Virus record (IMG/VR): IMGVR_UViG_3300032954_000018
Location: 1 to 54,164 of that record
DNA length: 54,164 nucleotides
Origin: a virus
Reading direction: 5' to 3' (one strand)
In this document: in pieces, positions 1 to 54,164 of the stretch
Position numbering within the stretch: position 1 is the stretch's first letter
How the letters are laid out: every line of letters starts with the position of its first letter
Notes under the pieces: generated by a model
What the model was told of the DNA's origin: nothing
What the model saw: the letters and a program-made list of their open reading frames with translations, nothing else
Databases searched by the model: none
Program-made: the position numbers and the translations under genes

Positions 1-6
1 TTTCTC

Positions 7-180
7 CTATTTAGAATGTACCCGTCCACAAACTGTGCAGCGATATCCACCCTGCTTGTTGTTTCCGTTACGAGCGTAGTTAGCTACCCTACGCCATGCC
101 CCGTGCAGTTCGTCCTGTGCCTTATGAATACAGTCACAACGAACAATTTCGGAACCTCCGGTTAATGTCTTTGTCTTCAT
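7..180 (-). CDS. Small zinc-ribbon protein, 57 aa
   Basis: I read an uninterrupted minus-strand frame that starts at ATG 180 behind a good Shine-Dalgarno site (GAGGACTT) and stops with TAG at 7-9. It carries CDC-x2-H near residue 15 and C-x2-C-x3-H near the C-terminus, a likely single zinc-binding fold. The family is not recognised. It is the most downstream member of the leftward operon and follows an unusual 260-nt noncoding stretch. Function unknown. Confidence 0.75.
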   Translation of the reverse strand: MKTKTLTGGSEIVRCDCIHKAQDELHGAWRRVANYARNGNNKQGGYRCTVCGRVHSK

Positions 181-276
181 AAGTCCTCAAAAATTTTCTG
201 AGAGAACAAGACGTGGGGAAAGGAAATAGTATAAAATAAACCCACACCATGCGCTACTCAGAAGGATTGAATTAGG

Positions 277-347
277 GGAACTAGCGGAACGGAGACTGCC
301 CCGAGGGGCGGTTTTCACATTGAAAGAAGTATCCGTTTCCTATCGCC
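277..347 (-). ncRNA. Structured RNA module, unit 2 of a tandem pair
   Basis: Read on the minus strand this runs from GGCGATAGGAAACGGATACT to GTTCCGCTAGTTCC. AACGGA (332-337) pairs perfectly with TCCGTT (288-293); a GC-rich hairpin of CCCC/GGGG lies inside. The neighbouring unit at 371-425 has the same 5' and 3' conserved boxes, but its stem is GCAGTT/AACTGT, so the pairing is kept while the bases change. No open frame covers it. Related boxes occur on the plus strand at 29.7-30.3 kb. Function unknown. Confidence 0.5.
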
Positions 348-370
348 ACCTAAACTTTATTGAATATCGA

Positions 371-425
371 GGAATAAGCGGAACAGTTTGTTTTCTTTTT
401 CATAGAAGTAACTGCTTCCTTCGCC
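371..425 (-). ncRNA. Structured RNA module, unit 1 of a tandem pair
   Basis: Minus-strand order is GGCGAAGGAA, CAGTTACTTCT, an A-rich loop, AACTG, GTTCCGCTTATTCC. CAGTT (410-414) pairs with AACTG (384-388). It is the first of two tandem copies downstream of a promoter-like sequence at 438-466. The rest of the 181-443 gap holds no credible protein frame. Not a known RNA family to me. Confidence 0.5.
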
Positions 426-437
426 ATCGATAAATAC

Positions 438-466
438 ATTGTCTCACAAATTAATTAATTTGTCAA
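438..466 (-). promoter_or_regulatory. Sigma70-like promoter for the 181-437 RNA region
   Basis: On the minus strand TTGACA (461-466) is followed after 17 nt by GACAAT (438-443). It overlaps the last codons of the gene ending at 444 and would start transcription right at the structured RNA units, as expected if those are independent transcripts. Confidence 0.5.
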
Positions 467-836
467 GGGGATTATCTTGCTTAAATAACCCCTCAGGAGG
501 ATTCTCAAGAACATCAGCTATCTGCTCAAAGGTATAGTCTTGTTGGTCATTGAGGTACGCAAGAGATTCGCTAACAACTCCCCATTTACCTGAGTGATTG
601 CGTAGCCCAACCCATTCCCTGACGCTTTCTGGAAGACTAACGAAACTATCCTCAAAAAACGCTTCAGAGGTTTCGGTGGGAGCTTTGTATTTGGTTATGA
701 TCCCTTCTTCAAGAGCCAGAGCACACAACACGCCTAAGCAGCAATACCCCTTCGTGGTTTGTAGACGCCACTTTGCTTGTTTATACTTCCCGCATCTTAA
801 AGCTGAGATCCATTTTTCCAATGTCGTACACTCCAT
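444..836 (-). CDS. CCLGVL-family phage protein (paralogue 1), about 130 aa
   Basis: Belongs to a family with four copies in this window (also 4879-5277, 5274-5672, 13598-14104). Shared order: an N-terminal W-x2-ALR-x-GKYKQ helix, a YCCLGVLC-x-LA core near residue 35, a W-x-GL segment, then LND and F-x-QIADV-x-E-x-PP-x-GLF at the C-terminus. The start at 836 is chosen because GGAGG lies 5 nt upstream; the longer start four codons earlier has no such site. Similar hypothetical proteins occur in other phages. Function unknown; the invariant CC pair could bind metal or form a disulfide. Confidence 0.85.
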   Translation of the reverse strand: MECTTLEKWISALRCGKYKQAKWRLQTTKGYCCLGVLCALALEEGIITKYKAPTETSEAFFEDSFVSLPESVREWVGLRNHSGKWGVVSESLAYLNDQQDYTFEQIADVLENPPEGLFKQDNPLDKLINL

Positions 837-978
837 TGTTTCCTCCATGTTTTTTCATTACATGATTACTTAATTTCATAAGTGCCTTACTTGCAGTTTT
901 GCTACGGTACTTCTTATCGCAAAACGCGCATAATGCCTCAAATCGAATTTCCTCATTCCAGAGAGGTAGGCCTTTCAT
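781..978 (-). CDS. Small C2H2-like zinc finger protein, 65 aa
   Basis: C-x2-C at residues 17-20 and H-x4-H after a helix resemble a C2H2 finger, which would suggest nucleic-acid binding. Its ATG overlaps the TGA of the preceding gene (ATGA at 975-978), indicating translational coupling. Its 3' end overlaps the next gene's first 56 nt in another frame, which is unusual even here. Function unknown. Confidence 0.65.
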   Translation of the reverse strand: MKGLPLWNEEIRFEALCAFCDKKYRSKTASKALMKLSNHVMKKHGGNNGVYDIGKMDLSFKMREV

Positions 979-1157
979 ACTAGCTCACTCAATCTATCTA
1001 CGGCGTTTTCTAAACTAAAAAGAGCTTCCTCCGCAGAATCGCCCAACCCTTTTATTTCCGCTTCAAGATCACGCAACTCGTCTCTAAGTTCCGCAAGCGC
1101 AACTTGCTTTTTCTTGATTAGATTTTGAATCTTTCTGATTTGCGTTTTGGCTATCAC
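975..1157 (-). CDS. Small coiled-coil protein, 60 aa
   Basis: Starts at GTG 1157 overlapping the stop of the vWA gene (GTGA) with GGGAGGGA just upstream. The sequence is almost entirely a Lys/Glu/Leu heptad-like coiled coil. It may associate with the vWA protein encoded directly upstream; that is inference from coupling only. Confidence 0.7.
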   Translation of the reverse strand: MIAKTQIRKIQNLIKKKQVALAELRDELRDLEAEIKGLGDSAEEALFSLENAVDRLSELV

Positions 1158-2233
1158 GCTCCCTCCCAATAGAGAACCTCAGTATCAGGCAACACGTTAC
1201 GGTTAGTACTGGTGCTCTGGACGAACACATCGTAATCGCCATGGTTTCCGGGGTAGACTTTTACTTCTCCCCCTGCCGGGATGCCCAACAGTTTACGAGC
1301 GTTGTCACCCTCAAAGACCTTACCGCTGAACTTGTGGCGAATGCAGATACGCTTATGCCCTTGGATTTTCTCAGGTTTGGTAAGCTGGTAGAACGCAGCA
1401 CCCATCTTCATCTCTTTGTTCTTGCCAAGCTTCGATTCCACAAATGGACGAATCTGCTCTTTGTCTTTCACCTTAAAGACACGGTATCCTTTAATCTCAT
1501 CAAGAGTCTTCGCCACGTCCGCAACCTTCACGTTGTGAAGATCGGAATAGAAGCGAGTTGAACCACGCACACCTTTCGCCCGAGCCGCATAATAATTCTG
1601 CGTCGCGCCCATCGTAGCAACAGTACTACGCTCAAGATCGCGCTCCGTCTGCTCCCACTCAAAGACGTTCCCCTCAGGAATGCCCAAGTTCCTAACCAGA
1701 GTGTACTTAAACCCACGCGGAACGCGCAACGCAAACGTCCAACGATCCGTGCTCTGAAGTTCCTTGATCTTTTTACCGAGCCTCGTTGCATCCCAATTCT
1801 TACTAGAATTTTCTATACCATCCGTTACAGCCAGCACCAAGAAAGAAACATCCTCGTTTTTCGCATCCGGAACTTTCTCAAGGCTCTCAATCAATTCTCC
1901 GAGCGAATCGAAAAGAGGAGTGGAACTACCGTTTGCGGCATAGCTCGTTAATTGCTTCAAACTATTGACGGACGAGTTTTGCACTACGAACCTATATGTA
2001 GCCTGACTACCGTAGTATGAGTACCCTCCCCCGCCTACCTTAGCTGCGTAACTAGTATGGGGCATAGGCATATCTACACCGCATTCAATCACGCTAACAA
2101 TGGTGTCAATATCGCTGTCATGAGCACCCTGTTTAATACCCTCGATGTTCTGGTTATAGTCTTTCATAGCCGCAGTACGCAACGTGGCCATGCTTCCTGA
2201 ATGATCTCGTGAAATTCCAATGTATTGTTTCAT
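1154..2233 (-). CDS. von Willebrand factor A (vWA) domain protein, 359 aa
   Basis: Residues 10-15 read DHSGSM, the first MIDAS motif (D-x-S-x-S); an STPLFDSLGELI segment supplies the MIDAS threonine and VTDGIEN the downstream aspartate, so all metal-binding positions are present. vWA domains are Mg2+-dependent protein-interaction modules. The last third has no domain I recognise. No signal peptide or membrane segment, so cytoplasmic. It is the largest gene of this leftward group and is coupled to a small coiled-coil protein. Phage vWA proteins are known, but their role is mostly unexplained. Confidence 0.9.
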   Translation of the reverse strand: MKQYIGISRDHSGSMATLRTAAMKDYNQNIEGIKQGAHDSDIDTIVSVIECGVDMPMPHTSYAAKVGGGGYSYYGSQATYRFVVQNSSVNSLKQLTSYAANGSSTPLFDSLGELIESLEKVPDAKNEDVSFLVLAVTDGIENSSKNWDATRLGKKIKELQSTDRWTFALRVPRGFKYTLVRNLGIPEGNVFEWEQTERDLERSTVATMGATQNYYAARAKGVRGSTRFYSDLHNVKVADVAKTLDEIKGYRVFKVKDKEQIRPFVESKLGKNKEMKMGAAFYQLTKPEKIQGHKRICIRHKFSGKVFEGDNARKLLGIPAGGEVKVYPGNHGDYDVFVQSTSTNRNVLPDTEVLYWEGA

Positions 2234-2239
2234 AATCTC

Positions 2240-2437
2240 CTAGTTTGCTCCATATTCTGATTCTTCCGGATAGTGGAAATTTTCGTTAAGCTCCGCTACT
2301 TGTGCAGCTAACTCCCCCAGATTCCAAGCTATCAAAGCTAAAAGTCCGTGAAATCTTTTCTCCGCTTCTGGATGCTGTCGAACATTCTCAAGGTTCATTT
2401 CGTTGATAGCTCTGATAAAATCTGGGTCAGGTCTCAT
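2240..2437 (-). CDS. Small helical protein, 65 aa
   Basis: Start ATG 2437 overlaps the TGA of the upstream gene (ATGA), with GGAAG upstream. The middle (FHGLLALIAWNLGELAAQVAEL) is an amphipathic helix; no cysteines. Follows promptly into the vWA gene. Function unknown. Confidence 0.7.
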   Translation of the reverse strand: MRPDPDFIRAINEMNLENVRQHPEAEKRFHGLLALIAWNLGELAAQVAELNENFHYPEESEYGAN

Positions 2438-2631
2438 GGAAGTAGCTTCCAATCTTCCAAGAGACTACCGTCCAATCCCTCTTCTACTTGTTTGGTTGTT
2501 TTATATTTCATTGCCAACAGAGTTGCCATTGCTTTGCCAACTTCTGTATTTTCAAAGGGATAGAATAACTTACCGTCGCTAAAACCCCAAGACGTTGCGT
2601 TTGTTTTTATATTTAATCTAAGTTCTACCAT
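2434..2631 (-). CDS. Hypothetical protein, 65 aa
   Basis: First gene behind the promoter at 2668-2696. Its start codon lies only 3 nt downstream of a 17-bp palindromic operator, so repressor binding there would also block translation initiation. No recognisable domain; beta-strand then helix content. Coupled to the next gene by ATGA. Confidence 0.7.
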   Translation of the reverse strand: MVELRLNIKTNATSWGFSDGKLFYPFENTEVGKAMATLLAMKYKTTKQVEEGLDGSLLEDWKLLP

Positions 2632-2634
2632 GTT

Positions 2635-2651
2635 TTTCTCAATTTGAGAAA
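2635..2651. promoter_or_regulatory. Operator A, copy 1 (TTTCTCAATTTGAGAAA)
   Basis: Near-perfect 17-bp palindrome. One of four copies (17221, 23276, 24956). This copy and that at 24956 share about 26 identical bases including the flanks, far beyond the palindrome. It lies between the promoter -10 and the start codon of the gene at 2631. Confidence 0.65.
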
Positions 2652-2667
2652 TTTAAGCAACAAACCC

Positions 2668-2696
2668 ATATTACCACAAATAATTAGCTTAGTCAA
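2668..2696 (-). promoter_or_regulatory. Promoter for the gene at 2631
   Basis: TTGACT (2691-2696), 17 nt, TAATAT (2668-2673) with a TG extended -10. It faces left and is followed by operator A. Confidence 0.6.
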
Positions 2697-3007
2697 GTAG
2701 CATGGCAGGGGCAGGTACACTTCCTAGAGAAGCAGCGAGAGTGGTGATTGCGGGTCTCTGTGCAGGGGAGGCTTCGCCAGTTAGGGGGGTGGCCCTTGGG
2801 TACCTTCCGGGGCTTCCGAGGGCAGGGCGGGGCCTCTACGCGCCGGGAAATGGCATCCTGTGCCTTGGTTAAATCCCCCAAATGCCAGCGTTCTTTGTGG
2901 GCTATGTAGAATCCCATACCCAAATAAGACACACAACGCTGACCAACTTTGGCGGCACACACAGGACAATCGACTTTAATAGCAGAATAATTTTTCCATG
3001 GTTTCAT
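2693..3007 (-). CDS. Zinc-finger phage protein, 104 aa
   Basis: Starts with a VDCPVCAAKVGQRC segment (C-x2-C-x6-C) and an HKER histidine motif, typical of small phage zinc-binding proteins; a second Cys cluster (C-x4-C-x1-C-x1-C) ends the protein. The 60-80 region is Pro/Arg-rich and probably disordered. First gene behind the promoter at 3125-3153. Nucleic-acid binding is plausible but unproven. Confidence 0.75.
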   Translation of the reverse strand: MKPWKNYSAIKVDCPVCAAKVGQRCVSYLGMGFYIAHKERWHLGDLTKAQDAISRRVEAPPCPRKPRKVPKGHPPNWRSLPCTETRNHHSRCFSRKCTCPCHAT

Positions 3008-3014
3008 TTATGTA

Positions 3015-3043
3015 TTGACTTTCTAATAAATATATGGTACTAT
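3015..3043 (+). promoter_or_regulatory. Rightward promoter for the 3307-3769 pair
   Basis: TTGACT (3015-3020), 17 nt, TACTAT (3038-3043) preceded by TGG (extended -10). It leaves a leader of about 255 nt before the first start codon. Confidence 0.5.
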
Positions 3044-3124
3044 AAAAGCATAAGCAAGAATATAAGGAGCTAACGGTCTTAAGGGAACCTTCGCTATTCG
3101 CTCAGGTCCAACTACGAGCTTCTT

Positions 3125-3153
3125 ATAATACGTATTATTCTATACTTTGTCAA
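3125..3153 (-). promoter_or_regulatory. Strong leftward promoter for 3007 and beyond
   Basis: TTGACA (3148-3153), exactly 17 nt, TATTAT (3125-3130). The -10 lies inside the perfect palindrome 3125-3138, which would suit a repressor site. Confidence 0.65.
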
Positions 3154-3306
3154 CCCCCTAATACATAGATAAAAACGCAGCAAGGGAGATTCACTCACAG
3201 AAGTTAGAGGCTTACCGAGGCTTCCGAGGTAAACGACGATATCGCCGGGAGAGAGCGATAGCGAACGACCTAACAGATTATAGGAAGAGAGTATGAGAGA
3301 GGGGAA

Positions 3307-3621
3307 ATGCCAGAAAACGAAACACAAGAAAAACCTGATTGGAAAGAAAAGATCGGGGAAAAGGACCCTGCCAAGCGCAAGAAGCGTACCGGCAAGCCGG
3401 GGCAGAGTTTTCCCAACAGGCTATTACAGGCCTTAGCAGAAATTTTTGAGGGGGAAGATGCCAGCACTCCGGAGAAGCTTCAGGCCATGGAACTGTCGAT
3501 CAAAGTTCTACCTATGCGCAAGACTCCTAAGCGCAAAACCGACAAGGAAAAATTGGTAGAGCAAGCCATGAAGAAATCGATAGAAACTAAAGAAAAGAAA
3601 GAAGATAGCAGCAGTGAATGA
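3307..3621 (+). CDS. Basic hypothetical protein, 104 aa
   Basis: ATG 3307 follows GAGAGGGGAA. Very rich in Lys, Glu and Pro, with a short predicted helical core (FPNRLLQALAEIFEGE) and a highly charged tail. No family recognised; the composition suggests a partly disordered nucleic-acid-binding protein. It is one of few plus-strand genes in the left half and overlaps the next gene by 8 nt. Confidence 0.7.
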   Translation: MPENETQEKPDWKEKIGEKDPAKRKKRTGKPGQSFPNRLLQALAEIFEGEDASTPEKLQAMELSIKVLPMRKTPKRKTDKEKLVEQAMKKSIETKEKKEDSSSE

Positions 3622-3769
3622 AATAGAAAAAATAGAATACCGCATCTTAGAACTTCAGACCAAAATGATTACACTTCCAGAGGCACAAAAGGAGTATGCC
3701 AAAGGATATCTCGATGCTCTCCAAGACACAATCAGATTGTTAAAGCGGGATTCAGGCACAAAGAACTAG
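3614..3769 (+). CDS. Small helical protein, 51 aa
   Basis: GTG 3614 lies inside the end of the upstream gene and reads to TAG 3767-3769. Two predicted helices rich in Glu, Leu and Lys. The stop codon is within the stem of the terminator that follows. Function unknown. Confidence 0.65.
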   Translation: MNEIEKIEYRILELQTKMITLPEAQKEYAKGYLDALQDTIRLLKRDSGTKN

Positions 3770-3797
3770 CCCCCAGCTTCTCACCGGGGGCATAGTT
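3764..3797. terminator. Bidirectional terminator between convergent genes
   Basis: AACTAGCCCCC / GGGGGCATAGTT pairs with one bulged A and an 11-nt loop. It sits exactly between a rightward and a leftward gene. No long T tract on either side. Confidence 0.6.
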
Positions 3798-3814
3798 GCT
3801 TCAGCGGCACGGGT

Positions 3815-4819
3815 TTAGGCTACTACTGCGATGTTTTGTGCTTCGCCTGTAAGCACAGTCGGTAGGTCCTTGTGATCCTCAGCCCAGTTCTTGAGTTGAG
3901 TATCCTGTGATACCTTGAGATGGTAACACATTACCGCGATCTGTTCGGCGTATTCAAGAGCGACCAGTTTGTCACCATGTACCTTGAACTTGCCATTCAG
4001 AGCTAGGGTCTCGTAGGACAGAGCAGAAGCGATCTCTGCCATCTTCTTGAACTTCTCAAGCAGCTTCGCAGGAGTGTTCTCAGAGATAGGAGTCCGGGTT
4101 TTCCCAGTCACTTCAGCCTTGGCTTGCTTGACCGCCTCTACCTGAAGGGTCTTGTTCCCTGTTTTGGGATTAGTCTTCTTCGAGTAGTTCTCTGCAATCT
4201 TCGCCACCTTCTCCTGAGTCAAGCGGGAAGGAATGCTGGCAAGCTGTTGTGCGGCAGACGTAGGAAGATCACCCGTCTGAAGCTTTTCCTTAAGGTCCTC
4301 GGAAAGTTCAAGAAGCTGCAAGGTATCTTCCACCTTCTTTACAGCCTTCTTGATATCTTCTCCCTTGATACCGGGAAAATACTTTTTCGCAATCTGCTCC
4401 ACACTCAGATTGAACCGGGTCTGATAGACGTGCATATTGTATGCATCGTCCATAGGCGTAGGTTCCATACGGTTGCGGTTTTCGCGGATTGTGTAGTCGA
4501 AAGCCTCTTCCTCAGTCTTCGACTCGTTGTAGATAAATTCAAGCTGAAGACGGTTCTCTTCCCGCTTGCCTTTGTTGATGGTTGCTATGGCACGATACCT
4601 ACGGTGACCAGCAAGAAGCACAGGGAAACCGTGCTCGTTCTTCCAGCAGATAGCTGGCTGAAGTTGACCATTAACCGCGATATCTGCGGCAAGTTCCGTA
4701 ACATCAGTTGCCTCACTACGACCACTGATTTCTGGAAGAGTGATAATTTTCTCCGGAGGAGCCGCATACCCATGACGAGTACGGACTACGCCAGATTCAG
4801 GATGCCATTGAACGGCCAT
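3815..4819 (-). CDS. ParB-like nuclease-domain protein, 334 aa
   Basis: Residues around 70-75 contain GHRRYRA, the box II signature of the ParB/sulfiredoxin fold, followed by an ENRNR box about 45 residues on. Next comes a helix-turn-helix-like region (SVEQIAKKYF...IKKAVKKVEDTLQLLEL) and then SAAQQLASIP, matching ParB/Spo0J layout. ParB proteins are CTP-dependent DNA clamps for segregation or act as phage regulators. There is no ParA next to it, and the C-terminus is not a typical dimerisation domain. It is transcribed alone from a promoter at 4854-4882. Confidence 0.88.
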   Translation of the reverse strand: MAVQWHPESGVVRTRHGYAAPPEKIITLPEISGRSEATDVTELAADIAVNGQLQPAICWKNEHGFPVLLAGHRRYRAIATINKGKREENRLQLEFIYNESKTEEEAFDYTIRENRNRMEPTPMDDAYNMHVYQTRFNLSVEQIAKKYFPGIKGEDIKKAVKKVEDTLQLLELSEDLKEKLQTGDLPTSAAQQLASIPSRLTQEKVAKIAENYSKKTNPKTGNKTLQVEAVKQAKAEVTGKTRTPISENTPAKLLEKFKKMAEIASALSYETLALNGKFKVHGDKLVALEYAEQIAVMCYHLKVSQDTQLKNWAEDHKDLPTVLTGEAQNIAVVA

Positions 4820-4853
4820 TCATTTCTCCTTTGCGGCTTTTGCCGACAGTTCA

Positions 4854-4882
4854 AATGTATCGCACCAAAAAATTTTTGTCAA
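4854..4882 (-). promoter_or_regulatory. Promoter for the ParB-like gene
   Basis: TTGACA (4877-4882), 17 nt, TACATT (4854-4859) on the minus strand, overlapping the 3' end of the upstream gene. Confidence 0.6.
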
Positions 4883-5277
4883 GCCCCCTCGGAAATTGTT
4901 GATTCCACAGAGGTTGCTGGTGGGTCACAAAAAAGCCGATCTGGTGGATTTTCGATCACGTCAGCTATATACTCAAACGTGTGCCCACCATCGTTCAAAG
5001 AAGAAAGACAGTTGATGCTGACACCACCGTACTGTCCATTTCTCGCACAGAGTCCTGCCCATTCTTGAACTTTTCTTGACAGAACTTTTCCGTTATCGGT
5101 ATCGCCCTCGTAGAATTCCGATATAACCCCCTCTTTTAAAGCAATATCGGTCAATACTCCGAGGCAGCAATAGTGTTTGATATTGTCATATATGCGGCAC
5201 AGTTTGCCGTAAGCTTGTTTGTAGTTTCCACTCCTAAGAGCATCCGCCCATATCTTGCGTACTTCTTGCGGTGTCAT
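4879..5277 (-). CDS. CCLGVL-family phage protein (paralogue 2), 132 aa
   Basis: Same layout as the copy at 444-836: ALRSGNYKQA, YCCLGVL, W-AGL, LND, F-x-YIADVIENPP-x-RLF. Its ATG overlaps the stop of paralogue 3 (ATGA at 5274-5277), so the two are a tandem duplication translated as a pair. Function unknown. Confidence 0.85.
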   Translation of the reverse strand: MTPQEVRKIWADALRSGNYKQAYGKLCRIYDNIKHYCCLGVLTDIALKEGVISEFYEGDTDNGKVLSRKVQEWAGLCARNGQYGGVSINCLSSLNDGGHTFEYIADVIENPPDRLFCDPPATSVESTISEGA

Positions 5278-5672
5278 TTATCCTCCTCGAATAATCCCTC
5301 GGGTTCTGATTCAATGATATCAGCAATCTGCTGGAAGTCAAACTTGTAAGAATCGTTTTTGAATACTAAAGACGTGAAACCGTTCTTTTTATTCTTAAAC
5401 GATCCTACCTCATCTGTGAGTCCCGCCCACTTTTGAATACGCAAAGGAAGTGTATGTGCTTCTCCTTCGTACTTATACCTATAACCACTACCCACCTTAT
5501 TAGGTTCCGGAATTACCTTAGCTTTGACAGCCAGTTCGCACAATACTCCAAGGCAGCAAAACCTATCTTCGCCAGATATTTCTTTCCTCAGATATCTTCT
5601 GCCTTGCTTATACTTCCCACTTCTTAGTGCCCGCACCCATTGCCTGCGTATTTTTTGTTTCTCAGTTAGCAC
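5274..5672 (-). CDS. CCLGVL-family phage protein (paralogue 3), about 132 aa
   Basis: Contains WVRALRSGKYKQGRRYL, FCCLGVLCELA, W-AGL and FQQIADIIE-x-EPEGLF. I place the start at GTG 5672 because GGAAGGAG lies 6 nt before it; an upstream ATG directly abuts the same site and is too close. Upstream it touches the gene ending at 5675. Function unknown. Confidence 0.8.
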   Translation of the reverse strand: MLTEKQKIRRQWVRALRSGKYKQGRRYLRKEISGEDRFCCLGVLCELAVKAKVIPEPNKVGSGYRYKYEGEAHTLPLRIQKWAGLTDEVGSFKNKKNGFTSLVFKNDSYKFDFQQIADIIESEPEGLFEEDK

Positions 5673-5674
5673 AG

Positions 5675-5860
5675 TCATCTCCTTCCAACATGGTACTTCT
5701 GACAATACTCGCAAAGGTAAGCATATAGCTCATTCCCCTTCGCCTTTCCCCTGTAGATCATATTGAATACTACGTTATCTGCTTTTCTTTTGCTGTAAGG
5801 TTCTTTCCGCCAGCACTTTCTCCACTTTCTGGAAATCTCCTGCTTCTCCTCCTTGTTCAT
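5675..5860 (-). CDS. Small basic protein with C-terminal CxxC, 61 aa
   Basis: ATG 5860 has AGGAGC 4 nt upstream. A basic helical N-terminus is followed by YLCEYCQKYHVGRR, a C-x2-C-x3-H motif common in small phage zinc proteins. It overlaps the preceding zinc-ribbon gene by 86 nt in another frame, which is unusually long. Confidence 0.65.
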   Translation of the reverse strand: MNKEEKQEISRKWRKCWRKEPYSKRKADNVVFNMIYRGKAKGNELYAYLCEYCQKYHVGRR

Positions 5861-5984
5861 TTTGCTCCTGTTCTCGTCTACGTATAGCGGCAAAGTACCC
5901 AAATGGATAAGTCTGCCTACAGTTCGGGCAGGACCAATTGGACATACCTTCCACAAGATAAGCCCCACAGCAAGGACTATCCAT
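5775..5984 (-). CDS. Small zinc-ribbon protein, 69 aa
   Basis: Begins DSPCCGAYLVEG and continues with W-x-CPNC-x6-FGYFA, giving two Cys pairs as in a one-domain zinc ribbon. A charged Gln/Glu tail overlaps the next gene. It starts 24 nt downstream (in transcription) of the tRNA gene. Function unknown. Confidence 0.65.
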   Translation of the reverse strand: MDSPCCGAYLVEGMSNWSCPNCRQTYPFGYFAAIRRREQEQNEQGGEAGDFQKVEKVLAERTLQQKKSR

Positions 5985-6007
5985 GTCCCATAAATCTCCC
6001 TTTTTTG

Positions 6008-6080
6008 TGGGCCTGCTAGGATTTGAACCTAGAACCAAAGCATTATGAGTGCTTCGCTCTAACCGTTGAGCTACAGGCCC
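6008..6080 (-). tRNA. tRNA with CAU anticodon (Met or Ile2)
   Basis: Complete cloverleaf on the minus strand: acceptor GGGCCTG/CAGGCCC (7 bp), TA at 8-9, D-arm GCTC/GAGC, anticodon arm AAGCA-CTCATAA-TGCTT, T-arm CTAGG-TTCAAAT-CCTAG. Length 73 with discriminator A; CCA is not encoded. CAU could be elongator Met or lysidine-modified Ile; the sequence alone does not decide. It lies in the middle of an operon of small genes. Confidence 0.95.
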
Positions 6081-6086
6081 GATTGA

Positions 6087-6590
6087 TTATAGGTACTGAA
6101 CCTCGGTCAGGGTGTTTCGCTTCTCCCTATCCACCTTACGACGATTGTGGTTACGGATTGCGTCTATCTGGTGCTTAAGCAGACCATGGGCTTTACCGAC
6201 ACCTTTGATATACCGATAGTCGGAAATTGTCGTGCCGTTGATCTGTATTTCTTCACCCCACTGTCCACCCAGTTTATTCTTTTCCTTGTTGGGTTCAAAG
6301 CCCAACCTCTTATCCTTCAGAGCAGCACTCTTGAGGATTTTTGTGTGGACAAATAGTACCCAGCTTCGAGGCTTGTTGTTTCTGGTTTTCTCCTCCACCA
6401 GAATAAAGGGAGTCCCCTGAGGGGCTTCACGGACGATGCGGATATAATCCACATCATCGCTGCCTGAAACAAAGCGATATTGCTTCTCAGTGTCTTTTTT
6501 CGGCATTGCGTACTTTCCTCTTACACCTTTACTCCAATCCCTGACTTCAGGAATGGATAAATCACAATCAGGTTGACCACAGCCACACAT
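6087..6590 (-). CDS. Hypothetical protein, 167 aa
   Basis: The N-terminus MCGCGQPDC carries three cysteines; the rest is a soluble alpha/beta sequence with a strand-rich middle (TPFILVEEKTRNNKPRSW...). The start at 6590 is uncertain: ribosome-binding signal GGTGG is weak, and an internal ATG at MPKKD has GAGGAAA farther upstream. It ends 6 nt before the tRNA. No family recognised. Confidence 0.7.
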   Translation of the reverse strand: MCGCGQPDCDLSIPEVRDWSKGVRGKYAMPKKDTEKQYRFVSGSDDVDYIRIVREAPQGTPFILVEEKTRNNKPRSWVLFVHTKILKSAALKDKRLGFEPNKEKNKLGGQWGEEIQINGTTISDYRYIKGVGKAHGLLKHQIDAIRNHNRRKVDREKRNTLTEVQYL

Positions 6591-6628
6591 AGGGTTACCA
6601 CCTACGGGTTAATTTTTCTGGGATCATA

Positions 6629-6886
6629 CTAATTAACGTCACAAACATTCCCTTCTGGTTGATATGTTGTTGATCCAGATAATTCCCACGGATCAGTACA
6701 CCCGAAAGGACAGCCATATTGGGCAGCTAACGATTTCCCCACTTGCTCTGCTTCCTCTCTGGTATGGGTTTTGTTTGATCTGCTCCATAACACAACAGAA
6801 CCTTCGTCATCCACCTTTCCTAAGACGAAAAGATTTCCTGCGTGTAGATGAGCACAAATGAACCGAAACTGCATGTCGGTGTCCAT
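6629..6886 (-). CDS. Hypothetical protein, 85 aa
   Basis: Starts behind GGAGTTAAG at 6886, the first gene after the promoter at 6896-6924. It looks like a small beta-rich domain (FVLGKVDDEGSVVLWSR) followed by a helix with C-x3-C. Function unknown. Confidence 0.7.
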   Translation of the reverse strand: MDTDMQFRFICAHLHAGNLFVLGKVDDEGSVVLWSRSNKTHTREEAEQVGKSLAAQYGCPFGCTDPWELSGSTTYQPEGNVCDVN

Positions 6887-6895
6887 CTTAACTCC

Positions 6896-6924
6896 ATCAT
6901 ATCACAGCGGTTAGTGGTTGTCAA
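6896..6924 (-). promoter_or_regulatory. Promoter for the gene at 6886
   Basis: TTGACA (6919-6924), 17 nt, TATGAT (6896-6901), within the sequence CGCTGTGATATGATGG. Two other leftward promoters (15958, 23033) share the GCTGTGATA box. Confidence 0.65.
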
Positions 6925-6945
6925 GTTCTGAGCGGAAAAATTTTT

Positions 6946-7167
6946 TCAGACGAGATTCGCCTTACGGCACTCGCAGGTACAGAAGTGGGAAAAGCACTGT
7001 CCATGCTTAGGCGGATTTTGTCTACATCCCCAACATTTAAATGTATCAGTGTGTAGCTTAGTTTTACGTGGAGCTAAATAAAGGCCCTTCGGACCCTGAG
7101 AACCAAGCTGAGGGTCCGAAGCTTTTCTGCCTTTTCTACTTCGTAAATACTTAGGTGCGCTAAACAT
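6946..7167 (-). CDS. Small basic zinc-finger protein, 73 aa
   Basis: Very basic first half, then KCWGC-x7-GQCFSHFCTCEC, a Cys-rich cluster like the one ending the 2693-3007 protein. GGGGGTTAAG precedes the ATG. Possible nucleic-acid binding; otherwise unknown. Confidence 0.7.
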   Translation of the reverse strand: MFSAPKYLRSRKGRKASDPQLGSQGPKGLYLAPRKTKLHTDTFKCWGCRQNPPKHGQCFSHFCTCECRKANLV

Positions 7168-7168
7168 C

Positions 7169-7354
7169 TTAACCCCCTACATCTCCTTCCGCAAGGTCTA
7201 TAACCGGAGCCTCTTCGAGAGGAGAGTCCCTAAGAAAAGTAGTAGGCAATACAACCTCCGGGGTTCCCCCCGGATTTTGTATGCAGTGAAAATCAGCAGT
7301 GTGAAGACTGTAGCGGTGGCCACAGTTCAAACATAGAGGATCAAACCCAATCAT
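7169..7354 (-). CDS. Small CxxC protein, 61 aa
   Basis: ATG 7354 overlaps the upstream stop (ATGA). PLCLNCGHRYSLHTADFHC gives C-x2-C and a later H/C pair, so a zinc site; the C-terminal half is acidic and Pro-rich. Function unknown. Confidence 0.7.
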   Translation of the reverse strand: MIGFDPLCLNCGHRYSLHTADFHCIQNPGGTPEVVLPTTFLRDSPLEEAPVIDLAEGDVGG

Positions 7355-7821
7355 ATTCCATGCTCGATAAAGTGAATGATTCTCTTTGCCGCATCTTTGG
7401 GGTCTCTCGTGTTGTACTGCGCAGGCCATTGGCCGGGGAGAAATAGCAAATTGGCCTCATCGGTCTCCAGACCAAGAGTCTTCTCCGCTACTTCAGAAAC
7501 ATGGCCTAAAACCTTCTTAGACCGTGCGGACTTGTAAACATTTTGCTTCGGGTCAACACAGTACCCTATTCGCATGATCTGCCAACCCGCGAGACAACAA
7601 GCAGTCCCACAGAATTCTCCTTTCTCCTCCTTCTTCATTTCGGTTTCGCAAATTCTACCTTGTGGTTCTTCACCATACCACTTATCGCTTTGGAACCAGT
7701 TACTCATGTTGAACTGGAAACCAGATACCTTCTCCATGAACTTTGCCAGTTTCCTGAGTTCGGAGATTGTCTTTTTGCTAAGGCCCAGAGGATTGCTCTG
7801 CTTGTTCGGTTTCTGCTTCAT
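7351..7821 (-). CDS. CGTACCLAGW-family protein (paralogue A), 156 aa
   Basis: Start ATG 7821 with GGAGAA 4 nt upstream. The core has CGTACCLAGW followed by RIGYC near residue 85, then a helix and LGL-x-TDEA-x-LLF, ending ...DAAKRIIHFIE. The adjacent upstream gene is a clear paralogue with the same order. Function unknown. The Cys residues may form a metal site. Confidence 0.8.
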   Translation of the reverse strand: MKQKPNKQSNPLGLSKKTISELRKLAKFMEKVSGFQFNMSNWFQSDKWYGEEPQGRICETEMKKEEKGEFCGTACCLAGWQIMRIGYCVDPKQNVYKSARSKKVLGHVSEVAEKTLGLETDEANLLFLPGQWPAQYNTRDPKDAAKRIIHFIEHGI

Positions 7822-7822
7822 G

Positions 7823-8299
7823 TTATTCTCCTGTCTTGATGAGATGGCGAATCCGTGCTGCTGCGCCCTTAGGGGTACCCTTGAACTTACTTGGAGAGGA
7901 ATGCTCCCAGCGTCCTGTTTCGAAGTCGTAATACCCTCTAGAATAACCCGGCCATCTATCACGAAAAAAGAGTTTACTAGCCTCTCCAGAAGATAGGCCA
8001 AGACTCTCTCTTGCAAAGTTAGCGGCAGACGATCTAATGCTGCGGTTCTTCTTATATACATTGCCAGAATCATCAAGGCAGTACCCCCGCCTTAGCACTT
8101 CCCATCCGGCAAGACAACAAGCAGTTCCACAAGCATTGCCTTTCGGCTCAAGCACATCTGCTTTACAGACTACGGGGTCAAGGTCTGTTCTGTTTTTTAT
8201 CTTTATATTCGCCCAAGATTCCATGTTTATAACTTTGCGAGGAAGCTTTTCAATGAACTTAGCAAAAGCTTCCAACTTTCTGGCAGTAGATTTCTCCAT
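7823..8299 (-). CDS. CGTACCLAGW-family protein (paralogue B), 158 aa
   Basis: Start ATG 8299 chosen for AAGGAGATAAC just upstream. Shares with its neighbour an N-terminal helix (KLEAFAKFIEKLP), CGTACCLAGWEVLRRGYCLDD-like core (C's at the same spacing), an N-V-YK strand, LGLSSGEASKLFF and a final AAARIRHLI. First gene after the promoter at 8316-8344. Tandem duplication. Confidence 0.8.
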   Translation of the reverse strand: MEKSTARKLEAFAKFIEKLPRKVINMESWANIKIKNRTDLDPVVCKADVLEPKGNACGTACCLAGWEVLRRGYCLDDSGNVYKKNRSIRSSAANFARESLGLSSGEASKLFFRDRWPGYSRGYYDFETGRWEHSSPSKFKGTPKGAAARIRHLIKTGE

Positions 8300-8315
8300 G
8301 TTATCTCCTTGATAC

Positions 8316-8344
8316 ATAATAACTTAGCCCCGGAGATTTGTCAA
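8316..8344 (-). promoter_or_regulatory. Promoter for the paralogue pair
   Basis: TTGACA (8339-8344), 17 nt, TATTAT (8316-8321). The -35 lies in the loop of a CCTCGGAG/CTCCGGGG inverted repeat that could also end the upstream transcript. Confidence 0.65.
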
Positions 8345-8360
8345 CCTCCGAGGCATAAGG

Positions 8361-8501
8361 TTAGTCGATTTCGTTAACGCGGGAGAGAAGGGACTCGATT
8401 GCCGGGACAGTTATGACCTCCGCAAAGAACTTGCAGATTTCAACCCTCCAAACAATAAAAATTATCAGACTTACTCCCCCGCACATGAAGGTATACTCCA
8501 T
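8361..8501 (-). CDS. Small membrane protein, 46 aa
   Basis: From ATG 8501 the frame gives a single hydrophobic segment (VSLIIFIVWRVEICKFF) then a short soluble tail. No strong ribosome-binding site; a longer start inside the upstream gene is possible. One of several tiny membrane proteins in this operon. Confidence 0.5.
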   Translation of the reverse strand: MEYTFMCGGVSLIIFIVWRVEICKFFAEVITVPAIESLLSRVNEID

Positions 8502-8508
8502 ACGCCGC

Positions 8509-8706
8509 TTACTGACGTGACGGACTACCCGGATTCTGAGGGTTTGTTTTTTCCTGTGCAACCGAGTTCACCCCCTCTTCCTTGGATATGGCAATGCTGA
8601 GAGTTTCGTTATTGGTTGATCTAAGAAACTCCTCGACTTGTTGGGGAGTATCTAAGACGGTTGATTCCGTCCTCCGGGAAGTGGAATACGATACTTTGTA
8701 TCTCAT
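8509..8706 (-). CDS. Hypothetical protein, 65 aa
   Basis: ATG 8706 overlaps the TGA of the 33-aa gene upstream (ATGA). A beta strand, a helix (QQVEEFLRST) and a disordered Gln/Pro tail. Function unknown. Confidence 0.65.
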   Translation of the reverse strand: MRYKVSYSTSRRTESTVLDTPQQVEEFLRSTNNETLSIAISKEEGVNSVAQEKTNPQNPGSPSRQ

Positions 8707-8804
8707 CGCTTCTCCAGTAGATGGATTCCAATGAGGATGACCACTGGAATAAGGCTCAACATAACCTGATTAATCCAGCGGTCTACGATGTTCTTTTCCT
8801 TCAT
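8703..8804 (-). CDS. Tiny membrane protein, 33 aa
   Basis: ATG 8804 has GAAGGGAGAAAC upstream and the frame closes at 8703-8705. It encodes a charged N-terminus followed by one transmembrane helix (VMLSLIPVVILIGIHLL). Coupled to the next gene by ATGA, which supports that it is translated. Confidence 0.7.
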   Translation of the reverse strand: MKEKNIVDRWINQVMLSLIPVVILIGIHLLEKR

Positions 8805-8815
8805 TGTTTCTCCCT

Positions 8816-9052
8816 TCAGAAAATTGGACTTGGGCTGATCTCGTTGTAAGCGATCTGAGTAAAACCCTCGTTAAACAAACGGTCCCACTCATCGGTTAAC
8901 TGCTCGTTGTAATCAGATACCCGCTTGCTCTGATCGTCTATGCAAGTGTTGATAAAGAAATCGGCGGTCACAAGCTTTTGGGTTTTATCGAGATAGGTAA
9001 AAGACCCTACCTTGACCTGACAGTCGTTTTTTTCTTCGACAAACTCCAGCAT
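8816..9052 (-). CDS. Hypothetical protein, 78 aa
   Basis: GGAGGGTTA precedes ATG 9052, overlapping the upstream stop (TAATG). An alpha/beta sequence with two Cys; a short Trp-containing helix at the end. Not recognised. Confidence 0.7.
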   Translation of the reverse strand: MLEFVEEKNDCQVKVGSFTYLDKTQKLVTADFFINTCIDDQSKRVSDYNEQLTDEWDRLFNEGFTQIAYNEISPSPIF

Positions 9053-9192
9053 TAACCCTCCAGATGGCGCAGATACGGAATGGCAGCTATTACGGCAACA
9101 GCTATTCCGTACATGGGGTTAAGCTCGTTATCGATAATGAGATAAGCACCGAATCCCATTACCAATGCTGAGAAAACGATTCTGCGGTTCAT
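9052..9192 (-). CDS. Two-helix membrane protein, 46 aa
   Basis: ATG 9192 lies behind GGAGGAGCA. Two hydrophobic stretches (IVFSALVMGFGAYLI and GIAVAVIAAIPYL) separated by a short polar loop, so a small inner-membrane hairpin. Function unknown. Confidence 0.7.
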   Translation of the reverse strand: MNRRIVFSALVMGFGAYLIIDNELNPMYGIAVAVIAAIPYLRHLEG

Positions 9193-9575
9193 TGCTCCTC
9201 CGGTAGATATCCGCCCGGTACGGGCTGGTTTAAAGGATGATGAGTGGGAGCAGCCAACTGAACGTTGATATCCTCCCGCATCTGATCCGTTCTCCAGTCG
9301 TAGAACCAATCCTCACCCGGCTCATACCGCTGGATAATAGGATGTTTGGTTTCGTGGAAATGTTGACGGGAGTGCCGATTTGGGGAGTTATCGCAGCATC
9401 CCACGTGACCACACTCCGCACAGCGGTTAAGGTGCATCCACCATCCCTTGATTTCCAAGCACTCTTTACAGCCTGCGCCGGATGGTTTAGCTTTGGGGTT
9501 AATCCCCTCTATCAGCTTAGCTTCACGTTCCGAATGAGCTAACTTCGGAGTAGAGGCTCTATGGGTTTTAGTCAT
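9189..9575 (-). CDS. UBP-type zinc finger protein, 128 aa
   Basis: Start ATG 9575 behind GAGAGGGAAA. The core CKEC...GWWMHLNRCAECGHVGCCD then NRHSRQHFHETKHPIIQRYEPGEDW matches the UBP-type zinc finger in full: Cys pairs, the GHVGCCD box and the closing H-x3-H-x4-H series. The N-terminus is a short basic extension. In eukaryotes this fold binds the ubiquitin C-terminus; free-standing bacterial copies exist, with poorly known roles. Its occurrence in a phage early operon is notable. Confidence 0.88.
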   Translation of the reverse strand: MTKTHRASTPKLAHSEREAKLIEGINPKAKPSGAGCKECLEIKGWWMHLNRCAECGHVGCCDNSPNRHSRQHFHETKHPIIQRYEPGEDWFYDWRTDQMREDINVQLAAPTHHPLNQPVPGGYLPEEQ

Positions 9576-9783
9576 TTTCCCTCTCAAGATGGAGAAGCGT
9601 TGTGGTTGTGGTAATTTCCTCACAGTGGAGTTCAGTTACCCGGATAAAATCACTGTCTACCAGAGATCGGGCTGCTTCGTATGTGGCCGGTTTTACATTG
9701 GTCTCATAGTGCTTGATGTAATCATCACTCACCATACCCCGAATTTGCCCTTTCACATAGATTCGGTAGATTGTGTGTACCAT
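9568..9783 (-). CDS. Hypothetical protein, 71 aa
   Basis: Start ATG 9783 with GGGGGTTTG upstream. Small beta-rich domain (YRIYVKGQIRGMVSDD). First gene after the promoter at 9820-9848; overlaps the UBP-finger gene by 8 nt. Confidence 0.7.
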   Translation of the reverse strand: MVHTIYRIYVKGQIRGMVSDDYIKHYETNVKPATYEAARSLVDSDFIRVTELHCEEITTTTTLLHLEREND

Positions 9784-9819
9784 CAAACCCCCTAACGCCC
9801 CGATTTCCTTCGTTTTACG

Positions 9820-9848
9820 ACAATAGCGCCGAATTCGAGTCGTGTCAA
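9820..9848 (-). promoter_or_regulatory. Promoter for the 9783-8361 operon
   Basis: TTGACA (9843-9848), 17 nt, TATTGT (9820-9825). Upstream, 9880-9912 holds AACGTTTACA and TTTCCACAGG, sequences also found in the candidate origin regions at 23.1 and 24.4 kb. Confidence 0.6.
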
Positions 9849-9927
9849 CAAAAATCGTAACTCCAATTTTTTCAACGACATAAAACGTTTACAAAAATTT
9901 TTTCCACAGGACGTTTGAATAAAAAAA

Positions 9928-9965
9928 TACCCCCACCGGCCCGCTCAGTTTAGCCAGTGGGGGTA
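9928..9965 (-). terminator. Rho-independent terminator after the 9986 gene
   Basis: On the minus strand TACCCCCAC...GTGGGGGTA forms a 9-bp stem followed by seven T residues. It ends the transcript of the gene at 9986-10477. Confidence 0.85.
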
Positions 9966-9985
9966 GGGGAAAAAATTACACAAAA

Positions 9986-10477
9986 CTAGACTACATCCCT
10001 GCTCATCAGATTGGAGCGGATATCAGTCGTAACGTGACGGAAACGCTTGGAGAGATTGCCGTTGTTAACTCCGCTCAGGAGAGGAGCATTGCCACGGTTT
10101 CTTCCCAACCTCGCGGTAGAAGTCGGAGCCTTTAAAGCGTAAGACCCCGCAGCAAACTTGCCTCCACGATCAAAGGCTACGATCTCCTTTGATACAGAAG
10201 GGGGCATGATATACCGGGTTGCCTTAGTACCCTTGACGAGGTAGGCAACGCTACGTGCAACGATGGCACCGTCAAGACTCATTCCTCGTTTGCAGGCTAC
10301 AGCCAGCGCACAGTCTTTGTGATTACGAACTGCCGCTGAGGAGTTGTCTTTGCCGGTAACATCGATGTGGATATCATCATCTCCGTCAACCACCTTGGTT
10401 ACACCGGGATATAACCGTTGTACCATGGCAAGGGCTTTCTGCATTCTCTCTTTCTTCACTTTCTTCACTTTTGGCAT
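9986..10477 (-). CDS. Hypothetical DNA-binding-like protein, 163 aa
   Basis: Basic N-terminus (PKVKKVKKERMQKALAM), then an alpha/beta domain with IHIDVTGKDN and CALAVACKRG. GAAAGGAAAGC precedes ATG 10477. The only gene here immediately followed by a strong terminator, so it may be highly expressed. Family not recognised. Confidence 0.7.
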   Translation of the reverse strand: MPKVKKVKKERMQKALAMVQRLYPGVTKVVDGDDDIHIDVTGKDNSSAAVRNHKDCALAVACKRGMSLDGAIVARSVAYLVKGTKATRYIMPPSVSKEIVAFDRGGKFAAGSYALKAPTSTARLGRNRGNAPLLSGVNNGNLSKRFRHVTTDIRSNLMSRDVV

Positions 10478-10501
10478 AGCTTTCCTTTCTGGTTATGGGG
10501 C

Positions 10502-10690
10502 CTAAGCCCGGTTTTCCTCGTCCCACTTATCCCGAACATGATTGGGAAGATCATAGTAGTTCGGGATTTTGCTATAGTTCAAGTGAAACCCATGGGTTCG
10601 CAACCATGTTTCCTTGTACCTGTGGCTAGATGTTACCCATGTAACTCTGGGGTCCAAGTCATGGTTGTCATCGTAGATTGTTTGGAACAT
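10502..10690 (-). CDS. Hypothetical protein, 62 aa
   Basis: AGGAGGTTTG precedes ATG 10690. Aromatic-rich (Y, W, H) and polar; no recognised domain. Between the zinc-ribbon protein gene upstream and the basic protein gene downstream in the same operon. Confidence 0.65.
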   Translation of the reverse strand: MFQTIYDDNHDLDPRVTWVTSSHRYKETWLRTHGFHLNYSKIPNYYDLPNHVRDKWDEENRA

Positions 10691-10698
10691 CAAACCTC

Positions 10699-11442
10699 CT
10701 AGTTGAACTTTGAAATGTCTTCCTTCTTGAGGTCTTGCTTGATGTGGTTTTCGATGTAAGCATCGATCTCTTGCTTAGTCTTAAGGTCCTTAGGGACCGC
10801 GACACCCCTAAAGTTGCTCACAACAAATCTGTCACCAAACAATTTCTTAGCCGAGGCATTAAAAGCATTGGTTGCGCCGGATTGGTCCTGTAAAAAGCAC
10901 TTCTGGCAAACCTCTTCGCCATTAGGACCCATAGCCTTGAGATTGCTGAGATTTCCGCACTTCTCGCATATCCCTTTGCCTCTGTCAAGATCGTGCATTA
11001 CTGCACCCACCACAGAGCTAATTTCCTGCTCGTGGCTATCTCCATCTCCGCTAATAATTTGGGCAAGCATCTTGGGATTGATTTTTTCCGCTACCAACGC
11101 CCCGGTAATGGTAACCCCGAGCATGATGAGTTCCACCATATCCTTAACTGCATCGGGTTTTATCTGGGCAGAGAATTCGCTGAGAACTTTTCTTCTCTCG
11201 TTTTCTTCAAGCTTTTCCCAGTCCTCGAATTTGTCCTTGAAAAATCCCAGCTTGTGGACGTTGTTGGACATTTCATGAGTAGCCAGCAACGCCATGGTGA
11301 TAAAAACATTTCTCAAATCGGGGTCCGATAAGAGGGTTGTGGTGATCTTCTCCCTGATGGTTGACAATCCAATCCCGCCAAGTTCTGTGTGGTCTGCCGC
11401 GAGAGAGGACAGCGCATGTCCTACTATCTGTCTGAATTCCAT
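10699..11442 (-). CDS. Zinc-ribbon containing protein, 247 aa
   Basis: Mostly helical N-terminal 140 residues with a hydrophobic patch (MVELIMLGVTITGALVAEKI) that may be a buried or membrane helix, then a zinc ribbon ICEKCGNLSN...EEVCQKCF (two C-x2-C pairs) around 160-185, and a Lys-rich tail. AGGGGGAAAC gives the start. No family recognised. A 16-bp palindrome lies 42 bp upstream. Confidence 0.75.
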   Translation of the reverse strand: MEFRQIVGHALSSLAADHTELGGIGLSTIREKITTTLLSDPDLRNVFITMALLATHEMSNNVHKLGFFKDKFEDWEKLEENERRKVLSEFSAQIKPDAVKDMVELIMLGVTITGALVAEKINPKMLAQIISGDGDSHEQEISSVVGAVMHDLDRGKGICEKCGNLSNLKAMGPNGEEVCQKCFLQDQSGATNAFNASAKKLFGDRFVVSNFRGVAVPKDLKTKQEIDAYIENHIKQDLKKEDISKFN

Positions 11443-11463
11443 GTTTCCCCCTAAAGGTTGTTG

Positions 11464-11541
11464 CTACATTCGCAACTGGAAAGCTGCAAACGTTTGCAGG
11501 GATTGAATGGTATAGTGGATTAGGAGATGAAATAATCTCAT
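11464..11541 (-). CDS. Possible 25-aa peptide
   Basis: ATG 11541 has an excellent site (GAGGAG, 5 nt spacing) just after the TGA of the small membrane gene, and the frame stops with TAG at 11464. The peptide is hydrophobic and aromatic. It spans the 16-bp palindrome, so it could equally be non-coding leader. Confidence 0.35.
   Translation of the reverse strand: MRLFHLLIHYTIQSLQTFAAFQLRM
11484..11499. promoter_or_regulatory. Perfect 16-bp palindrome CTGCAAACGTTTGCAG
   Basis: A perfect inverted repeat in the leader upstream of the gene at 11442. It fits a homodimeric regulator site; no second copy seen in the window. Confidence 0.55.
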
Positions 11542-11550
11542 GTCCACTCC

Positions 11551-11658
11551 TCAAAACAACACGCAGATAACAAATATGATCGCACTTAGAATGACCACAA
11601 ATGTTCCTGCGCCTACTACTTCCTCAAGGCTGTTCGCTGCTACCTTTGTCTTTGTCAA
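11551..11658 (-). CDS. Tiny membrane protein, 35 aa
   Basis: Starts at TTG 11658 with GGAGGAGG only 3 nt upstream, inside the end of the preceding gene, and stops at 11551-11553. After a short polar head it is one long hydrophobic helix (GTFVVILSAIIFVICVLF). The strong ribosome-binding site and gene overlap support translation. Confidence 0.65.
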   Translation of the reverse strand: MTKTKVAANSLEEVVGAGTFVVILSAIIFVICVLF

Positions 11659-11824
11659 TTTCCTCCTCCATTCTCGTCTTTAATTCCTGACAAGCAGGGC
11701 ATTCCGGATCAAACTCGCCGTTATGACACGCCTTCATGTGGCTATAGAGAGCATCCCCCTCCTTGAAAGCCTTTTCCCTGTTCCCGAGATTGAGTATGAA
11801 TCTGCTTTTCATCGCCAGTACCAA
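11624..11824 (-). CDS. Small zinc protein, 62-66 aa
   Basis: H-x3-C ... ECPACQEL gives a C-x2-C and an upstream His/Cys pair. Start uncertain (TTG 11824 or ATG 11812); neither has a clear Shine-Dalgarno site, and it overlaps the preceding frame by about 70-80 nt. Function unknown. Confidence 0.55.
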   Translation of the reverse strand: MVLAMKSRFILNLGNREKAFKEGDALYSHMKACHNGEFDPECPACQELKTRMEEEIDKDKGSSEQP

Positions 11825-11921
11825 TTTGTAACTTGCGCATCAACAACACGAATTCTTGGTGAGTGAGAACTTGTTTGTCTCGCTTCCAGTTCTTGATGCG
11901 GTTCCAAACCTGTCTAAACAC
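11742..11921 (-). CDS. Basic helical protein, 59 aa (probable)
   Basis: GTG 11921 has GGAGGCGATTC upstream and begins about 15 nt after the expected start of transcription from the promoter at 11943-11971. Helical basic sequence FRQVWNRIKNWKRDKQVL. It overlaps the next gene by about 70-80 nt in another frame, so I am not certain it is real. Confidence 0.45.
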   Translation of the reverse strand: MFRQVWNRIKNWKRDKQVLTHQEFVLLMRKLQIGTGDEKQIHTQSREQGKGFQGGGCSL

Positions 11922-11942
11922 GAATCGCCTCCGGTTCGAACG

Positions 11943-11971
11943 ATTACAACACGGAAAAAATTTTTTGTCAA
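11943..11971 (-). promoter_or_regulatory. Strong leftward promoter
   Basis: TTGACA (11966-11971), 17 nt, TGTAAT (11943-11948). It lies directly after the gene ending at 11995 and drives the 11921-11442 group. Confidence 0.65.
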
Positions 11972-11994
11972 ATCGGCGTTTAACTCGTTTCGAA

Positions 11995-12192
11995 TCAATC
12001 TTTTGCGATGTTTTCGAAAATCAATGTTACGAAAATCATCAGCAAAGATATGACAAATCCAGATAGAAGTGTTTTCCAGATCATAGCCTCCCAAGGGTAT
12101 ATACCGAAATCCCAAATTAAAGTAAATAACATAAACAAAAACATAAAAATCATTGAGACCGCGAAAAACAACAAAGTCCTAAACCAGAACAT
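11995..12192 (-). CDS. Two-helix membrane protein, 65 aa
   Basis: Two long hydrophobic segments (LLFFAVSMIFMFLFMLFTLIW and LLSGFVISLLMIFVTLIF) joined by a short aromatic loop. ATG 12192 overlaps the upstream TAA, with GGAGG 7 nt before. Could be holin-like, though its place in the early operon argues against lysis. Confidence 0.7.
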   Translation of the reverse strand: MFWFRTLLFFAVSMIFMFLFMLFTLIWDFGIYPWEAMIWKTLLSGFVISLLMIFVTLIFENIAKD

Positions 12193-12377
12193 TATGCAGC
12201 CTCCAATTCCTTGCGATGCTCTTGTAGCTTGGCAAGCAAGTCTAGGTATTTGTTCTTATCCTCATCAGACCCACCGGATATAGTGGGTCTGGTAGGATCG
12301 TTAACCAAAGCAATTGTGAGAGCATATAGCTCGTCCAAATTAAGAAGTACTTGTGTCTGCTTCATTTCTGTCTCCAT
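12192..12377 (-). CDS. Hypothetical protein, 61 aa
   Basis: ATG 12377 with CAGGAGAAGTC upstream. An N-terminal leucine-rich segment (TQVLLNLDELYALTIAL) and a C-terminal charged helix. Overlaps the neighbours on both sides. Function unknown. Confidence 0.65.
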   Translation of the reverse strand: METEMKQTQVLLNLDELYALTIALVNDPTRPTISGGSDEDKNKYLDLLAKLQEHRKELEAA

Positions 12378-12799
12378 GACTTCTCCTGTGTGCCCTGTGC
12401 GACCCGTGCAGCGATGATTCGATTTACGATTTGCAGATAAGAATGCGATGCGCTTACATTGCGGTTCCACTCCTCATCGCTCACCGGAGCCTTCAGCCGC
12501 TCTATTAGCTCATTGAGTCTAGTGTTCTCAGTGTCTAATGACAGACAGTCAAGAGCAGAATGGGTTAGCTTGGCTTGAGTTTCTTTCTCCTTCTGCCTGA
12601 GCGCATCGAGTTCTGCCTGTAGCTTCCCAATCACTTCATTCGCATGATTGAACGCCAGTGTGTCATCGGCTGCTTCCTGCTGAAGCCGCTCATTGTCTGC
12701 CTGTAGAGCAGCGATGCGTTCACGGCATTTAACATGCAAATCCAGCGTCGTCACTTTTGGTGCAGGCCATTCAATGTCATCTTCCGGTATCTGGCTCAT
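12362..12799 (-). CDS. Coiled-coil protein, 145 aa
   Basis: GGGAGGGGAGAG precedes the ATG. Residues 25-100 are one long Gln/Glu/Leu coiled coil (ERIAALQADNERLQQEA...), followed by a short globular end. The style matches Ead/Ea22-like phage early proteins, but that assignment is loose. Confidence 0.7.
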   Translation of the reverse strand: MSQIPEDDIEWPAPKVTTLDLHVKCRERIAALQADNERLQQEAADDTLAFNHANEVIGKLQAELDALRQKEKETQAKLTHSALDCLSLDTENTRLNELIERLKAPVSDEEWNRNVSASHSYLQIVNRIIAARVAQGTQEKSWRQK

Positions 12800-12872
12800 C
12801 TCTCCCCTCCCCTATCTGGGCCTGTTTCATTTCTGCCTCAAAGCCTCTCTCGCCCATCCCTGCTTGCTGGTT

Positions 12873-13142
12873 TCAGAGATTATATACCAAGAGTGAATCA
12901 TCTCTAGATTCCTTGACTTGTACCAATTTTCTCGGTACTCTCTGCCCTTTTCGAGGTCTTCCTCTGTTAATACTTTCATCGGTAAATCCTTTCTCGAAAA
13001 ATCCGCCCAAGGCTAAGATTCTCCAGTTTTGTTTGATACGTTCCGGTATTAATTCCCAAGGACATACAGCCACTTGCTTTGCGTGTTTTCTGGCAAACCA
13101 ATCCCTTCTTAGTTTGTCAGCTTCTATGTCTAATTCATTCAT
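12873..13142 (-). CDS. Hypothetical basic protein, 89 aa
   Basis: RRDWFARKHAKQVAVCPWELIPERIKQNWR forms a basic helical first half; the second half is Arg/Lys/Gly-rich. ATG 13142 follows directly after the stop of the small membrane gene with GGGAGGGAA upstream. Unknown role. Confidence 0.65.
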   Translation of the reverse strand: MNELDIEADKLRRDWFARKHAKQVAVCPWELIPERIKQNWRILALGGFFEKGFTDESINRGRPRKGQRVPRKLVQVKESRDDSLLVYNL

Positions 13143-13259
13143 TCACTTCCCTCCCCTCTTACGTCTGCGCCACTGCCAAGTACAGAAAAAGGCCGTTGCT
13201 AGGCCAATAAGCCAGCCTATCCAGAAGTTCAGATTTGGATCATTACCGTCGATTATCAC
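13143..13259 (-). CDS. Tiny membrane protein, 38 aa
   Basis: Starts at GTG 13259 overlapping the upstream TGA (GTGA) and reads FWIGWLIGLATAFFCTW as one transmembrane helix followed by a very basic tail (RRRKRGGK), so probably N-out, C-in. Placement and overlap support a real gene. Confidence 0.65.
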   Translation of the reverse strand: MIIDGNDPNLNFWIGWLIGLATAFFCTWQWRRRKRGGK

Positions 13260-13447
13260 GACAATCCTTGTTGCTGCTTGTACCTCTTGAGCATGTTATG
13301 GAAGTTTTTCGCAGCATCTTCCAGTTTGTGGAAGTTATCAACCTCTTCCCTCACATCACTCTTCTGCCAGTTGTTAGTGAGGTAAGCAAGTTCCATAACT
13401 TGGTTGATAATATCACGATCATTGATTAGCCTTCGGTTTTGACCCAT
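13256..13447 (-). CDS. Small helical protein, 63 aa
   Basis: AGGGGGATTT precedes the ATG. Charged helices (INQVMELAYLTNNW, KLEDAAKNFHNMLKRYKQQQ). No domain recognised. Confidence 0.65.
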   Translation of the reverse strand: MGQNRRLINDRDIINQVMELAYLTNNWQKSDVREEVDNFHKLEDAAKNFHNMLKRYKQQQGLS

Positions 13448-13656
13448 AAATCCCCCTGCTTTTCATATCTCTGGCCCAAACCAGTACCTAGGCCATAACC
13501 ATACGACTCAAAGCAAGCAGGACACATACATCCCCACTTACCGTTTATCTGGTTTCTACCATCGATAAACACATCGATGATAGGTTCCCCTCGGATATCA
13601 CACTTCTCCGGAGGGGGACTCATCCACACGTTGGGTTGTTTCAGTGCTCTGTCCAT
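13426..13656 (-). CDS. Zinc-binding phage protein, 76 aa
   Basis: KCDIRGEPIIDVFIDGRNQINGKWGCMCPACFESYG then GLGTGLGQRYEK. The CDI.G...DVFIDG...W..MCP.CF..YG.GLGTG pattern is a familiar small phage protein with one zinc site, although the first C-x2-C pair is degenerate here (CDIR). Overlaps the upstream paralogue-family gene by 59 nt. Confidence 0.75.
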   Translation of the reverse strand: MDRALKQPNVWMSPPPEKCDIRGEPIIDVFIDGRNQINGKWGCMCPACFESYGYGLGTGLGQRYEKQGDLWVKTEG

Positions 13657-14104
13657 CGATGAATAATCCTTTCGGTCTGCTGCGGATAACTTCCGCGATC
13701 TGTTTGAATGTGTAGTTCTTCGCATCATTTAGCTCCGTCAATGATCTCCAATGAACCATTCCGGTTACGTCTGGCGGGGTTTGAAATCCACCATTAGCAG
13801 TACTCAATCCAACCCATTCCCGTAGGGTGCCATTCAACACGCCCGTAGAGTTCCAACTCTTACTGTCTGTGTAGTTGTAACCCTCACCTACGTAAACCGG
13901 GACAGCAGGAACAGGAATAACCCCCGCTGATACAGCAAGTTCCGCTACCACTCCTAGGCAGCAGAACGTATCTTTGGTTTCGCCTCTTTCGCGCAGACGA
14001 CTCTTGCCCTGCTCGAATTCTCCGGATTCCAAAGCCGCAATCCATGCGGCTTGGACTTGTTCCGGGGTAGACGTTGGTGTTAATCCTTCAGCAAAATTGG
14101 TCAT
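13598..14104 (-). CDS. CCLGVL-family phage protein (paralogue 4), 168 aa
   Basis: Longest copy of the family: W-x-AALESGEFEQGKSRL, FCCLGVVAELA, REWVGL, LND-x3-YTFKQIAEVI and PKGLF. It has an extra 20-residue insertion after the core. GAGGACAAA precedes ATG 14104. Confidence 0.85.
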   Translation of the reverse strand: MTNFAEGLTPTSTPEQVQAAWIAALESGEFEQGKSRLRERGETKDTFCCLGVVAELAVSAGVIPVPAVPVYVGEGYNYTDSKSWNSTGVLNGTLREWVGLSTANGGFQTPPDVTGMVHWRSLTELNDAKNYTFKQIAEVIRSRPKGLFIDGQSTETTQRVDESPSGEV

Positions 14105-14562
14105 TTTGTCCTCAGAAGTTTGGCCGTTTTAGCCTTAGCTTTTCTTACACCAGAAGTTGAGGCCGCTACCTGCTTAGCCCGCTGTTCCGGGGTACGGCTA
14201 GCCCACCATTTGCGCCGAGCATCGGAGATACGCTTCCGAGCTTCGGCACTCATGGTAAAAGACTTGCCCTTATCCTCTACCCCGGAAATCTTTTCTCTAC
14301 GTTTGTAGGGACCCCGTGTCTTACGGTCTGGTGAACGTTTACCCACTTCCACCGCCCTCCCCACGACTTCACGTAGTCTGGTGGAGTCTTCCCGCACACC
14401 GGACACTCTATCCTCACTCCCGAACCCCTCCGGTGATAGTAGTTCTGCCACCCTCTGGGCAACGAGTTGAGGAGCGAGATTGTTCGCGTTGGCGAAGGTT
14501 TCGATTTTTGCTTCGACGTATCCGGCGAGTCTGTGGATGAACTCACTGTTTATTACCCCCTT
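14101..14562 (-). CDS. NUMOD3-like basic protein, 153 aa
   Basis: Start ATG 14562 behind AGAGGAAAAAT. C-terminal MSAEARKRISDARRKWWASRTPEQR resembles a NUMOD3 DNA-binding motif, and RKTRGPYKRREK is AT-hook-like. The N-terminal 80 residues are helical. This suggests DNA binding; no nuclease domain is present. Coupled by ATGA to paralogue 4. Confidence 0.65.
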   Translation of the reverse strand, partial: KGVINSEFIHRLAGYVEAKIETFANANNLAPQLVAQRVAELLSPEGFGSEDRVSGVREDSTRLREVVGRAVEVGKRSPDRKTRGPYKRREKISGVEDKGKSFTMSAEARKRISDARRKWWASRTPEQRAKQVAASTSGVRKAKAKTAKLLRTK

Positions 14563-14770
14563 CATATTTTTCCTCTTCATATCCATCGAACCAAGGTCCA
14601 TGGACGGCTGTATGGTTGCGGTTAAAACCAAGCTTGCAAGTATCAGAGCTTGATTCAGGATCACGACACCATTTATGGGCATTAGCCAAATTCTCATCCC
14701 TGAATAGAACCATATTCATGGACCTGTTCTGGTAATACCTCACCACGCGATATTTGGTTTCAGGAATCAA
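14543..14770 (-). CDS. Hypothetical protein, 75 aa
   Basis: Reads from TTG 14770 (GAGGAACC about 10 nt upstream). Contains KWCRDPESSSDTC, consistent with a small fold in which an -HKWCRDPE- motif recurs in phage proteins with a C-terminal GPWFDGYEEE tail. Function unknown. Confidence 0.65.
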   Translation of the reverse strand: MIPETKYRVVRYYQNRSMNMVLFRDENLANAHKWCRDPESSSDTCKLGFNRNHTAVHGPWFDGYEEEKYEGGNKQ

Positions 14771-14806
14771 TAGAGAGGTTCCTCCTCAGTGCGAGTTAAC
14801 GTACCA

Positions 14807-14968
14807 TCAGAATTTGCTCTGGTTCTGAGCATGTTGGCGTAGAATTTTATTCTTTACCCTAACCAGATCACCCGGTTTGAGCGAAGTCTTTGGGTCTAAG
14901 ATATCCCAACCTACCGGATTGTATTTATAAACTCTGCCCGGTATAACTCGCCAAGCCTTACTTTTCAC
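14807..14968 (-). CDS. Small SH3-like protein, 53 aa
   Basis: GTG 14968 overlaps the upstream stop (GTGA). LKPGDLVRVKN suggests a KOW/SH3-like beta-barrel turn. Short and basic; may bind nucleic acid. Function unknown. Confidence 0.6.
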   Translation of the reverse strand: MKSKAWRVIPGRVYKYNPVGWDILDPKTSLKPGDLVRVKNKILRQHAQNQSKF

Positions 14969-15177
14969 AGTGGTCCACCTATTACAACATTCTCCCAAAC
15001 TGAGCCATCCGATGATACTACCCAGCCCTTTTGGTTAGAATCCCAATATACGATTGGTTCCGTACCTCCTGCTACCTGAAGCTGCAAGAAGTCGAATCTT
15101 ACCCAAGCGAAAGTTCCTACTTGGAACTTAGGAGCAGTAGGGTCAGAAATGTTCTGCATTGTTACAGTTACGCTCAA
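14965..15177 (-). CDS. Hypothetical protein, 70 aa
   Basis: TTG 15177 has AAGGAGGTAAA directly upstream and overlaps the stop of the next upstream gene (TTGA). Beta-rich with repeated W residues (VYWDSNQKGWVVSSDGSVW). Unknown. Confidence 0.7.
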   Translation of the reverse strand: MSVTVTMQNISDPTAPKFQVGTFAWVRFDFLQLQVAGGTEPIVYWDSNQKGWVVSSDGSVWENVVIGGPL

Positions 15178-15431
15178 TTTACCTCCTTCACGATACTAAC
15201 AATCGGACTAGTTCTAATCATACGAAACTTAGCACAGGGGTTCAACGGAGGGGCAGTAAGGATCATTGGCTCACCTACGACCATTGGTTCAAGATAATCG
15301 TAAGTACCATCCTCCGTGCGCAGAGGAGCAGTAGGATGTTGATCTCCGTGGTTTTTCACCCTATTCCACGTCTTGTTAACAGGATCAATAACGTAAACAC
15401 TGTTTACAGTGGTTATAGTTATCATCGCCAT
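15174..15431 (-). CDS. Hypothetical protein, 85 aa
   Basis: GAGG lies 5 nt before ATG 15431. Beta-rich (MITITTVNSVYVIDPVNKTW). Related in style to the following 70-aa protein; both may be small beta domains. Not recognised. Confidence 0.65.
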   Translation of the reverse strand: MAMITITTVNSVYVIDPVNKTWNRVKNHGDQHPTAPLRTEDGTYDYLEPMVVGEPMILTAPPLNPCAKFRMIRTSPIVSIVKEVN

Positions 15432-15685
15432 TCATACCTCATGACTTGAGAGAAATCAGGAGTTAGGGACACTTCAAAACCATTCGGAGTCTCACGAATC
15501 TGCTTAGCCGATGGGAAGCGAAGCCAGCTACCACCTGAAAACTGTACGGCGTTAGTCTGGACTCTTGTTACTATTCTGATTCCAGACACTTTAGGCAAAG
15601 GCTTTTTATCTGGTGACCAATCGTGGTAGACCATTTCTACAGCCTGCCCAATGCTGAGTTTACGTTTGATGTTGGCAAGGCTCAT
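15422..15685 (-). CDS. Hypothetical protein, 87 aa
   Basis: GAGAGGTAATCT precedes the ATG, which overlaps the upstream stop. IGQAVEMVYHDWSPD...GIRIVTRVQ looks like a beta-barrel. Unknown. Confidence 0.65.
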   Translation of the reverse strand: MSLANIKRKLSIGQAVEMVYHDWSPDKKPLPKVSGIRIVTRVQTNAVQFSGGSWLRFPSAKQIRETPNGFEVSLTPDFSQVMRYEWR

Positions 15686-15921
15686 AGATTACCTCTCATC
15701 ATCACATACTCTATAGCGTAAGCAAGGTACATAGGATCGTTCTTTTGTCCTAGCTTACGGTTAATCTCTTTGATGTTTGGTTGGATTATTTCATGGCAGA
15801 TTGTTCTAGCGTAGGAGTTCAGAGATTTTTTCTCCTTGTTGTACTGCTTCCATAGCAATACACACCGCTTAATCTGCGCTTCGGTTAGGAAATCCGGTAA
15901 TGTGATCTGCTTCAATGCCAT
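15682..15921 (-). CDS. Hypothetical helical protein, 79 aa
   Basis: Start ATG 15921 behind GGGGAGATAAG. Helical and basic (IKRCVLLWKQYNKEKKSLNSYARTICHEII). First gene after the promoter at 15958-15986. Unknown. Confidence 0.7.
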   Translation of the reverse strand: MALKQITLPDFLTEAQIKRCVLLWKQYNKEKKSLNSYARTICHEIIQPNIKEINRKLGQKNDPMYLAYAIEYVMMRGNL

Positions 15922-15957
15922 TCTTATCTCCCCGGCTGCTGTCGAACCGTTGCATCT

Positions 15958-15986
15958 ATCACAGCACAAAAAAACGCCGCTGTCAA
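15958..15986 (-). promoter_or_regulatory. Promoter for the 15921-14101 operon
   Basis: TTGACA (15981-15986), 17 nt, TGTGAT (15958-15963), in the common GCTGTGATA box. Confidence 0.6.
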
Positions 15987-16056
15987 GTCGGCGTCGAAGT
16001 CGTTTGTTTTCAACAACATGCCCGATTGTTGTTCGAACAACTGTTTTCGACAAAAA

Positions 16057-16088
16057 ACCCCCAAACCAGTCGGTTAACTGTTGGGGGT
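16057..16088 (-). terminator. Rho-independent terminator after the 16123 gene
   Basis: ACCCCCAA/TTGGGGGT stem; on the minus strand it is followed by six T residues. Confidence 0.85.
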
Positions 16089-16122
16089 CTTTGTTGCCCC
16101 TAGGATTGCTGTCCTAGACAGG

Positions 16123-16845
16123 TTAAGCTGCGACTTTGGTTTCAGTGTCCTTGCGAGGAGCACCACGATGAACCACGAAACTCTCAGGTATAGCAACCGG
16201 AGCCACCTTAAGCTCTGCCGCAATCCCCAGCTTAGTGAGAAACATACCCACCACGTTGAGAGTCCATGACTGCATGAATCTTGCATCCTTACCGGAAGCC
16301 TTTAACCGATCCATACGGATACCGGCAAAGTTAACTACTTCCTTTGCCAATATTTCAGGATTAGTTTCAAGGGCAGCTTGCGGTCTGCGAATCGGCATCT
16401 CCTCCAACTTCGTCAGATACTCAGAAATTTTCTGAGGATTGGTCGTATTGGGTGGAGGATTTTGCGCAATTACTTCCTTACGGATTGGAGTACCACGCTC
16501 AATCGCTGCTTCAAATACAGGACCGGGCAAGATGCTTTCCGCAACTTCCGCAAGGTCCATGTATCGATAGGCAGTAGCCCTCGACCACTTGAAGAAGTAC
16601 TTAATCGAAGAAACAAAAATTCTCTTCGGTTCAAGTATATCCTTCATGTTACGCAGATGCAGCCCAATAGCTTCCTTGGACTTGGCTTCGCTTTTGCGGG
16701 CTTCGAGTACTGCTTTGACCTCATGCTGCACGACTTGCTGTTCTGCATCGCTAAGTTTCGTCGCATTCAGTTTAGCCCAGCCCGCAAAGCTTTCAGTTAG
16801 GGGAGTCGCTTCAACTTGCGCTTTCGTTCGGGTTCTGGTCTTCAT
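16123..16845 (-). CDS. DUF3102-like protein, 240 aa
   Basis: The stretch KSKEAIGLHLRNMKDIL...FFKWSRATAYRYMDLAEV closely follows DUF3102 proteins, where a helix and a 'S..TA.RYM.LA' helix-turn-helix-like element are typical. The C-terminal 100 residues are helical and basic. Such proteins occur on phages and plasmids next to Par-type genes. It is divergent from the ribbon-helix-helix-like gene at 17070 and ends at a strong terminator. Confidence 0.7.
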   Translation of the reverse strand: MKTRTRTKAQVEATPLTESFAGWAKLNATKLSDAEQQVVQHEVKAVLEARKSEAKSKEAIGLHLRNMKDILEPKRIFVSSIKYFFKWSRATAYRYMDLAEVAESILPGPVFEAAIERGTPIRKEVIAQNPPPNTTNPQKISEYLTKLEEMPIRRPQAALETNPEILAKEVVNFAGIRMDRLKASGKDARFMQSWTLNVVGMFLTKLGIAAELKVAPVAIPESFVVHRGAPRKDTETKVAA

Positions 16846-16883
16846 ATTGTCCTTTCCGCATCCATACTTCGGGATGCAAGTCC

Positions 16884-16913
16884 ATCATGACACACCTGTA
16901 CCAAGGTTGTCAA
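16884..16913 (-). promoter_or_regulatory. Candidate promoter for the 16845 gene
   Basis: TTGACA (16908-16913) with CATGAT (16884-16889) after 18 nt. Weaker than the others. Confidence 0.4.
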
Positions 16914-17031
16914 CCCCCTTCGAACGGCGTCCATAACATCATATATATGAAGGGTTTAGATGCCCGGAAAAATTTTTTTCGTTCGAAAGCAGCCTCAAAG
17001 AATCGAAACGGCATCGGACCATGCTACCCCC

Positions 17032-17060
17032 TTGACAACCAATGTGATCTGTGTCACAAT
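17032..17060 (+). promoter_or_regulatory. Promoter giving a leaderless transcript
   Basis: TTGACA (17032-17037), 17 nt, CACAAT (17055-17060). The expected start of transcription (about 17067) is only 2-3 nt before the ATG at 17070. Confidence 0.65.
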
Positions 17061-17069
17061 GCTCCAATC

Positions 17070-17258
17070 ATGTCTCTACAAGTGGTGAAGGCTTCCCAAA
17101 CAGGCTTCGCCCAAACCTTGGCAAAGCTCAACCTCTACGCAGAACTAACCGGCAAGACTATAGATCAATGCGTTATTGAGGCATTGACAGACTATGTAGA
17201 TACAGTAGTCGCGGCTAAAATTTCTCATTTTGAGAAACTGGAAGGCATAGCTGTCTAA
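17070..17258 (+). CDS. Small ribbon-helix-helix-like protein, 62 aa
   Basis: LAKLNLYAELTGKTIDQCVIEALTDYVDTVV has the spacing of an Arc/CopG-type antitoxin or repressor: a short strand then two helices (A-E-L-T-G-K-T-x4-V-I-E-A-L). There is no ribosome-binding site; the promoter puts the 5' end at the ATG. It contains operator A copy 2 within its own coding sequence, which would allow autoregulation if it is the repressor; that link is inference. No toxin-like partner is evident; the next gene is a 56-aa helical protein. Confidence 0.65.
   Translation: MSLQVVKASQTGFAQTLAKLNLYAELTGKTIDQCVIEALTDYVDTVVAAKISHFEKLEGIAV
17221..17237. promoter_or_regulatory. Operator A, copy 2 (TTTCTCATTTTGAGAAA)
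   Basis: Same 17-bp palindrome as 2635, here inside the 3' part of the ribbon-helix-helix-like gene. Confidence 0.5.
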
Positions 17259-17264
17259 ATGATT
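17244..17264 (+). repeat. Imperfect direct repeat, copy 1
   Basis: GGCATAGCTGTCTAAATGATT; 18 of 21 bases match 17314-17334. This copy carries the stop codon of the ribbon-helix-helix-like gene, so the second copy may be a remnant of a duplicated gene end. Confidence 0.6.
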
Positions 17265-17280
17265 AACGCAAAGAGGGCTG

Positions 17281-17367
17281 GGTTGGTATGTGTGCTTTGA
17301 GCCTAAGCTTATCGGCATAGCTGCCTAGATGCTTCTAGGGAGTCGCTCTAGACAGACCGTACCAACC
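17281..17367 (+). ncRNA. Structured intergenic RNA candidate
   Basis: GGTTGGTA (17281-17288) pairs with TACCAACC (17360-17367). Inside are GGCA/TGCC, TAGA/TCTA and GGAG/CTCT hairpins. It resembles an acceptor-closed multibranch fold but has no T-loop consensus, so not a tRNA. It lies between two small plus-strand genes. Confidence 0.45.
17314..17334 (+). repeat. Imperfect direct repeat, copy 2
   Basis: GGCATAGCTGCCTAGATGCTT, within the structured RNA candidate; see 17244-17264. Confidence 0.6.
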
Positions 17368-17387
17368 TTATCCTTCAGGAGACACCT

Positions 17388-17558
17388 TTGGCAAACAGAA
17401 CTCAGGCATTCGCTTTATTGCGCAACGAGGTAATAGAAAAAATAGCGGAGTGTGACACGACTCTAGATGTGCTCCGTAAAAAGGCAGGAGTCGTGCTCAA
17501 CAGGCGCGACGATCTTCTGGCTACCCTACGGGTGATCGACAGCCTCCGCATCAAGTAA
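17388..17558 (+). CDS. Small helical protein, 56 aa
   Basis: Frame from TTG 17388 with CAGGAGACACC upstream to TAA 17556-17558. Two charged helices (FALLRNEVIEKIAECDTTLDVLRKKAG and DDLLATLRVIDSLRIK) separated by a loop, compatible with a coiled-coil hairpin. Ends before a strong terminator. Function unknown; may be the partner of the ribbon-helix-helix-like protein. Confidence 0.65.
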   Translation: MANRTQAFALLRNEVIEKIAECDTTLDVLRKKAGVVLNRRDDLLATLRVIDSLRIK

Positions 17559-17595
17559 AACGTTTTATCTTGCCGGGAAAGTTCCACTAAATGGA

Positions 17596-17628
17596 AAATG
17601 CCCTAGAGCGGGAAACTCTAGGGCATTT
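17596..17628. terminator. Bidirectional terminator
   Basis: AAATGCCCTAGAG/CTCTAGGGCATTT, a 13-bp perfect stem with 7-nt loop, between convergent genes. Confidence 0.85.
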
Positions 17629-17677
17629 CATTGGGCGAGGAGTATAGAAGTGAGTCTATAGGCAGGAAAGGTTTAAA

Positions 17678-17890
17678 TTACCCGATATCGTCGGTATCGT
17701 CATCTACTCCATCGAGGATATCCGATATTGTATCGTCATCCATTTCATCTTCTTCGGAGTCCTCTCCTGCACTGCCGAGCAGTTCACGCTCCGCTGCTTC
17801 GAGCTTGGCTTCCTCGGTGTCAGGAGGGGTGTTTTCCGAAGCTAGATCGGGAATTGGTTGATCGTTGACCACTTCACGGGAAGTTTTCAT
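17678..17890 (-). CDS. Highly acidic protein, 70 aa
   Basis: AAGGAGAAAAC precedes ATG 17890. More than a third of residues are Asp or Glu, ending DDDTISDILDGVDDDTDDIG. Such acidic phage proteins can mimic DNA, but there is no motif to prove it. Confidence 0.75.
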   Translation of the reverse strand: MKTSREVVNDQPIPDLASENTPPDTEEAKLEAAERELLGSAGEDSEEDEMDDDTISDILDGVDDDTDDIG

Positions 17891-17922
17891 GTTTTCTCCT
17901 TTAAGGTTAAGGGTTAAAGGTT

Positions 17923-17950
17923 ATGGGGCTGTTATATAAACCAGCCCCAT
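17923..17950 (-). terminator. Hairpin after the 17965 gene
   Basis: ATGGGGCTG/CAGCCCCAT stem with a loop of ten bases; no T tract on the minus strand, so a weak terminator or leader hairpin for the acidic protein. Confidence 0.45.
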
Positions 17951-17964
17951 TCGGGGAGAACCCG

Positions 17965-18339
17965 TTACGCTGCGGAGAGTGCAGATTCGAACTGCGACTC
18001 CAAAGCGTTGATCTTGGCCGTCTCCTCGGGAGTAAGTGTCTCACCCGAGAAAAGCTTCTCCAAGATTGCGCTTCCCTCCTCCTCGGATACCGGAGCATCC
18101 GCAATCACCTTCTTTGCGGCTTGCTGCTTGGCAACGTGCTTGATGACCGTTTCCTTTGCAGTCCGGGGCGTGAGCGCAGCCTGCATTTCGAGAACTCTGG
18201 CCGTTTGTGCCGGATAAAGTTCCACTCCGAATACCAGACTGACGTAGATTTCGCAGTCCGGCCCGCTGATTGTGTTTCCTGCGGTTTGCTGCTGATCGAA
18301 GTAACGCTCCACAACGAGCAATTGTGCTTTCCTGTCCAT
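17965..18339 (-). CDS. Duplicated-module protein 1, 124 aa
   Basis: Start ATG 18339 behind AAGGGAGAAAAAC. The first 55 residues (LVVERYFDQQQTAGNTIS...ELYPAQTARVLEMQ) align with the 18473-18679 protein (IVNEWAEKQRKAGKDIS...DLRPDQEARVKEMH). The C-terminal half carries ETLTPEETAKINALE, a second P-x-ETA-x-I-x-A-LE element. Its leader (18351-18420) is also duplicated. Family not recognised. Confidence 0.75.
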   Translation of the reverse strand: MDRKAQLLVVERYFDQQQTAGNTISGPDCEIYVSLVFGVELYPAQTARVLEMQAALTPRTAKETVIKHVAKQQAAKKVIADAPVSEEEGSAILEKLFSGETLTPEETAKINALESQFESALSAA

Positions 18340-18350
18340 GTTTTTCTCCC

Positions 18351-18420
18351 TTAACCGTTTCGCGCTTAGGCTATCTCTGAAGCCGCGCTTATTCAGCATA
18401 GAGACCTATTACTCTATGGA
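18351..18420 (-). promoter_or_regulatory. Structured leader RNA, copy 1
   Basis: Minus-strand order: hairpin CATAGAG-TAATAGGT-CTCTATG, then GCGC-GGCT...AGCC-TAA-GCGC, then GAAACGG and the ribosome-binding site. Copy 2 at 18691-18757 keeps the same loop (TAATAGGT), the outer GCGC and the GAAACGG box, while the stems differ by compensating changes (GGCT/AGCC against AACC/GGTT). Candidate cis-regulatory RNA. Confidence 0.65.
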
Positions 18421-18431
18421 CGGCAAAGGGG

Positions 18432-18457
18432 GGGGGGACCGTTTAACCAGTCCCCCC
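18432..18457 (-). terminator. Terminator hairpin after the 18473 gene
   Basis: GGGGGGAC/GTCCCCCC stem read on the minus strand and followed by TTTG. It immediately precedes leader copy 1. Confidence 0.7.
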
Positions 18458-18472
18458 TTCCCCCCTTGAGCC

Positions 18473-18679
18473 TCAATGAACAGGGTTACGAGTGGCATGA
18501 GTCGGATGGATTTCAGAGTGCATCTCCTTGACTCGCGCTTCCTGATCGGGTCGAAGGTCTTCCAAGCAGTTGATAGCAAAGAAAAGATCACTGTCACTGG
18601 CCGATATGTCTTTACCGGCCTTACGCTGCTTCTCAGCCCACTCGTTGACGATGTTGCGCTCTGATTCACGATTTGCCAT
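18473..18679 (-). CDS. Duplicated-module protein 2, 68 aa
   Basis: Start ATG 18679 behind TTGGAGGAAAAC. Homologous to the N-terminal part of the 17965-18339 protein: same AGK-x-IS-x-SD...L-x-P-x-Q-x-ARVKEM pattern. It lacks the C-terminal repeat. Function unknown. Confidence 0.75.
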   Translation of the reverse strand: MANRESERNIVNEWAEKQRKAGKDISASDSDLFFAINCLEDLRPDQEARVKEMHSEIHPTHATRNPVH

Positions 18680-18690
18680 GTTTTCCTCCA

Positions 18691-18757
18691 AATGCCGTTT
18701 CGCGCTTAACCTCTGGTTGCGCTCTTTCAGGATAGGAACCTATTATCCTATCGACGG
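18691..18757 (-). promoter_or_regulatory. Structured leader RNA, copy 2
   Basis: Hairpin GATAGGA-TAATAGGT-TCCTATC (18731-18752), then GCGC-AACC-AGA-GGTT-AA-GCGC, then GAAACGG before the ribosome-binding site of the gene at 18679. Covaries with copy 1. Confidence 0.65.
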
Positions 18758-18758
18758 C

Positions 18759-18780
18759 GGGGCCACAGTTAAGCGGCCCC
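18759..18780 (-). terminator. Hairpin after the 18787 gene
   Basis: GGGGCC/GGCCCC stem; directly precedes leader copy 2, as the terminator at 18432 precedes copy 1. No T tract. Confidence 0.5.
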
Positions 18781-18786
18781 TAAAAG

Positions 18787-19023
18787 CTACCGTGTGCAGA
18801 TTACCTTCATCGGATCATCCCGATCTTCAGGCTGTTTGAATATGAGTTTGCCGGGGCAGGGAGGGCCAAACAGATACATCTCCCAACTCCCATCAAGATG
18901 CTCTCTTACAAGAACATCGGCATCAGACTTGCGAGTAGCTGGATGCGCTGGAATAGCCATCAGAGTACAGGCTACAATCAGCAGCAGCAACAGCACGATA
19001 TACAATCCAACCATCTTATTCAC
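18787..19023 (-). CDS. Membrane-anchored or secreted small protein, 78 aa
   Basis: GTG 19023 overlaps the upstream TGA (GTGA) with GGAGGGACC upstream. MVGLYIVLLLLLIVACTLMA is a signal peptide or anchor; the soluble part (about 50 aa) contains one Cys pair. Probably periplasmic-facing. Function unknown. Confidence 0.7.
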   Translation of the reverse strand: MNKMVGLYIVLLLLLIVACTLMAIPAHPATRKSDADVLVREHLDGSWEMYLFGPPCPGKLIFKQPEDRDDPMKVICTR

Positions 19024-19256
19024 GCTGGTCCCTCCTGTTTCCACCAGCATGTCTCGCAAAGATTCTTGGGATTCGGCTGGAGGATGGTTTGTCCGCAATT
19101 GCATACGGTCTTGACGTTGGTACGCTTCAGACCGGCGCGGTAAGTGGTAATGTATTCAGCAGGATATGCCGTGTGCTTGGCATCCATCTTGCCGATTTTG
19201 ACGGTCGGCACTTCAGCACTGCCCATGCGGATAGTGAGAACTGGTTTAGGCTTCAT
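19020..19256 (-). CDS. Zinc-ribbon protein, 78 aa
   Basis: TVCNCGQTILQPNPKNLCETC at the C-terminus is a C-x1-C...C-x2-C ribbon; the N-terminal half is beta-rich. Overlaps both neighbours. Function unknown. Confidence 0.7.
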   Translation of the reverse strand: MKPKPVLTIRMGSAEVPTVKIGKMDAKHTAYPAEYITTYRAGLKRTNVKTVCNCGQTILQPNPKNLCETCWWKQEGPA

Positions 19257-19503
19257 TCGGCCCTCCCATCTTCATGCCCGCTATGATTCCCAAAGCCAGA
19301 GTGTGGACGAGGAATATTTTCCATACTTCCTCACTATTTCGACCATCTTCTTTGAATACAGCCATAGCAGCGGATACAATGCTGCCCATTCCGCTGGCCT
19401 CTATGTTCTGTTCCAAGTCTAGGAGCAATAGTGGTTTTCCTGCATATGCACCACGCAGGTATTGCTCAGCCGCATTGAGTTGCTCGATGGTTATTTCTGG
19501 CAT
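19246..19503 (-). CDS. Hypothetical protein, 85 aa
   Basis: I use ATG 19503 (MPEITIEQL); a longer start five codons upstream has poor spacing. Mixed helices with a hydrophobic C-terminal segment (FLVHTLALGIIAGMKMG). Unknown. Confidence 0.65.
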   Translation of the reverse strand: MPEITIEQLNAAEQYLRGAYAGKPLLLLDLEQNIEASGMGSIVSAAMAVFKEDGRNSEEVWKIFLVHTLALGIIAGMKMGGPNEA

Positions 19504-19766
19504 GTTTTGCACTCGCATCCTTCCTGCTTACCAAAGTGTGCATGGTAGCGGGCTATGGCATCGAAAACTTCATTCCGGTGAGCGTGATACTCTTCCGGAG
19601 ATACGTACTCAGTGAGCGTGACTTCACCAGAGGTATTACGTACAATGCTGTACAGACTAGGGTGAAGGCTAGACTGACGCAGTTTGGAATGGTTGTGGAA
19701 GGCAATTTCCTTCCTCATGGGTCGGTGGACCCCGTTATGTGCGCGGATAATGCTTCTAGTTTCCAC
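19491..19766 (-). CDS. Hypothetical protein with CxCxxC tail, 91 aa
   Basis: GTG 19766 overlaps the upstream gene. SPEEYHAHRNEVFDAIARYHAHFG is helical and His-rich; the last residues GCECKTCQK form a C-x1-C-x2-C site. Unknown. Confidence 0.6.
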   Translation of the reverse strand: METRSIIRAHNGVHRPMRKEIAFHNHSKLRQSSLHPSLYSIVRNTSGEVTLTEYVSPEEYHAHRNEVFDAIARYHAHFGKQEGCECKTCQK

Positions 19767-20040
19767 TGGTCACTATTTCTCCATTCGCGATTTGTTCTAC
19801 AGCACCAACCAAGGTATCTGCGATGTTTGACTCGTAGTCAGAAACAGCAAGGCCATTCAAACTACAGAGTTTGTAAAGTATCAGCCGGACGATTGGATTC
19901 TGATTAACCCAATCAGTTCCTTTGCCGTACCCTTCTATCCAGATAGCGTCCATAACCTCGGGGAGATCATGGACGACACCTGAAAGATTCGAGGCATCCT
20001 GCACTTGCAATGCCAGTTGAGCAGCCTCACGGTAAGTCAT
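19756..20040 (-). CDS. Hypothetical protein, 94 aa
   Basis: ATG overlaps the upstream stop (ATGA). Helical; VVHDLPEVMDAIWIEGYGKGTDWVNQNPI is typical of small phage proteins with no known role. Confidence 0.65.
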   Translation of the reverse strand: MTYREAAQLALQVQDASNLSGVVHDLPEVMDAIWIEGYGKGTDWVNQNPIVRLILYKLCSLNGLAVSDYESNIADTLVGAVEQIANGEIVTSGN

Positions 20041-20237
20041 TCTTTCCCTCCATCAGCCCTCCGGATAGAAAACACCCGATGAGCAGGAAAGTTGTAAGGC
20101 CTTGTTTGCCCTTGGATGGCCAGAGTAAGCCATCCAGATAGATGAGCATGAGTCTGGATGCCAATGACTAACAGCCATCGGCCTCCAAACTCAATCCTGT
20201 CCCCTATATTGACAGTTGAGAGCATGTCGGTGTCCAT
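20037..20237 (-). CDS. Hypothetical protein, 66 aa
   Basis: ATG 20237 shares one base with the upstream TGA (TGATG). Beta-rich, SH3-like (VNIGDRIEFGGRWLLVIGIQ). Unknown. Confidence 0.65.
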   Translation of the reverse strand: MDTDMLSTVNIGDRIEFGGRWLLVIGIQTHAHLSGWLTLAIQGQTRPYNFPAHRVFSIRRADGGKE

Positions 20238-20545
20238 CAATGCCTCACGTTTCTTTCGATCTTTTCCCAATCGATAGGGCCGATAGTACGCAGGTTGTTT
20301 TGCCCATGGTCGGCACTCAATCTGCGATTAACCGGATGCTTGTTGACGTTGAAGTTCCAAGCAGTAGGCAGGATGATCTTGTCATTCCGCTTGGATTTTG
20401 GCCAACGGGCATTAGTCCATTGGGCTATTGTTTCAAGCAATCCAAATCCATAGAGGATTGCCACAGCGATAACACCAAGGCAGGTTAACTGCCCTATTGT
20501 TATCAACGGTGCTGCTTGTACGTAATCCCGAACAACGTCTAACAT
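20237..20545 (-). CDS. Membrane protein, 102 aa
   Basis: GGGGAGGACAAC precedes the ATG. One transmembrane helix (ITIGQLTCLGVIAVAILYGFG) near the N-terminus, then a basic cytoplasmic domain. Unknown. Confidence 0.7.
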   Translation of the reverse strand: MLDVVRDYVQAAPLITIGQLTCLGVIAVAILYGFGLLETIAQWTNARWPKSKRNDKIILPTAWNFNVNKHPVNRRLSADHGQNNLRTIGPIDWEKIERNVRH

Positions 20546-20570
20546 GTTGTCCTCCCCTAGCTAGATATTC

Positions 20571-21068
20571 TTACTCCCCCTCCTGCCTAACAAAGTCAAA
20601 GGTTGAGAAAATATCATCCTGCCAGTCTACGCCGAATAGTTGACGGAATGGATAGTCTTTCAGCATTCTGTCCTGCACCATCTTACCGGCCCGGTAGAGG
20701 CCAGACAGTTGACTTGTCAGTTTCTCGACAATCATCCACTGTCGTTCTCTTTCAGCAGTTTGTTTTTCCGTAGTCTTTTCGGCAAAGATAGTTGCCAAAG
20801 ACAGCATTACATCCCGATCTCGCCAGTCGATAAACTGGAGACCTTTGACGGGACGGAACATCCGCAGACGTGCAGCCTGTTCGTAGAAAGGTTTGTTATC
20901 CAAGATGTAGGTAATGCGGACTTCAGCAGGCTCAGTTAGAGCCTCGATTATCCGCCCATGGTGGCAGAAATTCACCAGATCGCCTATCTCGCTGAGTTGG
21001 AAGGCTTTCCGGCAATCCTCTGCCTCTTCTGCGATGGACTTCAGTACGATTGGTTCCATTGGTTTCAT
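20571..21068 (-). CDS. Hypothetical helical protein, 165 aa
   Basis: AGGAGGAAGTA before ATG 21068. Soluble, helical, with a charged central helix (AEKTTEKQTAERERQW). No family recognised. Confidence 0.7.
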   Translation of the reverse strand: MKPMEPIVLKSIAEEAEDCRKAFQLSEIGDLVNFCHHGRIIEALTEPAEVRITYILDNKPFYEQAARLRMFRPVKGLQFIDWRDRDVMLSLATIFAEKTTEKQTAERERQWMIVEKLTSQLSGLYRAGKMVQDRMLKDYPFRQLFGVDWQDDIFSTFDFVRQEGE

Positions 21069-21078
21069 TACTTCCTCC

Positions 21079-21429
21079 TTAGCTATGGGTATAGCCGTCT
21101 TTCTCTATCCCCAAGAACATTCCTGCCCATGCCAAACCACAGTAATCGCCGTAGTTTTCGACGGAGTTAAACATCCTGACAAAATTACCTATGGTGCTGG
21201 AACGAAAATAGATAGCTATAATCGCTCCAAACTGCTCAACTGTCATCCAGTCGGGTTTTTCCACAAGTGGAGAATCTTTACGCCAGTAGTCCAATCCTAC
21301 AGACCATCCCAGCGTATAAGTGGCCAGAAGATCACGCCGGATGTGCTGCGGATCAAGAATACAACCCGCAGCACCCTGCTTCTGGCCAGCCATAAAAGCC
21401 TCAAATCGAGTGGTCATTTCGCAATTCAT
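21079..21429 (-). CDS. Hypothetical protein, 116 aa
   Basis: Helical; an aromatic motif (LGWSVGLDYW) and several Cys. The start overlaps the 56-aa gene by 29 nt. Unknown. Confidence 0.7.
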   Translation of the reverse strand: MNCEMTTRFEAFMAGQKQGAAGCILDPQHIRRDLLATYTLGWSVGLDYWRKDSPLVEKPDWMTVEQFGAIIAIYFRSSTIGNFVRMFNSVENYGDYCGLAWAGMFLGIEKDGYTHS

Positions 21430-21571
21430 CGTTAAACTCCAGCTTATACATCCGGTTGATTTGTTCTTGCTGTTCCATGCGGTCCTTTAGCTGAGTAGCC
21501 GCAGGACCTTGCATGTCATCTAGGAAACGCTTAATAGCGTTCCATAGGGCTTTGTCAACGGGCAGAATCAT
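21401..21571 (-). CDS. Small helical protein, 56 aa
   Basis: ATG 21571 has GGAGG 7 nt upstream and overlaps the stop of the ArdC-like gene (ATGA). It encodes a single charged helix pair (LKDRMEQQEQINRMYKLEFNDEL). Coupled to the ArdC-like protein. Confidence 0.7.
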   Translation of the reverse strand: MILPVDKALWNAIKRFLDDMQGPAATQLKDRMEQQEQINRMYKLEFNDELRNDHSI

Positions 21572-22401
21572 ACCAGAACCTCCATTGTGATGTGGTCAAT
21601 GATTTGCTTGGCAGTATCCCGAATTGTTTGGAGAGAATCCTTAATCTGCGTAGCTGTAGCATTCCACGCAGCAAGGTAGAATTGGGAGGGCTGCTCAACG
21701 CCGAAATACTGCATAACCATATAGCTTACAGATTCGGCCTCAAGTTCACGCTGTTCTTTGCTTGGCGGTCTCTCCGGGTTAAAATGGCGATGGTGCAATA
21801 ACTCATGGGCTAACTCATGGGCTAATGTGCCAGCCTGTTCCATGCTGAGCATGGATTTTCTAATCTTGATTTGGTGGTTCGAAGAGGAGGAACCTTTGGT
21901 ACCCTCGGGGAGATTGTCTGTATATTCAATATCAGCACCAATCTCCTTAGCCGCTGATTCTAAAGCAGCTACAATCATCGAACCATCCCCATCAGCCCGA
22001 TACTTAACATCAAGATCAGGCAAAGGCTCACCCTCGGTATCTGATACGTCGAAAACGTACACAGCCCGAAACCCATACAATCTGCTGGATTTAGGATCGT
22101 TGGGGTCATAGTTTGGGTCATCGGGCTTGATCTTAGCCAGCAACGGGGCTAGGATAGAAATACCCTTTGCACCCTTCTTAACATTCCGGTTAAGAGTCTT
22201 CCAAGTATTAAATTCCGCAACCCGCGTAGCATCGGGACGTTGCATCCAGATAAGTATCTGGTTACCCCATGAATACTCATGGAATGCCGCGCTAGTACGC
22301 AGATAAGCTTTAAACAACTCAGTCTGCGCAGCAGCATCGGTCATGCTAGCCAGATTCTCTATCCAGCCGTCGATTTTGGCTAGAAGAATCTTACTGTCCA
22401 T
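21568..22401 (-). CDS. ArdC-like antirestriction protein with metallopeptidase domain, 277 aa
   Basis: N-terminal region W-x-x-Q-x-L-I-W-M-Q...TWK-x-LNR-x-VKKGAKGI matches the ArdC N-terminal ssDNA-binding domain, with the typical YGF-x-VYVFDVSDTEG segment. Residues 195-199 are HELAH followed by LLHH and a downstream E-x-EAE, the zinc metallopeptidase site. ArdC proteins are carried by plasmids and phages and protect incoming DNA from restriction. Start ATG 22401 with GAGAGGGTGG upstream. Confidence 0.88.
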   Translation of the reverse strand: MDSKILLAKIDGWIENLASMTDAAAQTELFKAYLRTSAAFHEYSWGNQILIWMQRPDATRVAEFNTWKTLNRNVKKGAKGISILAPLLAKIKPDDPNYDPNDPKSSRLYGFRAVYVFDVSDTEGEPLPDLDVKYRADGDGSMIVAALESAAKEIGADIEYTDNLPEGTKGSSSSNHQIKIRKSMLSMEQAGTLAHELAHELLHHRHFNPERPPSKEQRELEAESVSYMVMQYFGVEQPSQFYLAAWNATATQIKDSLQTIRDTAKQIIDHITMEVLV

Positions 22402-22412
22402 TGGCCACCCTC

Positions 22413-22592
22413 TCAATCATCCGGATCAATAGGCTCATCCACATCATCCTGAGAATACGGCCTATCCATAATCTCAGGGCGATACTGCGATCTCTTCTTA
22501 CTCTCGCAGTCCTCGCAGACATAATCACAGAAAATTCCGTTACCATCGTAGAGTGGATAACGAAACTTTCCAGACCCACACCGGCAAGTCAT
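22413..22592 (-). CDS. Small zinc-ribbon protein, 59 aa
   Basis: ATG 22592 lies behind GGAGGATGCAG and overlaps the upstream TGA. TCRCGSGKF...DYVCEDCESKK has C-x1-C and C-x2-C pairs; the C-terminus is acidic. Ends 11 nt before the ArdC-like start. Confidence 0.75.
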   Translation of the reverse strand: MTCRCGSGKFRYPLYDGNGIFCDYVCEDCESKKRSQYRPEIMDRPYSQDDVDEPIDPDD

Positions 22593-22807
22593 TCTGCATC
22601 CTCCTTAGACAGCGTGTTTGTCAGTTTCCTGAAATAATATTCAGAAAAAGCAAACAGCATCATGATTACTACCCACACAACCATACCACCAGCAACCTTG
22701 AAGATCACCAAAGCCTGAATGTCATCAGCGGTCAGCAGGTAATAAACCAGCCAACCAATCAAGGTCCAGTGGCCTAAGTTCGTTGCTTGCACCCACTTAC
22801 GAAACAT
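22589..22807 (-). CDS. Two-helix membrane protein, 72 aa
   Basis: Start ATG 22807 with GGAGGTTCG upstream. Helices LIGWLVYYLLTADDIQALVIF and GGMVVWVVIMMLFAFSEYYF. Unknown. Confidence 0.7.
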   Translation of the reverse strand: MFRKWVQATNLGHWTLIGWLVYYLLTADDIQALVIFKVAGGMVVWVVIMMLFAFSEYYFRKLTNTLSKEDAE

Positions 22808-22994
22808 TCGAACCTCCATCCTTTACAGGACGAATTTCAATGAGCTTACCGTTCCTGTATTCATAGGTAAGCCCATGCATCTTGGCAACTTGAGTAGGGA
22901 TGGGCAACCACATATTCACAAACCGCAAGGGAGGAACACAGATCATGCGCGACCCAATCCCATCGGCCCAATGAACTCGCAGATTTATTTTCAT
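22797..22994 (-). CDS. Hypothetical protein, 65 aa
   Basis: First gene after the promoter at 23033. Beta-rich (INLRVHWADGIGSRMICVPPLRF). CGGGAGCCGG lies about 10 nt before the ATG. Confidence 0.65.
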   Translation of the reverse strand: MKINLRVHWADGIGSRMICVPPLRFVNMWLPIPTQVAKMHGLTYEYRNGKLIEIRPVKDGGSNVS

Positions 22995-23032
22995 GCTGTT
23001 CCGGCTCCCGTCCGAAGAAACGTGCTCCGGAT

Positions 23033-23061
23033 ATCACAGCACGATTTTTTTTCGATGTCAA
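23033..23061 (-). promoter_or_regulatory. Promoter for the 22994-18787 operon
   Basis: TTGACA (23056-23061), 17 nt, TGTGAT (23033-23038), with the GCTGTGATA box shared by 6896 and 15958. Confidence 0.6.
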
Positions 23062-23079
23062 CAAAAATCGTAAACGACT

Positions 23080-23275
23080 GAAAACAAAACGTTTATGAAG
23101 CGTTTACAAAAGATTTCCACAACGTTTTCCACATTTCACAAATGCAAATAATTATGGCACTGCACTCTGAATGATTTGGCACGGCACAGCTTGCTATACG
23201 ACTCTGGCCGCGCAGGCAGGGCAAGGTAACCAGCCGGGGTAACCAGTAACCACGTTACCCTATTACCATGCTAAA
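23080..23275. other. Candidate replication-origin-like region 1
   Basis: No gene seen. AAACGTTTA and GCGTTTACA repeats, TTTCCACA and TTTTCCACA (close to DnaA-box consensus), then GGTAACCAG twice and GTAACCACGTTACC at 23225-23260, iteron-like. AT-rich. Between operons. Confidence 0.4.
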
Positions 23276-23292
23276 GTTCTCAGATTGAGAAA
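23276..23292. promoter_or_regulatory. Operator A, copy 3 (TTCTCAGATTGAGAA core)
   Basis: Palindrome followed by AATTTAAAC, matching the flank of copies 1 and 4 in the opposite orientation. Confidence 0.55.
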
Positions 23293-23527
23293 TTTAAACT
23301 AAATCGATTTACCTCGTTTTAGAACGTGCTACCCTACATTCGGACCCGTAGAAATGCAGCTAAAACGTTTTACCGTGCGTCTAATCTGTCCTGTAGACTC
23401 GGATCACACCCTACAAATCCCTTGCCGACTGTACCTCAGATATAATCAAGTAGAATACTACATAGGGTATACAGGCAAAAAAAATAGCCTAGGCTTTGAG
23501 GGCCTAGGCTTTGGAGTTTTGATTGTT
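23293..23527. other. Intergenic stretch with terminator
   Basis: No convincing gene; a frame at 23354-23566 runs through the terminator and antisense to the next gene and is not accepted. Otherwise AT-rich with a second AAACGTTTTA repeat at 23361. Confidence 0.4.
23486..23510 (-). terminator. Rho-independent terminator after the 23528 gene
   Basis: AGCCTAGGC/GCCTAGGCT, 9-bp stem with 7-nt loop, followed on the minus strand by eight T residues. Confidence 0.85.
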
Positions 23528-24031
23528 TCAGCCGATGGTAATTGGCTTGATCGACTTGAGAACTGATTCGGGTGATTCCCACTTTTCATTTTTCGGGTAG
23601 AGCATAACGTCTTTCGTGGCCATGTCCTTGCCCGTTGTCCAAGCTGCTTCCCACGCTAGCCGTGCTTGGCTCTTTGGTGCTGACTTGCTTTTTTGCTCGG
23701 GTATGTCATCGAAACCTGTAACCTTCGATGCATATTCGTAAGCAAAGGCCCCGATGCGCAACGCGTTAGCCTTTTTCGGGTCTTTCAAAGCCTCAACTGC
23801 AATTTGTGCGGCTTTGATAAGCTTCGGAACCCCGGCAGGATGCAACGACAAAGGCATTCTACCCGTCACATTCCGGAGAGCTAAAGCACCCTTGCCGAAG
23901 TCCGGAACATCAGCGGTGATGTTCGCAGTCTGTTGCTCTTCCAAGGCAGCAAGCTTAGCTTTGGTTTGCTCCAGTTCCGCCATTACGTCATCGATTGTAC
24001 GACGCTGATTCGATTGATTTTGCTGTGACAT
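23528..24031 (-). CDS. Hypothetical protein (possible single-strand-annealing or DNA-binding), 167 aa
   Basis: Start ATG 24031 with AAGGAGACTCC upstream. An N-terminal coiled coil (IDDVMAELEQTKAKLAALEEQQ) precedes an alpha/beta domain GRMPLSLHPAGVPKLIKAAQIAVEAL and a basic tail. Ends at a strong terminator, like a highly expressed early protein. I do not recognise the family. Confidence 0.65.
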   Translation of the reverse strand: MSQQNQSNQRRTIDDVMAELEQTKAKLAALEEQQTANITADVPDFGKGALALRNVTGRMPLSLHPAGVPKLIKAAQIAVEALKDPKKANALRIGAFAYEYASKVTGFDDIPEQKSKSAPKSQARLAWEAAWTTGKDMATKDVMLYPKNEKWESPESVLKSIKPITIG

Positions 24032-24086
24032 AAAAGGAGTCTCCTTTGTGCTGTAAGGTAGCACTTACCAGTTAGTTAGCGGGATG

Positions 24087-24281
24087 CTAACAGGGGAGAA
24101 TAACTCCCCATTGAGCACGATAGACTGTAAGAACATAGTGAATTAGATCACTAAGTTCTTGGGAATCTATCACTTGGCTTGATTCCTGATACTCTTGAGA
24201 ACTACAGGTATCAGAACCCAAACCACGACTAAGTACAAGGGATTGTGGAACATACACTGTTTTATCCTCCCCTGTTATCAT
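24087..24281 (-). CDS. Doubtful 64-aa frame or structured RNA
   Basis: ATG 24281 gives MITGEDKTVYVPQSLVL..., but there is only a weak ribosome-binding site, and the stretch is full of inverted repeats (CTGATAC...GTATCAG, GGGGAG...CTCCCC). It may be a noncoding RNA rather than a gene. Confidence 0.3.
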   Translation of the reverse strand: MITGEDKTVYVPQSLVLSRGLGSDTCSSQEYQESSQVIDSQELSDLIHYVLTVYRAQWGVILPC

Positions 24282-24314
24282 CCCACTAGTTTTCAAACAT
24301 CGGTACGCCGTCAC

Positions 24315-24895
24315 CCTAGGGTGGAGCGGAAAAAATTCTGAGGAAACAGTACCGGAATTCGAGAAACATTTTCAAGTGTTTTGTTCGAAGTACATGTCGA
24401 ATCAATCGATTGCGACGAAATGTTAAAGGAGATTTCCACAGGTTTTCCACAGCAACTTTTTTAGGGGACGTAAGTTGTTTAGAATCAATGACTTGACTTC
24501 AGTGATATACGAATTTGGCTGATTTTCGCAGGATGAGATCGATTTGAGTATGTATGTTCCTAAATTGTGTTGATAACAAACGACTTAGCAGGATGCAACC
24601 CAAGCAAATAGGCTAGTCTAGGCCAGATTGTGAGGTTATAGGCTAGATAGATAGCTTAGGATGTGAGATTACTGAGTCTTAAGGTGCCTGATAGCTAAGT
24701 TGAGTGCCTTGAGTGCTTTAGATAGGCTGAGATGGTACCTTACCACCCTTTTTTAGCTTAGGGGGTATGCCGAAGCCCCCTCGCCTGTCGCGCCAGTGAT
24801 CTCACTGACTTGACACCCCACACTCCTTTTTTCCTTTATCTACCTGAAAACAAACGATTTACGCCTAAAAGACACCAAAATACGCCCATATACGG
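24315..24895. other. Candidate origin-like region 2 and intergenic control DNA
   Basis: No gene seen. TTTCCACAGG-TTTTCCACAG at 24433-24452 forms a tandem DnaA-box-like pair; further on, repeats of AACAAACGA and a GGGGG/CCCCC hairpin (24761-24780). It separates leftward from rightward transcription, a usual place for a replication start. Confidence 0.4.
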
Positions 24896-24912
24896 ACTTA
24901 ACATTATTAGGT
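24896..24912. promoter_or_regulatory. Operator B, copy 1 (ACTTAACATTATTAGGT)
   Basis: 17-bp imperfect palindrome; matches operator B copy 2 (ACTTAACAATGTTAAGT) at 24928-24944, which is nearly perfect. The two are 32 bp apart, about three helical turns, just upstream of the 24989 promoter. Confidence 0.55.
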
Positions 24913-24927
24913 GACTCTCGGGACCGT

Positions 24928-24944
24928 ACTTAACAATGTTAAGT
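24928..24944. promoter_or_regulatory. Operator B, copy 2 (ACTTAACAATGTTAAGT)
   Basis: Arms ACTTAAC and GTTAAGT are exactly complementary around AAT. Spaced 32 bp from copy 1. Confidence 0.6.
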
Positions 24945-24955
24945 GGTAGCTTAAA

Positions 24956-24972
24956 TTTCTCAAATTGAGAAA
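24956..24972. promoter_or_regulatory. Operator A, copy 4 (TTTCTCAAATTGAGAAA)
   Basis: Identical, with about 26 nt of flank, to the minus-strand reading of copy 1. Sits 17 bp upstream of the -35 of the rightward promoter. Confidence 0.65.
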
Positions 24973-24988
24973 AACCCTTCTTCCCTTC

Positions 24989-25017
24989 TTGACAAAACCT
25001 CCTAACTCCTGTATAAT
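24989..25017 (+). promoter_or_regulatory. Perfect consensus sigma70 promoter, leaderless
   Basis: TTGACA (24989-24994), 17 nt, TATAAT (25012-25017). The expected transcription start (about 25024) coincides with the ATG. Three operator sites lie directly upstream, marking this as a main regulated promoter. Confidence 0.85.
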
Positions 25018-25023
25018 GTAAGT

Positions 25024-25233
25024 ATGCTTAGAATAGAGTGGATTTGTGACAAGTGCAGTAAGCAGATTTGTTTGGAGTCTCCCCCTGTGTCTGATTCCTA
25101 CGAGCTATACCATCCCGATGGGGTTCACTGGTTTGCCGAGGAGGATAAGGAGTTTGAGTACTGTGAGGAGTGTTTTAACCTCTGGTGGGAAGAAGAACTT
25201 AGAAAAAATCCAGATTCGGTGTGGATAGCATGA
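25024..25233 (+). CDS. Zinc-ribbon protein, 69 aa, leaderless start
   Basis: ICDKCSKQIC near the start and YCEECFNLWW later give two C-x2-C pairs; acidic between. No ribosome-binding site exists because the promoter ends at the start codon. First gene of the rightward operon, so a likely regulator; function unknown. Confidence 0.75.
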   Translation: MLRIEWICDKCSKQICLESPPVSDSYELYHPDGVHWFAEEDKEFEYCEECFNLWWEEELRKNPDSVWIA

Positions 25234-25469
25234 TAATAGGACGACACGATCCTTCTTCTCTTTCCCATGCTTATTGGAAACTTAAACACGGCGAACTTGA
25301 GGAAAAATTCCAGAAAGTGGAAAAAGAACTCAAACAGGCACAGGATAAGATTGCCGAACAAGAACAGGTCATACAGGGGATGAAGACCATTATGGAGGGG
25401 TTTGGGATTGTGTTTGGGGCGACTTTCGAGAAAAAGGAGCAAGAGGATTATCCTTTTGATAAACTATGA
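25230..25469 (+). CDS. Coiled-coil protein, 79 aa
   Basis: ATGA overlap with the previous stop. ELEEKFQKVEKELKQAQDKIAEQEQ is a coiled coil; a short Gly/Phe segment follows. Unknown. Confidence 0.7.
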   Translation: MIIGRHDPSSLSHAYWKLKHGELEEKFQKVEKELKQAQDKIAEQEQVIQGMKTIMEGFGIVFGATFEKKEQEDYPFDKL

Positions 25470-25690
25470 AAGTGACCCAAGTTAAACTCCAGACTTACCC
25501 AGAGCCATTCTACAAAATGGTGACTTGGCTCAACGGAACCCAGAAATCTCTTCGAAAAGGAATGATGGTTACCCTCGAAAATGACCGATCTTGGAAGGGT
25601 ATGTGGAAGATACTGGAGGTTTACAGCACCCAAGATTACTACGAGATCAACCACAAATGGGGAGTTGGGGGACGAAAGAAAAAGAAATGA
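25466..25690 (+). CDS. Basic hypothetical protein, 74 aa
   Basis: ATGA overlap upstream and downstream. Aromatic/basic with a GGRKKKK tail; an OB- or SH3-like pattern (GMMVTLENDRSWKGMWKILEV). May bind nucleic acid. Confidence 0.65.
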   Translation: MKVTQVKLQTYPEPFYKMVTWLNGTQKSLRKGMMVTLENDRSWKGMWKILEVYSTQDYYEINHKWGVGGRKKKK

Positions 25691-26316
25691 TTTGGTTTAC
25701 GGCAGACGAACATTACGGCCACGAGAACATTATCAAGTTCTGTCACCGGCCTTTCAAGGATACCTCCCACATGCGGGAGGAGCTAATCCGCAGGAACAAT
25801 CTGGTCGTCAAGGATGGGGATATTGTCTACCATGTCGGGGATATGTTCTGGAATACACAGAGTTTAGAGGATTGTTTGGGGATCATGGACCGGCTAAAAG
25901 GGGACCATGTGTATGTTTTTGGGAACCACGAAAAGCCGATGAAGGCGTATGAGGAACTCAGGAATAGGTTTATCGGGGTCCGTGATGTGGAAATCTTGCA
26001 TCCTAAGGACACCCCCTCGATCCATCTATACCACTTCGCTCTAAGGGTATGGGAGCAATCTCATCGCGGCGGGTACCATCTCTACGGGCATACCCACGCG
26101 GCTTTGGCTCCCTACGGTCTGAGTTTCGATTGTGGGGTAGATGCCCACAGTTTCTATCCAATCTCCCTTACTGAAGTGCATAACACTATGCAAAGAAGGA
26201 AAGCAATACTCAACGTTACCATCCTTACCTGCGAAACCTGCGGGAATCAGTACGAGGCGATAGGGGATCATAAGGGAGCAAAATCCTGTACTAAATGCTG
26301 TGGAAAGATGGTCTAA
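25687..26316 (+). CDS. Metallophosphoesterase with C-terminal zinc ribbon, 209 aa
   Basis: Residues 4-10 TADEHYGH, then GDIVYHVGDM near 43-52, VFGNHE near 75-80, and GHTH near 133-136 are the ordered calcineurin-like metal ligands (D-x-H, GD-x2, GN-H-E, GH-x-H). The enzyme probably hydrolyses phosphomonoesters, diesters or nucleotides. The last 40 residues form a C-x2-C...C-x2-C zinc ribbon not usual in the family. Start ATG 25687 by ATGA overlap. Confidence 0.88.
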   Translation: MIWFTADEHYGHENIIKFCHRPFKDTSHMREELIRRNNLVVKDGDIVYHVGDMFWNTQSLEDCLGIMDRLKGDHVYVFGNHEKPMKAYEELRNRFIGVRDVEILHPKDTPSIHLYHFALRVWEQSHRGGYHLYGHTHAALAPYGLSFDCGVDAHSFYPISLTEVHNTMQRRKAILNVTILTCETCGNQYEAIGDHKGAKSCTKCCGKMV

Positions 26317-26414
26317 TGAGACGGGAAGCCTCAGATTGGTGGATGTTGGCCTTAATAATCTGTCTTGCCATTACCATTTTTGCTCACATAATGCAGATGC
26401 TTGGATTTAACTAA
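26316..26414 (+). CDS. Tiny membrane protein, 32 aa
   Basis: ATG 26316 overlaps the upstream TAA (TAATG). Charged head then LALIICLAITIFAHIMQML, one transmembrane helix. Below usual annotation length but coupled and intact. Confidence 0.65.
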   Translation: MRREASDWWMLALIICLAITIFAHIMQMLGFN

Positions 26415-26453
26415 AGTTTGGGACAGCAGGCGGAACTTGTACAATGTCCCAAG

Positions 26454-26552
26454 TAGCGGGTATGGTGTGTGGTTCACCCGAGGTAGCTCCTCGATGCGGT
26501 TCGAATCCGCTTAGTCCATGGAGGGCACGGGGTTCAAATCCCCACCCGCTAC
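26454..26552 (+). tRNA. Large unusual tRNA (class II-like, possible CGA anticodon)
   Basis: Acceptor TAGCGGG/CCCGCTA pairs perfectly (8 bp if the outer G-C is counted), with TA at positions 8-9. There is a D-hairpin GGTG/CACC, an extra hairpin CGAGG-TAGCT-CCTCG, an arm GCGG-TTCGAAT-CCGC, a long variable arm GTCC/GGGC, and T-arm GGGG-TTCAAAT-CCCC. Reading the GCGG arm as the anticodon arm gives CGA (Ser). The extra hairpin makes it about 13 nt longer than a normal class II tRNA. It may be a real tRNA with an insertion, or a degenerate one. CCA not encoded. Confidence 0.6.
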
Positions 26553-26559
26553 AAAAATC

Positions 26560-26588
26560 TTGACAAAACAAAACACTTAGTGTATAAT
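26560..26588 (+). promoter_or_regulatory. Perfect consensus sigma70 promoter
   Basis: TTGACA (26560-26565), 17 nt, TATAAT (26583-26588), directly after the tRNA. It drives the 26639 gene group. The leader contains an AATCTC/GAGATT hairpin. Confidence 0.8.
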
Positions 26589-26638
26589 GTATATAAATAG
26601 AAATCTCGGGACAAGAGATTGTCTTTGGGGGTTTCTGA

Positions 26639-26914
26639 GTGGAACTATCACTATTCAAGCCCTCCCCTGAAAAAAATTATTGGATTATGAGTTTTCCTTA
26701 CTACTATACGTTTGTTTTCTATGGTACGGAAACCGAAGCTAAAGAGCTATTCATCCATAAATGCGAGTGGGAAGGCACCGGGACCATGCGAAAAGCCGAT
26801 CCTAGTAACGAACAGGATTCCGCTCTGGTCCGAGAAGAAATCATTAATGTACGGCTAGACAGAGACGCGGGAATCCCTAACCTGCCTTTCTTGCCGGGAC
26901 GAGGTTGGTTATGA
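26639..26914 (+). CDS. Hypothetical protein, 91 aa
   Basis: GTG 26639 with GGGGGT upstream. YYYTFVFYGTETEAKELFIHKCEWEG is a small alpha/beta sequence. Coupled to the release-factor-like gene. Unknown. Confidence 0.65.
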   Translation: MELSLFKPSPEKNYWIMSFPYYYTFVFYGTETEAKELFIHKCEWEGTGTMRKADPSNEQDSALVREEIINVRLDRDAGIPNLPFLPGRGWL

Positions 26915-27273
26915 AGCCAAAAACTATATCGAACGATGGTGCAAAACCAGTCTTGACCCTAACAGCTAAAGACTTTGTTTTCCAGACTTTCTGTACTGGC
27001 GGTAAAGGCGGTCAGCACCGGAATGCTAAACAGAATGGTGTGCGGTGTATCCATCCCCCTTCCGGGGCTAGAGGAGAGCACAGAGACGGGCGAGATCAAC
27101 ATCTAAATAAACGGGAAGCTTTCCGTAAATGTGCAGAATCTCCTGAAATGCAAGCATGGTTGAAGATCGAAACACTTAAAAGAGTGGGAAAAATAAGAGA
27201 TATCGAAAGAGCGGTAGAGGAGCAAATGGCTCCTGAAAACTTAAAAATAGAGGAAATTGATGGAAGTTGTTAA
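26911..27273 (+). CDS. Class I release-factor-like GGQ protein, 120 aa
   Basis: GGQ at residues 33-35 in TGGKGGQHRN, then VRCIHPPSGARGEHRDGRDQH and a helical basic tail, match the RF-1 catalytic domain. It lacks the codon-recognition domain, so it resembles ArfB/YaeJ or PrfH-type peptidyl-tRNA hydrolases that rescue stalled or damaged ribosomes. Usual ArfB length is about 140 aa. Start ATG 26911 with GAGG. It lies between a tRNA and metabolic genes, fitting phage control of translation. Confidence 0.88.
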   Translation: MKPKTISNDGAKPVLTLTAKDFVFQTFCTGGKGGQHRNAKQNGVRCIHPPSGARGEHRDGRDQHLNKREAFRKCAESPEMQAWLKIETLKRVGKIRDIERAVEEQMAPENLKIEEIDGSC

Positions 27274-27943
27274 TCTTATTCTGTACGACGACTGCCAGAA
27301 AGATCAATGGCATAGTAATTATGGGCCAAGTATAAACTCCGTAGAGCCTGATAACTATTTGAGCTATAATACTGCCGAAGGGCTTTACATAATCAACGCA
27401 GCCAGCAAAGAGATGGCAGGCGGGTTGATATCGAATGATTATCCTTTTCCGCAGAATTGTACGTATTTTGGAATGGATATCATGTATAAGATATCCGAAT
27501 ACGATTTCCCACATCTGGCCAGAAACGAGATGGATTTGAAGATTACCGTCAAATCCGGAGCCTCAGGAGCTATTAAGAATCAGGCTAACGGGTCAGCGCA
27601 GCAGAATTTCTCAAAGAATGGAATGTGGCAATTCGATCCTACCGGAACGGGATGGGTAGATACGGGGTTCGATCCCGGACTTCCAAGCATGTACAGCGAG
27701 AATATTATGCAGTTCAGGTACTTTACGGATGGAGAAACGTGGAGTGTAACAGGACTGAACTTTAACGGAGAGACTTTTACTCCCGGCAAAACTTTCCAAA
27801 ACTTGCCGATGATTTCAACCAACTGGGGAGCAGGCCTCCACCCCCAGCTACAAACTGAAGTCCAAGGTGCTCCTTGGTTTCTGAGGCAGAATTACACTAA
27901 GATTCGTATCTTAGCAAGCGCAAATCCCATTTCTTGGATATAA
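27260..27943 (+). CDS. Hypothetical beta-rich protein, 227 aa
   Basis: GAGGAAATTG precedes ATG 27260. The pattern of aromatic beta strands (LYIINAASKEMAGGLISNDYPF, DLKITVKSGASG, MQFRYFTDGETW) suggests a LamG/concanavalin-like or carbohydrate-binding fold. No signal peptide. Could be a minor virion protein. Assignment is weak. Confidence 0.6.
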   Translation: MEVVNLILYDDCQKDQWHSNYGPSINSVEPDNYLSYNTAEGLYIINAASKEMAGGLISNDYPFPQNCTYFGMDIMYKISEYDFPHLARNEMDLKITVKSGASGAIKNQANGSAQQNFSKNGMWQFDPTGTGWVDTGFDPGLPSMYSENIMQFRYFTDGETWSVTGLNFNGETFTPGKTFQNLPMISTNWGAGLHPQLQTEVQGAPWFLRQNYTKIRILASANPISWI

Positions 27944-27944
27944 A

Positions 27945-28223
27945 ATGATTACATTACTCTTAGCAGCAGCATTATTGCAGGCACCAGCACCAACCCCCAA
28001 ACCAGCAGAACCAGAGCTTAGTTCTCTTGAGAAGCAGGGTTTGATATCGATTTTGAAGGAATATCAGCAGGTTATGCAGGAGCTTTCTTCGGCAAACATT
28101 GATATTGCCAAAGCCCATCCGGGGTATCATCTGGACCCCCAGAACCCTTTTAACGGTAAGTTGGTTAAGGATATGCCTAAAAAGGATGCGCCTGCTCCGG
28201 AGAAGACTACAGAGAAGAAGTAA
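27945..28223 (+). CDS. Secreted small protein, 92 aa
   Basis: MITLLLAAALLQAPAPTPKP is a signal-peptide-like N-terminus; a helical core (LISILKEYQQVMQELSSANIDIAKA) and Pro/Lys-rich tail follow. No lipobox Cys. Probably periplasmic. Unknown. Confidence 0.6.
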   Translation: MITLLLAAALLQAPAPTPKPAEPELSSLEKQGLISILKEYQQVMQELSSANIDIAKAHPGYHLDPQNPFNGKLVKDMPKKDAPAPEKTTEKK

Positions 28224-28627
28224 TGGACGTAGCTTCTCGGGATATCCGGGGGTGCAAGTTCTCAGCTAGATATACTAAGTACTTTAACAGAGCTAACTTA
28301 CTATACTTCGACGGTCTTCTTCCCCCGACAAAAGTTTATACAGCCCCACTTCTTAAGATAACTGCGCATGGGCAGAAGGAACTGGAAGCACACGGAGAGC
28401 TTTGGCTCGATCCGGGGGAGTACGGGCTCATAGGGCAGGAACCAAACGGGGAATGGTGCATTGTGGTAGACAGGGCTACTGCCCTATATCACTCCATTCT
28501 AACCAAGCAAACAGTCCTCCACGAAGCCATACACCTATATCTTCATCCTTACCGTGGACACGGGATGATCTTTAAGAAACAAATCCGCAGGATAGCGGCA
28601 ATGGGGGCGTTAGACACCCTGATATGA
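28223..28627 (+). CDS. SprT-like zinc metalloprotease, 134 aa
   Basis: N-terminal YTKYFNRANLLYFDGLLPPTKVY matches the SprT start, HEAIH (100-104) is the HExxH zinc site with LHPYRGHGMIFKK downstream, the third ligand region. SprT-like proteins are small proteases; eukaryotic SPRTN cleaves DNA-protein crosslinks, bacterial roles are less clear. Overlaps the upstream stop by one base (TAATG). Confidence 0.85.
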   Translation: MDVASRDIRGCKFSARYTKYFNRANLLYFDGLLPPTKVYTAPLLKITAHGQKELEAHGELWLDPGEYGLIGQEPNGEWCIVVDRATALYHSILTKQTVLHEAIHLYLHPYRGHGMIFKKQIRRIAAMGALDTLI

Positions 28628-28863
28628 AACTAGTTTTAGATACAGACCCAACTCAAGAACCTTTTCCTATTGTGTATGAAAACGTTAAGGGCTACATTCT
28701 AATAGCTTTAACTGAAAAAGACGGCAAATACCACATGGGAACACAATACGGATATGGTGATCTTACCGGAGAGGAATACGATGATGCAAAGATTCAAGCG
28801 ATGGTGGAACAGTTTGGTATGTATTGGCAAGACGCCAAGATGTGGATGAAGGACATAGGCTAA
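28624..28863 (+). CDS. Hypothetical protein, 79 aa
   Basis: ATGA overlap with the SprT-like gene. Small alpha/beta domain with aromatic residues. Unknown. Confidence 0.65.
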   Translation: MKLVLDTDPTQEPFPIVYENVKGYILIALTEKDGKYHMGTQYGYGDLTGEEYDDAKIQAMVEQFGMYWQDAKMWMKDIG

Positions 28864-29105
28864 TGCGCAACCAAGATACTTTTTCCAAAAATCTTTATGT
28901 GGTAGTTTGGGCAGGCTGTACTATTCCACTTTCTGGAAGAAGTTTTGATAACGAAGAAGAAGCAATAGAGATGTTTAAAGTTTGGATAGATCAACCGGGA
29001 ATACGGATTGAACGGATGATGGCGGCTTTCGTGTTTGATACTCTTTTTACAAAAACTACTTTTGAGAAATATATTGATGAAAACAATAGAAAATCTGGAA
29101 GCTGA
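28863..29105 (+). CDS. Hypothetical protein, 80 aa
   Basis: TAATG overlap upstream. LYVVVWAGCTIPLSG followed by helices. Its 3' end is overlapped by the HNH gene, which may have inserted here. Confidence 0.6.
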   Translation: MRNQDTFSKNLYVVVWAGCTIPLSGRSFDNEEEAIEMFKVWIDQPGIRIERMMAAFVFDTLFTKTTFEKYIDENNRKSGS

Positions 29106-29520
29106 AGAATGGAGACAAGTTAAAAATAGTCTTGATCTTTATCAAGTATCAAATAAAGGAAGAATAAAGAGAATATGTGAAACCCATGAACGATTGCTTA
29201 AAACCCCTCCTACTGCGTTAGGATATCTAAGATTTAATATTAGCATAAACAATAAATCAAAATCTAAGTACGTTCACGTAGCCGTAGCAGAAGCTTTTAT
29301 ACCAAATCCTGAGAAAAAACCCACAGTGAATCACAAAGACGGAGACAAGACTAACAATTGCGTAGGCAATTTAGAATGGGCTACCCGAAGTGAAAACAGC
29401 CAACATGCTTGGGACACCGGATTGTTTAGTCACGAAAAAATGAAATCTTCTCAATTATTAAGGCGGAAAAAAGAAAAAAGTTTGAAAGAAAACCTCATAA
29501 CACAGATTTTGGGTGTATAA
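29077..29520 (+). CDS. HNH homing endonuclease (NUMOD4), 147 aa
   Basis: EEWRQVKNSLDLYQVSNKGRIKR is a NUMOD4 DNA-binding motif; VNHKDGDKTNNCVGNLEWAT is the HNH catalytic core with the conserved NLEW. Mobile, free-standing endonuclease. It ends right at the noncoding tRNA-like cluster, and its stop codon lies in a TATAAT-like -10 (29516-29521). Confidence 0.85.
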   Translation: MKTIENLEAEEWRQVKNSLDLYQVSNKGRIKRICETHERLLKTPPTALGYLRFNISINNKSKSKYVHVAVAEAFIPNPEKKPTVNHKDGDKTNNCVGNLEWATRSENSQHAWDTGLFSHEKMKSSQLLRRKKEKSLKENLITQILGV

Positions 29521-29715
29521 TAGATACTAGGAGAAAATATGACGTAGAAGAATGTGAAATACTTCTATATATTTGTTACTTCCCGCATGTAGGTTCGACT
29601 CCTACCAGACTGTTGTAAGGTCTGTTCTCCTGTATCGGAAAAGGGAACCCGTAAGGGTGCTGAAAGATTAATTCCTGTATCTTGTGTTCTCCTATTTAAG
29701 TTTCGAGTAGCGATA

Positions 29716-29810
29716 GTTACAATTCCATCATTAGTTCGAATCTAATAAGCCCCCCAAAATTTATGGGGCTTACGCCTAGTTGGTTAGGCAGTATTGTAGC
29801 GCAAGTTCTC
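29716..29810 (+). tRNA. Circularly permuted tRNA-like gene, candidate 1
   Basis: Order: ACAAT (anticodon-stem 3' strand, 29719-29723), variable TCCATC, T-arm ATTAG-TTCGAAT-CTAAT (29730-29746), acceptor 3' strand AAGCCCC (29747-29753) followed by CCA, short linker, acceptor 5' strand GGGGCTT (29765-29771), D-arm GCCT-AGTTGGTT-AGGC (29774-29789), ATTGT (anticodon-stem 5' strand). The 3' half precedes the 5' half; all four stems pair. Weak points: positions 8-9 read AC not TA, the junction before the anticodon stem is 3 nt, and no anticodon can be assigned. Confidence 0.5.
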
Positions 29811-29932
29811 TCGGACAGTTTCGCAGGCCGTTTTGGTGATTCTGAGCGTTTTGCAAACGGGAGCAGCCCGATATAGCTGCTTAAGTTATAACCGCTTCGG
29901 CGGATTCAAATAGCGATAAAAACAGTTACTTC

Positions 29933-30012
29933 TTTCGCCGCCATCTTTGGCGAAATAGCTCAGCGGTAGAGCATCCACTTCATACGTGGAAGGTCGTGGG
30001 TTCGAATCCCAT
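29933..30012 (+). tRNA. Permuted tRNA-like gene with CAU anticodon, candidate 2
   Basis: TTTCGCC-G-CCA (29933-29943), a complete acceptor 3' strand with discriminator and CCA, then TCTTT, then GGCGAAA (29949-29955), perfectly complementary. The body is canonical: TA, D-arm GCTC-AGCGGTA-GAGC, anticodon arm TCCAC-TTCATAC-GTGGA (CAU), variable AGGTC, T-arm GTGGG-TTCGAAT-CCCAT ending 30012. What follows is TTTCAGT, which pairs at only four of seven positions. So the proper 3' acceptor strand lies upstream of the 5' end. Confidence 0.6.
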
Positions 30013-30050
30013 TTTCAGTTCTGTTTTGCCTGTTCTTTTGAATAATTTTC

Positions 30051-30096
30051 GGGAGTGTCCCTCAAGACTATCGGGTAAAAACCGAAACTCCCACCA
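30051..30096 (+). ncRNA. Minimal tRNA-like hairpin ending in ACCA
   Basis: GGGAGT (30051-30056) pairs with ACTCCC (30087-30092), followed by ACCA; between them TCGG-GTAAAAA-CCGA forms a 7-nt-loop arm in the T-arm position. Only 46 nt, with no anticodon arm. A minihelix-like element; may be chance or a remnant. Confidence 0.35.
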
Positions 30097-30113
30097 AGTT
30101 TGGGTAGTGTTCA

Positions 30114-30185
30114 TTACGAGTACATCAACTGGATAGATGAATTGTCATAGACAATGTGTTGCCGATTCAATCCCGGCCTCGTATG
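30114..30185 (+). tRNA. Degenerate or atypical tRNA
   Basis: Acceptor TACGAG/CTCGTA (6 bp), TA, D-arm CATC-AACTGGATA-GATG, anticodon region ATTG-TCATAGA-CAAT (4-bp stem, CAU out of register), T-arm GCCGA-TTCAATC-CCGGC with one mismatch. No CCA. Total 72 nt, one base short before the anticodon arm. It may be a decayed Met-type tRNA. Confidence 0.45.
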
Positions 30186-30243
30186 TTTTGTTCTCCCAAT
30201 AATTTTAAAGCCTGAGTAAATCCAAAGTGTAGTGGCTTTAATA

Positions 30244-30325
30244 GCAAGTAGTGAAAGTGTCAGTTACTTCTATATTTACTCAAAAATAAACAGAAAAAAC
30301 AACTGTCACGCTAGTTCTCTTGCAA
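30244..30325 (+). ncRNA. Structured RNA module, plus-strand copy
   Basis: GTGTCAGTTACTTCTATATT, an A-rich loop and AACTGTCACGCTAGTTCTC. CAGTT pairs with AACTG and the flanking GTG with CAC, with one mismatch. The boxes match the two minus-strand units at 277-425, including the CGCTAGTTC 3' box. Confidence 0.45.
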
Positions 30326-30520
30326 CAATTTAACCCGACTCGCGTTGGGTTTTCCCCGGCTCCGAGGGAGAGTGAGATCGCAGGTACTACCTGCAAAAGA
30401 TGCTTACCAATCGGGCAAATCTTCAGGGGCGCAATGCCCCGAATCAATACGTTCCGGAACGTAATAAATCCTGAGGTTGATCTATCGATTAATCTATCCT
30501 ACCTTTAAGAGGCTACTCTC

Positions 30521-31123
30521 ATGGCTAATGTAAATTCCAGTAATGGATTTTCTGGGCTTCCCGCACAGAGCATCACTACCACCACAGAAACTACTCTGCT
30601 TGTTCCCGCTGCTTCTGCACTTTATCAGGGCCTTCCTTCCCCGATATTTGCTGCTGGTGCGGGTCTTTATCTTGCGCTTGATCCTGATTTCCAGTCTGGG
30701 AATCCCCAAGCCGCTTCTCCTACCTACGTCAATTCAAGCGTAGATGGAAAGCAATTCCGTATTCGTGTGGTCGGTCTTGTTACCGTTGGCGCATCCAGCA
30801 CCTTCGTTTGCAAGCTCTATCAGGGTACCAGTTCGACAGTCGGTAACGATACCGTGGTTGCGGCTTCCGCTTCCTACACTATCACCACTGCCTCCACTAT
30901 CAACTTCGTCGTAGAGAGCAATTTCCTCTGGGACAGCACTTCGAGCAAGCTTAACGGCTGGTTCTTCACTGATGTTAATAACGTGTTTACTGGTGCGGCT
31001 GCTACTACTGCGATTGCATCTCTCAGCGTTACTTCCCTTCAGTTTATTCCCAGCTTTACTTTCGGCACTTCGAATGCCGCGAATACTGTCACCGTGAAGG
31101 AATTCCTGCTCGAAAAGGTGTAA
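30521..31123 (+). CDS. Virion structural protein (paralogue of 43843-44529), 200 aa
   Basis: Ser/Thr/Ala-rich beta protein starting at ATG 30521. The region FRIRVVGLVTVGASSTFVCKLYQGTSSTVGNDT and NFVVESNFLWDSTSSKLNGWF parallels FRVRVAGNATLNAG...INLYVGTSTTTGSDT and NFVLETVVQWDATSQVLGGWY in the other protein, ending ...EFLLEKV against ...EFSAEQV. Likely capsid decoration or tail protein. Followed by a strong terminator hairpin. Confidence 0.75.
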   Translation: MANVNSSNGFSGLPAQSITTTTETTLLVPAASALYQGLPSPIFAAGAGLYLALDPDFQSGNPQAASPTYVNSSVDGKQFRIRVVGLVTVGASSTFVCKLYQGTSSTVGNDTVVAASASYTITTASTINFVVESNFLWDSTSSKLNGWFFTDVNNVFTGAAATTAIASLSVTSLQFIPSFTFGTSNAANTVTVKEFLLEKV

Positions 31124-31129
31124 TTAAAG

Positions 31130-31164
31130 ATGCTAGATTGGGGTCAAGTATTCCAATCTAGCAT
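31130..31164 (+). terminator. Hairpin terminator, 12-bp stem
   Basis: ATGCTAGATTGG/CCAATCTAGCAT, perfectly paired with an 11-nt loop; no T tract. It lies between the structural gene and an HNH gene. Confidence 0.7.
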
Positions 31165-31169
31165 AACTT

Positions 31170-31532
31170 ATGGCGGTACGTAAATATTCAGACCGAAAAG
31201 CCTACCTAATACGTAAAGTATCAGAACGTAGACAAGAACTTAGGAAAAAGATCGTAAATGTTCTTGGAGGTAAGTGTATTTTTTGTGGATATTCATCCTA
31301 CGTAGGAGCGTTAAACGCACATCACATAGACCCTTCGACCAAAACTTTTGGCCTCAGTAATAAGGGATTATGTAGAAGTTGGGCGAAGATTTTATCAGAG
31401 CTAAAGAAGTGTGTTTTACTTTGTTCTAATTGTCATGCTGAAATTCATGCCGGACTGAAAATAATTCCGGAAGAAGATATACAATCGGCAAAAGCAAAAG
31501 TAGAAGCCGCAGAAAAATCTCTGAAGGAGTAA
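31170..31532 (+). CDS. HNH endonuclease, 120 aa
   Basis: CIFCGYS (C-x2-C), ALNAHHIDP (HH of HNH), then CVLLCSNCHAEIHAG carry the zinc ligands and final H. Basic N-terminal helix. Free-standing mobile or packaging-associated HNH. Confidence 0.85.
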   Translation: MAVRKYSDRKAYLIRKVSERRQELRKKIVNVLGGKCIFCGYSSYVGALNAHHIDPSTKTFGLSNKGLCRSWAKILSELKKCVLLCSNCHAEIHAGLKIIPEEDIQSAKAKVEAAEKSLKE

Positions 31533-31537
31533 TAAAT

Positions 31538-31729
31538 ATGACTACAATTCTTGTTCTTGCTGCACTTGGCGGTGTTGGTTATGCCGTAGTGAAGCATTTT
31601 GGTCTGTCGAATCTTAAGGCCGATGTTCTTGCTGAAGTCGCGAAGCTTGAAGCTTCTGCGGCTAAGGTTGAATCGGCTGTCAAGGCCGATATCGCGGCCA
31701 GCATCGCAAAAATCAAGTCACTGCTGTAA
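31538..31729 (+). CDS. Small membrane-anchored protein, 63 aa
   Basis: N-terminal hydrophobic helix (TTILVLAALGGVGYAVV) and an Ala-rich coiled helix (LEASAAKVESAVKADIAASIAKI). Could be an Rz-like or structural accessory protein; unproven. Confidence 0.65.
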   Translation: MTTILVLAALGGVGYAVVKHFGLSNLKADVLAEVAKLEASAAKVESAVKADIAASIAKIKSLL

Positions 31730-31944
31730 TGTACAGGGTCTATATAGAGGATTTCAATCCTCCTATATGGGCAATAGATGACGGAAATCCAGACAACCAG
31801 CAACGTTTCGAACAAGTTGTTTGGCATTGCGCAGGTTGTACTGTATACGATCTCAATGCGGATAATGTAAAAAATCCTAAATGCTGGTTAGAATTTCCAG
31901 ATGCAACTCTAAAAATAATAAATAAGACGGCGGTCTTAAAGTAA
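31729..31944 (+). CDS. Hypothetical protein, 71 aa
   Basis: TAATG overlap on both sides. Contains WHCAGCTVYD and KCWLEF. Unknown. Confidence 0.65.
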   Translation: MYRVYIEDFNPPIWAIDDGNPDNQQRFEQVVWHCAGCTVYDLNADNVKNPKCWLEFPDATLKIINKTAVLK

Positions 31945-32279
31945 TGGCAAATTCTTATACAACGCAGCCTATTGTCCTCGATACTGATATTACATCTTTT
32001 CGAACCGCTGCTAACGTTGCGAATGGTATCAAAGTACAGAAGCTTATCCTTGTGGTCGGAACCGGAAGTGCGGGTGTCGCGGGGGCTGTTACTATAACTT
32101 TGCCTTCTGCCCGTGGCGGTTCCGCTCTTTATGCCCCGATTCTTGTGGGTACACAAGCAGCTAACACAACTATCTTGAACGATAACCCCTACAGTGATGC
32201 AATCTTGACTTGGACTGATTTTGCAGTTACAGGCCTTACTGCCACTAAAACCGTTCTATACATTTGGGTAACATACTAG
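31944..32279 (+). CDS. Probable virion protein, 111 aa
   Basis: Beta-rich, Ala/Thr-rich sequence (VQKLILVVGTGSAGVAGAVTITLPSARGG...LTATKTVLYIWVTY) typical of head decoration or tail proteins. Soluble. Confidence 0.6.
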   Translation: MANSYTTQPIVLDTDITSFRTAANVANGIKVQKLILVVGTGSAGVAGAVTITLPSARGGSALYAPILVGTQAANTTILNDNPYSDAILTWTDFAVTGLTATKTVLYIWVTY

Positions 32280-32295
32280 GCTTAAAGGAGCTAAT

Positions 32296-32424
32296 ATGGC
32301 AACAAAAATGAGCAAGAAAGCTGAAGAAGCTAAAGAAACTCCAGCGCAAGAAGCTAAATTTCACTCAAAAAATTTCTTGAAAAAGGCCGAAAAGTTGGCC
32401 GGGAAAAAGAAAAATGGCAAGTAA
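32296..32424 (+). CDS. Basic small protein, 42 aa
   Basis: AAAGGAG then ATG 32296, stop 32422-32424. Lys/Glu-rich (AEEAKETPAQEAKFHSKNFL). Overlaps the next gene by 11 nt. Unknown. Confidence 0.6.
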   Translation: MATKMSKKAEEAKETPAQEAKFHSKNFLKKAEKLAGKKKNGK

Positions 32425-32578
32425 ACATCCCGGTTTTGAGGCCGTAAAAGAAAAAATCGCTAAGAAAGAAGGCATTCCCGCGAAGAATGCCGGTGCTATT
32501 CTGGCTAGCTCTACGCGGAAAGCTTCCGCTAAGGCGAAGGCTGCGAACCCGAACCTTAAGAAAGTCAAGGGTAAGTAA
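32414..32578 (+). CDS. Small phage protein of the KHPGF family, 54 aa
   Basis: KHPGFEAVKEKIAKKEGIPAKNAGAILAS then a Lys/Ala-rich tail ending PNLKKVKG. This layout (KHPGF..V...IA...G....AGAILA...RKAS..A...NP.L..VKG) recurs in phage head operons. Function unknown, probably DNA- or capsid-binding. Confidence 0.75.
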   Translation: MASKHPGFEAVKEKIAKKEGIPAKNAGAILASSTRKASAKAKAANPNLKKVKGK

Positions 32579-32901
32579 TGACAAACAGAGAAGTAAAACA
32601 GCTTAAGGAACGGATCGAAACTCTTGAAAAAGAGTTGAAGGATATCAAGCAAAAGACTGGATATTGTTCGGAGTGTGGGAGACATAATTATATGCATCCC
32701 TATCCGTACTACTATCCTTATCCTTACCCGTACTATTACCCGTATCAGACTGTTTATTATTATTATCCTTCGTCCACGATTTGTAGTGGACTCGCTGGTG
32801 CGCAGAACTCGTATTATACGACTTCAGTTGGTACGGCAAGTACGACCACAACCACGGGAACATTTACGTTAGGAGATACTACCTATGGCCAAGAGTCCTA
32901 G
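32578..32901 (+). CDS. Coiled-coil and Tyr/Pro-rich protein, 107 aa
   Basis: N-terminal coiled coil (VKQLKERIETLEKELKDIKQK), a C-x2-C site, then a tract of Tyr and Pro (YPYYYPYPYPYYYPY) and a Thr/Ser-rich end. TAATG overlap. Low-complexity tract unusual; likely structural. Confidence 0.65.
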   Translation: MTNREVKQLKERIETLEKELKDIKQKTGYCSECGRHNYMHPYPYYYPYPYPYYYPYQTVYYYYPSSTICSGLAGAQNSYYTTSVGTASTTTTTGTFTLGDTTYGQES

Positions 32902-33193
32902 CGGTCTTTCAAAGAGTCTTAGCAGCGGTAAAAAGTCTTCTAAGAAATCTAGCAAAAAGAAGTCTCATCGCATCAAGCATACTCACATCGAGCATGGTGA
33001 GGATGGTAGTCATGTAATCCGTCATAGCTTCGATCAAGACATGGGTCCAGAACCATCCGAACCTATTCCCGATTCAGTTCATGGAGTTGGCGATAGTGAC
33101 GGATTGCTGGCACACATGCAAGGTCAGTTCGGTGGACAGCTTCCCCCGGCTGCTGGCGGGGCGGGTGCTCCTGCTCCCGGTGGTGGGATGTAA
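32885..33193 (+). CDS. Basic/His-rich protein, 102 aa
   Basis: Starts with Ser/Lys repeats (SGKKSSKKSSKKKS) and HRIKHTHIEHGEDGSHVIRH, ends in a Gly/Pro/Ala tail. Possible DNA- or metal-binding virion protein. Unknown. Confidence 0.65.
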   Translation: MAKSPSGLSKSLSSGKKSSKKSSKKKSHRIKHTHIEHGEDGSHVIRHSFDQDMGPEPSEPIPDSVHGVGDSDGLLAHMQGQFGGQLPPAAGGAGAPAPGGGM

Positions 33194-33238
33194 TGATATC
33201 TCCCGAGTTTGGTTGGTGGAGAAGTTGGGTTAGTAGTT

Positions 33239-33391
33239 ATGCCGTACAAAAGTAAAGCACAGGCCGCATATTTCAACATTCATAAGAAGCAACTTGAAAA
33301 GCAAGGTGTGGATGTGAACGAATGGAATGAAGCCAGTAAGGGGAAGAAACTCCCAAAGAAGGTTAGTAGTGGCAAAAGCAAAACCAAGTAA
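33239..33391 (+). CDS. Small basic protein, 50 aa
   Basis: MPYKSKAQAAYFNIHKKQLEKQG resembles short phage proteins beginning MPYKSKAQ. Ends in a Lys/Ser tail. The ATG 33239 has only a weak ribosome-binding site. Confidence 0.6.
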   Translation: MPYKSKAQAAYFNIHKKQLEKQGVDVNEWNEASKGKKLPKKVSSGKSKTK

Positions 33392-33473
33392 GCCTGAGGT
33401 AAAGCTCAAGCTCAAGGTAAAGGGTGCGTCTCCTGAAGCCGTAAAGAATGCGGTAAAGAAGATCGTAAAGTAA
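33369..33473 (+). CDS. Tiny basic peptide, 34 aa
   Basis: GTG 33369 with AAGGTTAGTA upstream, stop 33471-33473 directly abutting the terminase start. Lys-rich (PEVKLKLKVKGASPEAV). Plausible but short. Confidence 0.5.
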   Translation: MAKAKPSKPEVKLKLKVKGASPEAVKNAVKKIVK

Positions 33474-35423
33474 GTGAATATAAATGCGATAGACGATTGG
33501 GATAAAATCTCGGATTGGGATTTATACAAAGCGTTAGACGATAATAGAGAACTTTGGAAGACCTTACAAGAAGAAGAATGTCTAAAAGGTCACTTTCTCT
33601 ATGATGTAGTCCGAGATCGAACTATCCGCAGTCTCTACTTCCTGAATCTTTTCCTCTGGGATGCCAATCCCTTTGGTGGTCCGGATACTCCTATATCAGA
33701 GAACCTGATGACCTTGGAGAATCACCAGCATATCATCGATATGTTCGTGAAGAAGGACCCTACTAAGTCTGTAGCCAATCAGTCAAAGATTAAAACAAGA
33801 TTGATTTTATACCCTCGTGGTAGCCTAAAGTCTTCTTGGGGTATCTTCGATGTGATACAATGGGTGCTTTTAGACCCTAAGATTCGTATCTTGGTGCTCA
33901 GCGCGGCAGATGACCTTGCCGCTGCTATCGTGGATGAAGCTCGTGGTTTCTTTATTATAAAAGAAGAAACTCCCACGTTGATGAACCTTTTCTGGCCGGA
34001 ACACTGCCTTCAAGAGAAGGATTTAGGCCCCTCAGGTAGTTATAACTCTCCCGCATGGGCGAGAATGCAGATTAAACGCAGGGAAACTACCATCATGTCG
34101 AGGGGGTTAACCTCGGCAGTAAGCGGATTCCACTTTGAAGTATTCCATGCAGACGACGCAGTTGAAACACGTAACTCCGGAACTGATGAAATTTGTCTTG
34201 GAGTTAAGAAGCGTTATGGAATCACACGCAAGATTCTTCGCACCTTCGGTTACACGAACCTACTCGGAACGCGATATCATGAAGCTGATCTCTATGGGGA
34301 CATTATATCCAAGTCAGAACTTGGAGAAGCCCACACCGAAGAGTTCTCAATAAGCGAAAAGAAGATTTCAAACCCCGGCAAGGGTGTTGAGATTCTTATC
34401 GGCGCGGCAATGACGATAAAGCCTGATGCCGAAATGGACATGGCAAACCACAATCTTGCTAAGCATCTGTGGTTTAGGAAAGCAGGGCCTAACGGCGTAC
34501 ATCTGCTCATGCCAAAAGTCCTTACATACGATACCTTACTGGTTAACTATGAGGACGATCCTGAGGCTTTCGAGACGCAGATGCGTCAGAATGTAACTCC
34601 TCCTACCGCTCAGATGTTTACTAGGGAGATGATCCTGAAAAACACCGTGAACTGGATGGACCTTCCACTTTACGGAAGAATCACCCATACATGGGACCTA
34701 AACGGCGGTAAAGGAAAAAGAGATAATGATATGTCCGTTGGTACGGCATGTCTATGGGATGCTAAGGGAACAGGGTACATTATAGACCTTATAGCCCAGA
34801 ACTTCCCCAATCCAGTTTCCACAGCACAAGCTATTGTAAGATTTGCAGTAAAACATCATCCAGACGTAATAAGCATCGAAGATTCATTAGGTGTAAGAAG
34901 CCTCTCCCCCACTATCGAAGCAGAAGCCGACAAAACTGATGATGCGTATGTCAAGCAACTCGTCCGAAGAATTTACTGGAGACCTGTTGATGTATCCAAG
35001 GATGCAAAGAAAAACAGAATCTCCGCGCTTTACCCATTGGTCCTTTACGGAAGAATTAAGTTTACGAGTACTCTCCCAGAAAGAGAAAAGCTCATCGAAC
35101 AGTTCATCCGACCAGTAACTAAAAGCTCAAAAAACGACATACCAGATTGTATTAGTTTCCAGACTTTCTTTCTTCCAGTTCCACCGGCCAATCCGGAGGA
35201 GCTTAAAAAGATGGAAGCCGAACGAAAAAATATGATCGAATATCAACGGGGCCGGTCCCAATGGGACATGATTTTCAACGAAAGTTGGCAGAACCCGTAC
35301 AGGGAGTACATACCAGAAGAACGGTATGAGATTCCAATAGACGAATCCTCGTTCTTAGATCAACGTCCTTACATAGATAATGAAGGATTGGATAACATTC
35401 TAGGAGCAGGCTTAATAGGATAA
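33474..35423 (+). CDS. terL: Terminase large subunit, 649 aa
   Basis: Starts at GTG 33474. Walker A-like PRGSLKSSW at 114-122 after a TRLILYPRG strand, typical of phage terminases; VLSAADDLA and FHADDAVE follow in the ATPase domain. The C-terminal nuclease shows THTWDLNGGKG near residue 405, ISIEDSLG near 467 and DIPDCISF near 555, the three acidic positions of an RNase H-like fold. It packages DNA into proheads through the portal. No small subunit was recognised nearby; one of the small basic proteins upstream could serve. Confidence 0.92.
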   Translation: MNINAIDDWDKISDWDLYKALDDNRELWKTLQEEECLKGHFLYDVVRDRTIRSLYFLNLFLWDANPFGGPDTPISENLMTLENHQHIIDMFVKKDPTKSVANQSKIKTRLILYPRGSLKSSWGIFDVIQWVLLDPKIRILVLSAADDLAAAIVDEARGFFIIKEETPTLMNLFWPEHCLQEKDLGPSGSYNSPAWARMQIKRRETTIMSRGLTSAVSGFHFEVFHADDAVETRNSGTDEICLGVKKRYGITRKILRTFGYTNLLGTRYHEADLYGDIISKSELGEAHTEEFSISEKKISNPGKGVEILIGAAMTIKPDAEMDMANHNLAKHLWFRKAGPNGVHLLMPKVLTYDTLLVNYEDDPEAFETQMRQNVTPPTAQMFTREMILKNTVNWMDLPLYGRITHTWDLNGGKGKRDNDMSVGTACLWDAKGTGYIIDLIAQNFPNPVSTAQAIVRFAVKHHPDVISIEDSLGVRSLSPTIEAEADKTDDAYVKQLVRRIYWRPVDVSKDAKKNRISALYPLVLYGRIKFTSTLPEREKLIEQFIRPVTKSSKNDIPDCISFQTFFLPVPPANPEELKKMEAERKNMIEYQRGRSQWDMIFNESWQNPYREYIPEERYEIPIDESSFLDQRPYIDNEGLDNILGAGLIG

Positions 35424-35440
35424 TCAGACTGAGGTTGATT

Positions 35441-36157
35441 ATGGCAGAAACAGATATCGCAATAGGCCTTCCGTTTGGCGGAAGATTGATTCATCCCCGA
35501 TGGGCCGCAGGCTTCTATATAATGGATTTCCCCCTCCACACTAAAAAATCTTTGATTATGGTGGAGAAAAGGCCTATAGATCAGGCTCGTAACGCTATCG
35601 TACAAACAGCCTTAGAACAGAACGCTAAGTACCTGTTCTTTCTTGATGATGATGTTATCTGCCCCAAGTATACCCCTCTAGCTCTAGGAAGTATTTTAGA
35701 GACCATGAAAGATGATGGGGTAATGCTAGCTACCGGGATATATTGCACCAAGAATAAAGCCGCTGCTCCTGTAATTTTTAGGCACGGCTTTCCGGGAAGT
35801 TATCTTGATTGGACCGTTAATCAAGAGTTCGAAGTAGACCAATGTGGTGCGGGTTGTTTGATGATTAACATGGAAGTGTTTAAACATCTAACTCCACCGT
35901 ATTTCAAGTTTACCCAGAAGTACGAACAGCTAGAAGGCGATATCCTCCTTACCGGAGTCAGTGAAGATGTATATTTCTGCGACTCTGTAAAGAAGGCGGG
36001 ATTTAAAATATACGCACACGGTGCCGTTCTTTGTAAGCATTACAGCAACGAAGACGATAAGTTTTATGAACTGTCCGAAGATAGTCCTCCCTATAAGCGA
36101 GAACTTCAACGACAGCAAGAAGAAGTTGAAAGACAAAAAGAGAAACAAGAGGTTTAA
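35441..36157 (+). CDS. GT-A glycosyltransferase-like protein, 238 aa
   Basis: Start ATG 35441 with GAGGTTGATT. LFFLDDDV (68-72) supplies the DxD metal site, RPIDQARNAIVQTAL the donor region, and SEDVYFCDSVKKAGFKIYAH the later acidic and base positions of family-2-like transferases. C-terminal coiled coil (RELQRQQEEVERQKEKQ). Gene lies between terminase and portal. It may glycosylate a virion or host surface molecule. Confidence 0.82.
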   Translation: MAETDIAIGLPFGGRLIHPRWAAGFYIMDFPLHTKKSLIMVEKRPIDQARNAIVQTALEQNAKYLFFLDDDVICPKYTPLALGSILETMKDDGVMLATGIYCTKNKAAAPVIFRHGFPGSYLDWTVNQEFEVDQCGAGCLMINMEVFKHLTPPYFKFTQKYEQLEGDILLTGVSEDVYFCDSVKKAGFKIYAHGAVLCKHYSNEDDKFYELSEDSPPYKRELQRQQEEVERQKEKQEV

Positions 36158-36158
36158 A

Positions 36159-36467
36159 ATGGGCGATATCGTAAAAGCTCCAGAAAATATGCTTCACCCC
36201 CGCGACTATGTTGCTCCCAGCATGGATAACGCTCAGACTGAGGGCGCAGGCAAAGGAACCATCCTTAAGCAGGGTGACGGTCAGATTTTTAATAACGAAT
36301 CGCAGGGTACTGGCATTGCCGGTCCTGCTGTTTGGGGTGGGCCTTCGGGCATGTCCGGCTCCACGTCTAGCGCAGAGGCAGGCTCGAAGCAGGCCAATAG
36401 TCAGTCAGTCGATCTTAACACCGGCCAGAATTCTTGCTGGGACGGTGGTCGTCCCTATAAGGGCTAA
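36159..36467 (+). CDS. Hypothetical protein, 102 aa
   Basis: GAGGTTTAAA precedes ATG 36159. Gly/Ser/Gln-rich, low complexity in the second half. Probable minor structural protein. Confidence 0.6.
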   Translation: MGDIVKAPENMLHPRDYVAPSMDNAQTEGAGKGTILKQGDGQIFNNESQGTGIAGPAVWGGPSGMSGSTSSAEAGSKQANSQSVDLNTGQNSCWDGGRPYKG

Positions 36468-36474
36468 GTTTTAA

Positions 36475-36552
36475 AGCTGGGTAGAGTAGTCCGGTCCAAC
36501 TCGCCGTCCTCATAAGTCGGAGACATGGGTTCAAATCCCATCCAAGCAACCA
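36475..36552 (+). tRNA. Initiator-like tRNA-Met (CAU), CCA encoded
   Basis: Acceptor with an unpaired first position and one further mismatch (AGCTGGG/CCAAGCA), TA, D-arm GAGT-AGTCCGGTCCA-ACTC, anticodon arm CCGTC-CTCATAA-GTCGG with one mismatch, T-arm ATGGG-TTCAAAT-CCCAT, then A-CCA. The unpaired 1:72 position, D-loop AGTCCGGT and AACCA tail resemble bacterial initiator tRNA, but the three G-C pairs of its anticodon stem are missing. It ends 7 nt before the portal start codon. Confidence 0.8.
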
Positions 36553-36559
36553 ATTAAAA

Positions 36560-38668
36560 ATGGCACAAATCGAAAATCCGGGGAATGATAACACTCCGAT
36601 CTTAACACCGGAAGTTATCAACCAGATTCTACACACTGGTAAGTGGGCCGAAGACCCTGCACTAACATTAGTGGTCAGGGACGCGCAGATGGCCGAAACC
36701 GCGAAAGCGGCGAAGCAATGGATTGCGGGATGGAATTCCGCGTCTATCGTTTACCAGAGTACCACGGTTCCTAAATATTGGGAAGGAACACAGGTAGAGA
36801 GGGCTAATATCCCTTTCTATACGGTTGCCAAAGCGGTAAACTCTCTCACGCCGCAAATCATCAATGGATTGTTTTATGATGACCCCCCGTTTATTTTCCA
36901 ACCTCGTCCGGGTACTAGACAGAATACTGTTGAAGCTATATCCAATATTATTGAATATCAACTCCATGATATAAATTTCAAGGAAGAAGTAAGGCGAGGA
37001 GTACTCAATGCCTGTCTGTTTGGAACTAATATATGGAAATGGGGTTGGGACAGTTACACCCGCAAAGAAACCTACTATACTCGTAAGGACGAAAAAACCG
37101 TTCTTCCCTCAGGTGTTCCCGGTCAGCCGGATATAGAATACCACAATCCCGATAGTCCTCTTGAAGAGAAGACTGATGAGTATAAAGTAGAACGTCCAAG
37201 ATTTGAGAACATCACTAGCATCAAGGATGTTCTCATTGATCCAACTCTTCGCACTCCCGATATCCGCGAAGCAAAGTATGTCATCCATCGGATGTACATG
37301 ACTTTTAACGATCTAGAAAAACTACGAGATCGTCCCGGATATGATATCCCTAGTCGCGATGAGGTAATGAGTTGGTTCATGCCCCCAGCGGAAGAGGCTA
37401 TTCCGGCTCTTGATGAACAAACAGGAATTAACGCTGTCTGGGATATGCGGTCAAACCCCCGCTGGATGGTAGCGACGGAAGACCCTTTCGAACGTCCTCT
37501 AGAAATTCTAGAGCGTTGGGATAAAGACAAGATCATAATTGTTGTACAACAGAAGAAAGTTATCTGTAATGGAAAAAATCCTTACGGCGAAATTCCTTTC
37601 TTCTCTATCAACTGGTGGGACGTTCCCGGAGCCTTCTACGGGCTGGGACTGGCAAGAACCATCGGATCAGAGCAGAGGCTTCAGCAAGGCATTGTCAACA
37701 CTTGGCTAGACTCTACTGCTCTAGCTCTGGCCGGTGTTTATCTCCGGAAGCGTACTAAAAGCATTCCCACACAAAGCCTGCGAATCCATCCCGGTAGAGT
37801 GCTCGAAGTCGATGAAGTTACCGATATTCAGCCACTAGAGCGCACCCCTGCGGTACCAGAAGCCGGTCAACATATAGCCTTATCACAGGCTAGAGTTGAG
37901 CAAAATTCAGGCGCAGGAGAGATTACGACGCAAGGTATAGCGGGGTCCACAGGACACTCCAATCTTGCTCGTACTGCTACCGGAGCTAGTGCTATTACCT
38001 CCGGACAAGGCATACAGATATCAGAATTCATCGATAAGTTTTCTACTCAGGTATTCATACCTTTCCTTTACCGAGTAGATGAAATGAATCGAAGACTACT
38101 TCCCGCACACACGGTCCAGCAAATTCTTAACGAAGAACTTCAGAATCAGTACTTTTCAACTGGTGGTAGTATAGAAGAACTTCGTAATGCTAGAGTTAGC
38201 TTCGACGTTCAAGCCGGTGCAAAACTTTCCGAACGCAGAGCAATGGCGCAAAGCTTGCCTCTGTTGAGTCAATACCTTCAAAATCAGTTCATCTTACAGG
38301 GTATTGCCGCAGAAGGAAAGAAAGTACAGACCACTCAAGTACTCAAGATGATATTCGCTTCCTCTGGATGGAAGACATTCTACGATGTTATCGTGGATCA
38401 GACTCCGGAAGAGAAGCAGCAGTACCAAGCCAATCAGCCCGCCTCGCTTCAGCAAGCTAAAATGCAGAACGACAACGCGCAGATGGAAGCCAAGTTCCGG
38501 CATCAACAGGAACTTGCCGAACAGAATAACATGGCTCGTGCTGCAAATGAAGTGCTCAGACGTTCGCTTGAGCAGACCGCAACCCCTGAAGCCCTAACCG
38601 GAGCACCCGGAGCAGGCGGGGAGGGTTTCGGCAGCGAAGCAGGACTTGAACCCGGATCAGAATTCTAA
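36560..38668 (+). CDS. Portal protein, 702 aa
   Basis: Long protein directly downstream of terminase and upstream of scaffold and capsid. Typical portal sequence: helical core, IPFFSINWWDVPGAFYGLGLARTIGSEQRLQQGIVNTWLD, and a Gln-rich C-terminus (YQANQPASLQQAKMQNDNAQMEAKFRHQQELAEQ) as in other large portals. No Shine-Dalgarno site: the ATG is 7 nt after the tRNA CCA. Forms the dodecameric DNA gate. Confidence 0.88.
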   Translation: MAQIENPGNDNTPILTPEVINQILHTGKWAEDPALTLVVRDAQMAETAKAAKQWIAGWNSASIVYQSTTVPKYWEGTQVERANIPFYTVAKAVNSLTPQIINGLFYDDPPFIFQPRPGTRQNTVEAISNIIEYQLHDINFKEEVRRGVLNACLFGTNIWKWGWDSYTRKETYYTRKDEKTVLPSGVPGQPDIEYHNPDSPLEEKTDEYKVERPRFENITSIKDVLIDPTLRTPDIREAKYVIHRMYMTFNDLEKLRDRPGYDIPSRDEVMSWFMPPAEEAIPALDEQTGINAVWDMRSNPRWMVATEDPFERPLEILERWDKDKIIIVVQQKKVICNGKNPYGEIPFFSINWWDVPGAFYGLGLARTIGSEQRLQQGIVNTWLDSTALALAGVYLRKRTKSIPTQSLRIHPGRVLEVDEVTDIQPLERTPAVPEAGQHIALSQARVEQNSGAGEITTQGIAGSTGHSNLARTATGASAITSGQGIQISEFIDKFSTQVFIPFLYRVDEMNRRLLPAHTVQQILNEELQNQYFSTGGSIEELRNARVSFDVQAGAKLSERRAMAQSLPLLSQYLQNQFILQGIAAEGKKVQTTQVLKMIFASSGWKTFYDVIVDQTPEEKQQYQANQPASLQQAKMQNDNAQMEAKFRHQQELAEQNNMARAANEVLRRSLEQTATPEALTGAPGAGGEGFGSEAGLEPGSEF

Positions 38669-39012
38669 TGGATACCAAAGATTATTCTCCCGAGCAACTA
38701 GCTCAAATCATTGAAACTGCTCAGGATGACGTAAGAAAAGCAACTGCACTAAAGATCACGATTTCTACAGAAGGATGGGGCATTCTGCTTAGTACTTTCG
38801 AGGAGATGAAAGAAAATCAACTCAACGAACTTCGTAAGCAGTCACCGGGAGATGAGAAAGCTATCCTAGCCGCACATGCTGTTTGGGCTGCTACAGAGCA
38901 TACCATCGATCAAATTCTTTCTGCAATCAACACTACGATACGGCAGGGAGCGGAATCGGAAGCCTTTTTAAGCGCAGACGTACACGACTTGCCACAAGAA
39001 GACTGGTCCTAG
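38668..39012 (+). CDS. Hypothetical head-operon protein, 114 aa
   Basis: TAATG overlap with the portal. Helical and acidic (DYSPEQLAQIIETAQDDVRKATALK). Small protein between portal and scaffold; unknown. Confidence 0.65.
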   Translation: MDTKDYSPEQLAQIIETAQDDVRKATALKITISTEGWGILLSTFEEMKENQLNELRKQSPGDEKAILAAHAVWAATEHTIDQILSAINTTIRQGAESEAFLSADVHDLPQEDWS

Positions 39013-39034
39013 GATTTAGGACAGTAGAGGACAA

Positions 39035-40219
39035 ATGCCAGCCGAAGAGAATGATCTCTATAAAGAGTGGGCTAGTGGAGTTTCACTAGCTAACCGTAAC
39101 GAATATTTTGAAGAAATTCCGATGGAAGTAAACAAGCCAGCGGAGTTTGAAGTAAAGCCAGAACAGATTCCGTCCGGACCACCACAAGCAAATCCTGACG
39201 TACCATCACAAGTAGTTCCTGCACCAGACCCAATTCCAGAACCGGAAAAGAATATAGAGGTTAGGCAGGGCAAGCATGGTGGAACTATCACTCTAGAAAA
39301 GACTAGCAGGGGATGGAGAGCGATTCTGGAAAGTGGCGAAAAGAACACCCCGGCAGAAAATTTCTACGGGGCAAATAAAGATGATCTCATCTTCCAAGTT
39401 CTAGACGGAAAGCTAGAAGCCACTAGAGCAATACATAGACTTAAGAAAGAAAAGCTTTTAGGTGGAGAGGAAAGAACTCAACTACCCTCTGCTCCTTCTA
39501 TTCAGCCTACCCCAATCCCTGCTTCTACTCTAACAGCAGACGATGTGGTAGAAATTAGAACTAAACTTCAGGACAACCCCGCTGAAGGTATTGAAACGTT
39601 CCTTAAGAAACGATTCGGACTCGATCCTGATAAGTTCGCCGCAGCCTTAAACGCAGCAGAGGAAGCCAAATCTATCCTTGCTGCTCAGACAGCCAAGGCG
39701 GATATAGAAGATGTAAATAGAGAATTCAATCGGGAGAATGTTGATTGGTCGTCAGACTATTCAATGAATCCCGAGAATGTTCGAAAGCTTATCGCACGTA
39801 TGGCGAAGGCTCATTTGAACAAAAAAGTTTCCCCCAATTCCCCGCAAGCAGTAATTGATAACACTATATACGATTTGTATACTAGGGGACTTTGGACAGT
39901 AGAAAATCTTGAGACAGCTAAAGACGAGTTGATCGATGGCGGATTGCTAGAGAAAACAACCCCGGTTAGCCCAGTTCCCACTCCGCAACCCGAACAAGTG
40001 GCCCCGCTTCCTGCGAGTGGCCCATCCGTGACAGAAGCCCCGCGTATTGCGACTCAGAGCGGACAGCCAGTGGGCTTAGGTCTGCCAGCTAGGACTTCAA
40101 CTCCTGCTGTGATACCAGACGAAAAGCCACTGTCAGACGTAGACCTTGAAAAACTTTCCATGAGCGATCTCAGGCGAGTTGCTGCTGCACAGCTTCAGGC
40201 AATGAAGAATCAGCGGTAA
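39035..40219 (+). CDS. Scaffold-like protein, 394 aa
   Basis: Highly charged, Pro/Glu-rich N-terminus, a central helical part and a Gln-rich helical C-terminus (MSDLRRVAAAQLQAMKNQ), immediately before the major capsid gene, the usual position and composition of phage scaffolding proteins. No protease motif seen. Confidence 0.75.
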   Translation: MPAEENDLYKEWASGVSLANRNEYFEEIPMEVNKPAEFEVKPEQIPSGPPQANPDVPSQVVPAPDPIPEPEKNIEVRQGKHGGTITLEKTSRGWRAILESGEKNTPAENFYGANKDDLIFQVLDGKLEATRAIHRLKKEKLLGGEERTQLPSAPSIQPTPIPASTLTADDVVEIRTKLQDNPAEGIETFLKKRFGLDPDKFAAALNAAEEAKSILAAQTAKADIEDVNREFNRENVDWSSDYSMNPENVRKLIARMAKAHLNKKVSPNSPQAVIDNTIYDLYTRGLWTVENLETAKDELIDGGLLEKTTPVSPVPTPQPEQVAPLPASGPSVTEAPRIATQSGQPVGLGLPARTSTPAVIPDEKPLSDVDLEKLSMSDLRRVAAAQLQAMKNQR

Positions 40220-40251
40220 GGTCGGCAAAACGTTTTGAAGGCACATAACAA

Positions 40252-40525
40252 ATGGCCTATTCACCAGCAGTAAACACGGTTGCATCTGGCAACTTCCCTA
40301 ACGCTTTGGCGATTTATTACGAGCGGAAGGCGATTCCTAACCTTAAGGCTTCGACTCCTTTCCTCGGTTGCACAAAGCAGTGGCCGCTTCCCATGCACAG
40401 CGGTAACACCATTCAGTTCTTCTCCTACAACCTGCTTGGGGCTAACACCCAGCAGTCCACCGAAGGTTTCGTCGGTTCGCCGGTTCCTGAGTCCGCAGTT
40501 AAGATTCAGGCGGTTATTGGTCAGT
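40252..40525 (+). CDS. Major capsid protein, exon 1
   Basis: Begins MAYSPAVNTVASGNFPNALAIYYERKAIPNLKASTPF. Read without splicing it stops at TAA 40525-40527. Joined to 41281-41996 after removal of the intron it gives a 329-aa protein with the junction reading ...VIGQ-Y-ADYTNSSDLL, a smooth in-frame fusion. HK97-type folds often start with such an N-arm. Main head component. Confidence 0.85.
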
Positions 40526-41280
40526 AAACAAAAGCTGCTGACCTAAACAAAAATTCGGCTAAATCGGTTAAAATCTGAAATAGTTATGGTATAATGTCTA
40601 TATAGGAGATTATACATGACTCAGACAATCCCGAGGAAAGACCCCTTACTTATACCCACCGAAACAGATTGGGCTTATATAGCAGCAATAATGGATGGAG
40701 AAGGAAGCTTCTCCATAACCAAAGCTACTATAAAAGATAGAAAAGGAAATCCTTACAACGCATTTGATTGCAAAGTGATGGTTTCTAATACTTCTAAAAC
40801 CCTAATTGATTGGATTTACGAACGTTTCGGCGGTACCTCAAGACTAACCATCAAACACATTAGTAAGAAAGCAAAAGCTAACGGACAGGTTTCACAAAAA
40901 CCTTGTTACAGATGGACAGTTGAGGGATACGAAAATCAAGTAGATTTTATACTTCGAATTCTTCCGTATCTAGTAATTAAGTTAGAGCAAGCTAAAATCG
41001 CCTTGGAATTTGCCAGCATGAAAGGCAAATCAAATCCAAGTAAAAGGCTTGAACTTCATTATAAAATGAAGGCTCTGAACAAAGGGGAATCCGTAACGAC
41101 TAATACGCCGAACGCATTCGAGAGCGATCTGAATGTAAAGATAGAGTCTGACCTTACTGGTGACAGTAAGAGTGGTCCGGGGGTGATCCCGGAAGAGATT
41201 ATAGAATGCGGGAACGCAATAGCTAAAAATCTCCTAGCCTCACTTAAGAAAGCAATTGAGCTAGCCCAAAACAATAAGTG
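40526..41280 (+). mobile_element. Group I intron in the major capsid gene, 755 nt
   Basis: 5' splice site: exon GGTCAGT pairs with intron GCTGACC (P1 with the required T-G wobble at the cut). P7: ACGACTA (41096-41102) with AGAGTC (41143-41148); P8: CATTC (41115-41119) with GAATG (41131-41135); a P9-like CTTACTG/CAGTAAG (41153-41170). The intron ends with G at 41280. The core lies inside the 3' part of the endonuclease frame. Removal restores the capsid reading frame exactly. Confidence 0.85.
40590..40595 (+). promoter_or_regulatory. Extended -10 promoter for the intron endonuclease
   Basis: TGGTATAAT with a weak -35 (GTTAAA) 17 nt upstream; an AGGAG site follows before ATG 40616. It would allow expression independent of the capsid transcript. 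Confidence 0.6.
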
Positions 41281-41281
41281 A
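40616..41281 (+). CDS. LAGLIDADG homing endonuclease, 221 aa
   Basis: WAYIAAIMDGEGSFSI is a LAGLIDADG-type helix with catalytic D/E; a single motif copy, so it works as a homodimer or is a single-motif form. ATG 40616 with AGGAG upstream and its own promoter. The frame continues through the intron core (P7-P9) up to the 3' splice site, so RNA structure and protein coding overlap. Confidence 0.9.
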   Translation: MTQTIPRKDPLLIPTETDWAYIAAIMDGEGSFSITKATIKDRKGNPYNAFDCKVMVSNTSKTLIDWIYERFGGTSRLTIKHISKKAKANGQVSQKPCYRWTVEGYENQVDFILRILPYLVIKLEQAKIALEFASMKGKSNPSKRLELHYKMKALNKGESVTTNTPNAFESDLNVKIESDLTGDSKSGPGVIPEEIIECGNAIAKNLLASLKKAIELAQNNK

Positions 41282-41996
41282 CGCTGACTACACGAACTCG
41301 TCTGATCTTCTGATGGATACCGCGCTCGATGACAAGGGTCTGCTTTCGAGTCTTGCGGAGGAAATGAACTATCGTCTTGCGCTGACCCTTAACACCTTGG
41401 TTTCGACTGCGGCTGATTCCACGACTGGTATTGACAGTACCGTTCTGCAACAGCTTGCTCCCGGTACCTATCTGACTGCCGCGAACCTTCGTACTATCGC
41501 GCAACAGCTTTCCAGCATCAATGCCCGTTTCTTCGAAGCGGACACCTATGCCGGTGTGATTAACCCTCTGGTTACGCACGATATCTACAATGATGCCAGC
41601 GTTAACGGTATCACCGATATCATGAAGCGTAGTCCTGATATGGCTAAGAAGTTGTTCTCCGCGATTGACCGCGATGCTCCTTTAGAGTTTGCGGGTATCA
41701 AGTTCAAGGAAACCACGACTGCTGCTCCCACCACGATCTCGGGTAACCTGTACTACCCCACCTACATCTTTGCCGATGATGCTTTGCTGAGCATCTTCCT
41801 TGGTCCTAACCCCTCGGGCGGGAACAAGAAGAACTACTCACTCAACATCCAGATGGCTCCTGAAGGTGGTTCGGTGTCTGACCCGGCTCGTATGATCGGT
41901 GGCTGGATTTCGTATAACGTCAAATTTACCATAACCCCGCCTCCCGGTACGGTTATGCGTTTACGCAAAATACTCTCAATGACGAGTTCCAGCTAA
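41281..41996 (+). CDS. Major capsid protein, exon 2
   Basis: Begins mid-codon after the intron; the first codon is T+AC (Tyr). Contains LADGKG... style loop replaced by DTALDDKGLLSSLAEEMNYRLA, then VVTHDIYND, KLFSAIDRDAPLEFAGIKF and a beta-rich end. The last residues (RKILSMTSSS) close an HK97-type protein of usual size. Confidence 0.85.
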
Positions 41997-41998
41997 AA

Positions 41999-42529
41999 TT
42001 GTATAGCATCTATTTGGTTACCAACACAATAAATGGAAAGAAATATGTGGGACAGACCAAGCGCAAGGTTTCCGAACGCTGGTCTTCCCACAAACATGAT
42101 TCTAAAAAAGTTGATAATTATTTTTATAGAGCTATACGAAAATATGGGATTCAAAACTTTGAACTTGTGATCTTAGAAACTTGGGATTCACTTGACGAAG
42201 CCAACGAAGCCGAAAGATGGTGGATAAAGATTCTTGATACCACCAATAGAGACTTCGGTTATAACGGTCTCCTAGGCGGTGCTTTTCAACCTACAGTAGA
42301 AACTGGACGGAAGATAAGCGAAGCCAAGAAAAAATCTTTTCAGAATAATCCACAGCTAAGAGAAAATATCCGTCAGTCAAAACTTGGGAAGAAGCTTTCG
42401 CAAGAACACGCGGATAAGGTTAAGAAAAACTTAACTAGAGGATGGTGGACTGGAAAGAAACATACCGATGAACAAAAGGCACATTTAAGTTTAGTGATGA
42501 AAGAGATTCGATCAAAAGGAATAAATTAA
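41999..42529 (+). CDS. GIY-YIG homing endonuclease with NUMOD3, 176 aa
   Basis: SIYLVTNTINGKKYVGQT is the GIY-YIG core (here IYL..KYVGQT), ERWSSHK the second motif, and NFELVILETW a further conserved part. ISEAKKKSF and KLSQEHADKVKKN are NUMOD3 DNA-binding repeats. Start is TTG 41999, 3 nt after the capsid stop, without a clear ribosome-binding site. Free-standing, inserted next to the capsid gene. Confidence 0.87.
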   Translation: MYSIYLVTNTINGKKYVGQTKRKVSERWSSHKHDSKKVDNYFYRAIRKYGIQNFELVILETWDSLDEANEAERWWIKILDTTNRDFGYNGLLGGAFQPTVETGRKISEAKKKSFQNNPQLRENIRQSKLGKKLSQEHADKVKKNLTRGWWTGKKHTDEQKAHLSLVMKEIRSKGIN

Positions 42530-42648
42530 TGGCTGACGAAAAAACTCAAGCTCCTCCGGTTGCACCCGCTCCTGAAAAGTCTCTCGAAGATAGGTTTAAC
42601 GATCTTTTGAAGCACTTGGCCGACCACGGCATTCACTTTAAGGGCTAG
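42529..42648 (+). CDS. Small protein, 39 aa
   Basis: TAATG overlap with the endonuclease. Pro/Ala-rich N-terminus then SLEDRFNDLLKHLADHGIHF helix. Unknown. Confidence 0.6.
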   Translation: MADEKTQAPPVAPAPEKSLEDRFNDLLKHLADHGIHFKG

Positions 42649-42651
42649 TAG

Positions 42652-42840
42652 GTTTTGAAGTAGAATTCCGAAAAGTGGACCCTTGGCCGGGAAAACTCGT
42701 AGGATTATGTGGATTCGCTAAATTAAATGAGGAAATACTAATACACATCGTTGCGGTATTTTTTCACTAACGATGCGGGCCAAATCTACTTAAGACCTTC
42801 TACAGAAATACATCCCCCTACTAGCAATTTTTTGAGGTAA
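42652..42840 (+). pseudogene. Frameshifted SpoVG-like fragment
   Basis: The frame reads VEFRKVDPWPGKLVGLCGFAK...HIVAVFF and then stops, but skipping one T of the T6 run (42749-42754) continues as TNDAGQIYLRPSTEIHPPTSNFLR to TAA 42838-42840. The joined sequence resembles the small SpoVG/septation-like fold (GKL.G......N..I..I.V....DG...RPS). No in-frame start codon is present, so it is probably a decayed gene. Confidence 0.5.
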
Positions 42841-42842
42841 CC

Positions 42843-43229
42843 ATGTCCGTTACAGCAGGCTTAAAAGGAACAATCACACTTACCGATAACTTGACTGGGA
42901 GTACAAGTCTCTCTAAGCCAGTAAATAACTATTACACTGGGGACTTGTCGGTGTTTGCGCAGGCAGTAATCGTAGGTACTACTCCTTATGTAGTTTCCCT
43001 ACCAAACAATCTCGCGCAATTCATGTATGTGAAAAATCTTTCTTCTAACACAGGAACTACGTTAACCGTAACGTGGACTCCAAACACGGGTAGCGCGGCA
43101 ACCATTTTGACGCTAGACCCCGGAGCGATGATTCTCTTTGCGGAGAACACTACCGCCTATGGAATATCCGGACTGAGTTTGATATCTAATCAGCAAGGAA
43201 CTCCTACTGAATTTATCCTAGCTGGTTAA
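42843..43229 (+). CDS. Virion structural protein, 128 aa
   Basis: ATG 42843 with GAGGTAA. Thr/Ser/Asn-rich beta protein (TITLTDNLTGST...VKNLSSNTGTTLTVTWTPNTGSA) like head-fibre or tail-tube domains. Placed after the capsid gene. Confidence 0.65.
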   Translation: MSVTAGLKGTITLTDNLTGSTSLSKPVNNYYTGDLSVFAQAVIVGTTPYVVSLPNNLAQFMYVKNLSSNTGTTLTVTWTPNTGSAATILTLDPGAMILFAENTTAYGISGLSLISNQQGTPTEFILAG

Positions 43230-43231
43230 TA

Positions 43232-43834
43232 ATGAATCCTGTTTTATACGTAATACGACACGGAAGAACGTCCTACAATCAAAAAGGACTGTTCCGTGGA
43301 GAAGCTGATATCCCTCTCACAGAAGAGGGAGTCACAGATTCAGAAGAAGCTAAAAGCCAATTAGAAGATATAGAACCGGCTTTCATAGTTTCTTCTGATA
43401 AGAAGAGGGCTGTACAGACCGCAAAGCTAATAGCAGACGGTCTTGAAGTACAGACTACTCCGCTTCTCAGAGCGTGGAACTTAGGGCATTTTTCCGGAAA
43501 ACCGAAAAACGAAGAGAACCTTAAGGAACTGCAAAAATATATAGATGATCCTAATCTACCAGTTCCAGACGGAGAAAGCCTAGAAGATTTTCGCAATCGC
43601 GTACTCCCCACTCTTGCTGAAGCATTCGAACATGCCACGAGAGTAGGGGCAGGGTTTGTTGTAGCCCATAGCTCAGTAATTCATGAGATTGGTAATCAGC
43701 TATACGGAGATCATAAGAGCTTAGTAGTTAAACCGGGAGGTATCGTTGTCATAGGAATAGACAACGGGGAAATCTCGGCAGATCGAATTTTTAAACCGTT
43801 GCGGGACAAAGAAAGTGCCGCAAGTGTTTCCTAG
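43232..43834 (+). CDS. Histidine phosphatase (phosphoglycerate-mutase fold), 200 aa
   Basis: VIRHGRTSYNQKGLFRGEADIPLTEEG carries the RHG active site (9-11) and the conserved loop; SSDKKRAVQTAKLI the later Arg, E-x in the middle and VVAHSSVIHEIG the second catalytic His. A broad phosphatase. Unusual among structural genes; may act on nucleotides, sugars or proteins of the host. Confidence 0.9.
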   Translation: MNPVLYVIRHGRTSYNQKGLFRGEADIPLTEEGVTDSEEAKSQLEDIEPAFIVSSDKKRAVQTAKLIADGLEVQTTPLLRAWNLGHFSGKPKNEENLKELQKYIDDPNLPVPDGESLEDFRNRVLPTLAEAFEHATRVGAGFVVAHSSVIHEIGNQLYGDHKSLVVKPGGIVVIGIDNGEISADRIFKPLRDKESAASVS

Positions 43835-43842
43835 AGGACAAT

Positions 43843-44529
43843 ATGAGTAATTTTGACACAATTGCAATTCTGAAGGGGCCGGGTACTGGCCGCGATCAGA
43901 TCAATGCACTTACCCTTACTTCCACGACTGAAACCGTGTTTGTAAAGGGTACCGATACTGTGGGTACCACTGTTGCGGCGGTTTTGGTACTTCCCACTGG
44001 CGTTCCCTCCGGTTCTAACCTTGTTGGTTCTGGGTCGGCAATGGACTATAACCAGAACCCAGCGTACAGCTTCCAGTCTTACGGACGTAAGACCATGATT
44101 GGCGTGGGTACCGAGGCTCCGTATTTTAGTTCGACTACGTTTGATGTGGGTCGTCCTTTCCGCGTTAGGGTCGCAGGTAATGCCACTCTGAATGCCGGTG
44201 CGGGTAATACCGCTGCGATCAACTTGTACGTGGGTACGTCTACCACCACAGGTTCCGATACCAAGATAGCTGCTCTTACCGCTGGTGGTGCTCCTAGCAC
44301 GAGTTTTAATTTCGTGCTTGAGACCGTTGTGCAGTGGGATGCCACTTCTCAGGTTTTGGGTGGATGGTATACCGGACAGTGCGCCAATACCCTTACCGCT
44401 GCTCACGCGCTTTCGAACGCGGCTTCGGTAACTACGGCTGGTAACCTTCAGTTCGTGGTCTCGGGTACGTTTGGCAATGCTGGTGGCGGGACTATCAACA
44501 TTGCGGAGTTTAGCGCAGAACAAGTCTAA
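43843..44529 (+). CDS. Virion structural protein (paralogue of 30521-31123), 228 aa
   Basis: Beta-rich with Gly/Thr/Ala repeats; second half parallels the 30521 protein in sequence and order (see that entry). Begins MSNFDTIAILKGPGTGRDQINALTLTSTTETVF. Probable decoration or tail protein. Confidence 0.75.
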   Translation: MSNFDTIAILKGPGTGRDQINALTLTSTTETVFVKGTDTVGTTVAAVLVLPTGVPSGSNLVGSGSAMDYNQNPAYSFQSYGRKTMIGVGTEAPYFSSTTFDVGRPFRVRVAGNATLNAGAGNTAAINLYVGTSTTTGSDTKIAALTAGGAPSTSFNFVLETVVQWDATSQVLGGWYTGQCANTLTAAHALSNAASVTTAGNLQFVVSGTFGNAGGGTINIAEFSAEQV

Positions 44530-44555
44530 AGTAAAGGTGCTATTGAGGATTCCTA

Positions 44556-45212
44556 ATGCACGAATACAACCTACCCGAGAATATACTCGACCATGAACTA
44601 GCATTCTCTAAGACACTACTGGGCAAAGAATGCGAACGCTGTCGTCGGGCTTATCACTATAACTATTTCGATAGAGATTCGTCAAGCCGAGATGGTCGCG
44701 CCCACATTTGTCCAAAATGTAAGCAGACTCCTCGGCTTTCGATTGGAGAGAACGTAGCAAGATACAAGGAAATGAACGATAATTCGTCAGCCGTTGAAGC
44801 CCAACGTAGACCGGATGAACTGGATTATCTTGAAAGAGATTCTGTGGGCAGAGCACTAACGCACACTGAATTCATTCGCAAACTCCGCAGTCTTCTAGGA
44901 ACAAAACTAATTGTCGGAGACGCATATTTCCTTAATGAGTTTTCTCTCTACATCGAAGATAGCACTTGTACCGATACTAATGGTGTCCGTTACATAGGAT
45001 ATATACCTACCGGAGTCATACAAGAATTTTCCAGTTACGCTTACAACGATCACGGAGTGGCTGTCGATGAAACGCACAGAGGCTATCGTGGTCTACTCAT
45101 GAAGCTAATTCTAAACAAATACATTACTGAGGAGCAGTGCAACCGAGTATTCGGACGAACGGACGAAAAGGTTTGGTGCAAAACCCTCTACAACCTAAGG
45201 AACATAAAGTAG
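44556..45212 (+). CDS. Zinc-ribbon protein, 218 aa
   Basis: CERCRRAYHYNYF...HICPKCKQTPRLSIG at 26-60 is a zinc ribbon; the rest is helical then a beta-containing region. In the structural operon, so maybe a head-completion or tail protein. Unknown. Confidence 0.7.
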   Translation: MHEYNLPENILDHELAFSKTLLGKECERCRRAYHYNYFDRDSSSRDGRAHICPKCKQTPRLSIGENVARYKEMNDNSSAVEAQRRPDELDYLERDSVGRALTHTEFIRKLRSLLGTKLIVGDAYFLNEFSLYIEDSTCTDTNGVRYIGYIPTGVIQEFSSYAYNDHGVAVDETHRGYRGLLMKLILNKYITEEQCNRVFGRTDEKVWCKTLYNLRNIK

Positions 45213-45235
45213 GGTGTATTACCTACTAAGTTAAC

Positions 45236-45820
45236 ATGGCAAAAGAAAAAGAAGTATCAACAGACCTTAATCTCGACAACGTAAATGTCAGCGCAAAAGA
45301 CCTTCTAACCATCATTGGACTTCTCCAACAGGATAATTCCAAGTCACTAGCAGAGGCACTAAGTGCTGCTCTTGAAAAACTCCAACCCGGTTATCGCAGC
45401 CCCGAACAAAAGGAATTTGATAACAAGCTTCGGGGGGATCAGCGAAATATCGAGATCATGAAGCTCAAGAACAATAAACGCAGACAGCGTTTTTGTGAGC
45501 ATGAAGTTGGTCAATCGGGTCGGCATCGTAATGGAGAAGGGGCTTTCTGTGGATTGAAACTTCCTACCGGAGAAATGATTGGAGTCTGTCAGTATTGCCA
45601 GATGGTCATCTCTTCAGCCAATCCAGAACATCAGAAGTTCTTTCGAAAGATCAATGGTACTCCTGCGGAAGCAGGACAGACTGAAGGCATTCTCGATCCC
45701 GTAAAAGCACAGTTGGCTCGGCTCAGTCCAGACCAGCGTGAAAAGGTTCTTAAAGCTCGTGCAGAATATTTTGCACAGGACGCGGCTAAGGAACTGATAA
45801 CGGACGAGGATATCATCTAA
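45236..45820 (+). CDS. Cys/His-containing structural-operon protein, 194 aa
   Basis: N-terminal helical half (LLTIIGLLQQDNSKSLAEAL), then RFCEHEVGQSGRHRNGEGAFCGLK...GVCQYCQ, a possible CHCC metal site. Unknown function; neighbours are head genes. Confidence 0.7.
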   Translation: MAKEKEVSTDLNLDNVNVSAKDLLTIIGLLQQDNSKSLAEALSAALEKLQPGYRSPEQKEFDNKLRGDQRNIEIMKLKNNKRRQRFCEHEVGQSGRHRNGEGAFCGLKLPTGEMIGVCQYCQMVISSANPEHQKFFRKINGTPAEAGQTEGILDPVKAQLARLSPDQREKVLKARAEYFAQDAAKELITDEDII

Positions 45821-45960
45821 TGACTCCGGAAGAAGAGATAGCAACAAACAATATCATACAAAGATATCTTTGGAGAGTCTGGGCAGATACGGCAGAAGAC
45901 AAATGGGAAAAGCTTCGCTGGCGTGAATACCAAGCAAACTTAGACCTTTCTGAGTACTAA
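45820..45960 (+). CDS. Small protein, 46 aa
   Basis: ATG 45820 overlaps the upstream TAA. Trp/Glu-rich helical peptide (IIQRYLWRVWADTAEDKWEKLRW). Unknown. Confidence 0.6.
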   Translation: MTPEEEIATNNIIQRYLWRVWADTAEDKWEKLRWREYQANLDLSEY

Positions 45961-45975
45961 GAAGGAAGCAGAAGC

Positions 45976-46707
45976 ATGGCTTCGAATATAACGCTAAAAC
46001 GAACTATAGATATGACCCAACGGTTTATCTATGATGCCCCCATAGTCTATGTGAATAGTGGGGATTTAGCGTATTCAATCGGGGATTGGGTTAGGCAGCT
46101 TATACTCTCCCCTCCCTTTGTATGGCGATGGAACCGTGGATTTGTTCCCCCCATAGTCTGTATTGCCGGACAAACTGACTATCAGACATATCTTCCTGAT
46201 TTTGGGTTTCTCGAAAGAGCTACCATCATAATGCCTCCCGGTGTAGGGAACATCAACCAATACTCAAAAGAACTTACGATTGAGCAAACGCTGGTAGGGG
46301 AAACTATCCTTGGCCAGCCAGCTTTTATATCCGTCATTGCCGATGATAACAACGGTAATATTACTTTTCGATTGATGGGTGTTCCGGATCAGCCTTATGC
46401 GATTAACTTAATTTATCAAAAAGCTGCTCCAAATTTTAGCTCCACTACCGATACTTGGGCACCAATTCCAGACTACTACAACTATCTTTATAATCAAGGA
46501 TTTCTAGCTAAAACGTATGAATATAAAGGAGATGAGCGGTTTGCATTTGCTCATCAAGAATTTTTAAAAATGCTTGTCTCTGCCAGCGATGGATTGACCG
46601 AAACACAGAAAAACATCTTCCTCGACCAGAGACTCACTTACAACCGCGAGATTCAAGGATCACAGCAAACAGGAGCATTGGCGAGGCAAGGTAGAAGCGG
46701 TGCGTAA
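45976..46707 (+). CDS. Probable head-tail adaptor protein, 243 aa
   Basis: AGGAAGC precedes ATG. WVRQLILSPPFVWRWNR and a C-terminal helical end (FLAKTYEYKGDERFAFAHQEFLKMLVSASDGLTETQKNIFLDQR) match phage adaptor/connector proteins of this size. Follows the head operon. Confidence 0.65.
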   Translation: MASNITLKRTIDMTQRFIYDAPIVYVNSGDLAYSIGDWVRQLILSPPFVWRWNRGFVPPIVCIAGQTDYQTYLPDFGFLERATIIMPPGVGNINQYSKELTIEQTLVGETILGQPAFISVIADDNNGNITFRLMGVPDQPYAINLIYQKAAPNFSSTTDTWAPIPDYYNYLYNQGFLAKTYEYKGDERFAFAHQEFLKMLVSASDGLTETQKNIFLDQRLTYNREIQGSQQTGALARQGRSGA

Positions 46708-47027
46708 TGGCCTTTCTCCTATACATAAAAAATTTTCTAGATCAACTTTTCCGGTTCGTTAGAGACGCATACAGCGACAACGGTAATCCTTCTAGCAGCC
46801 GAATTCTTACGTTTATTTTGGCTTTGGTATCATCTAAAGTCGTTCTGAATGTTTTCAATCATATCATCGCACTCAGCGATGCAGCAGCCCTAGCAACTTG
46901 GCTTGGCGCATTGCCTTTGATAATCTCTGCTCTCGTTCTTTTCTTCACTGCTCCCTACGGTGTAAATGTTGGTTCTGGTACGGTTTCTGATCTTCTCAAC
47001 ACGCTAAAGGGTAAAAATCAACCGTAA
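46707..47027 (+). CDS. Holin-like two-helix membrane protein, 106 aa
   Basis: Two hydrophobic segments (ILTFILALVSSKVVLNVF and LATWLGALPLIISALVLFFTAPY) in a 106-aa protein of the late operon. No endolysin was recognised nearby, so a lysis role is uncertain. Confidence 0.6.
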   Translation: MAFLLYIKNFLDQLFRFVRDAYSDNGNPSSSRILTFILALVSSKVVLNVFNHIIALSDAAALATWLGALPLIISALVLFFTAPYGVNVGSGTVSDLLNTLKGKNQP

Positions 47028-47041
47028 ACCTATGAGTGGAC

Positions 47042-48034
47042 ATGATCTTATTTATTCTGAAAAGCCATCTAACGAGCGGAGGGCCGGGAAGAACACCGTC
47101 TAGCGGCCTAGAAAATTCCGCTACTCTAGTTGCGGACGTACTCCGCGACTTCGGTATTTATACAAAAGTTGTAACCGTTGTTGATTCCAACAGCATTGAT
47201 AGGGAGGTACATCAAAACAAACCTAGGATTGTTATCTTAGAAGCGATTTGGTGTCCTCCCTATAAACTCAAAGAACTAGCCAAACTATGGCCCGGTATTC
47301 GGTGGATAGTAAGGATACACTCCGAAATCCCCTTCCTCGCTAACGAGGGACAAGCCATGGATTGGCTTTTTCAGTATAAGGACATACCTAACGTTATCAT
47401 CGGAGCTAACTCTTTTAGAGCTACTGAAGATTTGATAATTGCGGGCATACCCGCTGTATATCTCCCTAACTACCATCCTATCAACTGTTTCAAAGCTTTT
47501 AGGATAGAAGATAAAGAACTGAATATAGGATGCTTCGGGGCTATCCGGCCCATGAAGAATCAATTAGCTCAAGCTCTTGCCGCTATAGAATACGCCAAGT
47601 TACAGGGAAAGTTTCTGAATTTTCACATGAATACTTCTCGTGTAGAACAGGGCGGGCAGCAGACTTTAAAGAACCTTAGAGCATTACTTTCTTCCGACCC
47701 CACTAGATTCCGTTTAGTGGAATTTCCATGGATGCTTACCAGAGATTTTATGGAAATGGTTAGGAACATGGATGTTTGTTTGAACGTTTCTTTCACCGAA
47801 ACATTCTGCATTACTGCGGCAAATGCTGCGGCTCAGAACGTCCCCATAGTAGTTAGCCCCGAAATACCGTGGGCTTCAAATGAAATTAAAGCCGACCCTA
47901 CCAGTGTTAAGGATATCCTTCATAAGTTAGAAGTAGCGTTAGGTCATCACCGTAGAAAGATCATTGACGACAATCTAGAAGGTCTACAAATCTACGACGA
48001 GATTAGCATAAGGAAGTGGTTAGAGGTAGTATAA
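47042..48034 (+). CDS. GT-B glycosyltransferase-like protein, 330 aa
   Basis: Starts ATG 47042 with GAGTGGAC. SGLENSATLVADVLRDFGIYTK in the N-domain and a C-domain with VCLNVSFTETFCITAANAAAQNVPIVVS, the typical E-x-F-C...A..G.P-like donor-binding segment. Located before fibre genes, so it may modify virion glycans or act on host surface glycans. Confidence 0.8.
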   Translation: MILFILKSHLTSGGPGRTPSSGLENSATLVADVLRDFGIYTKVVTVVDSNSIDREVHQNKPRIVILEAIWCPPYKLKELAKLWPGIRWIVRIHSEIPFLANEGQAMDWLFQYKDIPNVIIGANSFRATEDLIIAGIPAVYLPNYHPINCFKAFRIEDKELNIGCFGAIRPMKNQLAQALAAIEYAKLQGKFLNFHMNTSRVEQGGQQTLKNLRALLSSDPTRFRLVEFPWMLTRDFMEMVRNMDVCLNVSFTETFCITAANAAAQNVPIVVSPEIPWASNEIKADPTSVKDILHKLEVALGHHRRKIIDDNLEGLQIYDEISIRKWLEVV

Positions 48035-50055
48035 TGAAGAAATTTTTATCAACTTTAGCATTAATAGGAATGTTGCTCCCGGTAGCGGCAATGGGACAAA
48101 GCTCCCAGCGTCAATATACCGCCATGCAGGTAGGTGGCAAAGACTTTGCTGTCGTAGTTCCTAATGCGTATGTGTATGTATGTCAGTACAATACACAACT
48201 TGCCTGTACCACTCCGGTTGCGATTTATGCCGATACAGGTCTCACCCAGCGCATAACTCAGCCCCTTCGTGCCAACGCTGCGGGCGTGTATTCCTACTAC
48301 ATTCCTAACGGATCACAAGTCGTAGAAAAGGTTTGCACCATATATGGTCAGTGTTCTTTTGGTGGAGTGCAGATTGGTCCTACCGGAACAGCTACGTCTA
48401 CTATTTTCGAGATAGGCGGAACTGCTCTACAAAACCAAACCACCATCAACTTCCAAGCCGGGTCTAACATCACCATCACTAACCCCAGTGCGGGTAATGT
48501 TTTGATTTCTGCTACTGGCGGGGGAGGCGGGGGCAGTGTTTCTAGTGTGAGTACCCCCAGCGGCTCTTGGCCGACTTGGTTAGTTCCTACGACCACGAAT
48601 CCAACCAGCACTCCATCTATTTCAGTCGCGGCTTCTCCGATTCCGAATAGCGCACTACAGAACCCATCCTTAACCTTGGGATCGACAGTGCTTACTCTAG
48701 GGGCCACATCGAGTTCTGTTACCGGATTAACGATTGACGGAGTATCGCCTAGCACGATGGCATTCGTTGATCCTACAAGTTCGATTCAAACTCAGATTAA
48801 CAGTCTTCTTTCGAATACAGTAACTAGTATCAACGGCACGTCTGGCGTATTTACTTTCAACTTTAGCGCGGGAGCAGGAAGCTGCTCAGGGACTAGCTGT
48901 ACCTTTACTGGGTCTGGGTCCGGTGGTGGATCGGTAACCAATTTCATTGCTCTTACCGGCAACTGGCCTTCATGGTTGATTCCCTCGGTTACCAACTCGA
49001 CTACGACTCCTTCTCTTTCTGTAGCCATCGGCGGAAGCATCGCACAGTACGCCGTGTTTGCTGCTCCTCAGGGAGGGGCCGGTGCTCCTTCTTTCCAGAC
49101 TACACTAGCAGGATTGACTCTTGACGGAGTAAGTCCTACCACCATGGGATACCTTGATGCTACCTCTAGCATCCAGACGCAGCTTAACAGCAAGGCTTCT
49201 AGCAGTGCGACCTTCACTCTCGGTAGCACTACTGTAACCCTTGGCGGGACTACAACGTCTGTTACCGGGTTAACCGTTGATGGCGTGTCTCCGACCACCT
49301 TCGGGTATGTCGATCCCACTTCTAGCATTCAAACCCAACTTAATAGCAAGCAGCCCAATCTTGGATACACTCCCGCACACTCTGGGGCCAACTCTGATAT
49401 TACCTCTCTGACGGGGCTTTCTACTCCGCTAGCGGCTTCGGAAGGCGGTACCGGGGCTACTAGTCTCGGCGGAACACTTAGCGTTATGGCCGGTGTTCTT
49501 AACTGTAATGCGGCTACTACTTCTGTACTTGGTTGTGTCAAGCCGGATGGAACAACCATCACCATCTCTGGTGGGGTCATTTCTTCAGTCGGAGGCGGGG
49601 GAGGCATTACTCAGCTTACAGGAGATGGTACTGCCGGTCCCGGTTCGGGAAGTCAGCCCTTTACGCTGGCTACGGTTAATAGCGGACCCGGTAGCTGCGG
49701 AGACGCTACCCACGTATGCCAGATCACTACCAACGGAAAAGGATTGGTTACCGCGCAGTCTGCGGTAGCTATTACTTCGATTGCCAATATTCAGGTCACC
49801 ACAGGTACTAGCACTATCAACGCTAATTCCTGTACCGCTGATCTTGGTCCGGTAACGGTCACAGGTCTTGCGACTACTTCCACTATCAACTTTACCGGAA
49901 GCACGGATACTAGTGGCTCTACTGGATGGGGTTCTACTGGCGGTCTTCAGATCAATCCATGGCCTGCCGCTAACGCTCTCCACTACAAAATCTGTAACCC
50001 CACTAGCAGCAACATTACTCCATCTTCCGTAATCTGGAACGTGAGCTTTAAGTAA
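48034..50055 (+). CDS. Secreted or virion-surface fibre-like protein, 673 aa
   Basis: MKKFLSTLALIGMLLPVAAMGQ is a clear Sec signal peptide. Residues 20-110 (YTAMQVGGKDFAVVVPNAYVYVC...GVYSYYIPNGSQVVEKVC) form a domain repeated at the start of the last protein in the window. After a GGGGGG hinge there are fibre repeats: DGVSPxTMxxxDxTSSIQTQ occurs three times with LTLGSTxxTLG. A signal peptide on a fibre is unusual for a phage. Confidence 0.8.
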   Translation: MKKFLSTLALIGMLLPVAAMGQSSQRQYTAMQVGGKDFAVVVPNAYVYVCQYNTQLACTTPVAIYADTGLTQRITQPLRANAAGVYSYYIPNGSQVVEKVCTIYGQCSFGGVQIGPTGTATSTIFEIGGTALQNQTTINFQAGSNITITNPSAGNVLISATGGGGGGSVSSVSTPSGSWPTWLVPTTTNPTSTPSISVAASPIPNSALQNPSLTLGSTVLTLGATSSSVTGLTIDGVSPSTMAFVDPTSSIQTQINSLLSNTVTSINGTSGVFTFNFSAGAGSCSGTSCTFTGSGSGGGSVTNFIALTGNWPSWLIPSVTNSTTTPSLSVAIGGSIAQYAVFAAPQGGAGAPSFQTTLAGLTLDGVSPTTMGYLDATSSIQTQLNSKASSSATFTLGSTTVTLGGTTTSVTGLTVDGVSPTTFGYVDPTSSIQTQLNSKQPNLGYTPAHSGANSDITSLTGLSTPLAASEGGTGATSLGGTLSVMAGVLNCNAATTSVLGCVKPDGTTITISGGVISSVGGGGGITQLTGDGTAGPGSGSQPFTLATVNSGPGSCGDATHVCQITTNGKGLVTAQSAVAITSIANIQVTTGTSTINANSCTADLGPVTVTGLATTSTINFTGSTDTSGSTGWGSTGGLQINPWPAANALHYKICNPTSSNITPSSVIWNVSFK

Positions 50056-50936
50056 TGAAACTGTTAAAACTGTTACTACTTCTCACTTTTGTTTTCAAAG
50101 GAGAGGCACAGATAACAGCCCCTATGCATACGGGGGCTTTAGCATCTCCTTCAACCTCGAATCTATGGACGGGGTTGCTTGCCCCTGCTAGGGCTGTTAA
50201 TTGGAGTACGGCAGGAGCAGGCCCCATTCCTTCGCGCTCCGTGTGTACCACTCTCGGAACCGCAGGCCAATCTTCTAGTTTTGCACAAAGCGTAACTACT
50301 GCAAACATCGTATCTGCTTTGAATTCTTGTGCGTCCGGTCAGATGGTACTTCTGAATCCGGGAACGTACACAATGACCCAGACTCTTATTATAAGCAAAT
50401 CCAATGTCGGCCTAAGGGGTTCCGGTCCCACTCAGACTATTCTTAAGTGGACAGCAACTTCAAGCAATTGCAATGGTTTTGGACCGACAGCATTTTGTGT
50501 AACCAACGGTGATTCGGGAACTGTTAACGGTTCCTCTAATATATGTTCCGTTACTGGCGGAACTTCACGTGGGTCAACAGCAATAACTATTAGTTCCTGT
50601 TCCACGGGAGCGTTGTCAAACCTAAAAATTGGTTCACTTCTTCAGCTTGAAGCCAACGATGAAGCAAGCGATAACGGTCAGTGGTGGGCTTGTGGAAGCA
50701 CAGGAAGCAACGGAACCTGCTCCCAACAAGGCTCACAGAACTCATGGAGTGGTAATACCACAACCCAGATGGTAGTTGTCACTGGAATATCAGGAACAAC
50801 CATCACAATCTCTCCCGGAATATACGCTCCTGATTGGGCCTCGGGAAGGACGATTCATCTACACTACCCGTCTCCGCATTTGGGATTGAGAATCTTGATA
50901 TTGATACTGAATCCCTCGGATCGATTGAAGCCATGA
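50055..50936 (+). CDS. Beta-helix protein, N-terminal part (frameshifted)
   Basis: MKLLKLLLLLTFVFKGEAQ is a signal peptide, followed by ITAPMHTGALAS. MVLLNPGTYTMTQTLIISKSNVGLRGSGPTQTIL is typical of pectate-lyase/tail-spike parallel beta-helices. The frame ends in about 30 unrelated residues after TCG-GGA near 50846. Shifting -1 there joins it to the next frame with a smooth sequence (DWASG-KDDSSTLPVSAFG). Confidence 0.75.
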   Translation: MKLLKLLLLLTFVFKGEAQITAPMHTGALASPSTSNLWTGLLAPARAVNWSTAGAGPIPSRSVCTTLGTAGQSSSFAQSVTTANIVSALNSCASGQMVLLNPGTYTMTQTLIISKSNVGLRGSGPTQTILKWTATSSNCNGFGPTAFCVTNGDSGTVNGSSNICSVTGGTSRGSTAITISSCSTGALSNLKIGSLLQLEANDEASDNGQWWACGSTGSNGTCSQQGSQNSWSGNTTTQMVVVTGISGTTITISPGIYAPDWASGRTIHLHYPSPHLGLRILILILNPSDRLKP

Positions 50937-52054
50937 TCGAATACCAGTGGGGATATAATGATTGGGTCAAGAATGTTTCTCTCATAAACTCTATTCAAAA
51001 TAGTGCAGCCACAAAAAAGCATATTCTGATCGGATCGTCTGCTCATATCACCGTTCGCGATTCTTATGTCTATGGCTCAAGTCCAACAATGGAGGGATAT
51101 GGCATAGATGTAACAATCGGATCGGGAGATAATCTGGTTGAAAACAATATCTGCCAGCACGTCGCCACTTGCACAATTCTTGAAAATGGTATGGGAAATG
51201 TCTTTGGATACAACTATTCCGTAGATAATGCCTATAGCGGTAACCCAGCGGGATCGGCTCCTAATTGGCAGGGAAGCGATGCGGCCCATCATGCGGCGGG
51301 TGATGTTTATAATCTGTGGGAAGGTCATGAAGGAATCCAATATTCAGCAGATGACATTCACGGTACGTCCTTCTCTAACACGGTATTTCGTTCCTATCTC
51401 AATGGACGGGACCCAGCTAATACCTGCCCCCCGGCAAATCCTTCTTGCGGAACCGGCGTAAAAAACCAGAACACGGGAGCAGTACACGAAGCAGCAAATA
51501 ACCGCTATGATAATATTGTAGCCAACGTCCTTGGCTCTGGTACGTATTTTACGACTTATCAGAATCAAGGACTATCGGGAAGTCCTAATACGTGTACAAG
51601 TTACAACTGGACTGCAATCTATACTCTAAATTTTAGCGACAATCAGGTTCCTTTTTCACCCACTTGCGCGGGTTCAAGCTTCACTATTGACAACGATCCT
51701 TTAGTCTCTACTGCTTTAATGCGTTGGGGGAACTACGATACTGTAAACGCAGCAGTTAGAACCAATGCTGGTGAGACAGGATCGGGAGCATCGACCTATC
51801 CCGGCTTGGTTACTCCATCAACTTCATGGTCTAGTTATCCTTCTTTCTATTACTCATCTAGGCCCTCATGGTGGAATATCTCTATTGCTCCATGGCCCCC
51901 GATTGGTCCCGATGTTACTGGCGGTAATATCAGCAACTCAGGTGGTCATGCCAACCATAACATGGCAGGGAATTGCTATCTTGTAGTTCTCGGAGGGTCT
52001 GTTACTGGGTCAAGCGGAGCACTTCCGTTTGATGCGAGTACTTGCTATCCTTAA
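50846..52054 (+). CDS. Beta-helix protein, C-terminal part (frameshifted)
   Basis: Continues the right-handed beta-helix: repeated V-x-N-x-I, DSYVYGSS, GIDVTIGSGDNLVENNI, GNVFGYNYSVDNAY. Contains HHAAGDVYNLWEGHEG and a Trp/Tyr-rich end typical of polysaccharide-binding. Read alone it starts only at an upstream in-frame TTG (50834) with no signal peptide, so it needs the N-terminal part. Either a sequencing or real indel, or a programmed -1 shift at GGGAAGG. Confidence 0.75.
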   Translation, partial: KDDSSTLPVSAFGIENLDIDTESLGSIEAMIEYQWGYNDWVKNVSLINSIQNSAATKKHILIGSSAHITVRDSYVYGSSPTMEGYGIDVTIGSGDNLVENNICQHVATCTILENGMGNVFGYNYSVDNAYSGNPAGSAPNWQGSDAAHHAAGDVYNLWEGHEGIQYSADDIHGTSFSNTVFRSYLNGRDPANTCPPANPSCGTGVKNQNTGAVHEAANNRYDNIVANVLGSGTYFTTYQNQGLSGSPNTCTSYNWTAIYTLNFSDNQVPFSPTCAGSSFTIDNDPLVSTALMRWGNYDTVNAAVRTNAGETGSGASTYPGLVTPSTSWSSYPSFYYSSRPSWWNISIAPWPPIGPDVTGGNISNSGGHANHNMAGNCYLVVLGGSVTGSSGALPFDASTCYP

Positions 52055-53439
52055 TGAAAAAATTTCTAGCACTTCTCCTATTCCCATTTATAGCTGCGGC
52101 TCAAGTAACGGTACCTAGGCATAGCGGGGCATTGGCTTCTAATCCTAGCATCCCAGTAGCTACTATCAACGGAAGTACTACATATCAGGTAATTGACGGT
52201 TTCGGGGCCGCGACTGCTTTTCTTGCCACGGTCCCTACGTCTGTTATCAATACCGAATACTCTCCGTCACAGATAGGACTAAAGTACATTCGAGTACAAA
52301 TCTATCCCGATTACACCGATTGTAATAACGTCTGGGGATCATGCGTTACAGGTCCGTCAGGATGGACCGGGGCAGTAATCAATAACAGCGATCTGGCTAA
52401 CATACAGGCCGCAGTCGCTAACGGTGCAGTATTATGGGGAGCGATGTGGTCTCCTCCGGGTTCGATGAAGTCTAACGGTAATTTTAACTCGGGGGGAGCA
52501 TTTATCGGCAATCCTACGAATTATACCAACCTTGCCAACATTCAGACTTCGTTTGTTACCCTGATGCAGAACACCTACGGCATAAGTGTCTACGCTATTA
52601 GCGTTCAGAATGAACCTGATTATTCTCCTCCATCTTATGCGGGTTGTACGTGGACAGCCACACAATTCCACGATTATGTACCGTATCTACGTAGTGCTTT
52701 GAATGCCGCTGGATACACAAGCGTCAAAATTATGATTCCGGAATCTGCGCATTGGTCTAGCTTGAGTGGATTCGCTACTACATCTATGAACGATGCGACG
52801 GTAGCAGCAGATATAGGTATCCTTGGTGGACATGCATACGGGATGAATGGTGCGGCTCCCCCTCCATCGGTCCCAACACTACTAAGCTTTTCCAACGTCA
52901 CTAACCAGCATTTCTGGGAGACAGAAACCTCTGACCAAGAGCCTAATGGTAATACAACCTATGACGGAACTATGGTAAGCGGATTGGTATATGCACAGCT
53001 TATCCACCAGTACCTAACCATAGCTAAAGTCAACGCATGGCATTATTGGTTGATCTCGGGAGCAGATCGCGGAGAGAATTCCGGACTTACCGACTCTAGC
53101 AATAACTTTGCTAAACGTGCTTACGTTATGGGTAACTGGGCTAGGTTTGCGACTGGCTTAACAGAAATTTCCGCTACAGCCAATCCCCAAACTGGGGTTT
53201 ATGTTACGGCCTTTAAAAACCTCGTATCGGGTAAGTTTGTAGTCGTAGCCATAAATACAAACAGCGGCTCTGTAGCACAGAATTTTACCTTTGCAGGCGG
53301 ATTGTCCGCTAGCACGGTCACCCCTTATATAACCGATCCTACCCACAATCTCGCAGCCCAATCCGCTATCAGTGTCAGCGGTAGCGGGGTAAATGTTACC
53401 CTCACCGGGCAGAGTGTAACGACCTTTGTGAGCAATTAA
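52054..53439 (+). CDS. Glycoside hydrolase family 30-like enzyme, 461 aa
   Basis: Signal peptide MKKFLALLLFPFIAAAQ, then VTVPRHSGALAS, and a GH30 TIM barrel: VIDGFGAATAF start, LKYIRVQIYP, WSPPGSMKSNG, VQNEPDY (acid/base E187), WETETSD (nucleophile E289 or E291), then a C-terminal beta domain. GH30 enzymes cut xylan, beta-1,6-glucan or similar polymers. Secreted or virion-bound, it could break host capsule or environmental polysaccharide. Confidence 0.9.
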   Translation: MKKFLALLLFPFIAAAQVTVPRHSGALASNPSIPVATINGSTTYQVIDGFGAATAFLATVPTSVINTEYSPSQIGLKYIRVQIYPDYTDCNNVWGSCVTGPSGWTGAVINNSDLANIQAAVANGAVLWGAMWSPPGSMKSNGNFNSGGAFIGNPTNYTNLANIQTSFVTLMQNTYGISVYAISVQNEPDYSPPSYAGCTWTATQFHDYVPYLRSALNAAGYTSVKIMIPESAHWSSLSGFATTSMNDATVAADIGILGGHAYGMNGAAPPPSVPTLLSFSNVTNQHFWETETSDQEPNGNTTYDGTMVSGLVYAQLIHQYLTIAKVNAWHYWLISGADRGENSGLTDSSNNFAKRAYVMGNWARFATGLTEISATANPQTGVYVTAFKNLVSGKFVVVAINTNSGSVAQNFTFAGGLSASTVTPYITDPTHNLAAQSAISVSGSGVNVTLTGQSVTTFVSN

Positions 53440-54164
53440 TGAAGAAGATACTATTACCGTTGTTGCTGCTGTTTCCACTTATTGGAAATGCACAGTCTGC
53501 TCAAAGATGGTATACGGCTTTGCTGCCCAACACGCAAGGTCAAAATTTCGTTTCTGTGATTCCCAACGCACAGATTTATGTATGCAGCTACAACGAGCAA
53601 TCGGAGTGTCTGAGCGAAACTTCTGTTTACTCCGATACGGAATTACATACTCCCATCCCGCAACCATTCTCGGCGGACGCAAGTGGAGTCTACCACTATT
53701 ATGTCCAATCCGGAACTAGGGTAGTTGAAAAGGTCTGCGCTCCATACGACCAATGCTCTAGCTATATCGTTCAAATAGGAGATGATGTTACCGGAGGGGG
53801 AGCAGGGCAGTGTAATCCATTCGGCATCGGAAGCTATACGGTATGGTGGAACGGAACGCAATGTCTGACTGAATTTACGAATTACGGTGTAACACAACCC
53901 CGATTCATCTCTACAGAAGTACCTACGGATGCTACCGGCATTAACGGATGGGAAGTAGACGTAGCGACCAATCATCCCTACAAATCGAGGATAGTTCTCA
54001 ATCCCGGCGCGATAGCTGCAACCGATGCTGAAAGTAATGAGACTTGGATTTTCGGATCGCAGGAAGACTATCCTGTGGTTCTTGATGCCTATGGCCAGAT
54101 AAAGATTGCAGGTACTTCCTTGGTTCTTTGCGCTAGCGGAGGTACTGGTGGGTCCCAGCCTTTG
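53439..54164 (+). CDS. Secreted fibre-like protein, partial (open at window end)
   Basis: MKKILLPLLLLFPLIGNAQ signal peptide. Residues 20-125 match the 48034 protein: F-x-SVIPNAQIYVCSYN...GVYHYYVQSGTRVVEKVC...QCSSYIVQIG. The frame (242 codons) continues past base 54164. A paralogous appendage with a different body. Confidence 0.8.
   Translation, partial: MKKILLPLLLLFPLIGNAQSAQRWYTALLPNTQGQNFVSVIPNAQIYVCSYNEQSECLSETSVYSDTELHTPIPQPFSADASGVYHYYVQSGTRVVEKVCAPYDQCSSYIVQIGDDVTGGGAGQCNPFGIGSYTVWWNGTQCLTEFTNYGVTQPRFISTEVPTDATGINGWEVDVATNHPYKSRIVLNPGAIAATDAESNETWIFGSQEDYPVVLDAYGQIKIAGTSLVLCASGGTGGSQPL

Follow-up and report, generated by a model that had tools for sequence, protein, structure and literature searches.

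A hammerhead-like RNA with an extra core nucleotide precedes two paralogous phage genes and recurs in other viral contigs

The window analysed here, a stretch of 54,164 nt that makes up the IMG/VR viral record IMGVR_UViG_3300032954_000018, carries on its minus strand two copies of a structured leader RNA, each in front of one of two paralogous genes. The RNA is defined by a fold that covaries, by conserved core letters, by a constant position just before start codons and by its recurrence in other viral contigs. Its elements are arranged as in a type III hammerhead ribozyme, but the catalytic core contains an additional A behind A6. Judged by sequence, these RNAs are most likely a hammerhead-derived subclass, which probably works like a hammerhead. 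The explanation we consider probable is an intercistronic self-cleaving type III hammerhead variant that processes the 5' ends of phage mRNAs.

Results

Two leader RNAs and their genes

Leader 1 spans positions 18694..18758 (-), with the ATG of its gene at 18679. Stem III is formed by GCCGU (18758-18754) and ACGGC (18698-18694), followed by C17 at 18753 with the predicted cut at 18753/18752. Stem I (18752-18746 / 18737-18731) is closed by the loop UAAUAGGU (18745-18738); the core CUGAAAGA (18730-18723), stem II with GCGC at 18722-18719 / 18705-18702, an upper stem and an AA bulge, and GAA at 18701-18699 complete the structure. Leader 2 spans 18354..18424 (-), with the ATG at 18339. Its stem III pairs GCCGU (18424-18420) with ACGGU (18358-18354), C17 is at 18419 with the predicted cut at 18419/18418, and stem I (18418-18412 / 18403-18397) again carries the loop UAAUAGGU (18411-18404). 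The core CUGAAUAA (18396-18389) has an A at position 8. Stem II with GCGC at 18388-18385 / 18365-18362 continues into an upper stem GGCU/AGCC with a UAA bulge (18368-18366), and GAA lies at 18361-18359.

The leaders are about 65-71 nt long, and in both copies 14 bases separate the leader end from the start codon. They have in common the loop UAAUAGGU, CUGAA, UAAGCGCGAAACGG and the Shine-Dalgarno region, whereas the stems differ yet still pair. The two-box pattern TAATAGGT..AAGCGC matched twice in the window, both times at the leaders, with a chance expectation of 0.01. Both folded more stably than dinucleotide shuffles, with z = -2.3 for leader 1 and z = -4.0 for leader 2. For both a three-way junction was predicted, in which GCCGU pairs with ACGGC/U as stem III and encloses two hairpins. 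No further leader-like RNA was found elsewhere in the window, where the next best match had E = 0.74. Because leaders 1 and 2 are duplicates of each other, we counted them as one origin.

An earlier note on this DNA had proposed a duplicated gene with a structured leader. Both are real, and both copies are on the minus strand. The two hairpins described in that note are not separate elements, because the outer boxes GCCGU/ACGGC pair as stem III. Likewise, the GAAACGG box is present, but its pairing with the upstream CCGU, and hence the closing stem, had been overlooked.

The gene behind leader 1 (P0001, 68 aa, 18471..18679, -) has the Shine-Dalgarno sequence GGAGG at 18689-18685, and that behind leader 2 (P0002, 124 aa, 17965..18339, -) has GGGAG at 18350-18346. 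P0002 is paralogous to P0001 across the first 60 residues, as had been claimed: the gap-free 60-residue alignment scored 81 versus a maximum of 52 in 3000 shuffles, with a BLASTP E of 2e-4 and an identity of about 28%. The N-terminal part of P0002 was predicted with high confidence as three helices; structural searches with this model returned no significant match, and no RNA-binding domain was recognisable in either protein. Homologues of the pair were not found in viral contigs, phages or terminase relatives. A weak match to Streptomyces phage Endor1 crossed gene borders and was rejected. The gene of a very acidic protein of 70 aa (P0003, 17677-17950, -) adjoins both paralogues; it also lies behind a hairpin, GGGGCUG..CAGCCCC, but without a ribozyme.

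G+C-rich hairpins stand directly in front of both leaders. One (18759..18780, -) extends up to the base that precedes stem III of leader 1 and has no U-tract; the other (18424..18468, -) lies directly upstream of stem III of leader 2 or has one base in common with it. The reading of these hairpins as terminators did not hold, as both lack a U-tract and no terminator-like site was called there on the minus strand.

Other features of the window

The major capsid gene looks split into an N-terminal piece at 40252-40527, ending ..AVIGQ, and a C-terminal piece at 41313-41996 (+), with about 0.8 kb between them (40527-41313, +). An ORF in this gap (40616-41281) resembles a LAGLIDADG endonuclease by eye, while Pfam gave no match; a group I intron match between the pieces (RF00028, 30.3 bits, E 3.5e-5) does not reach the curated cut-off of 50. 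The capsid gene is followed directly by a GIY-YIG endonuclease gene with a borderline NUMOD3 match (41999-42529, +), and a further homing-type endonuclease gene with HNH_3 and NUMOD4 is located at 29080-29520 (+). All three tRNA genes have the anticodon CAU (6007-6080, -; 29949-30021, +; 36475-36552, +), and some of them may be tRNA-Ile2 rather than tRNA-Met.

Relatives in viral contigs and covariation

IMG/VR was scanned with the pattern GCGC..TAAGCGCGAAACGG, which left GUC, CUGA and the loop unspecified. The scan yielded 17 stretches, seven of which showed all parts of the structure, with GUC, CUGAA and a loop of the UAANNGGU type. After two wider scans the set comprised 10 distinct sequences in 13 viral records, i.e. 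the window and 12 contigs. The records are metagenomic fragments, and because the scans used exact patterns, members without the GCGC of stem II or with other loops would have been missed. A two-gap pattern of CCGTC and CTGAA gave 33 viral matches, all of them by chance with stem I unpaired.

In the alignment of the 10 sequences 97.6% of the cells were standard pairs, compared with 30-45% in slid versions of the alignment. Of 22 pairs, 15 had changed on both sides with pairing retained, a number reached in 0 of 500 shuffles. GUC, CUGAA and GAAA were invariant. The invariance of GCGC in stem II is uninformative, because the search patterns required it. Taken together, the covariation strongly supports the earlier proposal of a cis-acting structured RNA with compensatory changes.

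The leader was not found in relatives with the same terminase gene, in cultured phages or plasmids, or, under strict filters, in 794 sampled bacterial genomes of two phyla. In the genome contig scan the structure was present in none of 80 loci among the matches listed. One match, in G029, was set aside because its position looks like coding sequence. A different hammerhead-like RNA, CUGACGA-U-[stem II], in which a single additional base precedes stem II, was seen on the minus strand of the loci L144 and L320; in L144 it lies a short distance in front of the start codon of a gene with at least 150 codons.

Hammerhead layout and an off-consensus core

The order of elements, stem III, GUC, stem I with its loop, CUGA.., stem II with its loop, GAAA and stem III, is that of a type III hammerhead. 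The three stems surround one junction with stem III open and stems I and II closed by loops; this was predicted unguided, and the covariation agrees. Nearly all of the hammerhead core letters are present: U16.1-A15.1, C17, C3-U4-G5-A6, A9 with one exception, G10.1-C11.1 and G12-A13-A14. The UH cleavage site between stems III and I, where H stands for A, C or U, is GUC here; this GUC and the A15.1-U16.1 pair occurred in 10/10 sequences and were not imposed by the GCGC..TAAGCGCGAAACGG scan. The G10.1-C11.1 pair and the GAA(A) after stem II were likewise found in 10/10, though the search patterns partly forced both.

The core, on the other hand, does not read CUGAnGA but CUGA-A-N-R-A, with one extra A after A6 in all ten sequences. 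Position 9 was C in one sequence. In hammerheads G8 pairs with C3. Position 8 was A in three of the ten (leader 2 and the loci L052 and L054), which kept C3 without a compensating U3; in hammerheads C3-G8 can covary to U3-A8 (PMC3088659). Because leader 2 combines A8 with C3, leader 1 would be the better candidate for activity and leader 2 the worse.

Loop I has the form U(A/U)ANNGGU with a single exception of 9 nt, and in most members three conserved nucleotides, (U/A)(A/G)A, bulge out on the 3' side of stem II. In other hammerheads stems I and II are held together. No pseudoknot pairing between the ends of these stems was evident by eye; by analogy, loop I (UAANNGGU) and the bulge of stem II are plausible docking partners.

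Descriptor, covariance-model and Rfam searches

A descriptor of the three stems and the core was run on both strands of 3.3 Mb of fetched sequence. True sites scored 38-49 and everything else at most 26, which was also the peak in reversed sequence. The descriptor recovered the published PaP3 hammerhead (locus L306) and the ordinary CUGAUGA hammerhead of a high-GC phage, G018. As an independent check, a covariance model built only from these two ordinary hammerheads ranked leader 1 first in the 54-kb window with E 1.2 and placed the extra base right after CUGA. It found one extra-A copy of G018 at E = 0.007, and it ranked the known site third in L067 and second in L049. Taken alone, this evidence is weak. 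The Rfam hammerhead models did not match the extra-A members even at permissive thresholds; ordinary phage hammerheads reached 19-21 bits with RF00008, below the cut-off. A riboswitch or another known leader, our first guess, was dropped, as Rfam gave no match at any useful score. Because the core departs from CUGAnGA and Rfam is without a match, we did not file these RNAs as ordinary hammerheads.

Genes and hairpins around the RNA in other phages

The context of the RNA is constant. It lies between genes on the same strand, just before a start codon and with a hairpin directly upstream. The genes behind it are not, and no gene family is common to all. A DUF932 gene follows in one phage group (L049, L052, L054, L063, L067, L109), the two paralogues follow in the window, and two small unrelated genes follow the extra-A copies of G018. 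In addition to these two copies G018 has the ordinary CUGAUGA hammerhead (L057 4197-4248, -). All three of its RNAs (L057 / G018:C1 2433-4250, -) have the same orientation, precede start codons and lie within 2 kb. As in the window, the G018 cluster contains two small genes that are paralogues (BLASTP E 2e-5).

For the window leaders the lowest-energy fold predicted is the ribozyme itself, beside strong G+C hairpins. In the DUF932 group, for which two sequences were folded, the lowest-energy structure was a non-ribozyme fold. There the two strands of stem III would be taken up by competing hairpins, (G)ACGGG-UUUU-CCCGU(C) upstream and GGGAAC-GUUCC downstream, and the ribosome-binding site is covered by another hairpin. 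The predicted competition could serve the timing or switching of cleavage in this group.

Discussion

Cleavage of the extra-A RNAs, its rate and its effect on expression are what we infer from sequence and structure; that the family cleaves itself is, on this basis, a good deal more probable than that it does not. The transcript would fold as a three-way junction and then self-cleave directly behind the C of GUC. At the 3' end of the upstream message this would leave a 2',3'-cyclic phosphate together with the G+C-rich hairpin, which would cap this cleavage product. The downstream message would begin with a 5'-OH, followed by the hairpins of stems I and II and an exposed ribosome-binding site. 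The ribozyme would therefore be a site of RNA processing, at which individual phage messages are separated and their ends protected. Given the extra A after A6 in all members, cleavage is probably slower than that of an ordinary hammerhead, and it may require that the conserved loop I (UAANNGGU) docks with the stem II bulge, (U/A)(A/G)A. A more specific version, which we put forward tentatively, is that of a phage hammerhead subclass with a fixed insertion in which cutting is slow or conditional; competing hairpins, UAANNGGU docking or a factor would then determine whether the message is cut immediately in front of its ribosome-binding site.

An RNA that is derived from the hammerhead but does not cleave, or does so only upon a trigger, would instead serve as a cis-regulatory switch of translation or mRNA stability that responds to a ligand, a protein, an ion or temperature. 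We regard this as unlikely, though it deserves the most weight among the alternatives. In its favour, an insertion like that in the core should perturb the active site, and G and A are both accepted at position 8 while all else is strongly constrained; the DUF932 group, where the predicted minimum is a non-ribozyme fold, the hairpins take the strands of stem III and the ribosome-binding site is covered, points the same way. However, neither C17 nor any strand of the catalytic pocket varies, a constancy that a purely structural role does not need, the predicted minimum in the window is the ribozyme fold, and the genes share no function that would hint at a ligand.

A passive element at the mRNA 5' end, either an RNase III site or a cluster of stabilising stem-loops, would fit the location between same-strand genes beside strong hairpins and stems that vary while pairing is kept. 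Yet the stems, at 4-7 bp, are short for an RNase III substrate, and conservation of the GUC / CUGA / GAAA core, the octaloop and the bulge is not expected of passive stabilisers; we consider this improbable. Autoregulation, in which the encoded protein would bind its own leader as a translational operator, as the earlier note had suggested, is the least probable of all: both paralogues have the same leader near the ribosome-binding site, but they are only about 28% identical and without a recognisable RNA-binding domain, the unrelated genes behind the same RNA elsewhere (DUF932 and small genes) leave autoregulation unsupported, the letters conserved in the RNA belong to the catalytic core of a hammerhead, and the lack of a common gene family disfavours binding by the encoded protein.

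The self-cleaving hammerhead variant remains the preferred reading. Few catalytic sequences are as well conserved as CUGAnGA, for which one survey listed only 3 atypical cores in 583 ribozymes (PMC10085705). A subclass with a fixed weakening insertion and a tolerated change of G8 is a natural test of the rigidity of the active site, and it may be a sign that regulated hammerheads occur in nature. The position before start codons, and in one phage beside an ordinary hammerhead, offers a testable system for the role of ribozymes in phage mRNAs. In the accessible literature searched, a conserved extra-A phage subclass appears to be undescribed; its novelty lies in the conserved insertion, the common loops and the recurrence across phages.

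Comparison with known hammerheads

Precedents for hammerheads in phages are PaP3, Bcep176 and HHphage (PMC3088659). The type III hammerheads of phages such as PaP3, which resemble RF00008, agree with the window RNAs in the order of stems and core, the UH site, GAAA and the position just upstream of a start codon. They differ in that PaP3 keeps CUGAUGA, whereas in the window RNAs a single nucleotide is added after A6, stem II has a constant GCGC and a 3-nt bulge, and loop I reads UAANNGGU.

In the haloviruses HF1/HF2 the start codon of a helicase gene follows 13 nt after HHphage, and the 5' end of the major transcript coincides with the cleavage site, a precedent that supports the processing role proposed here (PMC3088659). 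HHphage and HHmeta resemble the RNAs described here in being phage hammerheads whose core carries insertions and which lie 13 nt before a start codon. In contrast, their insertion adjoins C3 (2a, 2b) and HF1/HF2 are salt-adapted, while that of the window RNAs follows A6 (PMC3088659).

The closest counterpart in the position of the extra nucleotide is the 'A6a' hammerhead, a single rare variant with an insertion after A6 and low but detectable activity (PMC3088659 Figure 5). It is probably the Solibacter usitatus example (PMC3088659 Figure S6). Unlike this single variant, the extra-A RNAs form a conserved subclass with loops of its own, present in at least 13 viral records and in some members with A8.

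What the first reader, a model, noticed from the sequence alone, without database searches (positions are those of the whole stretch)
29575..30325. Repeated modules bounded by GTTACTTC and GTTCTC boxes
The tRNA-like parts sit between recurring boxes: GTTAC(TTC) before (29575, 29716, 29925, 30263) and GTTCT(C) after (29624, 29686, 29805, 30190, 30314). GCGATA precedes two of the 5' boxes. Constant borders with variable contents look like a modular RNA element, perhaps a splicing or ligation unit that carries the permuted tRNAs.
Basis: partly seen in the sequence, partly recalled or inferred. Interest (0 to 1): 0.75.

Follow-up and report, generated by a model that had tools for sequence, protein, structure and literature searches.

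The report
Phage Y RNA array mimicking tRNAs
The repeated boxes are the two strands of a conserved stem in phage-encoded Y RNAs, small RNAs known to partner the Ro60/Rsr protein; several of these carry rearranged copies of a tRNA at their tip, so they are not introns or ligation units.

Summary
The boxes are real, but they are not splice borders. GTTAC(TTC) and GTTCT(C) lie on opposite strands of one folded stem: P1, a conserved asymmetric internal loop (U-R-S-YGAWA / GCNNGUU-S'-Y'), then P2. The window has seven copies, with different P1 and P2 sequences that still pair. Four are on + (29702-30324). Three more are on - at the left end (197-432).

A covariance model built only from these copies plus one relative finds the same element in other phages beside rsr (Ro60/TROVE) genes, and 46 times in 31 of 53 bacterial rsr loci, always on the rsr strand and nearly always just upstream. 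One phage copy also matches Rfam YrlA below its cut-off. The element is therefore the Rsr-linked stem of bacterial-type Y RNAs.

The "permuted tRNAs" are tRNA-mimic heads. M2 has the standard YrlA order (T arm, closed acceptor hairpin, D arm). M3 carries a complete cloverleaf with a CAU anticodon arm, opened between T arm and acceptor. M4 is joined through its acceptor stem. M5 and h1-h3 are plain hairpins.

Y RNAs and phage Rsr/Y RNAs are already known. The mixed-topology array, without a detectable rsr in this 54-kb fragment, is a new variant.

The parts
29702..29815 (+). M2: YrlA-type Y RNA. P1 29702-29707/29810-29815, internal loop 29708-29715/29801-29809, P2 29716-29723/29793-29800, T arm 29730-29746, closed acceptor hairpin 29747-29771, D arm 29774-29789
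29904..30043 (+). M3: Y RNA stem enclosing a complete permuted cloverleaf. P1 29904-29910/30037-30043, internal loop 29911-29918/30028-30036, P2 29919-29925/30021-30027, UUACUUC 29926-29932, acceptor hairpin with GCCA in its loop 29933-29955, D arm 29958-29972, CAU anticodon arm 29974-29990, T arm 29996-30012
   Evidence: ARAGORN/Rfam call 29949-30021 a tRNA-Met in linear order
30100..30199 (+). M4: Y RNA stem joined to a normal-order tRNA-like body through its acceptor stem (TACGAG/CTCGTA); the anticodon hairpin has only a 3-5 nt loop and there is no CCA
30243..30324 (+). M5: hairpin-type Y RNA without tRNA-like module
   Evidence: 54.2 bits, E 5e-12; part of the training set
365..432 (-). 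h1: hairpin-type Y RNA
   Evidence: 50.7 bits
271..354 (-). h2: hairpin-type Y RNA
   Evidence: 49.1 bits
197..262 (-). h3: hairpin-type Y RNA
   Evidence: 47.7 bits
29578..29691 (+). M1 (uncertain): ACTTC, T arm 29589-29605 and an acceptor-like hairpin 29606-29624, but no recognisable Rsr-type stem; possibly a decayed Y RNA or tRNA remnant

Best explanation
The region is an array of phage-encoded Y RNAs. Each has a constant terminal stem (P1, conserved asymmetric internal loop, P2) that most likely binds a Ro60/Rsr ring protein, and a variable head. M2, M3 and M4 have tRNA-like heads in three different connections (opened at the anticodon arm, opened between T arm and acceptor, joined through the acceptor). 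M5 and three further copies at the left end are plain hairpins. Inferred working: the phage transcribes the Y RNAs in infection and they load Rsr (made by the host, or by the phage outside this fragment). The heads then recruit or block tRNA-handling enzymes, PNPase or anticodon nucleases, steering RNA decay and quality control. Shown here: the fold, its conservation and its linkage to rsr in homologues. Inferred: Rsr binding, expression and effect.
For: The paired-border motif exceeds chance. RNAfold independently gives P1-loop-P2 enclosing the tRNA arms. In the founding set 86% of cells pair, with changes on both sides at 14 of 17 pairs (partly circular because copies were chosen by pairing). 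Independent tests follow. Model R1 from 8 phage copies finds copies in other viral contigs retrieved by sequence pattern alone. TROVE is present in 11 of 16 motif-positive viral records against 1 of 9 motif-negative ones (Fisher p 0.011). In all 11 the motif lies within about 1.5 kb of the TROVE match. R1 hits 46 times at E<0.01 in 31 of 53 bacterial rsr loci, all on the rsr strand, 45 upstream and 1 just downstream. Across 45 bacterial copies 89.9% of cells pair, covariation score 0.69 against 0.23 shuffled and about 0.1 slid. L041 225-364 matches RF02553 YrlA end to end, 30.6 bits, E 3e-5. M2 has the T arm, closed acceptor, D arm order shared by 31 Y RNAs in these loci.
Against: No TROVE gene is detectable in the 54-kb window. 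No window copy scores as YrlA, and L041 is below the Rfam cut-off (69). Three other motif-positive viral records (27, 152 and 275 kb) also lack a TROVE hit. R1 does not recover M2 and M3 in situ, perhaps because of their long inserts. M4's fold is not better than shuffles (z -0.6). No expression or binding data.
Confidence: 0.9

Rival explanations
1. Permuted intron-exon or ligation unit: the boxes are splice borders and the permuted tRNAs are circularised and matured into working tRNAs.
For: M2 and M3 are genuine circular permutations: doubling the sequence lets ARAGORN close tRNAs across the junction, with no such hits in three shuffles. M3 keeps 7 acceptor pairs and CCA.
Against: No intron family in Rfam matches. 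Spacers of roughly 45-90 nt leave no room for intron halves. The same borders enclose plain hairpins (M5, h1-h3) and normal-order M4, where nothing needs splicing. Homologues sit beside rsr.
Confidence: 0.03
2. Decayed tRNA genes rearranged by duplication and deletion, with boxes as leftover spacer sequence.
For: Relatives have ordinary tRNA arrays at the same place. M1 and M4 look degenerate.
Against: P1 and P2 covary across phages and bacteria, which decay does not produce. The arrangement recurs upstream of rsr in distant bacteria.
Confidence: 0.04
3. The stem is an RNA element for another partner (for example RNase III processing or antitermination) that merely co-occurs with rsr.
For: Hairpins lie in intergenic runs upstream of genes; no direct Rsr-binding evidence here.
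Against: Tight, strand-specific placement next to rsr in phages and bacteria and YrlA-type tRNA-like heads.
Confidence: 0.05

Closest known systems
YrlA (Rfam RF02553), bacterial Y RNA
   Same: Terminal stem plus tRNA-like head with T arm, closed acceptor hairpin and D arm in that order (M2, L041); linked to rsr in relatives. Published description: basal stem tethers Rsr, head resembles D, T and acceptor arms (PMC8394870).
   Different: Sequence too far for the Rfam cut-off. Copies come in arrays mixing tRNA-like and hairpin forms. M3 adds a complete anticodon arm and is opened between T arm and acceptor; M4 is joined through the acceptor.
Y RNAs/Rsr of phages (mycobacteriophages; Listeria phage CKA15; TROVE in jumbo phages)
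   Same: Phage-encoded Y RNAs or Rsr already reported (PMC12282133 citing Chen 2014; PMC7824862; PMC7765460).
   Different: Those reports, as far as read here, do not describe this internal-loop consensus, the arrays or the M3/M4 topologies. Here no rsr is seen in the fragment.
Circularly permuted tRNA genes (red algae, archaea)
   Same: tRNA parts in circularly permuted order (from general knowledge, not compared here).
   Different: Here the permuted module is closed by a conserved Y RNA stem; no sign of a splicing motif.

Membership tests
Bacterial Y RNA (Rsr-associated) | Terminal stem with conserved internal loop that binds Rsr/Ro60: structure and conservation | tested here: met
Bacterial Y RNA (Rsr-associated) | Physical binding to Rsr | not testable with these tools
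   Needs gel shift or pull-down
Bacterial Y RNA (Rsr-associated) | Gene next to rsr, in homologous copies | tested here: met
   11 phage loci, 31 of 53 bacterial loci
Bacterial Y RNA (Rsr-associated) | rsr in the same genome as the window copies | tested here: inconclusive
   No TROVE in the 54-kb record, which may be a fragment; host rsr unknown
YrlA subfamily | tRNA-like head: T arm, closed acceptor hairpin, D arm | tested here: met
   M2; not M5/h1-h3, which are hairpin type; M3 and M4 use other orders
YrlA subfamily (Rfam RF02553) | Score above Rfam gathering cut-off (69 bits) | tested here: not met
   L041 30.6 bits; window copies no usable hit. Not filed as an RF02553 member, only as a Y RNA relative
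Group I intron / permuted intron-exon | Intron core halves flanking the exon | tested here: not met
   No Rfam hit, also at permissive threshold; spacers too short
Functional tRNA-Met (ARAGORN/Rfam call at 29949-30021) | Paired acceptor stem in linear order | tested here: not met
   GGCGAAA pairs perfectly with TTTCGCC upstream, poorly with the downstream strand; MFE fold uses the upstream strand

The most novel reading that the evidence does not exclude
M3 and similar Y RNAs are complete circularly permuted tRNAs tethered to an Rsr ring. They could be trimmed at the GCCA loop by RNase P and exonucleases into a two-piece, possibly chargeable tRNA, or show an intact anticodon loop as a decoy for host anticodon nucleases during infection.
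Probability: 0.15. Interest if true: 0.85.

Novelty: new variant of a known kind. Interest (0 to 1): 0.62.

Why it matters
It gives a simple, searchable signature (UAGYGAWA / GCNNGUUCU between two covarying helices) for a broad set of Rsr-linked Y RNAs that Rfam's YrlA model misses at its cut-off, in phages and in Acidobacteria, Alphaproteobacteria and others. It shows phages carrying runs of these RNAs, and heads that mimic the whole tRNA, sometimes with an anticodon loop. This makes testable what phage Y RNAs do to host RNA decay and tRNA-cleaving defences, and warns that tRNA finders can mis-call Y RNA heads as tRNAs.

Tried and rejected
Group I/permuted intron: no Rfam support, spacers too short. 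Hammerhead, hairpin and other known ribozymes: no Rfam match. DNA-level repeat element: P1/P2 sequences differ between copies while pairing is kept. Scan with the relatives' conserved 17-mer CTCCGCGCAGTCGCTAC returned three unrelated contigs, L028-L030. Reading M1 as a permuted tRNA-Asn rested on one weak ARAGORN solution and was dropped. A first regex for D arms was greedy and miscounted; redone. The key Y RNA papers (PMC4201824, PMC6047535, PMC10870794, PMC6281776) are not held, so the published Rsr-binding consensus could not be compared directly.

Full report
Observation. The boxes are present as described. Simple counts of GTTCTC are unremarkable window-wide (38 vs 29 expected). Four such pairs follow one another in 29401-30400 (TTCGAG/CTCGGA, ATTCAAA/TTTGAAT, TTGGG/CCCAA, GCAAG/CTTGC) against 0.017 expected. 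Each also has an inner helix. A further run of three lies on the minus strand at 197-432. The consensus is P1 - U-R-S-YGAWA(G) - P2 - (U)ACUUC ... P2' - (C)GCNNGUU-S'-Y' - P1'. Two GTTCTC boxes (29624, 29686) and the GTTAC at 29575 do not fit, and the GTTCT of M3 (30032) was missed.

Fold. RNAfold gives this architecture unaided for M2 and M3 (z -2.6 and -2.4) and for M4 (fold as described, but z only -0.6). In M2 the stem takes the place of the anticodon arm and encloses T arm, closed acceptor hairpin and D arm. In M3 it encloses acceptor hairpin (7 pairs, loop GCCATCTTT), D arm, CAU anticodon arm and T arm. In M4 the stem continues into the acceptor stem of a normal-order tRNA-like body. M5 and h1-h3 end in simple loops.

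Homologues. A covariance model R1 was built from the seven window copies and one from relative L002; covariation in that set is partly circular because copies were picked by pairing. Two sequence-pattern scans brought in viral contigs in which R1 found 28 matches, most of them strong; contigs retrieved by chance pattern matches gave none. One copy, L041 225-364, aligned with Rfam YrlA over its full length (30.6 bits, E 3e-5, cut-off 69). That suggested a test: are rsr (TROVE) genes nearby? TROVE occurs in 11 of 16 motif-positive viral records and 1 of 9 motif-negative ones (Fisher p 0.011), and in all 11 the motif lies within about 1.5 kb of the TROVE match. Relatives of the window without the motif (112, 88 and 78 kb) also lack TROVE in the two that were tested (L003 and L011).

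Bacteria. Phage Rsr proteins were used to fetch 80 bacterial rsr loci. R1, never trained on bacteria, hit 46 times at E<0.01 in 31 of the 53 loci searched, every time on the rsr strand; 45 upstream of rsr and one just downstream in L117. Covariation across 45 of these copies is strong: 97.5% of P1 cells pair; score 0.69 vs 0.23 for shuffles and about 0.1 when slid. These copies were found with the structured model, so the alignment leans towards the structure, but the strand and placement beside rsr do not depend on it. Rfam at its cut-off reports none of the 20 loci tried as YrlA, and mis-calls two heads as tRNA.

Heads. In these loci Y RNA heads with both arms have the D arm after the T arm (31 cases; three other 'D before T' calls are spurious matches overlapping ACTTC), the YrlA order; M3 is the only clear exception by that search, and M4 is a second different arrangement in the window. 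Some phage and bacterial heads also show an anticodon-arm-like hairpin just upstream of the T arm with 7-nt loops such as CUGUUAA and CUCAUAA and an AGGUC-like variable loop (U33 in 23 cases vs 5.6 in shuffles), and some keep CCA after the acceptor strand (8 of 58). The published YrlA description names D, T and acceptor arms only (PMC8394870).

Function. From literature: Y RNA tethers Rsr to PNPase (RYPER; PMC8394870, PMC7790460); a tRNA-like domain as competitive inhibitor of an anticodon nuclease has been proposed (PMC7790460); phage Rsr/Y RNAs have been suspected (PMC12282133, PMC7824862). I infer that this phage uses its Y RNAs to load Rsr and present tRNA mimics. Rsr source is unknown: none in the fragment. 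Binding and expression are untested.

Verdict. Real, well conserved, identified as Y RNAs with high confidence; not a splicing unit. New variant of a known kind because of array organisation and the M3/M4 head topologies.

Noticed in passing
L041 225-364(-); L039, L043, L065; L098, L102, L156, L136, L158: Rsr-linked Y RNA heads appear to include an anticodon-arm-like hairpin (7-nt loop, U33) between UACUUC and the T arm, giving a complete permuted cloverleaf opened near position 26/27.
   Followed up: partly
window 29747-29771; L074; L131, L136, L158, L159: Loops of the closed acceptor hairpins of some Y RNAs keep a CCA at or near the tRNA 3'-end position.
   Followed up: partly
L002 4300-4470, L003 4500-4660, L005 2525-2620, L004 360-430: Two conserved RNA-like blocks (CCCGCCCTTAAGTGGACGGG; GGCTCCGCGCAGTCGCTAC) lie in the tRNA arrays of relatives, with flanks that look complementary; no Rfam match in L002.
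   Followed up: partly
window 30354-30370; L002 4730-4750; L003 4705-4725: CCCCGGYTCCGAGGGAG is conserved between window and relatives downstream of the array; function unknown.
   Followed up: no
window 26905-27273: Small RF-1-domain protein (release-factor-like, PHROG 3122), upstream of the array; possible ribosome-rescue factor.
   Followed up: partly
window 29556-29577: Start of an ORF (KYFYIFV) shared with L002 near 3820 appears cut off at the first GTTAC box.
   Followed up: no
L084 2857-2907, L128 2826-2879: Rfam tRNA model calls partial tRNAs inside Y RNA heads upstream of rsr: likely false tRNA calls.
   Followed up: yes
window 29035-29520 and 31170-31532: Two HNH endonuclease genes (the first with NUMOD4) flank the array.
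   Followed up: partly

Follow-up and report, generated by a model that had tools for sequence, protein, structure and literature searches.

A tRNA-like domain in permuted order on a repeated, covarying RNA element of a soil phage

Introduction

What kind of RNA is encoded by a stretch of phage DNA in which the arms of a tRNA follow one another in the wrong order? Such an arrangement, with the T-arm first and the D-arm last, was noticed at positions 29716 to 29810 of the window, which is the complete 54-kb IMG/VR virus record IMGVR_UViG_3300032954_000018 (54,164 nucleotides). To our knowledge, descriptions of permuted tRNA genes are confined to algae and one archaeon, in which joining of the halves is ascribed to the splicing endonuclease. 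In algal permuted tRNAs, the halves are cut and joined at a bulge-helix-bulge motif; the circularly permuted genes of both algae and Thermofilum were treated by Soma in 2014 (PMC3978253). No permuted tRNA of phages or bacteria appeared in the titles and abstracts of an incomplete literature survey. A permuted tRNA of a bacterial virus, if true, would need another joining route or would have to act as a two-piece tRNA.

The locus and its permuted domain

The contig is an incomplete fragment from soil and, judging from its terminase and portal proteins, is that of a tailed phage; the closest cultured terminase, from Tunturiibacter phage Tunturi_3 (of an acidobacterium), shares 25% identity with it. 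The stretch in question is bordered by an HNH/NUMOD4 homing endonuclease gene (29035-29520) on one side and a 200-aa gene at 30521 on the other, and the 1-kb gap between them holds no convincing gene. It forms the upper part of U2, which is one copy of a repeated RNA element of the phage that we call the clamp. The parts of U2 (29702-29815) are as follows.

29702..29715, plus strand: clamp 5' side, outer helix strand TTCGAG and TAGCGATA
29716..29723, plus strand: inner helix 5' strand GTTACAAT, including ACAAT at 29719-29723 (RNAfold; aligned with GATACAAT of relative L001)
29730..29746, plus strand: T-arm ATTAG-TTCGAAT-CTAAT (scanner, permuted-tRNA model)
29747..29756, plus strand: acceptor 3' strand AAGCCCC (29747-29753) and CCA (29754-29756) (scanner, permuted-tRNA model)
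29757..29764, plus strand: linker AAATTTAT, 8 nt, A/T, with U at -1 relative to G1
29765..29771, plus strand: acceptor 5' strand GGGGCTT (scanner, permuted-tRNA model)
29774..29789, plus strand: D-arm GCCT-AGTTGGTT-AGGC; hairpin GCCGAAAGGC at the corresponding position of L001 (scanner, permuted-tRNA model, alignment)
29793..29800, plus strand: inner helix 3' strand ATTGTAGC, with ATTGT at 29793-29797 (RNAfold, L001 alignment)
29801..29815, plus strand: clamp 3' side, GCAAGTTCT and outer helix strand CTCGGA

Every part that the sequence-only reading had listed, from the T-arm and the AAGCCCC-CCA strand through the 8-nt linker and GGGGCTT to the D-arm and the outer ACAAT and ATTGT, was found where it had been placed, and the permuted order with all four stems is borne out by a motif scanner, a covariance model and RNAfold. 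We describe U2 with high confidence as a permuted tRNA-derived domain in the apical loop of a clamp. Its stems are intact (acceptor 7/7, T-stem 5/5 and D-stem 4/4 pairs), and so is its elbow at the sequence level, since G18G19, TTCGA, G53-C61 and G15/C48 are all kept within the AGTTGGTT D-loop, the TTCGAAT T-loop and their surroundings. The pairing of ACAAT with ATTGT extends outward by three more pairs (GTTACAAT at 29716-29723 with ATTGTAGC at 29793-29800), giving a continuous 8-bp helix at the break with no bulge-helix-bulge motif.

Chance is a poor explanation for this set of parts. A scanner that demanded a 7-bp acceptor, CCA, a linker, a D-arm and a T-arm gave no match in 60 dinucleotide-shuffled versions of the window (6.5 Mb); in 3.3 Mb of real viral sequence, read on both strands, it returned U2, its neighbor U3 (29933-30012) and one ordinary Ser-Ser tandem, the last sitting in two overlapping loci. 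A T-arm with an adjacent hairpin is by itself not rare, with 12 loose matches in 40 shuffled windows, but the full set is. Under a permuted-tRNA covariance model (R1), made by rotating 28 real phage tRNAs at the anticodon, U2 scores 37 bits (E 1.3e-11) as the top match in the window; the same model also matches the junctions of ordinary tandem tRNAs, whose acceptor strands pair poorly in the alignments shown, compared to the complete acceptor of U2. RNAfold returns exactly the four-way structure (z -3.43), and 0 of 200 shuffles were as stable.

How much of a tRNA U2 still is depends on the yardstick. Its 3' half stands upstream of its 5' half and all stems are present, as in a permuted tRNA gene. 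Among the consensus bases U8, R15:Y48, G18G19, U33 and TTC, it lacks the first, having A at position 8, and the others are present or possible; U3 has the whole set. Positions 8 and 9, remarked on earlier as nonstandard, are A-C. In the canonical anticodon frame (A26, GTATT at 27-31, AATTC at 39-43) there is one T-T mismatch, an acceptor of 7 bp leaves no discriminator base, and U33 and A37 have the right spacing for a loop of 7 nt. ARAGORN accepted no tRNA in rotated U2 in any of the four joins tried, and the Rfam tRNA model had no match there; by these models U2 does not count as a canonical tRNA.

That the hairpin is an intrinsic terminator and nothing else, a possibility that the sequence-only reading had raised against itself, is scarcely credible: AAGCCCC...GGGGCTT does form a stable hairpin, but it is followed by ACGCC and no T run, a terminator scan reports none there, and the T-arm and D-arm would be left unexplained. 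We also set aside a tmRNA (none was detected, no tag open reading frame was seen, and pair 3-70 is G-C, not G3-U70) and an intron of group I or II in permuted form (the Rfam intron models gave no match, and the flanks are too short). A misassembly is improbable, as it would not account for several perfect stems in swapped order.

The clamp is a repeated RNA element

In the folds of U2 and U3, pairing extends to the flanks outside the break; when these flanks were compared, a common order of parts emerged: outer helix, URGYGAWA, inner helix, insert, inner helix, GCNWGUUCY, outer helix, where URGYGAWA and GCNWGUUCY form an internal loop. Seven copies lie in the contig, four on the plus strand at 29702-30323 and three on the minus strand at 196-433, and one more lies in the relative L001. 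In both clusters the clamps are on the coding strand of neighboring genes. Besides U2 and U3, the contig copies are as follows.

364..433, minus strand: m1, clamp without tRNA
270..355, minus strand: m2, clamp without tRNA
196..263, minus strand: m3, clamp without tRNA, directly ahead of a small open reading frame
30100..30199, plus strand: U4, clamp with a linear degenerate tRNA-like sequence, no CCA
30244..30323, plus strand: U5, clamp without tRNA parts

No clamp was found in shuffles of the whole window, and none of 3,000 shuffles of the clamp region held more than one unit, compared to the 4 observed. The outer helices are of unrelated sequences, yet they are paired in 95% of cells. The covariation score was 0.94, compared to 0.34 in shuffles, and 0 of 500 shuffles scored as high. 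For this count, the inserts in the alignments had been trimmed manually, and a helix was among the criteria by which the copies were found, although the first search made no demand on the inner clamp pairs. Seven of the eight outer helix pairs change on both sides, the exception being the outermost, and two further pairs covary inside the clamp loop (A-U/G-C, and G-C to C-G in the relative). All plus-strand clamps that carry tRNA parts keep paired flanks of unrelated sequence. Neither clamp cluster matched a known Rfam family at E up to 5 or 10, the GOLLD and ROOL models included. As a covarying RNA motif that has no counterpart in Rfam and occurs with and without tRNA cargo, the clamp has a role that is directly testable.

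A covariance model built from the seven contig copies found the L001 copy (9626-9705, E 8e-4) in the same gap as U2. It aligns well with U2, with inner helix GATACAAT/ATTGTGTC and hairpin GCCGAAAGGC at the D-arm position, and has neither T-arm nor acceptor. Since the inner helix is kept there without these parts, the tRNA shape is not conserved in L001, and the strands taken earlier for an anticodon stem are first of all the inner helix of the clamp; their pairing holds, and their naming as an anticodon stem is not supported as it stood. The lack of conservation that the sequence-only reading had named as counting against it is thus partly observed. The clamp was not found in the other relatives and is known from this record and L001 only; its pattern had 120 matches in public viral contigs, with no clamp among the 80 of 120 matches listed, and two in public genome contigs, neither of which fits the clamp model. 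A likeness of UAGCGA..GUUC to 23S rRNA was considered and dropped, as the pairing differs.

U3 and a weaker neighbor

The next clamp carries a second, more complete permuted tRNA, U3, as follows.

29904..29932, plus strand: clamp 5' side, ATTCAAA-TAGCGATA-AAAACAG and TTACTTC
29933..29943, plus strand: permuted tRNA-Met(CAU), acceptor 3' strand TTTCGCC, G73 and CCA (scanner, ARAGORN)
29944..29948, plus strand: linker TCTTT
29949..30012, plus strand: tRNA body, G1 through the T-arm, with anticodon CAT (ARAGORN, Rfam)
30021..30043, plus strand: clamp 3' side, CTGTTTT-GCCTGTTCT-TTTGAAT

ARAGORN and Rfam call an ordinary tRNA-Met at 29949-30021. Its acceptor 3' strand, read linearly, is a poor partner, and the strand that does match is found upstream, at 29933-29943. 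When 29949-30012 is joined to 29933-29943, ARAGORN sees in the rotated U3 a perfect tRNA of 75 nt that has G73, CCA and the anticodon CAU. U3 is broken between the T-stem and the acceptor and U2 at or near the anticodon, in keeping with the earlier claim that the break points of the two differ. Because it keeps the full anticodon loop, U3 is a better candidate than U2 for a functional permuted tRNA. Among U3-type acceptor hairpins examined in 35 viral contigs, none had a D-arm and a T-arm.

A weak third permuted tRNA-like sequence, U1 (29580..29647, plus strand), has TTCCC/GGGAA, a T-arm and a 6-bp acceptor hairpin, with no CCA and no clamp motif; model R1 matches it at E 0.0014, and its fold supports the permuted shape. 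U1, the clamp itself and the three minus-strand clamp copies go beyond what had been noted before.

Gene, debris or clamp-borne domain

Are U2 and U3, then, true circularly permuted pre-tRNA genes, whose clamp ends are cut and outer ends ligated into a circle that then loses its linker to RNase P and 3' processing? The products would be a Met-CAU tRNA from U3 and, from U2, a tRNA whose anticodon is made by joining, e.g., GUU or AGC. The perfect rotated U3, in which the whole tRNA including its anticodon is kept, fits this route, as do the clamp, which in the fold brings the break ends together, the U33/A37 frame of U2, and the RNA ligases of relatives: one (PF09414) lies next to a tRNA-Leu in relative G002, and the distant cultured relative Tunturi_3 has two annotated along with an RNA 2'-phosphotransferase. 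Against it stand the lack of a bulge-helix-bulge motif at either break, the rejection of U2 by ARAGORN and its missing U8, and the existence of clamps without tRNA, one of which (L001) keeps the "anticodon stem" of U2; a search for RtcB, RNA ligase and Tpt1 in the window, a fragment, found none. On balance we consider this route rather unlikely. Its broadest form, in which the phage makes tRNAs from circularly permuted genes independently of bulge-helix-bulge splicing, the clamp marks and holds the ends for excision and circular ligation, and other clamps give other circular RNAs, would be a long shot.

Decay offers a different account, in which tandem duplication in a tRNA array and deletion of the outer halves left a 3' half, a linker and a 5' half of no present function. 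Four related contigs, 74-76% identical in the 200-aa gene, carry ordinary tRNA arrays in the same gap (including Pro, Ala, a CTA tRNA and Trp); the direct repeat TTTC that flanks U3 is expected after duplication and loss; U1, U2 and U4 are degenerate; and at 29541 stands what looks like the truncated start of a PTH2-like gene. However, the acceptor, T-stem and D-stem of U2 are fully paired and U3 is perfect, the tRNA-bearing plus-strand clamps keep paired flanks of unrelated sequence, and decay leaves the clamp unexplained. We regard debris as unlikely. For U2 taken singly, a tRNA-like domain or a decaying copy is the more likely status.

The reading that we prefer as a whole, at a probability of about 0.5, is that U2 is a tRNA-derived domain in permuted register on the clamp RNA. 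The clamp region would be transcribed together with the flanking plus-strand gene, and the predicted apical loop would present, in order, the T-arm, the acceptor 3' strand with CCA, the A/T linker, the acceptor 5' strand and the D-arm, of which the elbow (T-loop and G18G19) and acceptor would fold as in a tRNA. Both U2 and U3 have U at the base before G1 and an encoded CCA, which makes RNase P cleavage of the linker, 5' of G1, the simplest first step; the known substrate preferences of RNase P are the basis of this proposal. Without ligation, cleavage would leave a nicked tRNA-like RNA in two pieces, with its CCA end free and its halves held by the clamp helices. Such processing of the linker, with the clamp holding the break, has in our judgment slightly less than an even chance. 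A decoding tRNA from U3, with its intact anticodon loop, would further need the clamp ends to be cut and ligated, a step that is plausible for U3 and less so for U2.

Likeness to known systems

Two-piece permuted tmRNAs are known in alphaproteobacteria and cyanobacteria. U2 resembles them in its order of T-arm, acceptor-CCA, intervening segment and acceptor 5' strand, and could likewise work as two pieces without ligation; unlike them, it has a full D-arm, no G3-U70 and no tag open reading frame seen, and it is not detected as a tmRNA. U2 and U3 share with the permuted tRNA genes of algae and Thermofilum the 3' half before the 5' half and the short linker between acceptor strands, with Thermofilum the encoded CCA, and U2 has its break at or close to the anticodon, as type II permuted genes do, whereas the break of U3 is at a place absent from the published table of permuted tRNAs (PMC3978253). 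They differ in being in a bacterial virus and in having, in place of a bulge-helix-bulge at the break, a continuous helix and a conserved clamp loop. The clamp is, like the ornate phage RNAs GOLLD and ROOL, a noncoding phage RNA at tRNA islands, and GOLLD, with tRNAs sometimes in a linker, is a precedent for tRNAs embedded in structured phage RNA (PMC12286853); the clamp differs from both in lacking an Rfam match, in being a small repeated hairpin and in carrying permuted rather than ordinary tRNAs. The tRNA-shaped RNAs of this soil phage may be the bacterial-virus version of permuted tRNA genes, or a new tRNA-like RNA.

Other features of the phage and its relatives

A SprT-like protein used as a query for additional relatives gave no match. 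The window encodes, at 26905-27273, a small RF-1 domain protein of the ribosome-rescue type, which has a GGQ motif, and one is annotated in Tunturi_3 too. In two relatives, a PTH2-like gene interrupted early by an in-frame TAG (L001 8811-9140, L004 1983-2312; the Pfam PTH2 match is weak and in L004 only) adjoins the tRNA with the CTA anticodon, which suggests TAG recoding in the relatives; in the window only its first codons remain, at 29541-29580 (MT*KNVKYFYIFV).

The relatives also hold structured elements of their own. One (L001 9300-9405, L002 9480-9580, L004 2520-2635) consists of a hairpin, CCCGCCC-TTAAGT-GGACGGG and TGTAGCTTAAAG..GAGC, within outer helices that differ yet pair (AGTGG/CCACT, TAGCGG/CCGCTA, TAGAAG/CTTCTA); it shares the topology of a closed-acceptor permuted tRNA and was not counted as a tRNA, having no T-loop, CCA or tRNA loop sequences. 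Another (L001 9408-9475, L002 9605-9670, L003 357-430) has hairpins CAGG..CCTG and GCTAGT-CCCGTGAGAGAA-ACTAGC, the second stem of which covaries. A tRNA-like sequence at L001 9768-9880 bears an insert of ~30 nt within CTTCA...TGAAG at the anticodon position, and Tunturi_3 (L189) has odd unannotated tRNA-like sequences at 39000-39720, one called with a 4-base anticodon and one a body without matching acceptor strands.

Follow-up and report, generated by a model that had tools for sequence, protein, structure and literature searches.

The question raised by this locus is whether a phage can encode a tRNA in permuted order, with the 3' end of the molecule lying upstream of its own 5' end. Permuted tRNA genes are known from algae and archaea, where the junctions fall at tRNA positions 20/21, 37/38, 50/51 and 59/60, and a 2014 review counted 34 of them (PMC3978253). 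The locus lies in a 54,164-base IMG/VR virus record, which may be incomplete and which is here called the window over its whole length; the units described below and their parts are all on its + strand.

The body of the target gene, a tRNA-Met(CAU) covering tRNA positions 1-65, occupies 29949-30012. A canonical tRNA body with a CAU anticodon had been proposed in the preliminary description, and it was indeed detected by both ARAGORN and the Rfam tRNA model (56.2 bits at 29952-30016). The body consists of the 5' acceptor strand GGCGAAA (29949-29955), TA (29956-29957), a D-arm (29958-29972), an anticodon arm (29974-29990, with CAT at 29981-29983), a variable region (29991-29995) and a T-arm (29996-30012), and the anticodon arm is intact, with T33 and CAU. 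The strand directly downstream of the body, TTTCAGT (30013-30019), forms four Watson-Crick pairs and one G-U pair with the 5' acceptor strand, leaves two mismatches and is not followed by CCA, in agreement with the poor downstream pairing (4/7) noted earlier. In contrast, the upstream strand TTTCGCC (29933-29939) is complementary at 7/7 positions to 29949-29955 and is followed by the discriminator G (29940) and CCA (29941-29943), separated from tRNA position 1 by the 5-nt spacer TCTTT (29944-29948). Coordinates and pairing thus confirm the claim of a perfect upstream acceptor strand followed by G-CCA. In this layout the break falls between the T-arm and the acceptor stem (65/66).

When the two pieces were joined in silico, the resulting 75-mer was recognised by ARAGORN as a perfect tRNA-Met cloverleaf with an encoded CCA, and its fold energy was -26.0 kcal/mol, versus -17.2 for the linear form. 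The computed chance of a 7/7 match followed by NCCA within 45 nt is about 4e-5 per tRNA, and a 7-nt complement with NCCA no more than 60 nt upstream occurs at 3 of 54,096 window positions, one of which is the target. In 964 kb of fetched loci, a detector for the T-arm/acceptor-break layout responded to the target alone, and 650 kb of shuffled sequence gave nothing. Exact search of IMG/VR gave no second copy of the target hairpin, the sequence of which is known from one contig. The discriminator of the target is G73, which is unusual on a Met-type tRNA and argues against charging by MetRS.

The target is flanked upstream by CAAATAGCGATAAAAACAGTTACTTC (29907-29932; repeat families D1/D2 and motif scan), which carries the boundary motif TAGCGATA, and downstream by TTTCAGTTCTGTTTTG (30013-30028; inspection and motif scan), which carries the boundary motif AGTTCT. 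By inspection, CTGTTTT (30021-30027) could pair with AAAACAG (29919-29925); the register of this outer helix is ambiguous, being either CAAA/TTTG or AAAACAG/CTGTTTT.

The target, hereafter unit III, belongs to an array of units that spans about 800 bp of the window and also includes a second permuted tRNA-like unit. The array lies in approximately 1 kb without convincing genes, after an HNH/NUMOD4 gene (29035-29520) and before a conserved 200-aa gene (30521). Further upstream, at 26905-27273, the window encodes a protein with an RF-1 domain (GGQ), which is likely a peptide release factor for ribosome rescue. The second permuted unit, unit II (29719-29797; detector and fold), lies 180 bp upstream of the target and was absent from the preliminary description. 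It was found by a detector of T-arm, 3' acceptor strand, spacer, 5' acceptor strand and D-arm with a score of 34, and 541 kb of shuffled sequence contained nothing with that score. Its 5' part holds ACAAT (3' strand of the anticodon stem), a T-arm (29730-29746), AAGCCCC (29747-29753) and the spacer CCAAAATTTAT, and its 3' part holds GGGGCTT (29765-29771), a D-arm and ATTGT (5' strand of the anticodon stem). AAGCCCC and GGGGCTT pair at 7/7 positions and the anticodon stem ATTGT/ACAAT closes the ends, so that unit II, unlike the target, is broken at the anticodon. Positions 8-9 are AC rather than TA, there is no clean anticodon loop, and the joined unit II was not recognised as a tRNA by ARAGORN. 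An outer stem and boundary motifs were found by fold and motif scan in its flanks, TTCGAG-T-AGCGATAGTT (29702-29718) and AGCGCAAGTTCT-CTCGGA (29798-29815).

Similar boundaries recur downstream of the target. Unit IV (30100-30199; folds and motif scan) is a collinear tRNA-like element with a D-arm, a 5-nt anticodon loop and a T-arm, enclosed by the outer stem TTGGG/CCCAA, and unit V (30244-30322; folds and motif scan) is a hairpin with the stem GCAAG/CTTGC. Units II, III, IV and V, four units in 600 bp, share the same boundary motifs, TAGYGAWA-like upstream and GTTCT downstream, and their outer stems of about 4-7 bp differ in sequence from unit to unit. GTTCTC is found 5 times within 700 bp of the array, and the entire + strand has 20 occurrences. 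The interval from unit III to unit IV also holds, at 30052-30095, a mini tRNA-like fold with the sequence GGGAGT...ACTCCC-ACCA and a pair of small arms. Unit I (29522-29632; fold) is a possible decayed permuted unit, with the T-arm GTAGGTTCGACTCCTAC (29589-29605) followed by a CAGAC...GTCTG hairpin and closed by GATACTAGGAG/CTCCTGTATC; the permuted-tRNA detector gave no match to it. In a search of the array with Rfam at E up to 10, only tRNA was matched. Overall, the array looks partly decayed.

Related phages carry ordinary tRNAs at this place. The terminase of the window phage shares 87% identity with its counterpart in contig L002 and approximately 70% with those of L003, L005 and L006; among isolates in the phage collection, Tunturiibacter phage Tunturi_3 comes closest (25% identity), and no relatives were found via the SprT-like protein or the 228-aa protein. 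Collinear tRNAs (Pro, Ala, amber suppressor, Trp and others) occupy the syntenic place in L003, L005, L006 and L014. The tRNA clusters of L003, L005 and L006 have the same D-arm/T-arm consensus as the target, but these tRNAs are collinear, each with its own matching 3' strand. An ordinary collinear tRNA in relatives had been named earlier as grounds against permutation, and this holds in part: L003 and L006 do have collinear tRNAs in the syntenic cluster, but the similar one is an amber suppressor (CUA) and not an orthologous tRNA-Met.

One collinear tRNA of L003 (5995-6105) contains a predicted 39-nt insert in its anticodon loop (ARAGORN intron mode). The insert starts with GCAAGTCCTCTC, which is identical at 11/12 positions to GCAAGTTCTCTC of unit II, and has CTAGTGG at its far end. 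This single example, noticed post hoc, suggests that the boundary motifs may be those of a small tRNA intron, although CAAGTCCTCTC is present in an ordinary T-arm of L006 as well.

Several other features of these relatives were observed. A protein that by eye reads like peptidyl-tRNA hydrolase 2 is encoded at L003:5048-5368 and L006:1982-2314, with an in-frame TAG near the start of the gene and the amber-suppressor tRNA (CUA) adjoining; the window has only a truncated start of that frame (29538-29580), running into a T-arm. In a strongly conserved noncoding element, GAAGGATAAAGAGAT.GCGCCTCTTCTCCCGCCCTTAAGTGGACGGGTGTAGCTTAAAG (L003:5549-5620, L006:2543-2610, L014:5500-5580), a D-arm-like TAGCTTAAAG...GAGC comes after a CCCGCCC/GGACGGG hairpin, an arrangement that resembles a permuted acceptor. 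A second one, GGCTCCGCGCAGTCGCTACCTGCCGTTCACTAGGGT..CAGTCCCGTGAGAGAAACTG (L003:5640-5710, L005:355-435, L014:5605-5665), lies upstream of the 200-aa gene, and neither element had a match in Rfam.

Permuted tRNA genes were also found well beyond the window. A first scan of IMG/VR with the exact pattern CGCCNCCA-(2-20)-GGCGNNNTAGCTCAG gave 24 matches, among them 11 contigs with permuted tRNA genes, 9 of them distinct (L034 repeats L021, and L033 repeats L030). In these genes the T-arm lies directly 5' of the 3' acceptor strand (with a degenerate T-loop in L035), no matching 3' half is present downstream, and the acceptor strands pair at 7/7 positions in 10 of the 11 and at 6/7 in L019. All 12 matches to a second pattern were permuted; two had already appeared in the first scan, and three are copies of one another. 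The upstream neighbour in six of the first-scan set is a gene of one uncharacterised protein family, Pfam DUF7873. Among 80 DUF7873 loci drawn from IMG/VR, some of them near-identical, a permuted tRNA was present downstream of DUF7873 on the same strand in 69, located 88-475 nt past the stop codon. The 5' acceptor strand took 48 different forms across 54 records; pairing was perfect (7/7) in 44, and 51 had CCA at positions 74-76.

The permuted-tRNA detector selects acceptor pairing, with a small bonus for CCA, and does not use the anticodon stem. The anticodon stem and the flank helix provide independent evidence. Pairing of the anticodon stem across the break reached a score of 4.5 of 5 or more in 50% of own halves versus 7% of mismatched halves, and a flank helix of at least 8 bp was present in 61% versus 22%. 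The usual break in this class is in the anticodon loop, and the junction has a recurrent asymmetric loop, mostly 12-13 nt (GATTAGRCTRA-like) by 5-8 nt, beyond which the helix varies in sequence while pairing is kept. In these other phages, 4-43 nt lie between the 3' acceptor strand and the 5' one.

Such genes are present in cultured phages as well. One or two permuted tRNAs, none annotated as such, were found in 6 of 8 cultured phages examined. Carriers in culture include Arthrobacter phage Mimi (MN234211.2, loci near 98126 and 98280), Gordonia phages Keelan and Phendrix, Klebsiella phage Centimanus, Rhizobium phage RHph_TM21B and Vibrio phage D505; another permuted locus is near 61567 in the Gordonia phage record MN586014.1, and in Centimanus, an annotated 'tRNA-Stop(tta)' overlaps a permuted tRNA. 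Another array of permuted units was found in L038, a 178-kb contig that encodes RtcB, at L038:9400-10400, with a repeated TTACTGTGTTNGGCTTACATG-like motif. By inspection, its units are in tandem, a repeated CGACATA / TTACTG..YTACATG encloses a covarying helix, and one unit has a UUCG-capped acceptor stem in place of CCA. Two of these units are spaced by only about 80 nt, too little to accommodate a group I or II intron. A target-type pattern narrower than the viral one, which matches three true viral cases and the target, gave 3 matches in 84,980 prokaryote genomes, all in non-tRNA sequence. No papers on permuted tRNA genes in phages or on DUF7873 were found in open PMC, a scope outside which subscription papers and most preprints fall.

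The cross-pairing with an encoded CCA, the adjoining second permuted unit and the large class in other phages, including cultured ones, bear out the permuted arrangement claimed in the preliminary description; judged from sequence, it is almost certainly real at the target and not due to chance. The target belongs to a wider set of phage permuted tRNA or tRNA-like genes that is apparently undescribed so far.

Like the permuted tRNAs of red and green algae and of Thermofilum (PMC3978253, PMC3218864), the target has the 3' half upstream of the 5' half and ends that a helix could bring together, and the intervening sequence is short in both (1-74 bp in the known algal and archaeal genes, 5 nt in the target). 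The CCA is encoded, as in archaeal permuted tRNA genes (PMC3978253, PMC3218864). The target differs from the known genes in residing in a phage and in its 65/66 break, which PMC3978253 does not list for algae or archaea. The described algal and archaeal cases show a bulge-helix-bulge (BHB) motif at the termini, a feature separate from the gene order as such; on inspection of the predicted folds, the ends of the units in the array form a helix with larger internal loops, and no strict BHB was recognised there. The phage class is mostly of the anticodon-loop type among described junctions. Its DUF7873-associated members (for example in Mimi, Keelan and RHph_TM21B) resemble the target in having swapped acceptor strands, an encoded NCCA, a short spacer and pairing flanks; they follow DUF7873 and have an anticodon-loop break, shared by unit II, and a GAUUAGRCURA-type internal loop, whereas the target is broken at 65/66 in a window without DUF7873. 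The target is thus a new variant of a known gene arrangement, with a 65/66 break absent from both the phage class and the described set. Two-piece tmRNA (Rfam RF01849-51, RF04321; PMC11915505) resembles the target in its permuted tRNA-like domain, which enzymes of tRNA processing open at the acceptor, but the target has a full D-stem and anticodon arm, and no tag frame was identified in it. As a family for the target, two-piece tmRNA was rejected, no tmRNA covariance model reaching threshold.

The proteins that might act on these RNAs were also considered. A search of the window record for DUF7873 (PF25283) found none. The DUF7873 structure model (pLDDT 83) showed no recognisable fold and no convincing match in the PDB or BFVD. 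From the gene arrangement, this protein may bind or process the adjoining permuted tRNA. Among 19 permuted-tRNA phage records, RtcB was encoded in 5, PF09511 in 3 and a PF09414 ligase in 7 (one below cut-off), and no ligase family was common to all permuted-tRNA phages examined. RtcB, RNA_ligase and T4-type ligase were all absent from the window record, which is possibly a fragment; its relative L014 (record G006, 112 kb) encodes a PF09414 RNA ligase.

On the present evidence, we favour with moderate confidence the reading of the target as a circularly permuted elongator-type tRNA-Met gene, in which positions 66-76 (TTTCGCC-G-CCA) are encoded 5 nt before position 1. From the observed arrangement, pairing, encoded CCA, recurrence and conservation we infer a route that involves boundary cutting, ligation and opening by RNase P. 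In the transcript, the acceptor stem would form as a hairpin (29933-29939 with 29949-29955), and pairing of the unit flanks (AAAACAG/CTGTTTT; AGTTCT and TAGCGATA motifs) would bring the T-arm end beside position 66. An endonuclease would then cut at both boundaries and an RNA ligase would join 65 to 66, so that the pre-tRNA became circular like those of algal permuted tRNAs; the joined RNA would read through GAATCCCAT directly into TTTCGCCGCCA (T-arm end ...CCCAT, then TTTCGCCGCCA). Finally, RNase P would cleave before G29949 and an exonuclease would trim to the encoded CCA. If cutting and ligation did not occur, a two-piece nicked tRNA could result, as in two-piece tmRNA. Expression of the target as a functional permuted tRNA seems fairly probable; against function we count the unique 65/66 break, G73, the lack of a ligase in the window, the decayed-looking units I and II together with the truncated frame, and the ordinary tRNAs in relatives.

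Some of these points would also be expected if the locus were a decayed relic of a tandem duplication, in which a first tRNA-Met copy lost positions 1-65, a second lost its 3' end, and no functional product is made. The halves overlap at the break (TTTC in unit III, GTAGCGNNAGTT in unit II), as tandem duplication predicts, and an origin by this process fits these short overlaps; the degenerate look of the neighbouring units and the intact collinear tRNAs of relatives point the same way. Yet in units II and III the surviving pieces make up a single tRNA whose two breaks coincide in tRNA position, which is not expected from independent decay, and the same kind of layout is kept with covariation in many phages. 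The gene may well have arisen by duplication and still have a live product. We therefore regard a dead relic as unlikely, though it deserves serious consideration. It is improbable that the target instead yields an unjoined permuted tRNA-like domain, a two-piece, CCA-ended RNA made by RNase P and trimming, held by pairing in the manner of tmRNA and not serving as a decoding tRNA. The nearly universal encoded CCA of the class (51/54), the flank helices and conserved 12-13 x 5-8 nt internal loop of its DUF7873 members, the many members that on inspection have no clear U33 anticodon loop, and the want of a single ligase family common to the phages would suit such an RNA, but the anticodon arm of the target is intact, its break leaves an 11-nt 3' strand attached by flanks only, and no permuted-tmRNA family reaches the Rfam threshold.

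ARAGORN and Rfam call the target body linear, as they would for an ordinary tRNA with a degenerate 3' end and a coincidental leader hairpin upstream; the two mismatches, the G-U pair and the missing CCA downstream, set against an upstream complement so rarely expected by chance, make this very improbable. A permuted group I intron-exon arrangement would yield circular exons, and a group I intron is present elsewhere in the related phage L002 (50.5 bits), but the approximately 75-140 nt between units are too short for a group I core and cmscan of the array gave no group I match, even with E up to 10 (a split, genome-permuted core is hard to detect in this way), so that we consider this explanation extremely remote.

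A broader reading, which we offer tentatively and consider possible but doubtful, is that phages widely encode permuted tRNAs excised and circularised via a non-BHB, non-group-I RNA motif made of boundary motifs and covarying closing helices, often with DUF7873, that in the window lineage the same small boundary motifs also bound the predicted collinear tRNA intron of about 40 nt in L003, and that the window array would represent a new class of tiny tRNA introns engaged in back-splicing, including the never-described 65/66 break.

Permuted tRNA genes were formerly thought to be rare, confined to a few algae and one archaeal lineage and tied to BHB splicing (PMC3978253), whereas here they are apparently conserved across many phages. 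Annotation has passed over them, since tRNA finders either overlook them or report false tRNAs, and they look like an overlooked way for phages to encode tRNAs. As some carriers are in culture, direct testing in laboratory phages is possible. To our knowledge bacteria have no BHB endonuclease, so that one of two things must exist, a new splicing route or a two-piece tRNA-like RNA.
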